IMG/VR virus record: IMGVR_UViG_3300009320_000041
Coordinates: 1-41,684 of that record
Source of the DNA: a virus
Strand: one strand, 5' to 3'
Length of the DNA: 41,684 bases
Shown piece by piece: positions 1 through 41,684 of this stretch (its first letter is position 1; every line of letters begins with the position of its first letter). The position numbers and the translations under genes were made by a program. The notes under the pieces are model-generated. The model saw only the letters and a list, made by a program, of their open reading frames with translations. It was not told the origin of the DNA and ran no database searches.

Positions 1-119
1 AACATAGCATAAAAAGTATCAAAAACAAAAACTATCCATTGAGTCAATTTTTCAGCTAATAAACCTAACAAACCCGTTATTCCTCCTGTATCATACGCTT
101 CCTTAAATTCAACTAATAA
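1..119. repeat. Left copy of 119-bp exact terminal direct repeat
   Basis: Bases 1-119 are identical to 41566-41684. An open reading frame (tape measure) runs through both copies in the same frame, so the two ends join without damage. The simplest reading is the overlap left when an assembler closes a circular or circularly permuted genome. A length of 119 equals a common assembly k-mer, which favours this over a physical terminal repeat. Confidence 0.95.
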
Positions 120-1004
120 CGCTATAAATCCAAGAATTGCATCTATAAGACCCTGAAGTACCTCGGCTATCCCAACTCCAACTTCGAATCCTTTATTAGT
201 TTCTTTTATATTTTCAAATTCACCTTCTCCAAATAATTTATCAAATCTTTCTGCTCCTGCAAATTGTGCTATAAAACCAATAACTGCTGAAATTGCTCCA
301 TGAATTATCTGTATAAGTAAAGTTATAACTCCACCTAACTGATCTCCCAGAAGACTACTCAATACCTCTCTTATCTTATCAAAATCTAGTAATAAAAAGC
401 TTTTTATCCAACCAGCGAACATTTGAAATAATGGAATTAATACTCCTGCTATTTGATCTTTCATTGCGATAAGTTTTCCTCCAACATCCTTAACCACTAT
501 AGCTATCCCACCAAATAAGTCTCCCCCCATTATTTTTCCCATAACTTTCTGCATTACTTCTCCAGAAGGTGCAAAAGCCTTCATCATTAAATTGAATAAC
601 GGCATTATAGTCATATTGATTAACTTAGCCATTAGAGACATAATCATAAGAAATGGAATTAATAAGGGAATTATTAGATTTACAAAAGGTTCCACCATTT
701 TTGTAATTAATTGTAACATTGAACTCCAAATCTTTATAACACCTCTAAAAGCACCATAAAGGGCACCTACAATATCAGCTGATAGTTTAAGTATTATGCC
801 GATACCTACCAAAGTAGCAAGGATATTCGCCAATAAAACAGCGGGATTTCCACCTGCTCCTGAAACTGCTTCACCAACTCCTCCGCCAATACCTCCTTTT
901 ATTGATCCTACTGCTTTTTCTAACTCACCTTTTAGTGAATCACTTAAACCCTTTGCATTGACATTTCCGATCTCAAGATCGACAAGTACTTTAGTATCTG
1001 CCAT
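1..1004 (-). CDS. Tape measure protein, N-terminal part (continues across the circular junction)
   Basis: The frame opens at ATG 1004 (MADTKVLVDLEIGNVNAKG) in a TAATG overlap with the preceding tail chaperone extension, and is still open at base 1. Joined to 41565-41109 it gives 486 residues. The N-terminus is charged, followed by a glycine-rich stretch and then repeated long hydrophobic segments, as in tape measure proteins, which set tail length and are threaded through the tail tube. Position directly after the tail chaperone and before distal tail genes fits. At the usual 0.15 nm per residue it would specify a tail of roughly 70 nm, which is short. No lytic domain was recognised. Confidence 0.85.
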   Translation of the reverse strand, partial: MADTKVLVDLEIGNVNAKGLSDSLKGELEKAVGSIKGGIGGGVGEAVSGAGGNPAVLLANILATLVGIGIILKLSADIVGALYGAFRGVIKIWSSMLQLITKMVEPFVNLIIPLLIPFLMIMSLMAKLINMTIMPLFNLMMKAFAPSGEVMQKVMGKIMGGDLFGGIAIVVKDVGGKLIAMKDQIAGVLIPLFQMFAGWIKSFLLLDFDKIREVLSSLLGDQLGGVITLLIQIIHGAISAVIGFIAQFAGAERFDKLFGEGEFENIKETNKGFEVGVGIAEVLQGLIDAILGFIALLVEFKEAYDTGGITGLLGLLAEKLTQWIVFVFDTFYAM

Positions 1005-1288
1005 TACATCATACCTTTTATTTTTCTTTTCATTTGTTTAGGTTCTGGTTGATTTTTCCCTCTTCCAGATAAAATAGCCCTGTAAGCTTCCAACATATGC
1101 GGATCTTGTTCGTCTATCTCCTTTGGAGTCCATCCAAAAGTTTCAGACAAACTTAAATAATCCATATATATAACCACAGATGGGTCTATTTTCTTCAGCT
1201 TTATCAAGTATTTTATTGTTTCCTGACCTTGTTTTTCCTTATTTAATAACTCACCTACAACAGTCAGGCTTTCGTAAAATCCTTGTTT
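1004..1288 (-). CDS. Tail assembly chaperone, -1 frameshift extension (GT-like)
   Basis: This frame opens after a TAA at 1289-1291 and stops at 1004-1006. It overlaps the 3' end of the upstream chaperone ORF and has no convincing ATG or ribosome-binding site of its own; a TTG at 1207 is the only listed start and lacks a close SD. It reads well as a continuation (FYESLTVVGELLNKEK, then KKIDPSVVIYMDYLSLS). In long-tailed phages the gene just before the tape measure normally encodes a G/GT pair joined by a -1 slip. Here a slip around 1273-1279 (T TTT ACG in phase) would give a fusion of about 204 residues. The GT form would bind the tail tube subunit and tape measure. The exact slip site is uncertain. 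Confidence 0.7.
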   Translation of the reverse strand, partial: KQGFYESLTVVGELLNKEKQGQETIKYLIKLKKIDPSVVIYMDYLSLSETFGWTPKEIDEQDPHMLEAYRAILSGRGKNQPEPKQMKRKIKGMM

Positions 1289-1617
1289 TTATCACCCAAA
1301 CCTAAACTTTTGTTTAACCAACCGTAAATCTCCTGCAAATCTTCATTTGCTATTTTGTAGCAATCCTCCTTCTTTTTTATTAGCTCATTCTGACTAAGCT
1401 CAGCCAAAAACTCATTCTTTTTATCTTCAACAGATAGCATAAGCTCAGTGCCCTTATGCGGGTCTTTCTTAATATCCTCTTCAGTTTCAAAGCCTTTAGC
1501 TTCTACTACTAAATCAGCTTGGAATTGAGTCCACCTTCTTTTATAAAAATTAGAAGGTCTCATGAACTCCAGCTTAACTGGTTTTCCTTCCATTTCTACT
1601 TCAAACACCTTCACCAC
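1264..1617 (-). CDS. Tail assembly chaperone (G-like)
   Basis: An acidic and lysine-rich protein of 117 residues, started at GTG 1617 because GAGGTG lies 6 nt upstream; a GTG at 1626 is in frame but overlaps that SD. It lies between the tail tube gene and the tape measure, the fixed place of tail assembly chaperones, which are weakly conserved in sequence. The last codons overlap the -1 frame described at 1004-1288. Expected role: keep the tape measure soluble and recruit tail tube subunits; it should not be in the finished virion. The assignment rests on position, size and the frameshift arrangement. Confidence 0.65.
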   Translation of the reverse strand: MVKVFEVEMEGKPVKLEFMRPSNFYKRRWTQFQADLVVEAKGFETEEDIKKDPHKGTELMLSVEDKKNEFLAELSQNELIKKKEDCYKIANEDLQEIYGWLNKSLGLGDKNKDFTKA

Positions 1618-1632
1618 AAATAACACCTCTTA

Positions 1633-2595
1633 CTACCAGTTTGCACTAGTAACTTGGTCAGTAAATGAACAAGAACTTATGATTCCAGATCCAGATATAT
1701 CATATACTACAAAGTCATCAAATCTAGCTGCAATTGACCAATCTTTTACTTGACATCCAACCAAGTTAAACGCCATTCTTCTTTTTCCAGAACCTAATGC
1801 GATTCCATTGTCCGCTTTAACAGTAGTTGTAAATGATGTTACCTCTGTAGCAGTAATTCCAGCAGCTGCACCAGTTAGTCTTGCTAGTTGAGTAGTATCT
1901 GAAAGACCAATGGTTGCTCTCCAATCAGTATTTGTATGGTGTGAACTTCCGTCTACCGATTCTCTTCCACCCATTCCGTGGAATACTTTAGAGTTTTTAT
2001 TTACTGTTAGTTCCCAACTTTGAACATAATCTATATTAGAACCTGCTATCTCTAATCCACATTCAAAACCTCTTAATGGAGCTCCAGTATTAACAACTGC
2101 TGCAGTTGCGGTTGTTCCTGATAAATCTACATCTTTCCATGTAAAGTCTGATCTTAAACTAAGTTCTGCATCTAAAGCTGATGAAATAGTAGTAGAACCG
2201 AATAAGACACCTACATATGCCCCCACAAAATCGGAAGCTCCTTGCTCATGAGATACTTCCATTGCATAAGTATCAAGTTCTTCGGACCAAACCATCGTGT
2301 GAACCCAGTCTCCAGTAGTTTCTACGTGAGTTGTAGTTCCGCCAAAAATACAATATTCTAATGGTCTTCCATGCTGAAGTTTAGCTTCAATAGAGCCTTT
2401 TCCGTTTACTTTTCCACCTTTTACATAAACAGCTCTAGATTGTCCTAGTCCGTGCTGTTCTGCAGTAGATTGATCTGGATTTACAGTTACGTTTTGAACC
2501 AAACCAAAATCTTTATTAGCTGTTCCACCAGTACCATAGGAAGTCTCTGCCCCTAACAATACCGTACTCAAAAATCCTCTAGGAATTGTCGTCAT
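1633..2595 (-). CDS. Major tail tube protein
   Basis: A protein of 320 residues beginning MTTIPRGFLSTVLLGAETSY with SD GAAGGTGAAG. It is beta-rich, with a typical opening of archaeal and phage tail tube proteins (an early G-x-E-T-S-Y-G segment) and a C-terminal strand-rich half with LVGCQVKDWSIAARFDD. It sits upstream of the chaperone and tape measure and downstream of neck genes. Tail tube proteins polymerise into the DNA-conducting tube; no separate sheath gene is present, which supports a siphovirus-like tail. Family assignment is from context and overall shape. Confidence 0.75.
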   Translation of the reverse strand: MTTIPRGFLSTVLLGAETSYGTGGTANKDFGLVQNVTVNPDQSTAEQHGLGQSRAVYVKGGKVNGKGSIEAKLQHGRPLEYCIFGGTTTHVETTGDWVHTMVWSEELDTYAMEVSHEQGASDFVGAYVGVLFGSTTISSALDAELSLRSDFTWKDVDLSGTTATAAVVNTGAPLRGFECGLEIAGSNIDYVQSWELTVNKNSKVFHGMGGRESVDGSSHHTNTDWRATIGLSDTTQLARLTGAAAGITATEVTSFTTTVKADNGIALGSGKRRMAFNLVGCQVKDWSIAARFDDFVVYDISGSGIISSCSFTDQVTSANW

Positions 2596-2786
2596 TCTTC
2601 TTCACCTTCTTTATCTTTTTTTCTCCTACTTTTTCTAGTAGGTTTTTCTTCAGATATAACCGTAAGATACCCCTTTGGGACTGTTTTAAGTTCATCTTCA
2701 CTAAATCCATATTCTTCGCCTTCTTTTATCTCATAAACTGTAGTTCCGATACGAAGATTTACAGTTTGTAATGCTCTAACTTTCAT
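2592..2786 (-). CDS. Small structural-module protein with basic-acidic tail
   Basis: A protein of 64 residues, start ATG with AGGTG 7 nt upstream, 3' end overlapping the tail tube start by 4 nt. The N-terminal 45 residues look like a small beta fold (LRIGTTVYEIKEGEEYGF), like short head-tail proteins that follow a connector; the C-terminal 20 residues are almost all charged (KSRRKKDKEGEEE). Function not recognised; it is probably translated together with the tail tube. Confidence 0.6.
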   Translation of the reverse strand: MKVRALQTVNLRIGTTVYEIKEGEEYGFSEDELKTVPKGYLTVISEEKPTRKSRRKKDKEGEEE

Positions 2787-2794
2787 AATAACAC

Positions 2795-3517
2795 CTAACT
2801 TTGATCGTAATATCTTGCTTCGATAGTTATATCCTTTCTAAAGATTCCCATATCTTCTTCTGATCTTATTCTTTCTGATCTAACTATCTTCCAGTCATAA
2901 AATTTCCAAGGAATTACTTGTCTGTTTGTTTCAAAATAGTTAATAATTTGTTCAGATATTGCATTTACTAAATCCATGTTTTTATATTTAATACTACTAT
3001 ACGTATAATCTTCAGTTAGTTTTCTATTTCTAACTATAACTTTACCTCTGAATGTTACCAAATCTCCCATTTTAGAATTATAACTGCTGTAAATTCCCAT
3101 ACCTGGAGTTTCGTAATCAAAAGCTACGCTATCAACAGTTATTCTTGGAAAAGTTCCGCTGTTTTGATATGGATGGTCGTCATAAATCCATTGTTTTACT
3201 GTTTGATAAATAACTTCTATATTATCGTCATCGTCTGAAGGCGTACTACCACTCCAGGTAATAGTTCCAGCACTAGAATCAAGATCAAAATCTACACCGT
3301 CAGTTTTAGCAGTACCGTCTAATTTAACTATGAATCTTCCACCTGAAGATGGTTTTCTTTCTAAGTAATTAACTTGAGAAGCAGTTCCATCTCCACTAAA
3401 TAGTTGAGTATAATTAGCATAACCACGAGACGCATTAGAAAGAGGATCTGTAACATTGAAGGTTAAGAAATGTCTTATCATATAAGTAACAACGTCAGCT
3501 GTTTTCAGATTCTTCAT
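2795..3517 (-). CDS. Putative tail completion or terminator protein
   Basis: A protein of 240 residues beginning MKNLKTADVVTYMIRHFLTF. The C-terminal part (alternating strands with DITIEARYYDQS at the end) and the location between the gp10-like neck protein and the tail tube fit a tail terminator, the hexamer that caps the tube before joining the head. A middle part (YLERKPSSGGRFIVKLDGTA) resembles a small beta insert also seen in viral fibres and hubs. Start ATG 3517 has GAGGAAG upstream. The role is inferred from order, not from a recognised motif. Confidence 0.55.
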   Translation of the reverse strand: MKNLKTADVVTYMIRHFLTFNVTDPLSNASRGYANYTQLFSGDGTASQVNYLERKPSSGGRFIVKLDGTAKTDGVDFDLDSSAGTITWSGSTPSDDDDNIEVIYQTVKQWIYDDHPYQNSGTFPRITVDSVAFDYETPGMGIYSSYNSKMGDLVTFRGKVIVRNRKLTEDYTYSSIKYKNMDLVNAISEQIINYFETNRQVIPWKFYDWKIVRSERIRSEEDMGIFRKDITIEARYYDQS

Positions 3518-3617
3518 GGACTTCCTCGTGATTTTAAGGCACTTGCCTACTCACTTCTACCATAACACCACGAACAAGATAAACTATTATATTAATGAAA
3601 CTTTAAATATTTTTCGG
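3518..3617 (-). promoter_or_regulatory. Intergenic leader with possible internal TATA box
   Basis: A 100-bp gap inside an otherwise packed operon. On the minus strand it has AAATATTTAAAG near 3601-3610, a plausible TATA box. A 9-codon micro-ORF (MVEVSRQVP) follows, starting about 20 nt later in predicted RNA terms behind a GGTGTT SD. There is also a near-palindrome AGGCAAGTGCCT at 3538-3549. These could mark an internal promoter for the tail genes or an RNA processing site. None is proven. Confidence 0.35.
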
Positions 3618-4061
3618 TCAAACTCTCGATAAAGTGTCAATAAATACACTACTGTCGAAGTATCTGTCTACAAAGTATCTTGGATGTATTCCTTTTACTT
3701 TCTTTAAGAATACATTCTCATCTGGGAATCCTAAAGCACTAGCTATCTTTGAGTTTTTGAAATGGAGTGCTTTTGCCTTTAGTGGTACTATTGATCCTCC
3801 TGGTCCTTGTCCTGCATGTGCTGGATTATAAATTCCAGTTCCTTCGTTTAACCATATCCATACTGGAGATTTAGTTATTACTCTGAAACCATTTTTTGTT
3901 TCTTCTACTATTAAGTCATCTGCTATTGAGCTAGAATGTTTATTTGGAAGTTCGTTTACTATTATGTCATCAACTGTCTTTTTTCCTGCTTTTACAAGTT
4001 TTGATTTAACTACTTCAAATAGTTTTCTTTCTACTTCCACTAGATTCTTTATTCTAACCAC
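3618..4061 (-). CDS. HK97 gp10-like neck / head-tail joining protein
   Basis: A protein of 147 residues with the family layout of HK97 gp10-like proteins: a helical N-terminus, then a central WLNEGTGIYNPAHAG segment, then PLKAKALHFKN and VFLKKVKGIHPRYFVDRYF near the end. Proteins of this family join head and tail after packaging. Start is GTG 4061, 3 bases before the end of the upstream stop region and with GAGGGTT as SD. It lies between the adaptor-like gene and the tail terminator, as expected. Confidence 0.8.
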   Translation of the reverse strand: MVRIKNLVEVERKLFEVVKSKLVKAGKKTVDDIIVNELPNKHSSSIADDLIVEETKNGFRVITKSPVWIWLNEGTGIYNPAHAGQGPGGSIVPLKAKALHFKNSKIASALGFPDENVFLKKVKGIHPRYFVDRYFDSSVFIDTLSRV

Positions 4062-4063
4062 TT

Positions 4064-4774
4064 TTAACCCTCATATAGGTAACTGTTAGGATCGCTGTAA
4101 TCGCTATTTTTAACTCTTCTGATAACTCCTGATCCTGATTCAGATGTTGAAGATAGAGTTGACATAAACATATCTACAGAGTTATTGTATTCTTCTTTCC
4201 ACATATTTATCTTACTTATTCTAATATCTGGATTTATGAAGTTTTCTCCTAGGTTCATGAAGTATTTAATGGCTGATTTTAAGATTATTAGTTTTTTCTT
4301 TAGTTTTATGTAGTCTGAGTTAGTTGAATTTACTAAATCTGGTACATCCTGATTTACTGTGCTTTCTGATCCTTCTAAATAAGATTTAATAGCATCAGTG
4401 CTTATAGCATTATCAGCTGGAATATCAATATATCCTAGAAATTCACTAACTGTGACTAAATTCTCCTGATTTTCATAAACTTCAAACTGTTCATCCGTAA
4501 CTTTAGTTACATCTCCACTGTCATAAGCTACATTTATTACTGAATAGAACATACCTGCAGTATCAGTAGCAGTTGTTTGAATAGTATAGAAAGCTAGTCC
4601 ATTAGTTGCATCTGTAACTGAACAAAGAGCAACAAACTTAGACGCATTATTTCCTGTGTTGTACCACGTTGCAGTAACCACTGAGCTTGTTAAATCTACT
4701 GGAGTTCCTGCATCAGTATCTAAAGTTAAGTTAAATGTTTCTCCTATTGTTCCTTTGAATATTCTTTTAACCAT
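4064..4774 (-). CDS. Head-tail connector-like protein with Ig-like N-terminal domain
   Basis: A protein of 236 residues. Residues 1-100 (GTIGETFNLTLDTDAGTPVD, then a strand-rich region) resemble the small Ig-like domain found at the N-terminus of BppU-type baseplate proteins. Residues about 105-200 are helical (VTVSEFLGYIDIPADNA, then KLKKKLIILKSAIKYFMNLG) and resemble gp6-type adaptor proteins that dock under the portal. The fusion would be unusual for a connector. SD GGTGATATT precedes the ATG. It is followed directly by the gp10-like gene, which supports a neck role. Domain identities are by appearance only. Confidence 0.5.
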   Translation of the reverse strand: MVKRIFKGTIGETFNLTLDTDAGTPVDLTSSVVTATWYNTGNNASKFVALCSVTDATNGLAFYTIQTTATDTAGMFYSVINVAYDSGDVTKVTDEQFEVYENQENLVTVSEFLGYIDIPADNAISTDAIKSYLEGSESTVNQDVPDLVNSTNSDYIKLKKKLIILKSAIKYFMNLGENFINPDIRISKINMWKEEYNNSVDMFMSTLSSTSESGSGVIRRVKNSDYSDPNSYLYEG

Positions 4775-4778
4775 AATA

Positions 4779-5072
4779 TCACCTTTTAATTATTTCAAAT
4801 ATAAATTTAATTAATCCTCCGAATACAACCATTGCAGTAGCACCTAAGCTTTTCCATAAATTAGAGAGTCCATTTCTATTATTTTCAATATCTTTTTTCA
4901 TTTCTGCTTGTTCTATTCTAACACTATTTATCACGTCTAGTTTTGTTTCTATTCTGCTTATTTTACTTAATACGTCTGAGTGATTTTGTGTTAGTTTAGT
5001 ATCGATGTCTTTAATCATGTATCTTAGAACCACAGGGGTTATCTCTTCATGTTTGACATCTTTTATAGTCAT
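4779..5072 (-). CDS. Coiled-coil protein with C-terminal membrane helix
   Basis: A protein of 97 residues. Residues 20-70 form a heptad-like helix (TKLTQNHSDVLSKISRIETK), and residues about 76-95 (GATAMVVFGGLIKFIFEIIK) form one membrane helix followed by a basic end. This matches the layout of XhlA-type haemolysin-like phage membrane proteins, which assist lysis, but could also be a membrane anchor for a virion fibre. It follows the LamG adhesin gene with a 6-nt gap. Function uncertain. Confidence 0.6.
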   Translation of the reverse strand: MTIKDVKHEEITPVVLRYMIKDIDTKLTQNHSDVLSKISRIETKLDVINSVRIEQAEMKKDIENNRNGLSNLWKSLGATAMVVFGGLIKFIFEIIKR

Positions 5073-5078
5073 TAATTA

Positions 5079-7208
5079 TCACTCTATGTATGGAATAAAC
5101 CTAAAGTTCCGTATTCTATTGTCTGTTTGTGCTTCATAAAGTACAAAATTTGAAGATGTCCATGTTGTATCTGTGAACGGCATTGCTCCAGCTCCACTAT
5201 CAGTAAGCATTACCCAAGCTCCAGCACTATTTAAGTAATAAGCTGTAAATACTCCAGCAGACGTCCTAGTAACTCTATATTTTTGCCATCCATGTTCTGG
5301 AAATAGTTCATTTGATGTGAACTTAAGAGCTGCTCCTCCAGCACCATTTGATTCATAAATTTGAATTGCACCTGTATTTATTACTGAGAAGAAATACGTT
5401 TCATTTGTAACAGTATAACTTGTAGCATCACTTGCCATAAAATATACTCTGCTAACTATTCCTGCAAAGTCAGGACTAATTTCAAATTCCCAAGTACCAA
5501 CTGCTTGTTTTGACGGAATAGAGATTAACCCAGTTCCTTCACATGTTAATTTCTTAGAATCTGTCTTAGCTTCGTAAAGTCTTACATCATCAAACTCAAC
5601 ATAACTTGCCCCATTTGTATCATTTACTAAGTAAAAGTTTATTCCATCTGCTTCTGCTTCAATATCAAAGTATGTCCAAGTTGTTCCATCTATTGTCCCA
5701 TGGATTACCAAACCTCCAATATAAATATCTGCACTTCCTGTTCCATCTGTTCTTGCCCAGCCTGTTATCCTATACTTTTTCCCAACTGTAAGAAGATTAG
5801 TTTTATATATTCCTGCATTATCAGCATCTGTATAAGCTACTCTTACATAAGAACTTCCAGTTACTGGATCGGTTGTTTGTTCAGTTACTGTTGCATTTCG
5901 ATATATTAACCAATTATCTAGAACTCCTCCTGTCCAATTCTCAAAATCATTATTACTCAATAATTGACTTCCAGTTCTATTACTATAAGAATCATCTACT
6001 TGCCAAGAACCAGAACCTACACTCCATTCAGTATTCTCTACAAATCCTGAAGTTACATTAGCATCGGAAACATTCCAACCTTTTCCATCTGAAATATAAA
6101 CATCATATCTAGGATTAATTTCTATAACAGTCACATCATCTACAGAACCAACAAAATTAGTGTCTCCTTTGAGGTAAATATGTCTGTCGGTAGAAGATGA
6201 ATTAATATAATAATATTCATAAGTACCATTTGCAGATATATCTGGAGCAACAACACTAGATACTCCACCAATCAGTACTTTTAAATTTCCAGCAGAATAA
6301 CCACTAACGGTTACTTGAATCTTATATTTTTTTGTAAATTCTACTACATTATTTTGATATAAATCAGTTGATGCTACTTGACTACCATCACAACTTGCTA
6401 CTCCTCCAGAAATACTCCAACCAGTTCCCTTTATCCAATCTGAATCAGCATCGAAAGTTCCATTTGTTACTAGTTCGTTTCCATATACTGGGTTGTTTGT
6501 TTGTATCTCTGGCATTGTAAATGGTCTTTCTTGTTTAGATTCTTCATATAATTGAGATACTTCTTGACCTGTAAGATTTGTATCTAATATCATTGCTTCT
6601 AATACATTTCCACCAAGAAAAGTTGCATTACCACCATTATTCCAATTTCCACAACCAATTCTTCCGTTGTCCAAACCACCTAAATCATTAAACCAATAAG
6701 TTTTATCTGTAGATGTAGAAAATGTTTGAGCAACTGCGACTCCATTTACATATAAAATTGGCTCTGTTCCATCTTGAACCAAAGCAATGTGAATCCACTC
6801 ACCGTTAACAAAAACTGCATTATCGGTATCGACAGCCCATTGCGTAGTTCCTGTTTCTCCTATTAATGCACGTAAAAGACTATTGTTAATATCAAACTGA
6901 ATCCTAGTGTCTGCGTCTGTATCTCCAAAACTTATTATCTCTTGTGTTGTTGTTGCATCAGTAGTTTTAATCCATGCTGTCCAAGTTCCAACAGTGTCAG
7001 ATGCTAAATCTCCAACTGCCGTATCAATATCAATATAATCTGTACTTCCATCAAAATTTAAAGTTTTTCCTTTTTTTGAATTTTGCCAAAAAGGAGTTCC
7101 TCCAAGTGTTCCATTATTATAATTTCCTGAATTGTCTGCAATACTACCTCTTCTGAAATCCCAGTGTCCTACAATGTTAGCCACATATTTATCTTTTATC
7201 TTAACCAT
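5079..7208 (-). CDS. LamG-type adhesin with carbohydrate-binding-like modules (receptor-binding candidate)
   Basis: A protein of 709 residues. Residues 10-225 are a LamG/concanavalin-like domain (VGHWDFRRGSIADNSGNYNN near the start, NGEWIHIALVQDG and LYVNGVAVAQ later). Residues about 245-360 and 420-545 are two jelly-roll modules of the kind that bind sugars (NPVYGNELVTNGTFD, then VGKKYRITGWARTDGTG and ASYVEFDDVRLYEA), and residues about 560-709 form a final beta domain. No signal peptide. Such proteins bind cell-surface glycans; in the virion operon it is a likely head or tail fibre. SD GGTGAGACC precedes ATG 7208. Confidence 0.75.
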   Translation of the reverse strand: MVKIKDKYVANIVGHWDFRRGSIADNSGNYNNGTLGGTPFWQNSKKGKTLNFDGSTDYIDIDTAVGDLASDTVGTWTAWIKTTDATTTQEIISFGDTDADTRIQFDINNSLLRALIGETGTTQWAVDTDNAVFVNGEWIHIALVQDGTEPILYVNGVAVAQTFSTSTDKTYWFNDLGGLDNGRIGCGNWNNGGNATFLGGNVLEAMILDTNLTGQEVSQLYEESKQERPFTMPEIQTNNPVYGNELVTNGTFDADSDWIKGTGWSISGGVASCDGSQVASTDLYQNNVVEFTKKYKIQVTVSGYSAGNLKVLIGGVSSVVAPDISANGTYEYYYINSSSTDRHIYLKGDTNFVGSVDDVTVIEINPRYDVYISDGKGWNVSDANVTSGFVENTEWSVGSGSWQVDDSYSNRTGSQLLSNNDFENWTGGVLDNWLIYRNATVTEQTTDPVTGSSYVRVAYTDADNAGIYKTNLLTVGKKYRITGWARTDGTGSADIYIGGLVIHGTIDGTTWTYFDIEAEADGINFYLVNDTNGASYVEFDDVRLYEAKTDSKKLTCEGTGLISIPSKQAVGTWEFEISPDFAGIVSRVYFMASDATSYTVTNETYFFSVINTGAIQIYESNGAGGAALKFTSNELFPEHGWQKYRVTRTSAGVFTAYYLNSAGAWVMLTDSGAGAMPFTDTTWTSSNFVLYEAQTDNRIRNFRFIPYIE

Positions 7209-7212
7209 GGTC

Positions 7213-8544
7213 TCACCTATTAAACTCCTTTAAAGTTTTTTCATGAAGCCATCTAATCTGTGTTGGTGTTAGTGCATCTCTCTTTACAATTGGAAACTTA
7301 AGTGCTCCGTCAACTTGCCAGTGTAATGTTGTTAGTGCGCCAATCATAAATGGTGTTGACTTTTCCCAAGAACCAGTTTTTGTAATTGTTGTTCCTCCAG
7401 CATTTTTCAATTCTCCATCCATGTATAAATAGACTTTGTTAGTATCGGTTCTATCTACCACAGCAGCATAAGAATGCCAAAATATATCATCTATAACATT
7501 CAAAGCAATTATATTCTGACTTCCTACTCCACCATCGTTACATTGAAATTGTAAATCTCTTGATCCTTCTTCTCCAAAATAATAACCTGGTTCATTTACT
7601 AAAGTACCAATATTTTTAGAAAAGAATATGTTTTGAGTTTTTGTATCTAATCTAGCCCAAATAAAAAAAGTCATATCTGTTGTTGCTGTAATATCTAAAC
7701 TACTTTGATCTCCACAGTTGATATAATCTCCACCATCAAAACTTGCACCGTTGTTATCTAATAATGTTGGATAAGTTGTAGCTGTACTTCCATCTCCCCA
7801 TTTAATAACATCTGATGATATATTTCCTAAGTTAGGAGTAACCTCTGTCGAACCAGTATTATAGTGACTTCTTAGAGGTAACCATAATTCAAATACAGAA
7901 GGATCAATTTCATTAAAAGTGAAAGAAGAAAATCTATCACTTACTTCTCCAGATGACCATTTTCTATTATAGGTATTTACATTTCTAATATTACCATCGA
8001 AAGTATTTGCACCAGCATTATCAGAACCAACATAAAAATTAGGAGGATCTGCTGCACTCCAAGCTGTAGCATCTGCGTCAACTATTTTATTATTATTTAA
8101 ATAAACATCTGAATCTCCAGTAGTCCCTGCAATAACTAGATGATTAAATCCATTTTGATTCCAATATGCAGAATAAGTTCCTGAAGCAACATTAACAATA
8201 TTAGTATTTCCCAAAGAGATATTTAAAGAATTTCCTCCAGCATTGTTTGCTTTTAGAACGTAATATCTACTTCCTGTTGTTGAATCGATAATATACCTTG
8301 CAACATTTTCGTCATAATCAAAATCAGGAAAAAATATTACTTCTATTGATAGGGGATCTTTTTCACTAAATAGACCTTCTGATTCAAAGCTTGCATATTG
8401 TGTACTTCCATTCAATGTAATCCCATCACTAATGGTTGGATTTCCAGTTTTAGTACCTCCATTATCTGTAAAATATGAATCGTTTATAAATGACTCTCTG
8501 AAAATCGCATCCTCTGCTTTTATTTCTGGATATAATAGGACCAT
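7213..8544 (-). CDS. Double LamG-domain adhesin
   Basis: Two concanavalin-like jelly-rolls in tandem: one at about residues 25-215 (STQYASFESEGLF, LNISLGNTNIV, then FYVGSDNAGANTFDGNIRNV) and one at 225-440 (SFDGGDYINCGDQSSLDI, then DTNKVYLYMDGELKN and FMIGALTTLHWQVDG). The ATG at 8544 is chosen over 8550 because the only SD-like sequence (GGGCG) ends immediately before the first ATG; the protein is then 443 residues. No signal peptide. Probably a virion surface protein acting with the next, larger LamG protein in host attachment. Confidence 0.72.
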   Translation of the reverse strand: MVLLYPEIKAEDAIFRESFINDSYFTDNGGTKTGNPTISDGITLNGSTQYASFESEGLFSEKDPLSIEVIFFPDFDYDENVARYIIDSTTGSRYYVLKANNAGGNSLNISLGNTNIVNVASGTYSAYWNQNGFNHLVIAGTTGDSDVYLNNNKIVDADATAWSAADPPNFYVGSDNAGANTFDGNIRNVNTYNRKWSSGEVSDRFSSFTFNEIDPSVFELWLPLRSHYNTGSTEVTPNLGNISSDVIKWGDGSTATTYPTLLDNNGASFDGGDYINCGDQSSLDITATTDMTFFIWARLDTKTQNIFFSKNIGTLVNEPGYYFGEEGSRDLQFQCNDGGVGSQNIIALNVIDDIFWHSYAAVVDRTDTNKVYLYMDGELKNAGGTTITKTGSWEKSTPFMIGALTTLHWQVDGALKFPIVKRDALTPTQIRWLHEKTLKEFNR

Positions 8545-8554
8545 TATCATCGCC

Positions 8555-8818
8555 CTACAATTCTACGGGTTCAATGGGTTCTCTTAGAGATTCTATTTTT
8601 TCATCCATTTTTCTATGTATCTCTGCTACTTGTGATCTTGTTAAACCAATAGTGCTAGCTATTGCAATATGACCGTTATTTTTCTCTACTTCTTTTAGAA
8701 GTGTAATTGCTTCTTCTACTTTTTCAGTAGTTAAACTTGGTGTTGTAGTTTTTACTGACTTATCAATTACCAAGTCTTCTAAATTCTTATTCTTCAGTAC
8801 ATCATCTATTACTCCCAT
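8555..8818 (-). CDS. Small helix-turn-helix-like protein
   Basis: A protein of 87 residues, mostly helical. Residues 38-78 (AITLLKEVEKNNGHIAIAST, then IGLTRSQVAEIHRKM) look like an HTH unit. It lies among virion genes, where a DNA-binding protein is unexpected, so it may instead be a small scaffold or a fibre chaperone. The start ATG 8818 lies just after the stop of the upstream gene, with GAGGT from that gene as SD. Confidence 0.5.
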   Translation of the reverse strand: MGVIDDVLKNKNLEDLVIDKSVKTTTPSLTTEKVEEAITLLKEVEKNNGHIAIASTIGLTRSQVAEIHRKMDEKIESLREPIEPVEL

Positions 8819-8819
8819 T

Positions 8820-9146
8820 CTAATCTACCTCTTCTAATGGATAGCAACCGCTTGGGTCACATATCTCCTTATTTTGATTACCTTTCTTCTCTATATATAT
8901 TATTTTTTCTTTAACTAATCCATTTTCTTCTATATAACTCTCCAAAGATACCCAATCATCGTCACATTCAAAATTAACTAACTCTTGAATATTTTTGACT
9001 ATTATGACTTCTTCTGAAGTTGGACATACAAAAGCATTATCAAACTGTTCTTGTGTTAAGTGTTGTCCCCCTCCAAATCCTACTAGTAAAGAAAGAAAAA
9101 GAAGGATTCCTCCAGTTGCTTTTTGCTTATTTGTAAGTTTACTCAT
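8820..9146 (-). CDS. Membrane-anchored Cys-containing protein
   Basis: A protein of 108 residues with an N-terminal membrane helix (residues 11-28, TGGILLFLSLLVGFGGG) and an acidic outer part with cysteines at VCPT, FECDD and CDPSGC, perhaps forming two disulfides outside the cell. The topology resembles phage spanin or Rz-like proteins and also exclusion or fibre-anchor proteins. SD GGTGATAAT is close to the start. It follows the signal-peptide glycoprotein gene, so the two may act together at the cell surface. Confidence 0.6.
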   Translation of the reverse strand: MSKLTNKQKATGGILLFLSLLVGFGGGQHLTQEQFDNAFVCPTSEEVIIVKNIQELVNFECDDDWVSLESYIEENGLVKEKIIYIEKKGNQNKEICDPSGCYPLEEVD

Positions 9147-9154
9147 ATTATCAC

Positions 9155-10138
9155 CTAGTTAATCCACCAATCTCCTCCTCCAGCATATATTGCTATGCTG
9201 TCGTAGTCTCCAGTTATTGTATAGTTAATTTCTCCGTCAAACAATTCTCCTCCTACACCATAAACAACTATCGGGTGGTTACTTGCGTTTCCACCTTCAT
9301 CTTTTATTATGAAGTATTTTCCATCCATTAGTGCTTCTGTAGATGGTATAGATACATTTACTTCTGTTTGACTTGAGTTTACACCAATTATATAGTTACT
9401 TGTTGTTACATTGAACTGATGTGCATAAGTATATGATCTATTGTAGATAACACCTGTGTTTGTCAAGTTCAAGTTACTGTTTTCAACTACTCCAAATTGA
9501 CTACAAGTTGTTGAATCTGCTATCTGAGTTACTGCATAACCTGCTGAACATGCTGATGGATAGTTATCTAAGAACTTCCATGTCAGATCACCAGATAAAT
9601 TAAGTGCAGTTACATTATTTGCAGTTATGTTTCCACTGGTATATACATTATGGCTTGTTAAGTTAAATAATGTACTATTCAACGATGTAAGTCCAATCGT
9701 TCCTCCAGATGGATAGTTTCCAAAAATCAAACCTTCTGCATTGTTGAATGTATTAAATGCGATATATGTGTTGCTTCCTTCTGCAATTGCAAATGAACGC
9801 ATATTGTTATCTGGAATATGGATTTTACTTTGTGGATTCTTGAAAGTAAGATTTTGATGTATAGAGAGATTTCCAGTTACATTTAAACTATCGAATACTC
9901 TTAGCCATTGAGTAACCACATTATCTATAATTCCTCCGTTAGCAAAAGTAATCTGATCTCCTAGAGTAAAGTTTCCATCAACTGTAAAGTTTCCAGTTGT
10001 ATTAATACTTCCTAATACCGTTAATGTCTCATTTACTGTTAAATTACCACTAACATTTACATTTCCAAATGTTGATGTTGATAAAGCAAAAGCTAAACCA
10101 CACACCAAAAGAAAAAGAAAAAAAGATTTTATTTTCAT
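9155..10138 (-). CDS. Secreted, sequon-dense beta-repeat glycoprotein
   Basis: A protein of 327 residues. Start ATG 10138 is chosen because GAGGTG lies 6 nt upstream and it opens a clear signal peptide (MKIKSFFLFLLVCGLAFA). Residues 20-130 are short strand repeats of the NVSGNLTV / NTTGNFTV type, followed by a further beta-rich part ending DYDSIAIYAGGGDWWIN, like trimeric fibre tips. I count about 21 N-x-S/T sequons. A protein like this would be exported and heavily N-glycosylated. The style is common in DPANN surface proteins, which suggests capture from a host or mimicry. It may be a receptor-binding, exclusion or envelope-associated protein. Confidence 0.72.
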   Translation of the reverse strand: MKIKSFFLFLLVCGLAFALSTSTFGNVNVSGNLTVNETLTVLGSINTTGNFTVDGNFTLGDQITFANGGIIDNVVTQWLRVFDSLNVTGNLSIHQNLTFKNPQSKIHIPDNNMRSFAIAEGSNTYIAFNTFNNAEGLIFGNYPSGGTIGLTSLNSTLFNLTSHNVYTSGNITANNVTALNLSGDLTWKFLDNYPSACSAGYAVTQIADSTTCSQFGVVENSNLNLTNTGVIYNRSYTYAHQFNVTTSNYIIGVNSSQTEVNVSIPSTEALMDGKYFIIKDEGGNASNHPIVVYGVGGELFDGEINYTITGDYDSIAIYAGGGDWWIN

Positions 10139-10148
10139 TTCATACACC

Positions 10149-10301
10149 TCAAAGTGACTGATCTGTGTCCACACCAGCTTCTAATTTAAGCTGATTGTCA
10201 GACTTCCTGAACTCACACAACTTAGTTGCGTGATGGGTGACCTCATAATTGGTTCCGTCATCATTCACAAAAATGTTTCTTGAACTTCTATATACTGTCA
10301 T
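10149..10301 (-). CDS. Small protein of unknown function (50 aa)
   Basis: An ORF beginning MTVYRSSRNIFVNDDGTNY and ending TDQSL. The ATG at 10301 has GAGGTG seven nt upstream; an in-frame ATG at 10307 is too close to that SD. Its stop region TTTGAGGTG supplies the SD of the secreted glycoprotein gene, so the two are probably translationally coupled. No recognised family. Confidence 0.6.
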   Translation of the reverse strand: MTVYRSSRNIFVNDDGTNYEVTHHATKLCEFRKSDNQLKLEAGVDTDQSL

Positions 10302-10312
10302 TTTCATTCACC

Positions 10313-12277
10313 TCAGAACATCCTCTTTGCGTAGACCGCTAAGTCTGCAGTGTTGTTTCCACCCGCTGTTACGTATTTTAGTCTTAGATATTTGTATGGA
10401 CATGGTGTGTCAATAACCCAAACTGTGTCTGCTGCTACACTTGCTACCCCAAAGTATGCGTTTGTAATATCTTGGTATGTACAACTTGCAGCTGCAGTTC
10501 CGTCGTCTTGCATTGTTCCTTCAAGAGTTACAGTACATGTATCTGTTTGTGCTGGAATCTCTAATTGGTATCCAATGTACTTATAACCAGCCATATCAGA
10601 ATACAGATAAGCTGTAGTTCCAGAAGTTATGTCAGTTAGATCTGCTAGTGTTTCTCCAACATATTTACCGTCAAGATCATTTACTTGTGAAACCTTAACT
10701 GAGTCTGTAGCTGTATCGTATCCATCTGTTTGAGTCATAAGATGCCTGTCTGCAGTCATTGCCAGTGCTCCAGAATCTCCATCATCTACTGAGTCTCCTG
10801 CTGCACTGTAGAAACCACCCATTACAGTTATTGCATATGAAGTTCCTACTGTAAATGCTCCATCATCATCTCCACTTGAAGAAGTTATTACTTTTCCTTC
10901 ACTATTAAAGTGGAAAGGTACTGCGTCATTGTCATCGTATGTATCTAATACATCCTTATAGATACCACCGTCAATCAATACATTCGGAGTTGCTGATACG
11001 CCAGCATTATCTGCAGCTACCTGAACTGCTCTCAGTTTTAGATTTGCAGAACCTTCTGTGTCGAAACCGTACATTGCAGATGTTGTGAACAATAATGATG
11101 CTTCTTCATCTTCAAGTTCATCACTTAGTAAATTTACCTTTGCTCTGTATCCATTTCCATCAAATATTCCTATTGGGAAACCATACGCTGTTGCACTCAC
11201 AGAAGTTACTGTCACTGCTTGTTCAGTAGCACCGTTAATTCCATACAATTTACTTCTAGTATCAATTCCGAAGAAATGAGTAGAAGTTATTGAAACAGAA
11301 CTTGGTCCACCAGTTACTCTTATCGTTTGATCCGTATCTGCTGGAGCTGTTGTATTTGCACATGCAATTACTCCTATATTATCAGGATCAGTATTATCTG
11401 CAGCATAAATACCGTCAACCTCTACTTCTATCTCTCCAGTTGCACTTACTGCGATTGCTCTGTATGCATTTGCACCTGCTGTATTATCGTATCCGAGTGT
11501 AACTGAGGTTTGAACACCTGAAGTTGCACTGTGGAAGTTAGGTAATGTTCCAGCATTAGTTCCTCCATCCAAAGCACTAACTGTTCTTACTCTATCCCAT
11601 CTATCAGTTCCATCGTATTCGTAGCCCATTGCACCTGTTACAAATTGAGTTTGATTGTTAGCTACCCTATCGGATCCAGAAGTTAATAAACCTCCAAAGT
11701 CAGTTCCATCAGTTATTATTGCATATTGATGACCACTTGAATTAACCAAACCGTATGAAGCGTTTGGAGTTGTAAGATCTGTGGAGAATACTTTAATATT
11801 ATCAATAGTGACACTAGCTGAAGTAATTAAAAGTTCTGTGTTAATGTATCTTACATTATAACTCGCAATTACTGCCGATGTATGAGTTGTTGCTTTCTTA
11901 TATCGAATCCTACCAGACTCATAATGAATAGCATAATCACCGTTACTCATTGCAGCTAACTGAGTTACATCAGTCTGATCTACTCTATATGCAACTTCAG
12001 TGGTTAAAACTGTAACTGCACCACCTAAAGTAACACTTGAGTTATTATGATCTCCAATCATTGAACCTGAAGCATCAAAAATAGGCGCTGTTGTTGTTTC
12101 AGTTATTCCTGTAGTTCCTGCTGCACCTGCAGCTAATGCTATTGCTTCTCCTGTAATTGTATCTGCAATTGTTGAAATATTTCCATTTACTACCCTCTGA
12201 ACTGAGGTATTCATCGCTGAAGTAAATGGTGTATATGCATTCCTCCAGTCACGTGCTGTACTTCTATTATACGTCAT
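10313..12277 (-). CDS. Large beta-rich virion protein, unknown (654 aa)
   Basis: Residues 1-60 contain MTYNRSTARDWRNAYTPFTS and a TITGEAIALAAGAAG segment. The rest is long, low-charge and rich in S, T, G, A and D with many predicted strands, and a C-terminal domain (PYKYLRLKYVTAGGNNTADL) resembles galactose-binding-like folds found at fibre ends. No signal peptide and few cysteines. It follows the capsid gene group, so a head fibre or surface decoration is a good guess. Start ATG has GGTGATGAT as SD. A tandem set of hairpins precedes it at 12303-12368. Confidence 0.65.
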   Translation of the reverse strand: MTYNRSTARDWRNAYTPFTSAMNTSVQRVVNGNISTIADTITGEAIALAAGAAGTTGITETTTAPIFDASGSMIGDHNNSSVTLGGAVTVLTTEVAYRVDQTDVTQLAAMSNGDYAIHYESGRIRYKKATTHTSAVIASYNVRYINTELLITSASVTIDNIKVFSTDLTTPNASYGLVNSSGHQYAIITDGTDFGGLLTSGSDRVANNQTQFVTGAMGYEYDGTDRWDRVRTVSALDGGTNAGTLPNFHSATSGVQTSVTLGYDNTAGANAYRAIAVSATGEIEVEVDGIYAADNTDPDNIGVIACANTTAPADTDQTIRVTGGPSSVSITSTHFFGIDTRSKLYGINGATEQAVTVTSVSATAYGFPIGIFDGNGYRAKVNLLSDELEDEEASLLFTTSAMYGFDTEGSANLKLRAVQVAADNAGVSATPNVLIDGGIYKDVLDTYDDNDAVPFHFNSEGKVITSSSGDDDGAFTVGTSYAITVMGGFYSAAGDSVDDGDSGALAMTADRHLMTQTDGYDTATDSVKVSQVNDLDGKYVGETLADLTDITSGTTAYLYSDMAGYKYIGYQLEIPAQTDTCTVTLEGTMQDDGTAAASCTYQDITNAYFGVASVAADTVWVIDTPCPYKYLRLKYVTAGGNNTADLAVYAKRMF

Positions 12278-12302
12278 ATCATCACCTTTTATTTATTTCT
12301 GT

Positions 12303-12368
12303 CGGAGTGTGTTCTCCGATGGGTTAAACCCTACCTTTACTTAATAAGATGAGGAAAATATCCTCATC
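12303..12368 (-). terminator. Three tandem hairpins between virion genes
   Basis: Read on the minus strand: GATGAGGA pairs with TCCTCATC (12348-12368, 8-bp stem, overlapping the upstream stop codon), then GGGTT/AACCC (12321-12331), then CGGAG/CTCCG (12303-12318). They fill the gap before the 654-aa protein gene. They may end part of the transcripts or protect RNA ends to set the ratio of capsid to fibre protein. Confidence 0.5.
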
Positions 12369-12816
12369 ACGTACTTGTTCTTACTTTTTGATATTCGACA
12401 TCTACTCTCCATGAAGCAGTGTCTGATCCGCTTGTTCCTACTTGGACGTCTACGGTTTGTGCTGGTGTGTTTGCTACTAGACCAAGTCCTTTCCATGTTC
12501 CACCATTTATAGCTGTCATGGTAGTTCCTGAACCTACCCAAGTAACATTTCCACCTGATTCTCTCTTAAACAAACCTGCTAATCTTCCGTAATAGTGTTC
12601 ACCACTACCTCCTGCTGTTCTTCCAACTGCTGTCATAACAATTCCTATTGCTTCTAACTCGCTCAATCTTATATTTGCTGCGGTTGTCCACAATGAAGTT
12701 GTACTACTTGCAGTTGTAGAGAACTTTACGTTGTCTCCTCCAACATCAGTTTCACCTAAATAGTGACGTCCCTGATGTCTTTTTCTTGGTTTCACATCTC
12801 CTGTTACATATGCCAT
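12367..12816 (-). CDS. Virion-module protein of unknown function (149 aa)
   Basis: Start ATG 12816 (MAYVTGDVKPRKRHQGRHYL) with AGAGGTG upstream; an in-frame GTG at 12825 overlaps that SD. The first 20 residues are basic, and the remainder is a compact strand-rich fold with many S, T and G, ending VDVEYQKVRTST. It lies two genes after the capsid protein. It could be a minor capsid or a cement protein; no family recognised. Confidence 0.65.
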   Translation of the reverse strand: MAYVTGDVKPRKRHQGRHYLGETDVGGDNVKFSTTASSTTSLWTTAANIRLSELEAIGIVMTAVGRTAGGSGEHYYGRLAGLFKRESGGNVTWVGSGTTMTAINGGTWKGLGLVANTPAQTVDVQVGTSGSDTASWRVDVEYQKVRTST

Positions 12817-12858
12817 ATTATTCACCTCTACTACCCTAATGGGTTGGCTTCAAGGTTA

Positions 12859-13314
12859 TTAGCGTCTAACCTTGTATAACACCTCTTCGTCCATAAAATA
12901 TTCTGGACATAGGCTTACTATCGCCTCCTTTTCGGCGTCAGTATGATATTTTGATGCTTTGTATTTTATTCTCTTTAACGTTGATGGAATCTCATCAAAT
13001 CCAGATACAATTTCAAATCTTCTTCTGTATCTCATTGGTTCGTGACTTCCCTTCACTATATATACCTGTGTATTCAATATCCCTTCTCTGTTTCCCTCTC
13101 CGCTATTCATTATTCTCAATACTTCTATCAAAGCTTTTAGTTGCTCTTTTATAGACGTATCAAATTCTATTTCGTCATTTTCGTATGCCTTGACTGTTTC
13201 CTTTCCTCTGTACTTTATAATCCATGGACATTTTCCTCCATGTTTTACTTTAACAATTACTTTCTCCTTCTTTGGTAACCCCGCAGGGACATCTTCGACT
13301 TTTTTCTTCTTCAT
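12859..13314 (-). CDS. Conserved-looking capsid-module protein, unknown (151 aa)
   Basis: A basic protein. Residues 15-60 look like a small beta domain (VIVKVKHGGKCPWIIKYRGK) and the rest is mixed. It starts after a T-rich terminator that follows the capsid gene, with AGAGGTTGG as SD. It may be an early-position head completion protein, but nothing in the sequence proves this. Confidence 0.6.
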   Translation of the reverse strand: MKKKKVEDVPAGLPKKEKVIVKVKHGGKCPWIIKYRGKETVKAYENDEIEFDTSIKEQLKALIEVLRIMNSGEGNREGILNTQVYIVKGSHEPMRYRRRFEIVSGFDEIPSTLKRIKYKASKYHTDAEKEAIVSLCPEYFMDEEVLYKVRR

Positions 13315-13332
13315 ATTTCCAACCTCTTAACA

Positions 13333-13380
13333 CCACAACCATAAACAAAAAATAAAAAAATAAAAGAAAAAACTTTTTCA
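13333..13380 (-). terminator. Poly-T terminator after the major capsid gene
   Basis: Directly after the capsid stop, the minus strand reads GAAAAAGTTTTTTC and then several runs of five to seven T over about 30 bases. Oligo-T runs are the usual archaeal intrinsic termination signal. Incomplete termination here would make capsid RNA more abundant than downstream RNA. Confidence 0.7.
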
Positions 13381-13381
13381 A

Positions 13382-14239
13382 TTATATCCCGCTACCAGAC
13401 ATGATATAATATGGTAGTTGGTATTGATCTATGTAGCTAAATATAATAGCATAGCTCTTACCTGCTTCTGCTTCATCGTATTCAAAGGTCTTGAAGTTTT
13501 CTCCAATCATCAAGTTTCCAAACATTCCTCTCTTACCAAGTAAGAAAGTACCAGTTGTCAAACCTGTGTCTGGTAGAACTTCTAGTCCTAATGGTCTAGA
13601 TACATATGAACCAGATTCAAGTGGCTTTCCAGCGATATAATCTGTGCTTTGCATTCTTTGATCCTTCATCAAGTCTGCCCACTCATTAGTATGTAATACT
13701 AAAAAGTCTGCATCAACTCCACCTGAAGAATCTTTGAATGCTGCTTTAGCATCAATTATGTCTCCAACTGAGTCACCTGTGGTGCTCCATGTTGCAGTTG
13801 CTGTATAAGACTGAGATGCATTAGATGCCATGTTTGTTAATAGTGTGTTGTTAATATCTACTTCAATTCTGTTTACACTTTCAGTTGCATGTTGTGTAAT
13901 GTACTGTTGAACTAATGGTTTTCCAGAGCTTAAAAGCTTTCTGTCAATCCTGTAACCTTCTGCGTAAGTCAAAACTGTTGATGTTGCATCCTCCGTTCCT
14001 ATGCTGCTGAGAACTGCCCTTGAACCATCTGCTAAAACTTCTGGTGCACTAAAAGAAGTGAAACCAGTAGCTGCTGCATAGGTTTGTGTTTGTCTCACAT
14101 ATTCTGGAGTTGTCTCCGCGCTATCTATATCCACGTTATTAAATAGTCCTCTAATCTTTCCCATTTTGGGAAGATAGTGATGTAATGTTTGGTCCAAATA
14201 TTTTTTATAATCTGTTGGGATTTGTGTTAAGTTACTCAT
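13382..14239 (-). CDS. Major capsid protein, HK97 fold
   Basis: A protein of 285 residues, start ATG 14239 (MSNLTQIPTDYKKYLDQ) with AGGTGATTGAT as SD. Features of the HK97 family: an N-terminal helical arm, an E-loop-like strand region (TYAAATGFTSFSAPEVLADG), a spine helix region (ESVNRIEVDINNTLL), the P-domain/A-domain segment DADFLVLHTNEWADLMKDQ, and a C-terminal strand YAIIFSYIDQYQLPYYIMSG. It lies after the decoration proteins and scaffold, the classical position, and just before a terminator, suggesting high expression. No fused protease is present; a separate prohead protease gene lies upstream. Confidence 0.88.
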   Translation of the reverse strand: MSNLTQIPTDYKKYLDQTLHHYLPKMGKIRGLFNNVDIDSAETTPEYVRQTQTYAAATGFTSFSAPEVLADGSRAVLSSIGTEDATSTVLTYAEGYRIDRKLLSSGKPLVQQYITQHATESVNRIEVDINNTLLTNMASNASQSYTATATWSTTGDSVGDIIDAKAAFKDSSGGVDADFLVLHTNEWADLMKDQRMQSTDYIAGKPLESGSYVSRPLGLEVLPDTGLTTGTFLLGKRGMFGNLMIGENFKTFEYDEAEAGKSYAIIFSYIDQYQLPYYIMSGSGI

Positions 14240-14240
14240 A

Positions 14241-14624
14241 TCAATCACCTATTCCTAATAATACTCTAACTACACTTGCGCTTGTGGCTGCAGTATGAAC
14301 TACTCCGAAAGTTGTTCCTCCTGAATCATCTTGTGTAGTTCCTGCTGCTGAAGGTTCTACTAATCCTCCAACAGTTAGAGTTTGTCCAGTTAATACTAGA
14401 CATCCGTCACTCAAAACAGTAGTATAACCAGCTGAACTTGCGGTGTCTCTTGCATATCCAATAGGTTCATCTGTCTTTGCAGAGCAAGCTATAATTACAT
14501 TATTAGTTACTCCGTCATACTTAACTGTTTGACCCGCTGTTACTCCCCCGCTTCCGACTTGGCAAGTATATTTAACACCACTACCTGCTTCAGTCTTGTC
14601 TATACTTGGTGAATTAGTTGCCAT
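14241..14624 (-). CDS. Capsid decoration protein 2 (DUF2190-like)
   Basis: A protein of 127 residues with the fold signature of small capsid-cement proteins: VKYDGVTNNVIIACSA, then IGYARDTASSAG and TVLSDGCLVLTG. It is a close paralogue of the next gene upstream, with shared TVLSDGCLV and LVEPS segments. These proteins bind at the threefold or pseudo-threefold positions of HK97 capsids and strengthen them. Start ATG has TAGGTGGAATAA upstream. Its stop overlaps the SD of the capsid gene. Confidence 0.75.
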   Translation of the reverse strand: MATNSPSIDKTEAGSGVKYTCQVGSGGVTAGQTVKYDGVTNNVIIACSAKTDEPIGYARDTASSAGYTTVLSDGCLVLTGQTLTVGGLVEPSAAGTTQDDSGGTTFGVVHTAATSASVVRVLLGIGD

Positions 14625-14633
14625 TTATTCCAC

Positions 14634-15011
14634 CTATATACCTAGTATTATTCTAATCACACTAGCTCCTGTTGCACGAGTTCTTACAGCACCAAACTCA
14701 ATACCTGAAGTAAAGTCCTGTGTTCCTCCGCCAGTAGATGGTTCTACTAATGCTCCAATAGTTAATGTTGCAGTTGTAACAACTAAGCAACCGTCACTTA
14801 GAACTGTGGTTGTTCCACCCGAACTTGCAGTATCTCTAGCACAACCAATGCAGTTATCATCAATAGCAGCACACTTAACTACTGTATTGTTGCTAACTCC
14901 ATCATACTTAACTGGTTGTGCAGGCACTACTCCGCCTGATCCCACCGTACAGGTAAATTTAACACCGTTACCCGCTTCAGTTTTGTCTACGCTACTCGAA
15001 TATGTTGCCAT
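14634..15011 (-). CDS. Capsid decoration protein 1 (DUF2190-like)
   Basis: A protein of 125 residues, more than half identical by eye to its neighbour (shared SVDKTEAGNGVKFTC-like start and TVLSDGCLV). Both are complete, with their own SD (here GGTGATATGA), so this is a tandem gene duplication, not a broken copy. This copy has extra cysteines (CAAIDDNCIGCARD), which could form disulfides or simply reflect drift. Role: capsid cement. Confidence 0.75.
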   Translation of the reverse strand: MATYSSSVDKTEAGNGVKFTCTVGSGGVVPAQPVKYDGVSNNTVVKCAAIDDNCIGCARDTASSGGTTTVLSDGCLVVTTATLTIGALVEPSTGGGTQDFTSGIEFGAVRTRATGASVIRIILGI

Positions 15012-15020
15012 TCATATCAC

Positions 15021-15533
15021 CTATATCAAATTCATCCTCTCTAAACTAGCTCTTGCTTCGTCAGTCTTTTTTACCCTTGAAGAAGATTGAACTGATTTCT
15101 TAATTCCCATACTTGTTGCTTTAGAAAGTTCAGCCTTCAATTCTTTAACCTCTACAATCAATTCGTCTACTTTTTCCTCTACTGCTTCTTCCTTCTTGGG
15201 TTCTTCAACCACTTCAGTTTCTTGCATTACTGCTTCTTCTTCAGGTTTTTTCTCTTCCTCAAGACCAGCTTCAACAGCTACTTCTTCAACTGTTTCTTCA
15301 TCAGCTACTTCATTTAGAGCTTCCTCAATCTTTGAAATTCTTGCCCCTAATTCCTCCATTCCTTGAGCTTGACTATTTTTCAGCTCTTCAATAGCTGCTT
15401 TAGCATCAAACTCTTTTTCTTCGACTGGAGGTGCTTCTTCCTGCATTTGCTCTTCCTTCACTTCCTCTTTCACAGGTTTTTCTTCCTGTAGAGAGGCTTC
15501 CTCCTCTTTTTCTTTCTTTTCCTCTTCTGTCAT
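15021..15533 (-). CDS. Acidic coiled-coil protein, probable scaffold
   Basis: A protein of 170 residues extremely rich in Glu and Lys with predicted long helices (AAIEELKNSQAQGMEELGAR, then KVDELIVEVKELKAELS) and a short basic C-terminus (KKSVQSSSRVKKTDEA). It lies between the prohead protease and capsid genes, where scaffolding proteins are encoded. Scaffolds direct capsid assembly and are removed by the protease. SD GGTGATTGT. Sequence alone is low-complexity, so the role is from composition and place. Confidence 0.65.
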   Translation of the reverse strand: MTEEEKKEKEEEASLQEEKPVKEEVKEEQMQEEAPPVEEKEFDAKAAIEELKNSQAQGMEELGARISKIEEALNEVADEETVEEVAVEAGLEEEKKPEEEAVMQETEVVEEPKKEEAVEEKVDELIVEVKELKAELSKATSMGIKKSVQSSSRVKKTDEARASLERMNLI

Positions 15534-15553
15534 ACAATCACCTTTGGTGAATT

Positions 15554-16396
15554 TTAACCTTTTAACTTTTTGTAAAACTTACTCACTTTAGACTTTATAT
15601 GTCTAGAATATTCTGGAGACTTTATTCCTCTTTTTATTCCGACTATTTTTGCTCCATCCACTTCACCCTCTGTAACTGAACTAATTGCCTTTCCACTAAT
15701 TCTCTGAACTTTATTAGAACTTTGTTCAACTGTAAAGTCATGAGTTGAACTTACATCTTTAATTAGACCATTTTCTATTCTGTCTAGATAATTCTGAGTG
15801 AATTTAACTTCTGGAACTTTCACTTTTGCTGCTAACCATTTCTTTCCATCTTGTACTGTTTTGTACACTTTATCTATCATACCGAATTCCAGTCCAGATT
15901 TCTCATTATGGTTTAAATAGAATGGTTTTCCTTCGAATGTTGCAGAATTTTCTTCAATAGTTTCCCAATCGTACTCATATGGAGTTCCATTTGTTTTATA
16001 TTTTCCTGGAGTTAAAAACAACACATCGACTAGTGCGTACTCTTTCATGCCAATGCCAGAGAATCGTGCTGTTTTAACCGCAGGGGTGAACCCATGAGAA
16101 ATCACTTTCGCATGTCTTGCTACGCATTTCTTGTAATGTTTTGCAAGTTTGATATACTTTGGACTATACTTCTTAACATCTCCGTCTAGTTTTTTCTTGT
16201 AATCGTCTGGAATTTGACCTAAACCTGAATGTTTAGCTTTTCTTGAATTTTTCCAATACTTAGCTACTTTCTTCATTTCCGCTGGCCACTTTCCAGTTAC
16301 TTTTTTCTCTATTGAAGCACAGTATCCTTCTGGACTATCCTTATCTTGGTTTTTTGAAACACAATCTTTGAAATCTTTATAATCTGCAAACAGCAT
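15554..16396 (-). CDS. Prohead serine protease-like protein
   Basis: A protein of 280 residues. The N-terminal 40 residues (DFKDCVSKNQDKDSPEGYCA) match a short module often fused to phage head proteins. The core from about residue 110 fits the prohead protease fold: EYALVDVLFLTPGKYK, GKPFYLNHNEKSG with the likely catalytic His, and NGLIKDVSSTHDF with the likely catalytic Ser. The ATG overlaps the portal stop (TAATG). The enzyme would clip scaffold and capsid arms during maturation. The catalytic residue assignment is mine and not tested. Confidence 0.72.
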   Translation of the reverse strand: MLFADYKDFKDCVSKNQDKDSPEGYCASIEKKVTGKWPAEMKKVAKYWKNSRKAKHSGLGQIPDDYKKKLDGDVKKYSPKYIKLAKHYKKCVARHAKVISHGFTPAVKTARFSGIGMKEYALVDVLFLTPGKYKTNGTPYEYDWETIEENSATFEGKPFYLNHNEKSGLEFGMIDKVYKTVQDGKKWLAAKVKVPEVKFTQNYLDRIENGLIKDVSSTHDFTVEQSSNKVQRISGKAISSVTEGEVDGAKIVGIKRGIKSPEYSRHIKSKVSKFYKKLKG

Positions 16397-18438
16397 TAGT
16401 CATCACCTTTTATAAATTTTAGAGTAGACCTGCAATTAGGATGAGCACTTGGTGCATAACCACTCCATCTTCTGGTCTTTCCTGACCCGTCTTTATAAGT
16501 AACTTTAAACTTCTCTCCAACTTTTACTTTCTTTCCATGAAGAGCTTTGCATACTTGAGAAGTGTCTTTATCCATCAAACTATCCCACACTTTGTAACTT
16601 AATCCTTTATTCTTAGCATCTTCTAATTTAGCGTGTTGTACTAAGTTAGTTTGTTCTGTTGCTAGAATTCTTCTAGTTTCTTCTTTAGTGTAATTTCCTA
16701 CTTTCTTTACTTCTTCAAAAATAGCAGTAGATGATTTTCCTTTTGCTTCACCATTAACAATAATATCTCTTATTTTCTTAGCTTTTGATTTAGATACTGA
16801 TTTTATCTTTTTTCCAACGTCTTCTTGAGCTACTTTCTTATAATTTACATCTTCTGTTTTGAATTCTTTGTTTAATCCCTTATCTAATATTTCAGTTGGT
16901 TCTAATGCAAGTTGAGCTCTTTTTTGTTTTTCAAATCTGCTTCCAACGTACATATCTAATTCTGTTTGATCTTGTGGTTTATCTCTGACTTCATCTGAAA
17001 ATACCTCTCCTCTGTTTCTGTCTTCTATTTCGTTTAGATTTAACATATCTCTTGCTTCGTTTAGATTAATTAAACCAGCATTCCACTTATCCATTACCAT
17101 TTTCTCTCTTAGAATTTGGTCTTGTACTATGAATTGAGGCCATTTTATCTCAGGAACATAAATGCTTCTTTCTATATCTGTAGATAAATATCCCTTAGAT
17201 TTAAGATATAAACCTAGAATCTTATATATATATTCTTCCAGAACTCTCCTATCTGCCTGAACGTCTTTTTCAAAGTCAGAACTTCCTTGCTCAGATGTTG
17301 CTCTATTAGCTTCACCCTCTCCCAATAATAATTCTCGTGGAACTCTAAGTCCTGTTGCAACTGCAGTAACATACCATTCTGGATATGACGATATATTTCC
17401 TGATCCAGTAGCAGAAGATTCTATATAACTTAGATCTACAAAATATCCAGTAACAAAAGCTTCTTTTCTTACTGGGTCTAGAACCATATCATCGGCAGCG
17501 TCCATCATTTTCTCAGTAGGTGGGTGTTTTTCATTACCAACTTTTGCGTGCATTTTTGGATAGCCCATTGTATTAATTGATTCTGCCATTGCAGACATAA
17601 CTTGACGTAAGTGAACTAAATTATTATAAGCTGGAACTATCATAGAAGTTCCGTAATGATTATCGTTTAGATTGTTAAAACTTAAATGAGCAATTTCTTC
17701 TTTCTTTAAGAATATATAATTTGGTTTTCTAAATATTGATGCTACTTCTATACCTTGTTCGTTAGTTATTTCTAAACTTTGAGATTCATCGAGTCTTTTT
17801 TTACTAGCTTCTATATTCGCATAACTTTCTAAGTCTCCGTAAGTAGATGCTAGGCTGTTATATAAATCTGTTAGGTTTTCTATGTATTGCCAGTAACCAA
17901 TTGGGTCTCCCTGTAAATCTAGGAGTATTTTGTTGCTTATGTGATTTCTTCTAAAATCTATTGTTCTGAAATCCCCATGGGCGACTGATGTCAGATTTCC
18001 TAGAGAGTTATAAGTTAGTTCTGTCCATTCGTTACCAGCCACATACGCATTTATTATTGATTGTCTTAGGAATGTCAAATACCCTATTTTCTTTAAGAAT
18101 CTGTCGCAATCATCTTTAGCAAGCTTAGAAATCTCTGGATCAATATTAACTCCATCAGCTTGTACAAGTTCAAATCCCTCTCCGATTACTCTGTTTGCTC
18201 TTATGTTTAAAGCTTTATTAACAAGTGGTTCTTCCCAATAAAGTCTTTCCATATCTGCAATAGTAATAGAGCTTTCTTCGTTAGTTCTTAGAGATACTGT
18301 TGGATTTGTAATATCATAAGTTCCAGTATCACTGCTTGGAACAGTTATTTTTTTATGTTCTGCTCTTATAGTTTGTGGTATTCCTCTCATTCTCGAAAAA
18401 GTAGCTTGTTTTTTTAAAGTTTTTTTATCTTCTTCCAA
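16396..18438 (-). CDS. Portal protein fused to a MuF-like C-terminal domain
   Basis: A protein of 680 residues. Residues about 50-480 are a portal: WEEPLVNKALNIRANRVIGE, LTFLRQSIINAYVAGNEWTE, then VRKEAFVTGYFVDLSYIES, ATGLRVPRELLLGEGEA and the stem region with QDQILREKMVMDKWNAGLI. Residues about 570-678 are a Mu gpF-like domain (ETRRILATEQTNLVQHAKLE, KVWDSLMDKDTSQVCKALHG, APSAHPNCRSTLKFI). The start is TTG at 18438 with GAGGGTTG upstream; no in-frame ATG is nearby. The portal forms the dodecamer through which terminase pumps DNA. It is preceded by its own promoter at 18496-18519. Confidence 0.85.
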   Translation of the reverse strand: MEEDKKTLKKQATFSRMRGIPQTIRAEHKKITVPSSDTGTYDITNPTVSLRTNEESSITIADMERLYWEEPLVNKALNIRANRVIGEGFELVQADGVNIDPEISKLAKDDCDRFLKKIGYLTFLRQSIINAYVAGNEWTELTYNSLGNLTSVAHGDFRTIDFRRNHISNKILLDLQGDPIGYWQYIENLTDLYNSLASTYGDLESYANIEASKKRLDESQSLEITNEQGIEVASIFRKPNYIFLKKEEIAHLSFNNLNDNHYGTSMIVPAYNNLVHLRQVMSAMAESINTMGYPKMHAKVGNEKHPPTEKMMDAADDMVLDPVRKEAFVTGYFVDLSYIESSATGSGNISSYPEWYVTAVATGLRVPRELLLGEGEANRATSEQGSSDFEKDVQADRRVLEEYIYKILGLYLKSKGYLSTDIERSIYVPEIKWPQFIVQDQILREKMVMDKWNAGLINLNEARDMLNLNEIEDRNRGEVFSDEVRDKPQDQTELDMYVGSRFEKQKRAQLALEPTEILDKGLNKEFKTEDVNYKKVAQEDVGKKIKSVSKSKAKKIRDIIVNGEAKGKSSTAIFEEVKKVGNYTKEETRRILATEQTNLVQHAKLEDAKNKGLSYKVWDSLMDKDTSQVCKALHGKKVKVGEKFKVTYKDGSGKTRRWSGYAPSAHPNCRSTLKFIKGDD

Positions 18439-18495
18439 TTACAACCCTCATTTAGGTTCTAACACCATGAAGAAAAATAAAAACCTTATAAATTA

Positions 18496-18519
18496 TGTAT
18501 ATAACGAAATGTATATAAA
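18496..18519 (-). promoter_or_regulatory. Two-part promoter for the portal/capsid operon
   Basis: Minus strand: TTTATATA (18519-18512), a 7-bp spacer, then TTATATACA (18504-18496). The same layout occurs at five other sites in this genome. Predicted start of RNA is near 18489, giving a leader of about 50 nt with a 6-codon micro-ORF (MVLEPK) and the SD GAGGG before the portal TTG. Confidence 0.65.
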
Positions 18520-18540
18520 TGTATGTCTATTTTTTCCAAT

Positions 18541-18576
18541 GTAACTAGGGTTACAAAGTTGAATAAGTGTTCAACG
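18541..18576 (-). terminator. Two hairpins at the end of the terminase gene
   Basis: Minus strand: GTTGAA-CACTTA-TTCAAC overlaps the terminase stop codon and is followed by TTTG; then GTAAC-CCTA-GTTAC. Together they separate the terminase transcript from the portal promoter. A terminator role is likely but the T-run is short. Confidence 0.5.
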
Positions 18577-20286
18577 TCTTCTACTTTTTGATCTAAACAT
18601 TCCACGTTCTATGGGTTTTCCTGTATATCTGTTCTTATATACATTCTCAAATGATTTCATCCTAGTAAATTCTGGGTAAATTATCTTATAAAGAGCCATA
18701 ATTAGACTATCTGCATAATCTGGTGACTTTTCTGGATCAATTACTTTTCTCTTTCTGTCTGATTTTATCTCATATATCCAGCTTCTTAATTGTAAAATGT
18801 ACTTAGAACTAGGAGGTAAGTTGTAGAATCTACCACTTTTCATTAGTTCTGCTGTGTTAAATACCACTTCTGACTTTAAATTATAGTATTTTTCATCTTG
18901 TCTTGCTTTGTTTCCAGCTACAAATGGAAATACTTTATAGTGCAATTCATTCAGTCTATCGTATACTCCTGCTCCTAAACCTACTGTATCTACTACTATT
19001 TCTGAGTTATCTATTCCATATTTTGAACAAATCTCGCATACCTGTCCAACTACTTCCATTGTATTATTTGTATCAATAGCTAAATGTTCTAAGTAGAGTA
19101 TGTCGCTTTCTTTCTTTCCTAAGACTGTAATTACTGTTATGTCTCTTCCACCTCTCGCTACGTCTACACCGATTAGATATTTGTCAAATTCATCTTGTTG
19201 TTTTAGTCTTTGTGAGTTTTCTATTGCTTCATTTGAAAAGATTGAATATTCTAGTTCTTGTGGAAATTCTGCTTCGAATAATACTAAGAATTCTAATTCT
19301 GTCAGTTCTCTTCTCTGATCATCTATTGCTTCTTGTGTCATTCTTCCCTCTTTTACACAGTCTCTCCAATTAACATGAAACTTAGTCCAACCGTCGTCAC
19401 TGTGATGTTGGTGAAAGTGATTTAGAAACCATGGATTACCTATTTCAAGTAATATCATATCTGGTTTTTCTACTAGCATTCTGTATATCTTAGAATAAGC
19501 ATCATCTGGTATTTCTGCTGTTTCATCACAATTATGAACCAAAACTCCATTAGCAAAATAATTGTTGTTATCTTCAATTTCTAAGTTATAAACTGGCAAT
19601 TTGTATTTCAAACTTCTTTTTGAAACAACTGTGTCTACTCTCAAACCAACCCAATTCCAAAAATCTTCTGACCAATCTATATAACTATAATTTTTATATT
19701 TCTTTCCTTGTGTTCTTCCATGATATTTTAAATGGCAGGTATGGCATAAGGTTATCAAATTAGATTTATCAGAATTCATTTTTTCCTTGTCTATGTGGTG
19801 GACATCAATACCTTTGTTTCCACACTTTAAACATTTATACTTATCTCTTTTTCTTATTTCTTTCTTAAGCCTTTCATTAAACAATCCGTCATATAAATCC
19901 TCTGATATGCCACCTTGCCAATTTACATTTTTGTCTCTAGATATACGCTTACTGTGATATTGATTTTTGCAATCCATACAACAAAAATTAGTTTTATGGA
20001 GAAGAGAGGGGATTTTTGTAATTACTTTATTGCAATTAGAACACTTTATCTTTCTCCTTTTTCTATTAACTAGACCAAAACATTTCTTTGAACAATATTT
20101 TCTACTTGTCTTTATATATTTATTTCTAATTTTAACTTTCTTTTTACAGTATTCACATGAGAAATAAGAAAATCTCCTTTGGAATAAACCTCTACATTTT
20201 CTACTACAAAAATTATATTTAACTCTATTTATATGTGATCTTCTTTTTCTAAAATTCTTCCTACAATGATCACATTCGATTTCCAT
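18571..20286 (-). CDS. terL-C: HNH endonuclease - IntC - terminase large subunit C-terminal half
   Basis: A single ORF of 571 residues in three parts. Residues 1-110: three CxxC...CxxxC zinc ribbons. Residues 120-190: HNH nuclease (CLKCGNKGIDVHHIDKEKMN, CHTCHLKYH). Residues about 213-252: C-terminal intein half ending NGVLVHN with C253 as first extein residue. The remainder is the terminase: CDETAEIPDD (end of Walker B), then an RNase H-like nuclease with D375 (IGVDVARGG), D433 (VVDTVGLG) and D523/D526 (SPDYADSLIMA). It has its own SD (GGTG about 13 nt before ATG) and is 31 bp after the N-half stop. Active enzyme needs trans-splicing with the upstream half. It lacks any initiator Met between the HNH and IntC, so the endonuclease is translated as part of the same chain unless a TTG near codon 215 is used. 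Confidence 0.88.
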   Translation of the reverse strand: MEIECDHCRKNFRKRRSHINRVKYNFCSRKCRGLFQRRFSYFSCEYCKKKVKIRNKYIKTSRKYCSKKCFGLVNRKRRKIKCSNCNKVITKIPSLLHKTNFCCMDCKNQYHSKRISRDKNVNWQGGISEDLYDGLFNERLKKEIRKRDKYKCLKCGNKGIDVHHIDKEKMNSDKSNLITLCHTCHLKYHGRTQGKKYKNYSYIDWSEDFWNWVGLRVDTVVSKRSLKYKLPVYNLEIEDNNNYFANGVLVHNCDETAEIPDDAYSKIYRMLVEKPDMILLEIGNPWFLNHFHQHHSDDGWTKFHVNWRDCVKEGRMTQEAIDDQRRELTELEFLVLFEAEFPQELEYSIFSNEAIENSQRLKQQDEFDKYLIGVDVARGGRDITVITVLGKKESDILYLEHLAIDTNNTMEVVGQVCEICSKYGIDNSEIVVDTVGLGAGVYDRLNELHYKVFPFVAGNKARQDEKYYNLKSEVVFNTAELMKSGRFYNLPPSSKYILQLRSWIYEIKSDRKRKVIDPEKSPDYADSLIMALYKIIYPEFTRMKSFENVYKNRYTGKPIERGMFRSKSRRR

Positions 20287-20614
20287 ATTTTATATTACAC
20301 CACACAATATTAAAAACTTAACCAAAACCCACAGAAAGAACCTTATCTTTTTCTTTTACATCCGAAGCCTTGGTATATCCTTTTCCAATTACGTAAATTG
20401 GATGATTTGGAGTACACTTTAGTTTATTTTCTTTCATTTTCAATTCTATCAATTTTACTGTTTTACTCTTAAAATATCTTTTTATCCTTTTAAATTCTAA
20501 TTTCTTTCTCTTGTGATTATAACTTAACACTTTTACTTTCTTTCTTTTCTCTACTATTTCTCCTATTTTTAATTTACCTTTATTTGTATTTATCAGTGTA
20601 TTATAAGGAAAACA
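19531..20614 (-). mobile_element. Split intein with HNH homing endonuclease inside terL
   Basis: This segment spans everything between the two terminase exteins. The N-intein begins at Cys (codon at 20614-20612, CFPYNTLINTNKG) and shows the block B motif CTPNHPIYVI. It is followed by a stop, a 31-bp gap, a new start, the zinc-ribbon HNH region and the C-intein (VYNLEIEDNNNYFANG, then VLVHN). The extein junction would read GYDFVI-CDETAEIPDD. The layout is an intein-homing endonuclease element that has been broken by a stop plus new start but kept both splicing halves. Confidence 0.85.
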
Positions 20615-21073
20615 AATTACGAAATCATAACCAAAACCCATTACACCGAATCCTTTCTTTTGTAAGTCTATTGATTTTATTTCTATTAGTGATCCGTTTT
20701 TGAAAGTTATTCTTCTCTTAGATACTTCTTTTCTTAGTCTTTCTAACTTAGACATTCCTTCTGTGTCTACCATTACTATTTGATCGAATATATTATTAGA
20801 ACTTAACATTGTAGCTACATAATCCATTATTGGTTTTGTCTTATCGTAGCTAGGGGCAATAATACCAACCCTTACGTTGTTATTGAAAATAGCGTATAGA
20901 ATCGCTGAAATAGCTATAATAAAAGACTTTCCTGCTCTGGTAGTACTTCTTATAGTTATTTTTCTTTTGCCTTCAAATACTGCTTTTAGGATGTCATGCT
21001 GGTAATTGTAAATTTCTATATCGAAAAACATTCTACATATCTTTCTTAGTCTTTTTAGCAGTCTTGGTTTCAT
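20318..21073 (-). CDS. terL-N: Terminase large subunit N-terminal half - IntN
   Basis: A protein of 251 residues from ATG 21073 (GGTGAGG SD). The ATPase half has TIRSTTRAGKSFIIAIS (Walker A), RVGIIAPSYDKTKPIMDY and the strand GYDFVI leading to Walker B. The chain then passes into an intein N-half of about 98 residues (CFPYNTLINTNKG, LSYNHKRKKLEFKRIKRY, CTPNHPIYVIGKGYTKASDV) and stops after LSVGFG. The intein lies exactly before the D-E of Walker B, so this half alone lacks the catalytic Glu. It overlaps the terminase small subunit gene by 41 bp. The motor packages viral DNA through the portal. Confidence 0.87.
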   Translation of the reverse strand: MKPRLLKRLRKICRMFFDIEIYNYQHDILKAVFEGKRKITIRSTTRAGKSFIIAISAILYAIFNNNVRVGIIAPSYDKTKPIMDYVATMLSSNNIFDQIVMVDTEGMSKLERLRKEVSKRRITFKNGSLIEIKSIDLQKKGFGVMGFGYDFVICFPYNTLINTNKGKLKIGEIVEKRKKVKVLSYNHKRKKLEFKRIKRYFKSKTVKLIELKMKENKLKCTPNHPIYVIGKGYTKASDVKEKDKVLSVGFG

Positions 21074-21446
21074 CCTCACCATCCACAAAGTCTTTTAACT
21101 TCCAGATTAATCCTTTTTGTTCTATGTTTACTTCTACTTCTGGTTTGTCTTTCCAATTAACTGGGTCTCTGTTCTTTAAGTAGAATATAATAGCTGGTAT
21201 GCTTTTGTCCTTTATACATTCATATAATTTAGATTGTGCAAACTCAATTGCTATGTTTTGTATTTCTTCTACTTCTTGTTTGTATTGTTTGTCTTTCTTT
21301 AACCAATCATAATGGGTAGTTCTAGTAATACCTACTGATTTACAAGCTGTAGTTACTATTCCTAACGACTTAGTTAAAGCTTCTATCATAGCTTTCTTTT
21401 TTATAGTGTTAGGTTTTGTTAGTTTTTTCTTTCCTTCTTTTACCAT
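21033..21446 (-). CDS. Terminase small subunit-like HTH protein
   Basis: A protein of 137 residues, ATG 21446 with AAAGGTGGTATTT upstream. Residues 15-50 form an HTH (MIEALTKSLGIVTTACKSVG, ITRTTHYDWLKKDKQYKQE), followed by a helical oligomerisation part (EFAQSKLYECIKDKSIPAII) and FYLKNRDPVNWKDKPEVEV, a segment typical of phBC6A51-type small terminase subunits. It recognises viral DNA and loads the large subunit. It overlaps terL-N, as is usual for this pair. Confidence 0.8.
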   Translation of the reverse strand: MVKEGKKKLTKPNTIKKKAMIEALTKSLGIVTTACKSVGITRTTHYDWLKKDKQYKQEVEEIQNIAIEFAQSKLYECIKDKSIPAIIFYLKNRDPVNWKDKPEVEVNIEQKGLIWKLKDFVDGEDETKTAKKTKKDM

Positions 21447-21457
21447 AAATACCACCT

Positions 21458-22690
21458 TTATAACTTCTTAGCTTTTTTGTTTGTTAGTTTTTCCCATCTG
21501 TTTATTATTACTTGACAGTATGATCTATCAATTTCCATCATGTAACACCTTCTGTTTAACTGTTCACAGGCTATTAGAGTTGATCCTGAGCCACCAAATA
21601 AGTCTAGTATTATTTGATTCTCTCCAGAGTAATCTTTTAGAATATTGCAATGTAATCCTACTGGTTTTTGAGTTGGGTGAACACGTTTAATCATTTCTTC
21701 AGTTCTATTTCCTTTTCTCAATAGACCAGACCATAGATGTCTATATATTCTACTTGGTCTTTTAAATGATGTCCAAGCTATTTCACAGTCTGCAAAATTA
21801 TTAGATGGAATACCCTCTCTTTTATCCCAAATTAACCAACAGGGAGTATCTCCTAATTTTGAAGCAACATAATTACCACCCCATATTATCTGGTTTTTTC
21901 CATAGTTCAATAAAAAAGTTGGATCAAACGGTTTGTCATCGCCAACTATCTTCTTGTGCTTCCCAACTTTTACTATTCCACTGGCTCTATTGGAGCCAGT
22001 GGAAGACTTGGATTCAAGTCTTCCACCACCATATCCTATTTTAGAATTATCCTTTACTATATTGATCCCATAAGGAGGATCAGTGAATACCATATCTGCC
22101 TTCTTTCCATCCATTAACTTAACCACGTCTTCTTTCTTAGTAGAATCTCCACACATTAGTCTATGGTTTCCTAGTTGGATTATGTCTCCTGTTTTTATAT
22201 TTGTTTTTATTTCTTCTGGATTGTCTGCTTCTGGGTCTTCAAATTCTTTCTCTTCTGTATTGAAATTTAAATCTAAATCTTGGAATTCAAGTATGTCTTC
22301 TAGTTCTTTTGTATTTAGTTCGAATTCTTCAATGAACGTTTCTAGTCCTCCTTGTGTTATTATTCCGTATTGGGAGTTATAAGTTAAGACCATTTCTGCT
22401 GCTTCTTTTTGTGTTTTTGCTTCTATTTCTACTATTGGTAGTTTATTGTCTTTTAAGATGTATTCTTCTTTAATTAGTTCTTCTACTGCTTTTAGTCTTT
22501 GATGTCCGTCTAGAATATAGTTTTTTTTATCCCATATAAAAATAGGAGCATTGAAACCGTTTTTTATTATTGAGTTTTTTAGTTTTTGTTTTTCTTTTAG
22601 TCTTAGTTCTTTTAACTCTCCTTGGAAGTTTAATAGTTTGTTTATCTCTAACATCTTACAGTTTTTTACTTTTATTTTTATTTCTTTCAT
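21458..22690 (-). CDS. ParB-like domain fused to adenine-type DNA methyltransferase
   Basis: A protein of 410 residues from ATG 22690 (GGTGG SD). Residues about 12-110 are a ParB/Srx-like domain with ILDGHQRLKAVEEL. The rest is a beta-class amino methyltransferase: GNHRLMCGDSTKKEDVV, DMVFTDPPYGINIV (catalytic DPPY), and near the end ILDLFGGSGSTLIACEQLN (SAM-binding FxGxG). It would methylate adenine N6 or cytosine N4 in viral DNA, giving protection from host restriction or marking DNA for packaging; it is located directly before terminase. No partner restriction enzyme is present. Confidence 0.85.
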   Translation of the reverse strand: MKEIKIKVKNCKMLEINKLLNFQGELKELRLKEKQKLKNSIIKNGFNAPIFIWDKKNYILDGHQRLKAVEELIKEEYILKDNKLPIVEIEAKTQKEAAEMVLTYNSQYGIITQGGLETFIEEFELNTKELEDILEFQDLDLNFNTEEKEFEDPEADNPEEIKTNIKTGDIIQLGNHRLMCGDSTKKEDVVKLMDGKKADMVFTDPPYGINIVKDNSKIGYGGGRLESKSSTGSNRASGIVKVGKHKKIVGDDKPFDPTFLLNYGKNQIIWGGNYVASKLGDTPCWLIWDKREGIPSNNFADCEIAWTSFKRPSRIYRHLWSGLLRKGNRTEEMIKRVHPTQKPVGLHCNILKDYSGENQIILDLFGGSGSTLIACEQLNRRCYMMEIDRSYCQVIINRWEKLTNKKAKKL

Positions 22691-22713
22691 TAATACCACC
22701 AATTAACATAATA

Positions 22714-22965
22714 TCAACTTTTTACCTCTTCAAACCAGAGAGCCATTATAAACAAAGTTCCCCATGGGTGTGAAGTTGTTGGTTTACCGTAGTTGTCTTC
22801 TTTTTTGTAGTATGGAGCTATTACTAGTTCGTATTCTTTTAAAACTTTATCTCTATGTCTTTGTATTTCTTGGTTTACTGCGTCTTGAAGTGCGTTAGTT
22901 TCTGGAATACAAATTATTCTGCAGAATAAGTTTTTACAACTAAGATCAACATTTAATGATTGCAC
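22714..22965 (-). CDS. Small protein of unknown function, first gene of the terminase operon
   Basis: A protein of 83 residues starting at GTG 22965. No SD is visible; a TATA box lies about 27 bp upstream, so the message would be leaderless. The middle is helical (ALQDAVNQEIQRHRDKVLKE) and the end has SHPWGTLFIMALWFEEVKS. Its stop lies 23 nt before the methyltransferase ATG. No family recognised. Confidence 0.6.
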   Translation of the reverse strand: MQSLNVDLSCKNLFCRIICIPETNALQDAVNQEIQRHRDKVLKEYELVIAPYYKKEDNYGKPTTSHPWGTLFIMALWFEEVKS

Positions 22966-22987
22966 ATTTTAAGTATAAATCGATATG

Positions 22988-22998
22988 TTTTTAAATAG
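22988..22998. promoter_or_regulatory. Shared TATA box of a divergent gene pair
   Basis: TTTTTAAATAG reads as a TATA box in both directions. The rightward ATG (23019) and leftward GTG (22965) both lie about 26-27 bp from its centre, the normal TATA-to-start distance in archaea. Both messages would be leaderless. Simultaneous use in both directions is unlikely, so this may be a switch. Confidence 0.55.
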
Positions 22999-23018
22999 TT
23001 CTGTATAATAGGGTTCCA

Positions 23019-23465
23019 ATGCATGTTTATTTTATTAATGAAGGTCTCCCTGAATCTCTCAATAGATTTGAACAACTCTTCGAGAGACATTCATTTGGCG
23101 GCCAGCCTACAAGACTTAGACAAATGAGATTCTACAATTTACAATTAGATAAGCGTTACTTGAATCACTACTTAAATGAGTTGAGACCTAGAGAAGATTT
23201 TAAAGAGATGATTTATAGAGATGGTGTTAATTATAAGTTTAAGCATAGAAATTCACCTTTTAAGATTCAGAGAGCTAATAAAATGCTGAACTTGGGAGCT
23301 AAAGTATTTGGAAGATTTGTTGGTGTTAAACCTATTGATTGGGATAACGTTCCTATGGGTAAGAAAACAATTCCAACTCAATGTGTTAATACTTTTACAT
23401 TTGGTATGTCTGAAGATAATGCCGTTTTAAATGAGAGAAGCGGAATATGGGAGGAGTGGTTATGA
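23019..23465 (+). CDS. Protein of unknown function (148 aa), rightward
   Basis: Begins MHVYFINEGLPESLNRFEQL. Contains RYLNHYLNELRPREDFKEMI and a basic stretch KFKHRNSPFKIQRANKMLN. No signal peptide or membrane helix. ATG lies just where a leaderless RNA would start. Its stop overlaps the next ATG (TTATGA), so the two genes are a coupled pair. Not recognised. Confidence 0.65.
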   Translation: MHVYFINEGLPESLNRFEQLFERHSFGGQPTRLRQMRFYNLQLDKRYLNHYLNELRPREDFKEMIYRDGVNYKFKHRNSPFKIQRANKMLNLGAKVFGRFVGVKPIDWDNVPMGKKTIPTQCVNTFTFGMSEDNAVLNERSGIWEEWL

Positions 23466-23977
23466 GCAATATGTATCCGATTAGTATTACAGAACCTTTT
23501 GATGAGAAAGATTTAGCTAATAAGAATACAATAGTTCCTTATAAAGTCAAAGATCTTATTATGTGTGAGTCTATCATTATGGGAACTGGGAAACCTTTTT
23601 CTTGGATTTTAATGAGACCTTTTAGTGGTAATCAATCAATTGCTACTGCTTTTAAGAGACATGGTGATTCTCTCAATATGGTTTATCAGAATAAACAAGA
23701 TATTCATTGGTATTCTAATATAAGACCTGAGCATGTTTTTTATGTTAAAAAAGAATTAAGAAAATCTAAGAAACGAAGAAAAAAGAATCTAATGGAAATA
23801 ATGGATTATAATATTGAAATGCTTAGAAAGTCTATGAATATGAAAAGAAGTTTCTGGGATAAGTTACTTAGTAGAAATAAACCAGAGAATGATATACCAG
23901 ATGACTATTTTAAAAATTTCGTGTTTATTGAGTTTCCATGTGAACAAGATGAGTATAGAAATTTAGTTTTTCTCTAA
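23462..23977 (+). CDS. Protein of unknown function (171 aa), rightward
   Basis: Start ATG 23462 (MSNMYPISITEPFDEKDLA) behind GGGAGGAGTGG. The centre has a mixed fold with FSWILMRPFSGNQSIATAF, followed by a very basic segment KKELRKSKKRRKKNLMEIMD. The 3' end overlaps the end of a leftward small gene by 15 bp. The basic segment suggests nucleic acid binding; nothing else is recognised. Confidence 0.62.
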   Translation: MSNMYPISITEPFDEKDLANKNTIVPYKVKDLIMCESIIMGTGKPFSWILMRPFSGNQSIATAFKRHGDSLNMVYQNKQDIHWYSNIRPEHVFYVKKELRKSKKRRKKNLMEIMDYNIEMLRKSMNMKRSFWDKLLSRNKPENDIPDDYFKNFVFIEFPCEQDEYRNLVFL

Positions 23978-24094
23978 TTTTCTTATACTATATAACGAAT
24001 ATATTAATGCTATTGCCAAACCAATAGTGTATAGACATAATAGAGATAAACTAATCTCCGTTAGTAGCTTTCTCATAGCAACATCTACATACAT
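23963..24094 (-). CDS. Small single-helix membrane protein (43 aa)
   Basis: Starts MYVDVAMRKLLTEIS with a strong AAGGAGG SD six nt upstream. Residues about 15-36 (SLLCLYTIGLAIALIYSLYS) form a membrane helix, with basic residues behind it. The start is nested inside the 3' part of the zinc-ribbon gene at 24051-24203 in another frame. Last gene of the leftward operon. Function unknown. Confidence 0.55.
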   Translation of the reverse strand: MYVDVAMRKLLTEISLSLLCLYTIGLAIALIYSLYSIRKLEKN

Positions 24095-24203
24095 ATATTT
24101 CCTCCTTATCCCAAACTTTTCCACCGAAAATAGATTTCCAGATGTTTCCTTTAGCTGATCCCAGTTTTGCACAAGCATCTAGAGAACAATAATAGCATTT
24201 CAT
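24051..24203 (-). CDS. Zinc-ribbon micro-protein (50 aa)
   Basis: Begins MKCYYCSLDACAKLG; the second metal knuckle is VCRCCYEKA near the end. The SD GGTGAT is 6 nt from ATG, and ATGA overlaps the stop of the gene before. The region between knuckles (KGNIWKSIFGGKVWDKEE) is like short host zinc ribbons. Probably binds DNA, RNA or a protein partner; not more can be said. Confidence 0.65.
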   Translation of the reverse strand: MKCYYCSLDACAKLGSAKGNIWKSIFGGKVWDKEEIYVCRCCYEKATNGD

Positions 24204-24334
24204 TTTTTATCACCAGTGTACATAAAAATACAGTGTTTTTTAAGATATAACGGTAAGTTTTCGTAGATTTTTAGAATCTCTTCGCTAGAATAATGTTTTG
24301 CATTTAACTTTCTTTTTCCTTTATTTCTATCCAC
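24200..24334 (-). CDS. Small basic protein (44 aa)
   Basis: Start GTG 24334 (MDRNKGKRKLNAKHYSSEEI) with GGTG six nt upstream. The C-terminus LYLKKHCIFMYTGDKK overlaps the next start by ATGA. Mostly helical and basic. Support comes from the good SD and the coupled ends on both sides; function unknown. Confidence 0.5.
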   Translation of the reverse strand: MDRNKGKRKLNAKHYSSEEILKIYENLPLYLKKHCIFMYTGDKK

Positions 24335-24428
24335 TGCAAGCACCGTATCCGCATTGCTTACAACTTACGCAACCAGATTCATATATTAGGTATGAACCGC
24401 ACAATGGACACCTTTTTTTATCTAACAT
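24327..24428 (-). CDS. Zinc-ribbon micro-protein (33 aa), like the end of class II ribonucleotide reductase
   Basis: MLDKKRCPLCGSYLIYESGC with a second CxxC pair (VSCKQCGYGACSG). The pattern closely resembles the C-terminal zinc ribbon of B12-dependent ribonucleotide reductases. It has no SD, but a two-part promoter lies at 24432-24455, so it is nearly leaderless. Could be a stand-alone module that acts on a host enzyme, or just a generic zinc ribbon. Confidence 0.6.
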   Translation of the reverse strand: MLDKKRCPLCGSYLIYESGCVSCKQCGYGACSG

Positions 24429-24431
24429 GAT

Positions 24432-24455
24432 TACATATACGATAGCATATATAAA
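24432..24455 (-). promoter_or_regulatory. Two-part promoter before the zinc-ribbon micro-protein group
   Basis: Minus strand: TTTATATA (24455-24448), 7-bp spacer, GTATATGTA (24440-24432), then ATG at 24428. Same layout as the other promoters of this family. RNA would start at or just beside the ATG. Confidence 0.6.
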
Positions 24456-24480
24456 TATTTTTCTACATTTTCTTTTATTT

Positions 24481-25428
24481 TTAGGAACTTTTATCTTTTG
24501 TACAAGTCCATCTTAAACAATTTCCCATAAGATATTTGTTTACTTCTTTTCCAAACATTCTGTTAAATTCCATTTGTACGCTGTCGTTTGTAGGAAGTCT
24601 TAAGTCATCATCTTCTTTTGCAAATATATCTTTTTTCAGTACTTCTTCATAGTTTTCTTTATTATACTCTCCTCCTAGTATTCTGTTAAACTGTACAAGA
24701 CTGTTATATCTCTCAACTGTCTCTAAATTTATATCTGTGAAATTACATTTTTCTAGATATTTTCTTAGAGTTTTTGGAGAATAATAGTAATAGTGATTTG
24801 GATCATAGTGGAATCTCTTTATTGTTTCGTTATTAAATTTACTAATCCTCCAGTCATCTTGATTTGGAACTTCACCTAAGAATTTACCGTCTTCTTTTAA
24901 TGATGAATTTATAGATTTTATAACTGACATTGGACAATATACGTGTTCCATAGTATGGAAAGTTACAACTAAATCAAACTCGTCTTTAATTCCTAAATCT
25001 TCTATTGGTTCGGTGTAAACTTTGAATCCAAGATTCTTAGAAAAATCAGAGTAGCTTTTAGTTAATTCTATTCCTGAAACGTTTGCTCCTTCATTTTTCA
25101 TAACTTCTAGAAAATAACCAGATGATGATCCAATTTCTAGTATCTTCTTTCCTTTTATATCCCCATATCTTTTTTTTATAAATTCTATTCTTTCTTTGCA
25201 GTCATTTCTAGTAACTGGATCATTGAATAACTCTTCTGGAGTTTGTTCTGGCAATTCATCTACTTTTCTGTAGTCATCCCTGTAAAAGTCTTCCATTTCC
25301 TTTTTTGTCTTTTTTATCTCTAAAAAAACTAAGTTACATTTTTTACACTTAAGTATGTTATTTTCTTCAAATCTAGTTTTATCCCATATTAATTCATTTT
25401 CTTCTGATTCACAGAGATTACATTTCAT
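24481..25428 (-). CDS. SAM methyltransferase with N-terminal zinc site (sugar C-methyltransferase-like)
   Basis: A protein of 315 residues. N-terminal zinc site: CNLC (3-6) and CKKC (28-31). Class I methyltransferase core: GKKILEIGSSSGYFLEVMKN (SAM loop), then DEFDLVVTFHTMEHV and GKFLGEVPNQDD. This arrangement is that of NDP-sugar C-methyltransferases and related glycan methylases. The C-terminal 80 residues differ from that family's usual C-terminal domain, and no nucleotide-sugar motif is obvious. It may modify surface glycans of cell or virion. SD GGTGAATTATA. Confidence 0.72.
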   Translation of the reverse strand: MKCNLCESEENELIWDKTRFEENNILKCKKCNLVFLEIKKTKKEMEDFYRDDYRKVDELPEQTPEELFNDPVTRNDCKERIEFIKKRYGDIKGKKILEIGSSSGYFLEVMKNEGANVSGIELTKSYSDFSKNLGFKVYTEPIEDLGIKDEFDLVVTFHTMEHVYCPMSVIKSINSSLKEDGKFLGEVPNQDDWRISKFNNETIKRFHYDPNHYYYYSPKTLRKYLEKCNFTDINLETVERYNSLVQFNRILGGEYNKENYEEVLKKDIFAKEDDDLRLPTNDSVQMEFNRMFGKEVNKYLMGNCLRWTCTKDKSS

Positions 25429-25438
25429 TATAATTCAC

Positions 25439-25603
25439 CTATTTCAACTTTTTAACTTCTTTTTGAGACTTAATGCAAAATGGATCTCTAAATATTAAAG
25501 GTATTTTAGAATCGCATTTTCCTTCATACAAGCACATTTTATATAAAAATATCTTCTTATAAGCAACAACTCCTGATCTTTTACCTAGATAGTAACATTT
25601 CAT
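25439..25603 (-). CDS. Small Cys-containing protein (54 aa)
   Basis: Starts MKCYYLGKRSGVVAYKKIF with AGGAG seven nt upstream and ATGA overlap with the nuclease stop. Four cysteines at about 3, 24, 30 and 43 could bind one zinc ion. Its first residues resemble the zinc-ribbon protein at 24051-24203. Function unknown. Confidence 0.55.
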   Translation of the reverse strand: MKCYYLGKRSGVVAYKKIFLYKMCLYEGKCDSKIPLIFRDPFCIKSQKEVKKLK

Positions 25604-26082
25604 AATAATTCTCCTAACCAATAAAAATGTTTTAGTTTTACTGATTCCCATTCATTTAAGATTATCCTAAAGTTATTAGAAAATAGAAGTGGATTTTTTA
25701 AGAACTTAAAAGCTAATCTTGTTGAGCTTGTTATACCGAAAGTTTTCTTAGAGTTATTCCATCTGAAGAATAAAATAGACGGACTAGATAGTGCTTCTCT
25801 TTCTGTTTGTTCTATCCAGTCCCATAGTTCTGATTTTTTACTCGTTAGGTCACCAATTTTTATAGGATTTTTTCTTATTTTACATTCTACTACTACGTCT
25901 TTGTAATCTTCTGCTTCTGAGAAAACATCTCCTTTTAGTGTTCTTGTTTTAAAAGAAGTAGAAAATCCACCTGACATTGGTACTCTTAGAAATTCTTTTC
26001 CTGTTAGTTTAGATAGTCTCTTGGCAATTTCTCTTTCGAATTTCTTTCCTTTCTTTATGCTATTGGTCATTATCTTCATCAT
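25600..26082 (-). CDS. PD-(D/E)XK nuclease-like protein (Holliday-junction-resolvase-type)
   Basis: The core has KKGKKFEREIAKRLSKLTG with the first Glu, then LKGDVFSEAEDYKDVVVECK giving D and E-x-K, as in archaeal Hjc and phage resolvase-type nucleases. Later WIEQTEREALSSPSILFFRW matches the usual helix and strand after the active site. Start is uncertain among ATGs at 26133, 26082, 26079 and 26070; I favour 26082 to 26070, where the upstream gene ends. Expected role: cutting branched DNA during replication or packaging. Confidence 0.7.
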   Translation of the reverse strand: MMKIMTNSIKKGKKFEREIAKRLSKLTGKEFLRVPMSGGFSTSFKTRTLKGDVFSEAEDYKDVVVECKIRKNPIKIGDLTSKKSELWDWIEQTEREALSSPSILFFRWNNSKKTFGITSSTRLAFKFLKNPLLFSNNFRIILNEWESVKLKHFYWLGELL

Positions 26083-26311
26083 TATGTATTTTAATGCGAC
26101 CTCTGTCATCCAGTTTAAAATCTTGTTCTTCATTTATTCCTGTATGCCTATGTAATGTTCCGTCTGATTTTATTGAAATTAGATTACCATCTTTGATTAT
26201 CTCTCCATACTCATCGACAACGCTTAGAGTAATGCCAAAAACAGTATGACTTAAAGATAATCTTACTATTTTCTCTTTACTTTCCTCCTCTTCGTATATT
26301 TCTAATTCCAT
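26060..26311 (-). CDS. Small acidic protein, unknown (83 aa)
   Basis: Begins MELEIYEEEESKEKIVRLSL and contains a beta-rich middle (FGITLSVVDEYGEIIKDGNL) before HRHTGINEEQDFKLDD. Start has AGGTAAAAAC as SD. It overlaps the nuclease gene. No recognised domain; the composition suggests a partner or inhibitor protein. Confidence 0.55.
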   Translation of the reverse strand: MELEIYEEEESKEKIVRLSLSHTVFGITLSVVDEYGEIIKDGNLISIKSDGTLHRHTGINEEQDFKLDDRGRIKIHNDEDNDQ

Positions 26312-26315
26312 GTTT

Positions 26316-26543
26316 TTACCTGTTCTTCTTCTTTGTCTTTTTTAACATCTTTTTCAACTGTTGGTCAACTAAATCATCTTTCTTAGCTCCGCTCCATAGA
26401 AAAGCTGATACTGCAAATAGAACTAATATTGGTAATCCTGTGCATATTAGCATATATCCTAATAACAATGATCCTAGTAAAATCAATAATCCTACTACTG
26501 CGAAAGCAATAGCGACTAATCTTTTTGGGTTTTTCCAATTCAT
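26316..26543 (-). CDS. Two-helix membrane protein (75 aa)
   Basis: Helices at about residues 9-30 (VAIAFAVVGLLILLGSLLLG) and 31-50 (LICTGLPILVLFAVSAFLW), then a basic tail (KKMLKKTKKKNR). SD GAGGTGAAACT. Holin-like in size and topology, but it is in the early region, so another membrane role (exclusion, host takeover) is as likely. It is preceded by the structured noncoding island. Confidence 0.6.
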   Translation of the reverse strand: MNWKNPKRLVAIAFAVVGLLILLGSLLLGYMLICTGLPILVLFAVSAFLWSGAKKDDLVDQQLKKMLKKTKKKNR

Positions 26544-26885
26544 AGTTTCACCTCATTTAACCACGATCCAGAAGAGAGACGGCACTATGAATTATGACGA
26601 TCATGTGAGATATAACCATAGTGCTCAACTGAATCGTTTTAGTTTTGAGTCAGATATAGCGAACTAATCACCCCACATCGGACCGAGATTTTAGTTAATT
26701 CTAACACCATCAGCCCCATAAGGGCCGATTGAAAAGAGCTATTTTCCCGATTGTTTGGTGTTACTTGGAATTTTTGTGGTCTTTTACAATGACACAAAAA
26801 GACCAAACAATCGTATAGAAATGATGAATCACTTGGGGGTGAAAACATCACGCTCATTCAAACTATTTAATCTGTCAAAGACAGA
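26544..26885. other. Structured noncoding island (~340 bp)
   Basis: No convincing gene. Inverted repeats: GGCACTATG/CATAGTGC (26581-26624) with an inner ATGA/TCAT; CCC-ATAA-GGG near 26714-26723; CGATTGTTTGGT/ACCAAACAATCG (26748-26813), enclosing GGTCTTTT/AAAAGACC (26778-26804), with the outer and inner arms overlapping so that two folds compete; TCACCCC/GGGGTGA (26668-26842) closing the region; and TCTGTC-AAA-GACAGA (26870-26884) right after the upstream stop. The composition looks more GC-rich than the surroundings. It could be a structured RNA, an origin of replication or a packaging site. Confidence 0.5.
26870..26884 (-). terminator. Hairpin just after the 78-aa gene
   Basis: A perfect 6-bp stem (TCTGTC/GACAGA) with 3-nt loop begins 1 base after the stop codon. 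No long T-run follows, so it may stabilise the RNA end or be part of the structured island. Confidence 0.4.
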
Positions 26886-27122
26886 CTATTTCCCACTCTT
26901 AGAATCTTTCTTCTTAGAGTCTTGAGTTTCTACTTCCATTATTTCGTTAAAGTCATCTGGATTAAGTTTTACTGGTTTCTTGAATCCATGTTCTCTTCCT
27001 AACAGTTGCAAGTAAGTTTGCAAGTCTCTATTTACTACGTTGTATAGATAGTTTATTTCTGTCAATCTATTCAACCTAAAATCCAATTCTCTTTTTTCAG
27101 TCTTATTCAATTTTTTCTTCAT
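26886..27122 (-). CDS. Small helical protein, unknown (78 aa)
   Basis: Begins MKKKLNKTEKRELDFRLNRL and continues helical (TEINYLYNVVNRDLQTYLQL) to a charged end (DSKKKDSKSGK). It overlaps the HTH regulator gene by 20 bp and has the SD GGTGAAAGAAA. It could be a partner of that regulator. Not recognised. Confidence 0.6.
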   Translation of the reverse strand: MKKKLNKTEKRELDFRLNRLTEINYLYNVVNRDLQTYLQLLGREHGFKKPVKLNPDDFNEIMEVETQDSKKKDSKSGK

Positions 27123-27495
27123 TTTCTTTCACCTTTTTCCATCTCCTCTTATGAGATTCAGATATAATTTGATTCTTATGAACTCTCTTTATTAGTCCTT
27201 TTTCTTCTAACTCTCTTCTGTATTTTCTAATAGTTATACAAGATAATTTTACTTTCTTAGATAGTTCAACACTCGATAGATATGGGTCTTCTAGTAAGAA
27301 TTTTACTATAAGTCTTCTTCTTTCTTTTGTTTTTACATTCCATCTATCCTGTTTTGTTAGTGTTTTTATCCCGAATCTTCTAAGCCAGAAGCTAATACTT
27401 GGAGGACTTCTCTTTAGTATTTTACTGATCTCACTTAGAGTAAGACCATTGGAATACATCTCTATCATTTGTGCTTTTTCTTCTTCAGTTATCAT
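27103..27495 (-). CDS. Helix-turn-helix regulator with two DNA-binding units
   Basis: A protein of 130 residues from ATG 27495. Residues 1-45 form an HTH like those of homeodomain-type resolvases and regulators (EEEKAQMIEMYSNGLTLSEI, LKRSPPSISFWLRRFG). Residues 60-115 form a winged helix (RLIVKFLLEDPYLSSVELSK, ITIRKYRRELEEKGLIKRVH). The TATA box lies about 28 bp upstream, so the RNA is nearly leaderless, with GTGAT present in the DNA. Likely controls transcription of the early operon; no operator is proven. Confidence 0.7.
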   Translation of the reverse strand: MITEEEKAQMIEMYSNGLTLSEISKILKRSPPSISFWLRRFGIKTLTKQDRWNVKTKERRRLIVKFLLEDPYLSSVELSKKVKLSCITIRKYRRELEEKGLIKRVHKNQIISESHKRRWKKVKENEEKIE

Positions 27496-27503
27496 ATTAA
27501 TCA

Positions 27504-27527
27504 CTTTTATATCTATATATTTATAAA
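27504..27527 (-). promoter_or_regulatory. Two-part promoter before the HTH regulator
   Basis: Minus strand TTTATAAA (27527-27520), 7-bp spacer, ATATAAAAG (27512-27504), a weaker copy of the second box. Predicted RNA start is around 27497, two bases before the ATG. Confidence 0.55.
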
Positions 27528-27532
27528 TCTAT

Positions 27533-28237
27533 CTATACCTTCTTAAATAGTCTAATGTTAAGACCTTCTATTTCATTCATATATTTCTTTTCCTTCTCTG
27601 TTAATTTTACTTTCTTTGAGAATACTTGTTTACATCCTAGTCCTTCGAAAACTCTCTTGTAGTTTCTTCCGAATAATCTGGTTGAATTTGGTGGTACTTC
27701 TTCTGATTCTACCGTATATATGTACTTTTTTGATATTCTTACCATTTCTTTGAATACTTCTTTAGACGTTGGATGTATGTGCATTAAAACTGCCATTGAG
27801 AAGACTATATCATATGAATTATCTTTCATCTTTGGTAGTAATTTTTCGGCTCTTCCAGTATATATTTTGCTATTTTTTAATGATTTATAGTGTTTTCTTA
27901 GCTTTCTTACTGCATTTTTGCTTATTTCTAATCCGTCTACATCAAAACCTAGTTTCTTTAGAACATGTATATTTGTACCAACATTGCATCCAATTTCTAT
28001 TAGTTTTCCTTTTCTTACGTATCTTCTAAGTTTCTTTCCTACGTAAGTTATTGGTCTTAAGTCTTTTTTTAGATATTCCTCTGGCATATTCATAATGTCT
28101 TTTTCTGCTTTCTTCTCCCAGTATTTATAACAGTCTTTTCTTTTCATTAACCACGGAGTTACTATTCCAAGTTCGTTTAAAAGTTTGTTTGGATAAACGA
28201 ACAAATTTGCTAAAAATCTATTTATTCTACTTCTCAT
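27533..28237 (-). CDS. Class I SAM-dependent methyltransferase
   Basis: A protein of 234 residues. Core motifs: GKLIEIGCNVGTNIHVLKKL (SAM loop), VDGLEISKNAVRKLRKHYKS (acid loop) and MKDNSYDIVFSMAVLMHIHP (post-II). The substrate is not clear; the MHIHP loop is typical for small-molecule or sugar methylases. It follows the formyltransferase gene with SD GGTGAAATGAT, so the two may modify the same glycan. Confidence 0.75.
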   Translation of the reverse strand: MRSRINRFLANLFVYPNKLLNELGIVTPWLMKRKDCYKYWEKKAEKDIMNMPEEYLKKDLRPITYVGKKLRRYVRKGKLIEIGCNVGTNIHVLKKLGFDVDGLEISKNAVRKLRKHYKSLKNSKIYTGRAEKLLPKMKDNSYDIVFSMAVLMHIHPTSKEVFKEMVRISKKYIYTVESEEVPPNSTRLFGRNYKRVFEGLGCKQVFSKKVKLTEKEKKYMNEIEGLNIRLFKKV

Positions 28238-28249
28238 ATCATTTCACCT

Positions 28250-28783
28250 TTAATTTGATTCCTTCTTTAATATGTAATATATTTTATTCTGCTCTTTTCT
28301 TCTTTCTTTTATTTCTGGTATTTCTCTATATTTTTTGTCGTATTCTCTCTTTTTCTTTTTTACTTCTGGTTTTCGATTATACCTTCTATTTATTTCTCTC
28401 ATTTCATCTATTAGTTCATGTCCTTCTAGAGTGAAATAATTTTGGTAGTATATATCTCCAGAATCAACTTTATCTTCTATTTCAAATAGTGTAATGAACA
28501 TTTCATCTTCTCCTGCTAGAACTCTCCATGTCATTGGAGACCAACCTTTACCTTCTGGCAGAGCACTTCCATGTACTACTAGATTATGTTTGTTTTTTTC
28601 TAATATTTCTTTTGGAACCATTTTTTCACAACTTAGAAATATTGCTACATCTCCTTCTTTAATTTCCTCGTGTTCTCTGCAGAAATATACCTTTTCTCCT
28701 AGTTTTCTTATTTCTGATATTAATTCATGTCTGTATTTATTCATCCAACTTTTATGATTATCCACAACAATTGCTATTTTCAT
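28250..28783 (-). CDS. Formyltransferase-like enzyme with basic repeat tail
   Basis: A protein of 177 residues from ATG 28783 (GGTGAATTA SD). Residues 1-60 are a Rossmann-like start (MKIAIVVDNHKSWMNKYRHE). The active region has LVVHGSALPEGKGWSPMTWR and FEIEDKVDSGDIYYQNYFTL, typical of sugar N-formyltransferases of surface polysaccharide pathways. The Asn of the classical N-x-H motif is Val here, as in part of that family, and H and D remain. The last 50 residues are not a normal formyltransferase C-domain but two copies of a basic PEVKKKKREYDKKY-like repeat. Confidence 0.7.
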   Translation of the reverse strand: MKIAIVVDNHKSWMNKYRHELISEIRKLGEKVYFCREHEEIKEGDVAIFLSCEKMVPKEILEKNKHNLVVHGSALPEGKGWSPMTWRVLAGEDEMFITLFEIEDKVDSGDIYYQNYFTLEGHELIDEMREINRRYNRKPEVKKKKREYDKKYREIPEIKERRKEQNKIYYILKKESN

Positions 28784-28787
28784 TAAT

Positions 28788-29027
28788 TCACCTTTCATGT
28801 GACAAAATAAACATACTTCCTAGATATATATAATAAATAAATGATGGAATTAACACTATAAAAACCCATATAATTAAAGCCAATATTGATAATAATTTAA
28901 TAAAATACTTTAGATTACGTTCATGGGAAGACCTCAATCTTTTTGTTACTGGTAAGACAGTTAATATTGGCATAAGAATAAAATTGTGTAAACCAATAAC
29001 TTTGTCTAGGTAATATGAATTTCTCAT
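28788..29027 (-). CDS. Membrane protein, unknown (79 aa)
   Basis: Begins MRNSYYLDKVIGLHNFILMP. Hydrophobic helix at residues 12-28 and a longer one at 43-75 (FIKLLSILALIIWVFIVLIP). ATGA overlap with the SWIM-finger gene. Function unknown; it lies beside the glycan-modifying genes. Confidence 0.6.
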   Translation of the reverse strand: MRNSYYLDKVIGLHNFILMPILTVLPVTKRLRSSHERNLKYFIKLLSILALIIWVFIVLIPSFIYYIYLGSMFILSHER

Positions 29028-29221
29028 ATTGATATACCTCTAATAAAATCTTTACAAGCTAAGTAAGTCTTAATGTGTTTGCATTTAAAATCTTTTTTCT
29101 TATATCCATGTACACTAAAACCTATGCAATTACACGTATTATTATCTGTATCTATGTGGTACTCTTTGTCTTCGTGAGTATATACTGTATAACCGTTTAG
29201 TTTTTCTTCGTCAAATTTCAT
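29024..29221 (-). CDS. SWIM-type zinc finger protein (65 aa)
   Basis: The SWIM pattern CxCx(n)CxH is present as CNCIGFSVHGYKKKDFKCKH, with the metal ligands at about 30, 32, 47 and 49. Archaeal SWIM proteins act with Rad51-like recombination factors or as DNA and protein binding modules. It overlaps its neighbours by TAATG and ATGA, so it belongs to the early operon. Confidence 0.8.
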   Translation of the reverse strand: MKFDEEKLNGYTVYTHEDKEYHIDTDNNTCNCIGFSVHGYKKKDFKCKHIKTYLACKDFIRGISI

Positions 29222-29550
29222 TAGAGCACCTTCACAAATTTTATAGGGAGTGGATAGTTTTCCTCCTTTTCAAACTGACTTCTTTTACTTTCTGACTTTA
29301 CGATCTCCACTATATAACCCTTACTTATGTTTACAATATCGCATCTTTTTCTGAATGGTTTCTCCATTACTGCTTCAGTTATGAAGTTCTCTCCTTTTTT
29401 TAATAGATTCCAAGAATACAAAAACTTAGATTTTTCGTGTTCATAGGAATTGGCTGTTGATAAACGTATGCAATTCATGTGTATTCTACTCTGGTGTTCG
29501 AATAGCATTTTGGTTTCGTATTGTTTTCTATTTCTTTGATTGTAGTTCAT
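29221..29550 (-). CDS. CoiA/VRR-like PD-(D/E)XK nuclease candidate
   Basis: A protein of 109 residues. EHEKSKFLYSWNLLKKGENF is the first helix with its Glu, then ITEAVMEKPFRKRCDIVNIS (Asp) and GYIVEIVKSESKRSQF (E-x-x-K followed by Ser-rich part), the arrangement of CoiA-type nucleases. The Lys is one place later than in the standard E-x-K, so activity needs testing. Coupled by ATGA to the upstream gene. Confidence 0.6.
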   Translation of the reverse strand: MNYNQRNRKQYETKMLFEHQSRIHMNCIRLSTANSYEHEKSKFLYSWNLLKKGENFITEAVMEKPFRKRCDIVNISKGYIVEIVKSESKRSQFEKEENYPLPIKFVKVL

Positions 29551-29840
29551 TCTTTAGTTTCCTCTTTATATATCTCTATCCAAGTTTCTAAAGGTAAAAA
29601 TACTTCTCCGTAGTCATCTATCCATGTCCACCAACCACCAGCTAATTCCATTGTTTCTTTAATTTCCATAAGTTTTGATGCTGGAATAGTTCCTTGTCCC
29701 CATTTTATTGGTACTAACGGATCTTTATTTATCCATTCCCAAAGAGAATACTCAAATCTATCCAACCACTGAGCACAATAATATTTTTCTGATATATCCT
29801 GCATCATTAGTTCTCTTAATTTCCATATTGGATTGTTCAT
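29547..29840 (-). CDS. Trp-rich protein, unknown (97 aa)
   Basis: Begins MNNPIWKLRELMMQDISEKY; later LEWINKDPL-like segment and MELAGGWWTWIDDYGEVFLP. Eight or more tryptophans. No signal or membrane helix. It sits between an OB-fold protein and a nuclease, with ATGA overlaps at both ends. Possibly a replication accessory protein. Confidence 0.6.
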   Translation of the reverse strand: MNNPIWKLRELMMQDISEKYYCAQWLDRFEYSLWEWINKDPLVPIKWGQGTIPASKLMEIKETMELAGGWWTWIDDYGEVFLPLETWIEIYKEETKE

Positions 29841-30304
29841 AAAAACGCCTCTATTTTCCTAGAGCTTAGAGCTACATCATTTTCAAGTTGATCTGCCATT
29901 TTAGTAATTATTTTAAAATCGTTTTCCCATTCTTCACCAAGAGAAGTTACACCCCTGTTTGCTAGAATTTGGACGTAAACTTCCATTGCTCTTCCTAATG
30001 CCCATTTTCTGTCTTTAGCATCCCAGTATTCTTGACTTGGTCTTTCTTGTGGTTTTTTAGTTTCTTTAGATTCTTCTGCTAGTTCGTTTCCTTTCATTAT
30101 GTTTACTATGTTTTTGAACTTATTGTCTTTACTAAATTTGTATTGTACCCAAACATAGTCTCCTTCTTTATATCCTTCAAACTTTTTGAAAGTGCTTATT
30201 TTCTCTCCGTTAATAGTTATTACTGTCAGTTTTTTAGTACCATATTCTGTTTCTTTTTCAGCTTGATATATTTCTTCTATTTTACCTTTTATTTGTAGAT
30301 TCAT
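29837..30304 (-). CDS. OB-fold protein, possible single-stranded DNA-binding protein
   Basis: A protein of 155 residues. Residues 1-70 look like an OB fold (MNLQIKGKIEEIYQAEKETE, KKLTVITINGEKISTFKK, KEGDYVWVQYKFSKDNKFKN), followed by a linker and a helical C-terminal domain (DRKWALGRAMEVYVQILANR). Archaeal viruses often use such proteins to coat single-stranded DNA. It is in the early operon beside two nuclease-like genes. Domain assignment by pattern only. Confidence 0.6.
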   Translation of the reverse strand: MNLQIKGKIEEIYQAEKETEYGTKKLTVITINGEKISTFKKFEGYKEGDYVWVQYKFSKDNKFKNIVNIMKGNELAEESKETKKPQERPSQEYWDAKDRKWALGRAMEVYVQILANRGVTSLGEEWENDFKIITKMADQLENDVALSSRKIEAFL

Positions 30305-30305
30305 T

Positions 30306-30428
30306 TTACCAACTCACTCCTTTTCCTATTTCTAAGGTAGTACATCTAATACAAACAGGTTTTTCTTTTGGTACGTTATACTTATCTCCTTCTGGAACCC
30401 AACCAAGACATTCAGAACAAATTCTCAT
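30306..30428 (-). CDS. Zinc-ribbon micro-protein (40 aa)
   Basis: MRICSECLGWVPEGDKYNVP followed by KPVCIRCTTLEIGKG: two CxxC knuckles about 20 residues apart. SD AAGGTGAAAAT and a two-part promoter at 30447-30470 give it a leader of about 12 nt. First gene after that promoter, so it is a candidate early protein. A longer GTG-started form would run through the promoter and is unlikely. Confidence 0.68.
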   Translation of the reverse strand: MRICSECLGWVPEGDKYNVPKEKPVCIRCTTLEIGKGVSW

Positions 30429-30446
30429 ATTTTCACCTTGTAATAT

Positions 30447-30475
30447 ACTATATACGAATACCTTTATAAAGGTAT
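30447..30475 (-). promoter_or_regulatory. Two-part promoter with 18-bp palindrome
   Basis: Minus strand TTTATAAA (30470-30463), 7-bp spacer, GTATATAGT (30455-30447). The TATA box is the centre of a perfect palindrome ATACCTTTATAAAGGTAT (30458-30475), so it may also bind a dimeric repressor. RNA start predicted at 30440. Confidence 0.68.
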
Positions 30476-30511
30476 CTCCTAAGATTACACAAATAATTAA
30501 TAGGTTACAAA

Positions 30512-30562
30512 CTATTTTTGGTTCACACACTTAATATAGTTTTCAAATGTCCTCTGGTTCAT
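30512..30562 (-). CDS. Leaderless 16-aa micro-ORF between tandem promoters
   Basis: MNQRTFENYIKCVNQK, ATG exactly 30 nt after the beginning of the TATA box at 30585-30592. Could be a leader peptide or chance. It ends well before the next promoter. Real translation is unproven. Confidence 0.3.
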   Translation of the reverse strand: MNQRTFENYIKCVNQK

Positions 30563-30568
30563 ATATTT

Positions 30569-30592
30569 TCTATATACCTATATGTTTATAAA
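30569..30592 (-). promoter_or_regulatory. Two-part promoter, upstream of the tandem pair
   Basis: Minus strand TTTATAAA (30592-30585), 7-bp spacer, GTATATAGA (30577-30569). Shares TTTATAAAGGTAT (plus strand) with the promoter 122 bp downstream. Its transcript would start on the ATG of a 16-codon ORF. Confidence 0.62.
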
Positions 30593-30610
30593 GGTATCGC
30601 TTTTATTTAT

Positions 30611-30790
30611 TCAATCAACTCCGTATATCTTTTCCATAATTTTTTTATCTCCTAATCCTCTTAAATATCCTATTTTCCAAGCTCTATTTACATTTTTTTC
30701 TTTACTACATCTTCCACATTTTATTGCTCTTTCTGATCTTCCTTGTATTGGAATATTACACCAAACACATAAGTTAATTATCTTCATCAT
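30611..30790 (-). CDS. Zinc-ribbon protein (59 aa)
   Basis: MMKIINLCVWCNIPIQGRSE, then IKCGRCSKEKNVNRAW: CxxC at 8-11 and 25-28, then a basic helix (WKIGYLRGLGDKKIMEKI). The start directly follows the previous stop (TAA then ATG), with AAAGG in the end of that gene as SD; the second ATG at 30787 is equally possible. Likely nucleic-acid or protein binding. Confidence 0.65.
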   Translation of the reverse strand: MMKIINLCVWCNIPIQGRSERAIKCGRCSKEKNVNRAWKIGYLRGLGDKKIMEKIYGVD

Positions 30791-31141
30791 TTAACCTTTC
30801 TCATTCAAATATTTTTTTCTAAGTTCATACAATTCATTACCAAGATTATTACTCCAATTGCAATTATAGGACCTACAAGAGTCTTTAGAACTATGGTATA
30901 TTTTATCAATTCTTTCTATAATCTCTCTAGAAACTTTTTTTCTTTCTAAATCAATAATATCAGCTATCATATCTCCTTCATGTTCCATATCACTCAAATA
31001 TCTTTCAATAACAAACTCTTCAATCTTTTCTTTTTCTACAATTTCTCTTTCTTTTTTTCTTTCATCTTTGATTTTCTTTTTCAATATTTTCATCCATTTA
31101 ATATCATTTTCTAATAATATATCTTCTATTGTTGACATCAT
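30791..31141 (-). CDS. Charged helical protein, unknown (116 aa)
   Basis: Start ATG 31141 (MMSTIEDILLENDIKWMKIL) in ATGA overlap with the winged-helix gene. Largely helical with alternating charges (KKIKDERKKEREIVEKEKIE), then a short cysteine-containing part (SSKDSCRSYNCNWSNN). Probably a coiled-coil partner; function unknown. Confidence 0.6.
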   Translation of the reverse strand: MMSTIEDILLENDIKWMKILKKKIKDERKKEREIVEKEKIEEFVIERYLSDMEHEGDMIADIIDLERKKVSREIIERIDKIYHSSKDSCRSYNCNWSNNLGNELYELRKKYLNEKG

Positions 31142-31395
31142 CTTACCTTCCAATAATGTACCTTTCTACCAGTATATGGACATTCTTTAGTTCCTGCATC
31201 TATTAAATAACCCATTTCTCTAAGTTCAAATACCCTAGGGGTTATACTATTAATCTCCCATCCTAATATTTTAGCTATTTCTCTGTTGCATAATCCTTGT
31301 GGATTTAAAGAGATTACTTTATATACTTCTTTTTGTTTCTTTCCAAGTTCTTTTCTTACTTCCATAAAAGCTAATAAAGAAGTGTCTCGGATCAT
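31138..31395 (-). CDS. Winged-helix DNA-binding protein (85 aa)
   Basis: Residues 18-80 form a winged helix: KKQKEVYKVISLNPQGLCNR, EIAKILGWEINSITPRVFEL, GYLIDAGTKECPYTGRKVHY. The type is widespread in phages as a small regulator or replication accessory protein. ATGA overlaps at both ends tie it to the methyltransferase gene and the next gene. Confidence 0.72.
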   Translation of the reverse strand: MIRDTSLLAFMEVRKELGKKQKEVYKVISLNPQGLCNREIAKILGWEINSITPRVFELREMGYLIDAGTKECPYTGRKVHYWKVR

Positions 31396-31982
31396 TTATT
31401 CACCTCAAAAAATGCTTGTGCAAAACCTTTAGGAGTTATTGCTCTTCTTTCAGTTCTTGTTAGTTTACCGTAGTATTCTCCATGTATATCTTTAGTTTTC
31501 ATTTTATCAAATTTCTCTTTTGTACATTTTATAGTATTCTTCTTTGGTTCATTAAACCAACCCCATAAGTGAGTTTTCTTTTTGTAGTTATCTCCGAAAT
31601 CATAAGGATTAAATTCATAAGCTGGTTTTCCTAAGAAGTATTTTAGCATACCATTAGGATTTTCTAATGCCCAGAATTTAAGATTTGTTTTCTTTGATGT
31701 GTTTGTTGTTGTTTTATATTGTACCATCCAAATTATTCTAAGACAATTTCTCACTATACTCATTCCTGATTCTAAATCTCTTGGTTTCTTTGCATTTGTT
31801 CTTGCAAAACTGAACATTGTACAAGGAGGGGCTGCTAGTATTCCATAAACGTTTTCTGGAGGTATATATGTTCTTACATCGTAATCTGGAAGTGTTATAT
31901 TTCTTACATCATATCCTGCATCTTTATATGGTTTAGACCATGAACCAGTGCCTCCGCAGAGATCAAGTATTATTTTATTCAT
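31392..31982 (-). CDS. C5 cytosine DNA methyltransferase (short)
   Basis: A protein of 196 residues from ATG 31982 (ATGA overlap). Motif I ILDLCGGTGSWSKPYKDAGY, motif IV AAPPCTMFSF with the catalytic Cys, motif VI WALENPNGML and a final part RRAITPKGFAQAFFEV. The target recognition part is very short. It methylates cytosine in DNA, probably to protect viral DNA from host restriction. No linked restriction enzyme. Confidence 0.82.
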   Translation of the reverse strand: MNKIILDLCGGTGSWSKPYKDAGYDVRNITLPDYDVRTYIPPENVYGILAAPPCTMFSFARTNAKKPRDLESGMSIVRNCLRIIWMVQYKTTTNTSKKTNLKFWALENPNGMLKYFLGKPAYEFNPYDFGDNYKKKTHLWGWFNEPKKNTIKCTKEKFDKMKTKDIHGEYYGKLTRTERRAITPKGFAQAFFEVNK

Positions 31983-32299
31983 TCTTCCATATCTCCTTCG
32001 TCCCATTCATCCTCTTCTGGTGTTCTTTCTCTTGCGTGAGCTACTAAGTCAATTGGAAGTTCTTTGTTTCCTTCACATCTTTCTAGTAAAATAACTATTG
32101 AACCGTCCCATTCGTTTAGATCGCTAACTATCCCATGAGAGTTAAATAAATCTAATAGTCTTTTTCTTTCTTCCCATCTGTAATATCTTGGTAAGTGGAT
32201 GGTTATTATCTCTTCATAGCCTTTTTCTGGTTTCCATACCATACTTGTACTTGAATAGTTCCTATCCTCAAGATTAAACTTTATAAAATTTCTCTTCAT
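31979..32299 (-). CDS. Unknown early protein (106 aa)
   Basis: Start ATG 32299 (MKRNFIKFNLEDRNYSSTSM) with GGTGAATCT as SD. Mixed fold in the middle (EEIITIHLPRYYRWEERKRL, then SDLNEWDGSIVILLERCEGN) and an acidic end (TPEEDEWDEGDMEE). Acidic-tailed early proteins often bind host factors. Not recognised. Confidence 0.6.
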   Translation of the reverse strand: MKRNFIKFNLEDRNYSSTSMVWKPEKGYEEIITIHLPRYYRWEERKRLLDLFNSHGIVSDLNEWDGSIVILLERCEGNKELPIDLVAHARERTPEEDEWDEGDMEE

Positions 32300-32303
32300 A
32301 GAT

Positions 32304-32423
32304 TCACCCAAGTAAGTGATTAACTAATGTAGCTGTCCAATCTTCCTTAAAACCGTCTTTACTAAAGTTTCCAACACTAATCCTTTCAGTCAAAACCAAA
32401 CAATCCCAAATCTTCGTTGTCAT
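32304..32423 (-). CDS. Small first protein of the early operon (39 aa)
   Basis: MTTKIWDCLVLTERISVGNF to VNHLLG, with GGGGTGAACGAA as SD and a two-part promoter about 20 bp further up. Its stop lies in the SD of the next gene, so translation is probably coupled. Function unknown. Confidence 0.6.
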   Translation of the reverse strand: MTTKIWDCLVLTERISVGNFSKDGFKEDWTATLVNHLLG

Positions 32424-32441
32424 TTCGTTCACCCCATATTA

Positions 32442-32465
32442 TCTATATACCAATGTATTTATAAA
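32442..32465 (-). promoter_or_regulatory. Two-part promoter of the early operon
   Basis: Minus strand TTTATAAA (32465-32458), 7-bp spacer, GTATATAGA (32450-32442). RNA start predicted near 32435, leaving a leader of about 12 nt with the SD. Best match to the promoter consensus in this genome. Confidence 0.7.
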
Positions 32466-32534
32466 TGTATTGTTAGTAGGGGAGAGGGGTACTTTCCGAG
32501 TCAATGAGGTGAACTGGAAACTTGAGGTTATATA

Positions 32535-32647
32535 TTACTTACTTATGTAATACTAATATCTAATATATATAAAAAAAGATTACATAATTACTTTACTTAC
32601 TTACAAATAGTTTTTTAATATGTATGGTTCATTACCTTACATAATTA
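32535..32647. repeat. Paired direct repeats before the RHH gene
   Basis: TTACTTACTTA occurs at 32535-32545 and 32593-32603, and TTACATAATTA at 32580-32590 and 32637-32647. TATTAC/GTAATA also form an inverted pair at 32532-32551. Operator-like TTAC half-sites flank a possible rightward TATA box (TATATATAAA, 32563-32572). The RHH protein encoded just downstream is an obvious candidate binder. Confidence 0.55.
32563..32572 (+). promoter_or_regulatory. Possible rightward TATA box of the RHH operon
   Basis: TATATATAAA lies about 95 bp before the RHH ATG, which would give a leader of about 70 nt that includes a GGAGG SD. It lies between operator-like repeats. Confidence 0.45.
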
Positions 32648-32661
32648 TGGAGGTTTTGAAT

Positions 32662-33078
32662 ATGAAAGTGAACCAAACATACTGTATCGACTATGCCATC
32701 GTAGAATGGTTAAAGGAGAAAAAAAACAAAAGTGCGTTAGTAAATGATTTACTAAGACTGGAAATGGAATCGGAAAAAACATCGAACATTCAAATGATCA
32801 CTTGTCCATCATGTGAAACTAAGTATTCGAGCAGAATAAAAGAATGTCCAGGATGTATTGAAGAAAAATTGAAACAATTAAAGAAAGAAACTGAGAAAGA
32901 TCAAGCAACAGCAGATTCAGTTCTAAATGCGAAGGTAGTGGAAGAGAAAAGAAGATGGTGCGAACACTGTAAAAAAGACATCACAAACACACTAAGTTTA
33001 CCAGACAAAAAGAAAAATTGTCCTTACTGCTACGGAAGAATCTTAACTCCTCTTACTAAGGACCCAACCAGCGATTAA
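32662..33078 (+). CDS. Ribbon-helix-helix protein with two zinc ribbons
   Basis: A protein of 138 residues from ATG 32662, chosen because GGAGG is 8 nt upstream. Residues 1-40 form a ribbon-helix-helix fold (MKVNQTYCIDYAIVEWLKEK, SALVNDLLRLEMES). Residues 45-65 (CPSCETKYSSRIKECPGC) and 97-125 (CEHCKKDITNTLSLPDKKKN, CPYC) are zinc ribbons. RHH proteins are common archaeal virus regulators. It heads a rightward operon and probably controls itself and the divergent early promoter. Confidence 0.72.
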   Translation: MKVNQTYCIDYAIVEWLKEKKNKSALVNDLLRLEMESEKTSNIQMITCPSCETKYSSRIKECPGCIEEKLKQLKKETEKDQATADSVLNAKVVEEKRRWCEHCKKDITNTLSLPDKKKNCPYCYGRILTPLTKDPTSD

Positions 33079-33252
33079 ATGAAAAATGAAAAAAACAATG
33101 TGAGAGAAGAAACGGACAACAGATACTGTGAGCATTGTAAGAAATTAGTTAATATTAAGAGAACAAAAAAAGAGAAAAAGTATATCTGTTATCACTGCGG
33201 TAAGAGAATCCTTATTTTTCTTACTGATAAATGGTTTGAGATAAAAGAATGA
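33079..33252 (+). CDS. Zinc-ribbon protein (57 aa), paralogue of the RHH protein tail
   Basis: MKNEKNNVREETDNRYCEHC, then CYHCGKRILIFLTDKWFE. It resembles the C-terminal ribbon of the preceding protein (RRWCEHCKK... CPYCYGRILTPLTKD), so it is probably a partial duplication that now stands alone. It begins right after the previous stop (TAAATG) and overlaps the next start by ATGA. Confidence 0.65.
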   Translation: MKNEKNNVREETDNRYCEHCKKLVNIKRTKKEKKYICYHCGKRILIFLTDKWFEIKE

Positions 33253-33461
33253 AACATTACTATGCAGTGGTCAAGTGTGATAAATGCGGTCAAATACAAG
33301 TAATAATGTCTAAGAAATTAAAATGTAGAAGATGTGAAAAGAGTACTTCTAAACCGTATGTTTACAAAGTGTTTAGTAATCCTTTGGTTGCTTGTGATTT
33401 TTGTCAGTCAATTAAAGATCATTTGTATAATAAGAAGAGACCAATATGGGAGTTTAGATAA
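33249..33461 (+). CDS. Zinc-ribbon protein with three CxxC pairs (70 aa)
   Basis: MKHYYAVVKCDKCGQIQVIM, LKCRRCEKS and ACDFCQSIKDHLYNK: CxxC pairs at about 10-13, 26-29 and 49-52. Last gene of the rightward operon, just before a two-way terminator. Function unknown, probably regulatory. Confidence 0.68.
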   Translation: MKHYYAVVKCDKCGQIQVIMSKKLKCRRCEKSTSKPYVYKVFSNPLVACDFCQSIKDHLYNKKRPIWEFR

Positions 33462-33500
33462 AAAATAAAAAAGAAGAAACTACTTCTTCTTTTTCTTCTT
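33462..33500. terminator. Convergent terminator
   Basis: AAGAAG-AAACTA-CTTCTT between the rightward zinc-ribbon operon and the end of the leftward late operon. Rightward RNA then meets CTTTTTCTTC, and leftward RNA meets TTTTTTATTTTTTATC, so both sides have T-rich ends. Confidence 0.6.
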
Positions 33501-33710
33501 AGTTCCTCCAATTCCTAATACATCCATATTATGTTTTGCATAATTAACAATCAAACTTATAACACCTAAATAAATCATTGAATTAGGATCAGCTTGATAT
33601 GCTTCTGTCAAATATGCACCTGCTGTTAGAATTCCACCGTAGACAAAATACTTAATTGCTTTTCTTATTGTGTGGTGGTCATCCCATAGATTTTTTACTT
33701 TCTTATACAT
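33480..33710 (-). CDS. Holin-like two-helix membrane protein (76 aa)
   Basis: Start at the second ATG, 33710, where GGTGATATG gives proper SD distance. Helices at about 20-38 (IKYFVYGGILTAGAYLT) and 46-60 (MIYLGVISLIVNYA), with a lysine-rich C-terminus (GTKKKKKK). Size, charge and position at the end of the late operon, two genes after a peptidase, fit a holin. Sequence alone cannot prove it. Confidence 0.6.
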   Translation of the reverse strand: MYKKVKNLWDDHHTIRKAIKYFVYGGILTAGAYLTEAYQADPNSMIYLGVISLIVNYAKHNMDVLGIGGTKKKKKK

Positions 33711-33719
33711 CATATCACC

Positions 33720-34007
33720 TCATACTGTTAAGTTGCATACAATAGCATGACTTAATCTAAAAATATAATAAGACCGTTTGTTAGTTCCTTTGTATTCTAC
33801 CCATACATCTGAACCGTAGTTGTTGTTTACATATTTTATGAAATCAGATGATGTAGTAGAGTGTAGTCCTTTAACATCACTATACCAATAATCTAGTCTG
33901 TATAAGTTTGCACCTTCTAATTGATTTTCAAATTCATCGAAACTTGTGCTTACAGAAGATCCAGTCATATAGTGTTTACTGAATTTTGGATTTTTTCTAA
34001 TTTCCAA
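33720..34007 (-). CDS. Protein of unknown function (95 aa)
   Basis: TTG start with GGTGATTGA upstream. Mixed fold with aromatic-rich middle (ANLYRLDYWYSDVKGLHSTT, then VWVEYKGTNKRSYYIFRL). Directly follows the peptidase gene and may form part of the lysis or entry cassette. Not recognised. Confidence 0.55.
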   Translation of the reverse strand: MEIRKNPKFSKHYMTGSSVSTSFDEFENQLEGANLYRLDYWYSDVKGLHSTTSSDFIKYVNNNYGSDVWVEYKGTNKRSYYIFRLSHAIVCNLTV

Positions 34008-36086
34008 TCAATCACCTTTCTGCATTTCTAATACTTCTTCCATATCTATTTTTGTTGTGTTTTTCTTTTTAATTTTTAACAATTCTTCCATTATGGATTT
34101 CTCATATTTAGATTTTTTTTTACCTGTCATAACACTTTCCTCCACACTCTTATCGAAAATAATGGTCTTTTTTACCCTTAGTTCCTTGTTGTTATACATG
34201 AAAAACATATCGTATTCTTTGTTTTTAATTATCTTTGGACACTCTGATAGATTTTTTATAACATACTTACTTGTAGATTCGAATACTCTAAAACATTTAT
34301 CTTTAGTATCCCAGAACAATACCCATCCATGGCCGTAGTTCATATAGAATCCAAGTTGTACCCAAGCTTCCCATGGGTAGAATTCTATACGGTTTCCATT
34401 GGTTTTAACATGTTTGAAGTTTAATAATACACTAATTGTGTGATTAGCTAAACTTTCACAGTTATGGACGACTATATCATGCTCTGGGAGATATATTCCA
34501 TTATTTTCAGTTTCTATATCATAAACATTCTTTGCTTCTCCATCTTCAATTTTTAATATAGTTACTGGTTTTTTATTATAGAAATCTTTTATGTACGGTC
34601 TTATTCTGTAGATTGGATTTCTTCCTAAACCACCATGTTTTACATATTTTTTAAGCGAAGAGTTGTATCCCAAAAATTTGGTTAATAATCTTATCTGGGT
34701 TGCTAGTTTTCTAGATATTGTTCCGTATACGTTATTGTTCCCATACTTAGCAGAATCAGCTTTTAATCCTTCCAATAATGCTTCTATTTGATCATCATTC
34801 AATTGTAAAAGGTCTTTTGTCAGATGTTTATTTAAAGCACCATGTCCGAAATTCTCAAACATTTTTGAAAGTTCTTTGTCTTTTACATTTATATATCTCT
34901 CTTGCCACTTGTACGGTATATCGTTAGCTTCACAATAACAAACTACCCATTTTTTCTGTTCTTCTTTTGGAAACCCATCTTTTCCAGATATTGCAAAATC
35001 TAGTCCTTTGTGAATTTCCCATCCATCAGCTATATATAACCCTATTAATTTAAGAAAATCAACATCATGATCACATGTAAATTTCCTTTCCAAAGTTTCT
35101 GGTCTTAACAATACATCCCCTTCTCTTAATTCAGATACCTTCTTTACAAATATATTATTTGGAGTCGTTACTTTACTATCTATAAAAAATATTTTATGAT
35201 CTTCAGTTGCTTCTAATATCGAACCAGTGCTAAGGTATATCTTCTTTACTTTTAACTTCCCCTTCTCCCACTTGTTTTTAACTTTTGTAATTTTGCCATC
35301 CATACCATATATTTTTTCTCCTACATTAATGTCCTTTATTTCTATTAATTCCATATCCTCCCTTAAAAGCAGAGTATCTTCTGGAAGGCAATCATCCGAC
35401 ATAGTCATATGTGTTTCTTCAGAATTAGACCAGAAGTCTCCTATTGATCCGTACTTATCTGCATCTAGTATATAGTTAAAGTCTTTTGCGTGTTGTTTGA
35501 AAACAGCCAATAAGACCTCTTGCTTTGTCTTTGGTTTATATTGGTCATAGATGCTCTGTGCGTATTTAATTATAGGTAGAGAGCCCATTTGGATCAAATT
35601 ACGCACATCCATAGGTTGATGTACCCATTTCTTTGATCCTTCTGTCTTTTTTCTTACATATCTATCTCTTCTATTGTTGAATATATAGCTAGTTAATTTA
35701 AGACTGTTTATGTATTCTTTAGCTTTTGTGTGTGGTGGTTCAAAGTCATGTTCAACTATGGTTTCAAGTGCATATATCTCTTCTTTTAACTTAGCCACTT
35801 CTTGTTCTTTCTTTGTTAATTCAGAACTTAGCTCTGCTATTTTATTCTTGTTTTGATTAGAAGTAGAAGATAGAGAATCTTCCAACTTTTTTATTTGTTT
35901 TTCAAGTTTTATTACTTGAAGCTCTTTAGATTTAGATGTTTTTTCAAATTGAGTCATTAAAAGCTCTTCTTTTGATATTTCTGTTTGAACCTCATCTCTA
36001 TAGCAAGCATGTATGTCCTTTTTGAATTTGTTAAATCTAAGATACTTGCCAGAGATAAATTGTGCTATTTGGTCTTTCCAGTCCAT
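34008..36086 (-). CDS. Transglutaminase-like cysteine peptidase interrupted by a LAGLIDADG intein
   Basis: A precursor of 692 residues. Residues 1-115: charged coiled coil (QVIKLEKQIKKLEDSLSS, IAELSSELTKKEQEVAKLKE). Residues 120-232 and 543 on: a transglutaminase-like fold. The intein takes residues 233-542. After splicing the active site reads DD-CESLANH with C543 as nucleophile, H586 in NYGHGWVLFW and an acidic residue at D593 or E603 (VFEST). In this fold C, H and D/E form the catalytic triad. Mature protein is about 382 residues. It lies among late tail genes and may digest the host envelope at entry or lysis, as pseudomurein peptidases of methanogen viruses do. Confidence 0.82.
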   Translation of the reverse strand: MDWKDQIAQFISGKYLRFNKFKKDIHACYRDEVQTEISKEELLMTQFEKTSKSKELQVIKLEKQIKKLEDSLSSTSNQNKNKIAELSSELTKKEQEVAKLKEEIYALETIVEHDFEPPHTKAKEYINSLKLTSYIFNNRRDRYVRKKTEGSKKWVHQPMDVRNLIQMGSLPIIKYAQSIYDQYKPKTKQEVLLAVFKQHAKDFNYILDADKYGSIGDFWSNSEETHMTMSDDCLPEDTLLLREDMELIEIKDINVGEKIYGMDGKITKVKNKWEKGKLKVKKIYLSTGSILEATEDHKIFFIDSKVTTPNNIFVKKVSELREGDVLLRPETLERKFTCDHDVDFLKLIGLYIADGWEIHKGLDFAISGKDGFPKEEQKKWVVCYCEANDIPYKWQERYINVKDKELSKMFENFGHGALNKHLTKDLLQLNDDQIEALLEGLKADSAKYGNNNVYGTISRKLATQIRLLTKFLGYNSSLKKYVKHGGLGRNPIYRIRPYIKDFYNKKPVTILKIEDGEAKNVYDIETENNGIYLPEHDIVVHNCESLANHTISVLLNFKHVKTNGNRIEFYPWEAWVQLGFYMNYGHGWVLFWDTKDKCFRVFESTSKYVIKNLSECPKIIKNKEYDMFFMYNNKELRVKKTIIFDKSVEESVMTGKKKSKYEKSIMEELLKIKKKNTTKIDMEEVLEMQKGD
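34461..35390 (-). mobile_element. LAGLIDADG intein in the peptidase gene
   Basis: An intein of 310 residues: starts CLPEDTLLLREDMEL, block B TEDHKIFF, two LAGLIDADG-type helices LIGLYIADG (residues 347-355) and ALLEGLKADS (436-445), and ends VYDIETENNGIYLPEHDIVV-HN before C543. All splicing residues (C1, block B Thr/His, His-Asn end, Cys+1) are present. It is full length with a homing endonuclease, so still possibly mobile. It belongs to a different type from the HNH split intein of the terminase. Confidence 0.88.
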
Positions 36087-36094
36087 TTATACAC

Positions 36095-37060
36095 CTATGT
36101 TGGATTCCATCCCATAACTGCTCTCTTCAAGAATCCTTTAGCGTAATCTACAACTTCTCCTGCTGTACCTGCGGCTCCTGCACTGCCTGCAAGATTTCCA
36201 GTACCGCCAGCTCCACCAGTTACTGTTCTAGTTCCTGCTGTTAGAGTTCCACCTACTGATGTGAAGATAAAGCCACCTGCTCCTCCACCACCACCGTCGG
36301 TATCGTCTCCTGCAGCTGCATCTCCATTTCCACCTGTTCCACCAGTTGATGAGAGAGTTCCTCCAGTGTTGTCTAAGTTTCCTCTTACATTTAGTATAAT
36401 TGTACCTCCTGCACCACCGCCTCCGCCTCCTTCTCCGAAGGCTCCATTATTTTGACTACCGAATCTTCCACCGTTTCCAGAACGAAGTGGTCTTCCTAAT
36501 AACAATCCTGTTTTATCTGTAGCTGCAGTTCCACCCGTTTGACCACCTGAGCCATCTGCTCCGCCTGCAGTGAATAGTGATCCACCACCTCCTCCATCGT
36601 CAACGTTGTTTAGGTCCGAGGTTCCACTAGCAGCAGGATTTCCACCGTTTACCTGAATTGTACTATTGTTGTCTACATTTCCATAACAGTGAATCATTAC
36701 TATTCCACCAGATACTCCTCCTGCTTTCCATGTTCCATTTTCATTTCCTGTTAATTCTGTTCTCTGAACCTCTGTTCTTGCTACTGTATTTGAAGTTATA
36801 GTTCCGTTATTCGTTAAATTTCCCAGACAAATTATCTGAGTTCCCCAATCATAAGTTCCTGATAAACCAAGAGTAAGGGTCTGACCTGGGTCTATAGTTA
36901 AACTGCTATACACGTGTGTACCGTAAATAGTTGCTCCTGCTGCAATTGTTACATCTCCTTCATCAAAAGTTGAACCATCTAAGTAAGCAAAAATATCTTC
37001 TACTGGTTCATTTGCATATAAAACATCCCCGTCTGTCTTGGGGAAATCACCTTCTGCCAT
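36095..37060 (-). CDS. Glycine-rich tail fibre protein
   Basis: A protein of about 321 residues starting near ATG 37060 (GGTGATT SD; ATG 37063 also possible). Residues 1-100 are beta-rich (YSSLTIDPGQTLTLGLSGTY). Residues 150-300 are dense in GGG blocks (DDGGGGGSLFTAGGADGSGG, GEGGGGGGAGGTIILNVRGN), like glycine-rich phage adhesins whose tips form polyglycine helices. It sits at the end of the baseplate genes, as expected for a receptor-binding fibre. Confidence 0.75.
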   Translation of the reverse strand: MAEGDFPKTDGDVLYANEPVEDIFAYLDGSTFDEGDVTIAAGATIYGTHVYSSLTIDPGQTLTLGLSGTYDWGTQIICLGNLTNNGTITSNTVARTEVQRTELTGNENGTWKAGGVSGGIVMIHCYGNVDNNSTIQVNGGNPAASGTSDLNNVDDGGGGGSLFTAGGADGSGGQTGGTAATDKTGLLLGRPLRSGNGGRFGSQNNGAFGEGGGGGGAGGTIILNVRGNLDNTGGTLSSTGGTGGNGDAAAGDDTDGGGGGAGGFIFTSVGGTLTAGTRTVTGGAGGTGNLAGSAGAAGTAGEVVDYAKGFLKRAVMGWNPT

Positions 37061-37069
37061 CATAATCAC

Positions 37070-37606
37070 CTATACTTGACTAAACGTTAGATTGTAGCGG
37101 AAGTAGAATTCTTTTGTAGCGTCTTTTGAGATCGCTGCGAATTCCATTTCGTTGAACATTACAGTTCCTGGATCATCATTCATTAAAGCAAATTTAGTTA
37201 TACTTGTTACTGTATTCTCTGTACTTGAAACAAAACAATTCCATACTTGTTTTAGCGATGGAGTTGAGAAACTATCAAAACTTGTAACTGCTTTTGTATC
37301 ATCATTAGCACAGTCAGCATAGAAAGTTGTTGCAGTATCTGTTAGTGCTGGATCAGTTGTTCCATCTCCCCATGCGAAGTATTCGAAAGTTGTTCCGTTA
37401 TAAGCACCTTGATTTGTTATTCGATTTGCAATTGTGTTATATCCTAAATTTACTATTAAGTTTTCTTTACTGAATAGATGTTTCCAATTACCCGTGAAAT
37501 AATCTATCTCTTGTTCTTTAGTTTCTACATCAGTAAATAACTTATCCTTTGGAGTCTTCCTTTCGAAGCAATCCAAAACTCCTTTTAGTTTTAATGTATC
37601 ATTCAT
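37070..37606 (-). CDS. Baseplate or distal tail protein, unknown (178 aa)
   Basis: Start ATG 37606 (MNDTLKLKGVLDCFERKTPK). Contains LIVNLGYNTIANRITNQG and FEYFAWGDGTTDPALTDTAT, a pattern seen in tail-fibre associated proteins of phages that end in GDGT-type strands. The C-terminus KEFYFRYNLTFSQV is a beta strand. It lies between the hub and the glycine-rich fibre. SD is weak (GTTGAT). Confidence 0.6.
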   Translation of the reverse strand: MNDTLKLKGVLDCFERKTPKDKLFTDVETKEQEIDYFTGNWKHLFSKENLIVNLGYNTIANRITNQGAYNGTTFEYFAWGDGTTDPALTDTATTFYADCANDDTKAVTSFDSFSTPSLKQVWNCFVSSTENTVTSITKFALMNDDPGTVMFNEMEFAAISKDATKEFYFRYNLTFSQV

Positions 37607-37610
37607 TTTA

Positions 37611-40130
37611 TCAACTCGTCGATAATGATGTAAAAGTTCCGTCACAAAATCTATATCCTAGACCGTTTAATCCAATTACAGTGCTTTGACTTATTGTTAA
37701 GTAATCTAGATAACAAGTTCCAGCAGAATCTGCTTTTGTTATGTATATCTTTATGTTTGCAATATCTGAGAAGTCTAAAACTCCGCTTGTTGCATCTGGG
37801 CTATCCATATCAAAAGTTAGATAATTCCAGAGAGTTTGTATTGTTCCTCCTCTTACTTCATTATAGTTCCATTCTGAATAAGCGGCTGCACTATCTGTGA
37901 ATCTAAGTTTTACGTTTGTAATATCTGCTCCTGATACTGCATATAACCAAAGACCAGCAGTACCTGAACTAGCAGCACTATAATCTTTTACTATTGCTTG
38001 ATCCAATATTCCTTCTGTACTGTTAGTCCAATCTACTTTTACAGAAGTTCCTCCTACCCATAGATAATCTGTATTTGTATTGTCTGAGAGAGTTAGGTTT
38101 GTTGGAGTCCAGTTAGTATTATCTGTCATATCATCTATTATCTGTCCAATTCCAAGTTTTCCATTGTCTATTGTGTGACCAAGAACAAATGAATCTGCAA
38201 TATACCTAGTTTTTCCTTCTACATCTTCTGCACAGCCAATTTCTTCTTCTAGTATTTCTTCGTCTGTAATTAACTCAGTTGTTTCTCCTCTTGAACGTAA
38301 GTCTTTTAACTGTTGTAATATTTCTCTAATAATCTCTGCTTCTGTGTTAATATCTGTACTAACAAGAGTCATATTAGTTTCCCATTTTCCTACTGACATA
38401 ACACATTCAAGTTCTATTATTTCGTATTTCGTGTCGTTTATGTTTCTATAAGGAGCATCAATATTAACCGTCTGTCCCACCTCAAGTCTTGGATCAAGTG
38501 GGATAGTAACTTTAATTACTGTTCTTGGATCTGAGAAATAAGCTAATAGTGCTTTAGCATATTGGGAAGCTCTTTCATCACTATCTACTGTATCGTCATT
38601 TTTGTAATATTTTCTTGTTAGACCATAAGTATCAATAGAATTCTGGTTTCTTGCTGTAGCAATAATTGGAGTAAAGTAGTCATATCTTATATTTACAGTA
38701 TGACCATTAGGAGGAGCTACAACAAATTGAATTATTGTATGCTCTTTTCCATAAGTAACTGAGAAATCTGTATCTTCAGTCTTAGCAACTGCGTTTACTT
38801 CTAATAGAGTTAGTGGTTTTTTAGCTTTATACCCTAGAGCGAAAGCAGTTACTGTTCCGTCTCCTATGTATTGATCTGTCCAGTTAGGGGCTGCCACTTC
38901 TGTAAGTTTGTCTCCTCCAGTAACTCTTACGTAGTTGTATAGATCTTTAGCTTCTTCATTCAAACTTATGGAGTTTATTCTTTCATATGTTCCACTGTAT
39001 ATACTTGAGTTATAACCGTAAGACATTCCAGAAGAAACTTCACTTTTAACAAAAGAATGTAAATCTCTTGAATCATCTAGATAATACGTATAAGAACTTG
39101 TAGAATTACCAATGTCACACATTTCCTTTACTACATCTGCGAATATTTTCTGTTTACTTAAATAAGATTCTAGATTTTGTGTTAGGGATATTACTTTCAT
39201 GTAATCCAGCATTAGAGTTTGAACTGTTGTATCTACTTCAAAAAATGGACTTAGGTTTCCTGCTGGAACGTTACTTGTTTCTGTTACCTCTAAAAGTCCA
39301 TTTACAAAATATCTTACTTCTCCATTATCCCATTCTAACCTATAATAATTCCAATCATCTTGAGTTATTGATGTTGAAGTTGCAGTTGATTGTTCCGCTG
39401 TTCCGTCATCATTCTCACAGTTTACAACTGCACCTTCTAGTTCAAATTGTACGTATTCTGTTCTTGCACTATTAGAAAAACCAAATCTTGCAGTGTTTGA
39501 TCCAGAAGTTACTTTTGCTCTGAATTCCATTGATTCATAATTATATTCATCTGGACTAACAACTGTTCTAGTAGCTCCAGCATTTCCTTTTACATCTAAA
39601 GTTCCATCAAATATCTCACAATAAGAAGGTTGAGCTCCCCATCTAGCAGTGCTCCAGTAGTCAAATCTATCAAAATCATCTGTGAAAGCATTCCAAGTAG
39701 TTATATTAGAACCGTAAGTTGTTGGAATTGCTCCATAAGTTGGATCACATAGTATAAAATCTACTCTTTTTTCACTCCAAGAATCGTTTACTTTTTCGTC
39801 TGTAAATAGCCCCTGAAGTCCTCTTCCCTCTATTTTAACAGTGCTATTCTTCTCTGGATTTATTTTATTTACTTGTCCAGCCATAAAGCGACTCATAGTT
39901 GAAGTTGGAATATAAGCAAACCAAAGTTCCTGATTTTCAAAGTGATTGAACTTATCAAGACCAACTCCTGCTGGATTTGGAATCACAAGCTCATAAGAAC
40001 CATTTAAATCTAGAGCTGATTTCTTTGCACTTACTGATACAACTGGTAAGTCATTGAACCACTCATTATCACTTCTAATCTTGAAATAAGAAAACTGAGT
40101 GAAAAAACTACCAGGTATTGGATCAGGCAC
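37611..40130 (-). CDS. Baseplate hub / tail-associated protein with an inserted jelly-roll
   Basis: A protein of about 839 residues (GTG 40130 with AGTGAT upstream; TTG 40136 would overlap the previous stop). N-terminal 120 residues and residues about 330-640 fit a gp27/Tal-like hub (KTSAL-type strand, GRGLQGLFTDEKVNDSWSEK, YNYVRVTGGDKLTEV, PLDPRLEVGQTVNIDAPYRN). Residues about 150-315 are an inserted concanavalin-like domain (EFRAKVTSGSNTARFGFSN, RLEWDNGEVRYFVNGLLEV), and the last 170 residues a galactose-binding-like domain. The hub caps the tail; the inserts probably bind sugars. Confidence 0.75.
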   Translation of the reverse strand: MPDPIPGSFFTQFSYFKIRSDNEWFNDLPVVSVSAKKSALDLNGSYELVIPNPAGVGLDKFNHFENQELWFAYIPTSTMSRFMAGQVNKINPEKNSTVKIEGRGLQGLFTDEKVNDSWSEKRVDFILCDPTYGAIPTTYGSNITTWNAFTDDFDRFDYWSTARWGAQPSYCEIFDGTLDVKGNAGATRTVVSPDEYNYESMEFRAKVTSGSNTARFGFSNSARTEYVQFELEGAVVNCENDDGTAEQSTATSTSITQDDWNYYRLEWDNGEVRYFVNGLLEVTETSNVPAGNLSPFFEVDTTVQTLMLDYMKVISLTQNLESYLSKQKIFADVVKEMCDIGNSTSSYTYYLDDSRDLHSFVKSEVSSGMSYGYNSSIYSGTYERINSISLNEEAKDLYNYVRVTGGDKLTEVAAPNWTDQYIGDGTVTAFALGYKAKKPLTLLEVNAVAKTEDTDFSVTYGKEHTIIQFVVAPPNGHTVNIRYDYFTPIIATARNQNSIDTYGLTRKYYKNDDTVDSDERASQYAKALLAYFSDPRTVIKVTIPLDPRLEVGQTVNIDAPYRNINDTKYEIIELECVMSVGKWETNMTLVSTDINTEAEIIREILQQLKDLRSRGETTELITDEEILEEEIGCAEDVEGKTRYIADSFVLGHTIDNGKLGIGQIIDDMTDNTNWTPTNLTLSDNTNTDYLWVGGTSVKVDWTNSTEGILDQAIVKDYSAASSGTAGLWLYAVSGADITNVKLRFTDSAAAYSEWNYNEVRGGTIQTLWNYLTFDMDSPDATSGVLDFSDIANIKIYITKADSAGTCYLDYLTISQSTVIGLNGLGYRFCDGTFTSLSTS

Positions 40131-40132
40131 AG

Positions 40133-40654
40133 TCAATCACTTCCGACACCACCGCCAAAGGTATAATTTATTGTGGTATTCCAATTATTATCAACTTTAG
40201 AACAGTTAGCAAATAACCAAACGTTCATAGTCCTATTTTCTTCTATTCTCTTTATTACTATCTTTGGACTTTCGTTCAAGAATATACTTCCTGGATGTAC
40301 GTAGTTAGAAGTTTGAGCAAATATAGTTAGATTTTCTGGTAATTCGTTTGTAACATTCAGAGTAATATTCCACATAGTCTCATTTCCTGAGTTTAGAACT
40401 GTAAATATTCCTGAATCAAAGTCTTGACCGTCTGGTTCTGATAACTCCATGTACTGTTGAAAGCAAGAGATATTTACATGGGAACGATTATTTGCTAGAG
40501 TAACAGTAAAATTTAATCCTTTATCACTTCCATTATAAACCCATTCAACCTCTAAGCCCGAATTAAAGTTCTTATCAAAAGAAAGAAACAAGATAGCTCC
40601 TAAGAAAGCAATAAGGGCTACAAAGAAACTCATTATTATTTTCTTATTATCCAT
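40133..40654 (-). CDS. Membrane-anchored, sequon-dense glycoprotein in the tail module
   Basis: A protein of 173 residues. Residues 5-26 (KIIMSFFVALIAFLGAILFL) are a signal anchor, the rest faces outward. I count about 13 N-x-S/T sequons in the outer 145 residues (such as NGS, NFT, NRS, NIS, NET, NIT, NVT, NLT). SD GGTGTATTGAT. It resembles archaeal surface proteins and is unexpected between two tail genes. Second such protein in this genome, after the one at 9155-10138. Confidence 0.72.
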   Translation of the reverse strand: MDNKKIIMSFFVALIAFLGAILFLSFDKNFNSGLEVEWVYNGSDKGLNFTVTLANNRSHVNISCFQQYMELSEPDGQDFDSGIFTVLNSGNETMWNITLNVTNELPENLTIFAQTSNYVHPGSIFLNESPKIVIKRIEENRTMNVWLFANCSKVDNNWNTTINYTFGGGVGSD

Positions 40655-40655
40655 A

Positions 40656-41108
40656 TCAATACACCGATCCTAACTTTAAAGTTATAATTGCAGATATTTC
40701 TCCAGTATCATATGATTCTCCAGCTTTCATATTATGTCTTACCATTGAGATAAGTAATTTTTCACTTCCAGCACCAAACTCATAAGGATAATTACTATTA
40801 TATGACCAAGCAGCTCCGTCCCAATCCCCACCTTTAAGCGTCCATCCAGAACTAAAGCTTGCACCAGTTAATGCATCTAGAGCAGTTATTGCTAATTTCG
40901 CAGTTGCATATGGTCTTGAAGTTCCTGGTTTTAATTTTGCATTTAAAGTTATTTCTACATGAGTTGAGATTTGATCCGTTAAAAATGGATATTGAACATA
41001 AGGAAAGTTCATTTCCCATGTATCTCTAGACTTTGTAACATCTATTGATTCCAAAACGAAAGTTAAAGTGTTCGTTCCATCTCCGAGTTGATAATAAATT
41101 TCAGTCAT
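40656..41108 (-). CDS. Distal tail-like protein (150 aa)
   Basis: MTEIYYQLGDGTNTLTFVLE to ISAIITLKLGSVY, all-beta. First gene after the tape measure (ATG follows its TAG stop), the standard place for the distal tail protein. It contains VEITLNAKLKPGTSRPYATA and a conserved-looking WTLKGGDWDGAAW segment. No DUF recognised. Confidence 0.6.
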   Translation of the reverse strand: MTEIYYQLGDGTNTLTFVLESIDVTKSRDTWEMNFPYVQYPFLTDQISTHVEITLNAKLKPGTSRPYATAKLAITALDALTGASFSSGWTLKGGDWDGAAWSYNSNYPYEFGAGSEKLLISMVRHNMKAGESYDTGEISAIITLKLGSVY

Positions 41109-41684
41109 CTAATAGCCTCTTTGGAAAAAACCAAATCTAGAAGATTTGGAATTTACATCTTCTATTGCCTTTTTGACCATTTCCCCTATTGCCCTGTCTC
41201 CATTTCCATAGATGTTTATGGTATAATTATTTCCACCCGATTCTCCTAAAGTTGAAGGGTCTTTTACTCCTATAATTGTATCATCTGGTGAGAATGATGC
41301 TGCTCCTTGACCTGGTCTCATTATAAAATCATCCAAAGGGCTCCCCCACATACCTAAAGTTTCTCCAATTACATACTGAGTAGGGTCTTTAAGGCTACTT
41401 ATTAATTGATCCATCTTATTCTTAATATATCCAACCAAATTGAAATTAGTTATTTTATCTGCCAAATCACCAATTGCTTTAGTAAATTTTTCAATAGCTT
41501 CCTTTGCATTTGGTATTACATTATCCGCTATCCATTCCAAGAATAATGGTATTATTGTATTGGTAAACATAGCATAAAAAGTATCAAAAACAAAAACTAT
41601 CCATTGAGTCAATTTTTCAGCTAATAAACCTAACAAACCCGTTATTCCTCCTGTATCATACGCTTCCTTAAATTCAACTAATAA
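41109..41684 (-). CDS. Tape measure protein, C-terminal part
   Basis: Continuation of the frame at 1-1004 across the junction. Ends with a helical, hydrophobic segment (QWIVFVFDTFYAMFTNTIIP) and a soluble tail (NNYTINIYGNGDRAIGEMVK) ending in a GY-stop. Joined length is 486 residues. Confidence 0.85.
   Translation of the reverse strand, partial: LLVEFKEAYDTGGITGLLGLLAEKLTQWIVFVFDTFYAMFTNTIIPLFLEWIADNVIPNAKEAIEKFTKAIGDLADKITNFNLVGYIKNKMDQLISSLKDPTQYVIGETLGMWGSPLDDFIMRPGQGAASFSPDDTIIGVKDPSTLGESGGNNYTINIYGNGDRAIGEMVKKAIEDVNSKSSRFGFFQRGY
41566..41684. repeat. Right copy of 119-bp exact terminal direct repeat
   Basis: Identical to bases 1-119. Removing one copy gives a closed circle of 41,565 bp in which the tape measure gene is intact. 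Confidence 0.95.

What the first reader, a model, noticed from the sequence alone, without database searches (positions are those of the whole stretch)
18571..21073. Terminase large subunit made as two proteins joined by a split intein, with HNH endonuclease fused to the second half
The N-half carries Walker A and an N-intein; the second ORF has its own SD and carries zinc ribbons, an HNH nuclease, a C-intein and the nuclease half of terminase. The break is exactly at Walker B (GYDFVI-C-DETAEIPDD), so neither half can hydrolyse ATP before trans-splicing. In known split inteins with homing endonucleases, the endonuclease is usually a separate ORF between the halves. Here it is in the same chain as IntC and the extein, so splicing would also release the endonuclease. 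DNA packaging may thus be timed by protein splicing.
Basis: partly seen in the sequence, partly recalled or inferred. Interest (0 to 1): 0.88.

Follow-up and report, generated by a model that had tools for sequence, protein, structure and literature searches.

The report
Split-intein terminase carrying its own endonuclease
A virus, probably of a tiny archaeon, makes its DNA-packaging motor as two separate proteins that should join by trans-splicing a split intein, and the selfish DNA-cutting enzyme that normally sits in a gene of its own between the halves is here part of the second protein; relatives show the same gene uninterrupted, split in three, or with the cutter hidden out of frame.

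Summary
On the minus strand, ORF1 (21073-20318) is TerL N-half plus a 98-aa class-1 N-intein. ORF2 (20286-18571) is zinc ribbons, HNH, a 39-aa C-intein and the TerL C-half; spliced product 472 aa. The break is not a single sequencing error: joining the ORFs needs at least two changes, and related contigs are split at or next to the same place. The closest TerL (55-61% identity, archaeal MAG LFW-35, Ca. Anstonella) has no intein. In split relatives L051, L122 and L166 the HNH is a separate ORF overlapping the C-intein ORF. In L048 the intein is continuous and the HNH is nested out of frame. Of 84 inteins compared, only the window has the HNH in frame with the C-intein, one net indel away from the usual layout. 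It is a new variant of known fractured genes (naturally split inteins with a homing endonuclease). Trans-splicing, nuclease activity and timing of packaging are untested; the timing idea has no support here. Main caveat: a 1-nt error near 19644-19656 would restore a three-ORF layout.

The parts
20615..21073 (-). TerL N-extein (153 aa): ATPase N-part with Walker-A-like TTRAGKS (20944-20924)
   Evidence: phrog_2 E=6.3e-7; 61% identity to the intein-free TerL of L118
20321..20614 (-). N-intein, 98 aa, Cys1 and TxxH (TPNH) present; stop codon at 20320-20318
   Evidence: TIGR01445 E=1.8e-13; best solved relative the NrdJ-1 split intein 8ubs, E=7e-8
20287..20317 (-). 31-nt gap; stops in all three frames across the junction (20320, 20312, 20297, 20292); GGTG 11 nt before ATG
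19648..20286 (-). N-terminal zinc-ribbon units plus HNH endonuclease (residues 1-213), HH...N...H residues intact
   Evidence: phrog_1271 E=8e-18; 43% identity to the separate HNH of L051, 36% to the nested HNH of L048; confident fold ending near residue 213
19531..19647 (-). C-intein, 39 aa, blocks F and G ending HN; in frame with the HNH
   Evidence: TIGR01443 E=3.2e-8
19642..19644 (-). TTG codon (Leu215), 17 codons before VYN, close to where split relatives have the ATG of a separate IntC ORF; overlaps a TGA in the +1 frame (TTGA)
18574..19530 (-). TerL C-extein (319 aa): Cys+1, Walker B DE, GNP motif, RNase H-like nuclease motifs (GVDVARGG, IVVDTVG, SPDYADS); stop codon 18573-18571
   Evidence: phrog_2 E=3e-21; Foldseek to TerL nucleases
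21033..21455 (-). terminase small subunit, overlaps the TerL start
   Evidence: phrog_309 E=5.8e-11
16396..18438 (-). portal with Mu F-like C-terminal domain, downstream in the packaging block, syntenic with L118

Best explanation
The window is a probably complete tailed-virus genome, likely of a DPANN archaeon. Its TerL is interrupted at the Walker B C|DE by a naturally split class-1 intein whose homing endonuclease is fused to the C-intein. ORF1 makes ExtN-IntN and ORF2 makes HNH-IntC-ExtC (anatomy shown). The intein halves bind, Cys1 and Cys+1 exchange and Asn cyclises, giving a 472-aa TerL plus an IntN / HNH-IntC complex (inferred from intein chemistry and intact residues). The HNH most likely cuts intein-less terL genes of the L118 type and repair copies the insert (inferred). 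The fusion most likely arose by one net indel between a separate HNH ORF and an overlapping IntC-ExtC ORF, as still seen in L051, L122 and L166 (inferred from reading phase).
For: Both intein ends, HNH and TerL halves recognised. All splicing residues present. Empty-site homologue L118, 55-61% identity with syntenic TerS-TerL-portal, and continuous reading VIC|EESGE. Same gene split at the same point in L051 and L055, and two residues upstream in L057 and L122. L051 has a separate HNH 43% identical, ending at the residue where the window runs on into IntC. HNH-to-IntC phase is +2 in every other split locus with an HNH trace and in the phase-1 nested ones, 0 only in the window. Other long ORFs of the window are intact, which argues against a high indel rate.
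Against: No reads, no second assembly of this virus, and no other contig with the same junction. Every split relative keeps the HNH out of the IntC frame, so the window is a single case. The ORF2 start signal is spaced 11 nt. No splicing or nuclease activity was tested. Direction of change is unresolved: the splicing-domain tree has few columns and weak forks.
Confidence: 0.72

Rival explanations
1. Three proteins, not two: the in-frame HNH-IntC fusion is a 1-nt sequence error or is bypassed, and IntC-ExtC is translated from TTG 19644 as in relatives. It would then be an ordinary fractured gene with a separate HNH.
For: L051, L122 and L166 have HNH and IntC in different, overlapping frames with IntC starting about 18-22 residues before VYN. 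In the window a TTG lies close to that place and a +1-frame TGA overlaps it.
Against: The frame is open without a break from HNH through ExtC, has no ATG between the HNH core and IntC, and the rest of the 41.7-kb window shows long intact ORFs. TTG is a weaker start.
Confidence: 0.15
2. The two terminase halves work as two non-covalent chains, or the intein is dead and the locus is decaying.
For: A functional genes-in-pieces enzyme is known for Aeromonas phage Aeh1 NrdA (PMC3653736, PMC10448857). Some relatives carry only HNH remnants (L055).
Against: All intein catalytic residues are kept, both intein halves score well, and the break lies inside Walker B. TerL, nuclease and HNH motifs are intact.
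Confidence: 0.07
3. The break is a sequencing or assembly artefact of a continuous HNH intein.
For: No reads; one contig.
Against: Needs at least two independent changes; independent contigs are split at or next to the same place; no continuous intein with an in-frame HNH was found among 84.
Confidence: 0.03
4. Splicing has been co-opted as a timer of DNA packaging.
For: TerL would be inactive until splicing if both halves are needed for ATP hydrolysis (motif positions).
Against: No conditional element, conservation or expression evidence; the closest relative has no intein (L118); the pattern of presence, absence and remnants fits a selfish element.
Confidence: 0.03

Closest known systems
Fractured genes: split inteins with a free-standing homing endonuclease between the halves (Dassa et al. 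2009, known to me from memory; examples read: MIJ3 PolB in PMC6892783, AceL NrdHF in PMC7891396)
   Same: enzyme gene broken inside an intein at the usual endonuclease site (IntN 98 aa here and in AceL NrdHF); phage gene; endonuclease associated
   Different: endonuclease is not a separate ORF but the N-terminal part of the IntC-ExtC chain
Naturally split TerL inteins (AceL TerL, GOS-TerL; named in PMC7891396 and PMC7090010)
   Same: split intein in terminase large subunit
   Different: those are, to my own knowledge, atypically split with a short IntN; here the split is at the canonical endonuclease site and an HNH is attached
Relatives found here: L051, L122, L166 (split, separate HNH) and L048/L050 (continuous intein, HNH nested out of frame)
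   Same: intein at or two residues from the Walker B site, same kind of HNH in the same place
   Different: HNH not in the IntC frame
Hidden out-of-frame HNH insertions in phage methylases (ShiLan domain, PMC11855218)
   Same: HNH read from another frame than the host gene; comparable with L048 and the other nested inteins here
   Different: no intein there; in the window the HNH is in frame with the C-half
Bifunctional (endonuclease-containing) cis-inteins
   Same: order IntN - endonuclease - IntC
   Different: two chains, with a stop and frame change after IntN

Membership tests
class 1 intein | Cys/Ser at position 1, block B TxxH, terminal HN, Cys/Ser/Thr at +1 | tested here: met
   C1, TPNH, HN, C+1; TIGR01445 and TIGR01443 above cut-off
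naturally split intein | halves encoded by two ORFs at an internal break | tested here: met
   stop 20320-20318, new ATG 20286, no single indel joins them; recurrent in relatives
naturally split intein | protein trans-splicing | not testable with these tools
   needs expression
fractured gene | free-standing endonuclease gene between the halves | tested here: not met
   HNH in one open frame with IntC and ExtC; met in L051, L122, L166
cis-intein with endonuclease domain | single reading frame IntN-endonuclease-IntC | tested here: not met
HNH homing endonuclease | HNH residues with zinc-binding cysteines | tested here: met
   phrog_1271; PF01844 just under its cut-off; residues invariant in alignment A2
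HNH homing endonuclease | cuts the intein-less site and drives homing | not testable with these tools
   an empty-site homologue exists (L118)
terminase large subunit | ATPase plus RNase H-like nuclease | tested here: met
   phrog_2, Foldseek to TerL nucleases, neighbours TerS and portal
hidden out-of-frame HNH | HNH in a frame other than the continuous host ORF | tested here: not met
   window HNH shares the IntC frame; L048 meets it

The most novel reading that the evidence does not exclude
Endonuclease genes overprinted out of frame inside continuous inteins, with their own internal start, let a cis-splicing intein become a trans-splicing split intein in one step: a frameshift at the HNH/IntC border is rescued because the internal start now makes HNH-IntC-ExtC. 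The window would be a direct product of such a conversion, and the L048 / L051 / window series a record of how split inteins form and interconvert.
Probability: 0.3. Interest if true: 0.8.

Novelty: new variant of a known kind. Interest (0 to 1): 0.63.

Why it matters
How split inteins arise, and how endonucleases enter and leave inteins, is open. One group of related viruses here holds the empty site, a continuous intein with an overprinted HNH, a three-ORF split, splits with HNH remnants, and this in-frame fusion, so the steps can be compared and tested. The fused form would also be a natural split intein in which excision yields an endonuclease already complexed with the intein.

Tried and rejected
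Single-protein scans of viral contigs with ORF2 and the portal found nothing; ORF1 found only intein or TerL look-alikes. Genome scan with the IntC/Walker-B DNA pattern: none. Junction pattern: none besides the window itself. A group I intron was set aside because both intein ends are coded in frame with the exteins and score as inteins. A continuous HNH intein with one sequence error was rejected. Direct descent of the window from the L048-type nested state could not be told from descent from the L051-type split: the tree is weak. L054 is also split but has a further frameshift and a damaged IntN start, so it was not used as evidence for intact function. Dassa 2009 is not held, so whether it contains an endonuclease-IntC fusion was not checked.

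Full report
Observation. The two ORFs are as described. The minus strand carries TerS (21455-21033), then ORF1 (ATG 21073, stop codon 20320-20318) and ORF2 (ATG 20286, stop codon 18573-18571). ORF1 is 153 aa of TerL with a Walker-A-like TTRAGKS, then a 98-aa N-intein (TIGR01445, E=1.8e-13) whose best solved relative is the NrdJ-1 split intein (8ubs, E=7e-8). ORF2 starts with zinc ribbons and an HNH domain (phrog_1271, 8e-18), then a 39-aa C-intein (TIGR01443, 3.2e-8), Cys+1 and the rest of TerL (phrog_2, 3e-21). The exteins meet at FVI|CDE, within Walker B. A predicted structure of ORF2 shows a confident HNH part ending near residue 213, a low-confidence C-intein as expected without its partner, and a nuclease domain that matches solved TerL nucleases. 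The window has 119-nt direct terminal repeats, so the genome is probably complete.

Is the break real? Stops lie at 20320 (ORF1 frame), 20292 (ORF2 frame), and 20312 and 20297 (third frame), so one indel cannot join the ORFs. More strongly, other contigs are split too. In L051, ExtN-IntN ends at 452, a separate HNH runs 488-1270 and IntC-ExtC starts at 1258. L055 is split with an HNH remnant, L057 is split without an HNH, and L054 is split but poorly assembled. L122 and L166 are split with a separate HNH. L057 and L122 are inserted two residues upstream (C|ILDE-type site).

Relatives. L118, a contig of the archaeal MAG LFW-35, named Candidatus Anstonella stagnisolia in PMC8561730, has a TerL 55-61% identical with no intein, and the same order of TerS-like gene, TerL, portal and the gene after it. 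That and the GGTG(A) start signals point to a DPANN archaeal host; this is inference. L048 and its near copy L050 have a continuous TerL-intein ORF, and the same kind of HNH (36% identity to the window) lies nested in the +1 frame as an ORF of 232 codons. The longest open run in 2000 synonymous reshufflings of that region was 204 codons.

Census. Profiles for IntN, IntC and HNH were run on all loci. Of 84 non-identical inteins, 57 are continuous with an HNH match in another frame, 19 are continuous without an HNH match, none is continuous with an in-frame HNH, 7 are split with a separate, remnant or no HNH, and 1, the window, is split with the HNH in the IntC frame. LAGLIDADG endonucleases, in contrast, were in frame where found (L056, L077). 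The sample was drawn by C-intein / Walker-B patterns and by HNH kinship, one HNH profile was built from nested ORFs, and some of the 57 matches are weak, so the numbers describe this sample only. In all other split loci with an HNH trace, and in the nested loci of HNH phase 1, IntC lies +2 relative to the HNH frame; in the window it lies 0. At the nucleotide level the window HNH aligns with the L051 HNH to its last residues (W-V against W-I-K-I-stop) and then runs into IntC. The fusion is therefore one net indel from the usual overlapping layout.

How it most likely works. Shown: anatomy, intact residues, empty site, recurrent split, unique fusion. Inferred: the two chains associate through the intein halves and splice in trans to a 472-aa TerL, leaving HNH-IntC bound to IntN; the HNH cuts intein-free terL and homing follows; the fusion arose by an indel at the HNH/IntC border. 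Not shown: any activity, and any control of packaging by splicing. A TTG at 19644 sits close to where relatives start their separate IntC ORF, so a shorter IntC-ExtC protein may be made as well, or, if a base is wrong there, instead.

Comparison. Split inteins with a separate endonuclease are known (MIJ3 PolB with HNH orf154 between orf153 and orf155, PMC6892783; [quoted passage not shown] The window shares their logic but fails the separate-endonuclease feature, so it is filed as a new variant. The papers I could search do not describe an endonuclease-IntC fusion in a split gene, but the founding paper on fractured genes is not held.

Verdict. The wider series, from empty site through nested HNH and three-ORF split to fusion, is the more valuable part.

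Noticed in passing
L005-L050, L128, L131, L132, L137 and others: HNH endonucleases in these TerL inteins are nested out of frame: 57 of 84 inteins are continuous with an HNH in another frame and none has it in frame. The in-frame linker is low-complexity. PMC11855218 describes hidden HNHs in methylase insertions that are not inteins.
   Followed up: partly
window 34461-35390 (ORF 34008-36086, minus): A second, continuous intein of 310 aa (PF14890 E=2.7e-10, weak LAGLIDADG_3) at DD|CES of a protein of unknown function.
   Followed up: no
window 1-119 and 41566-41684: Identical 119-nt direct terminal repeats: the record is probably a complete genome.
   Followed up: yes
L118:11295-15875: The portal gene of the intein-free TerL relative in Ca. 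Anstonella LFW-35 carries its own in-frame insert that reads as an intein (ANRA|CYVADT...), where the window portal has none.
   Followed up: no
L003:6253-7314: Continuous intein in a helicase-like gene; ORF 6422-7267 in another frame overlaps it and reads as a zinc-ribbon protein with a Vsr-like C-terminal nuclease (by eye).
   Followed up: partly
L057:2107-2551 and L122:1560-2654: Related split inteins lie two residues upstream (C|ILDE, C|IIDE) of the window's site in TerL.
   Followed up: no
L093:2671-3439: Split intein in what reads as a ribonucleotide reductase gene, with an unidentified ORF (2992-3360) between the halves.
   Followed up: no
L056:3732-5468: Two inteins in close succession, one with LAGLIDADG in frame and one mini-intein.
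   Followed up: no
window 21458-22702: DNA methylase (N6_N4_Mtase) with a weak ParB-like N-terminal match, just upstream of the terminase genes.
   Followed up: no
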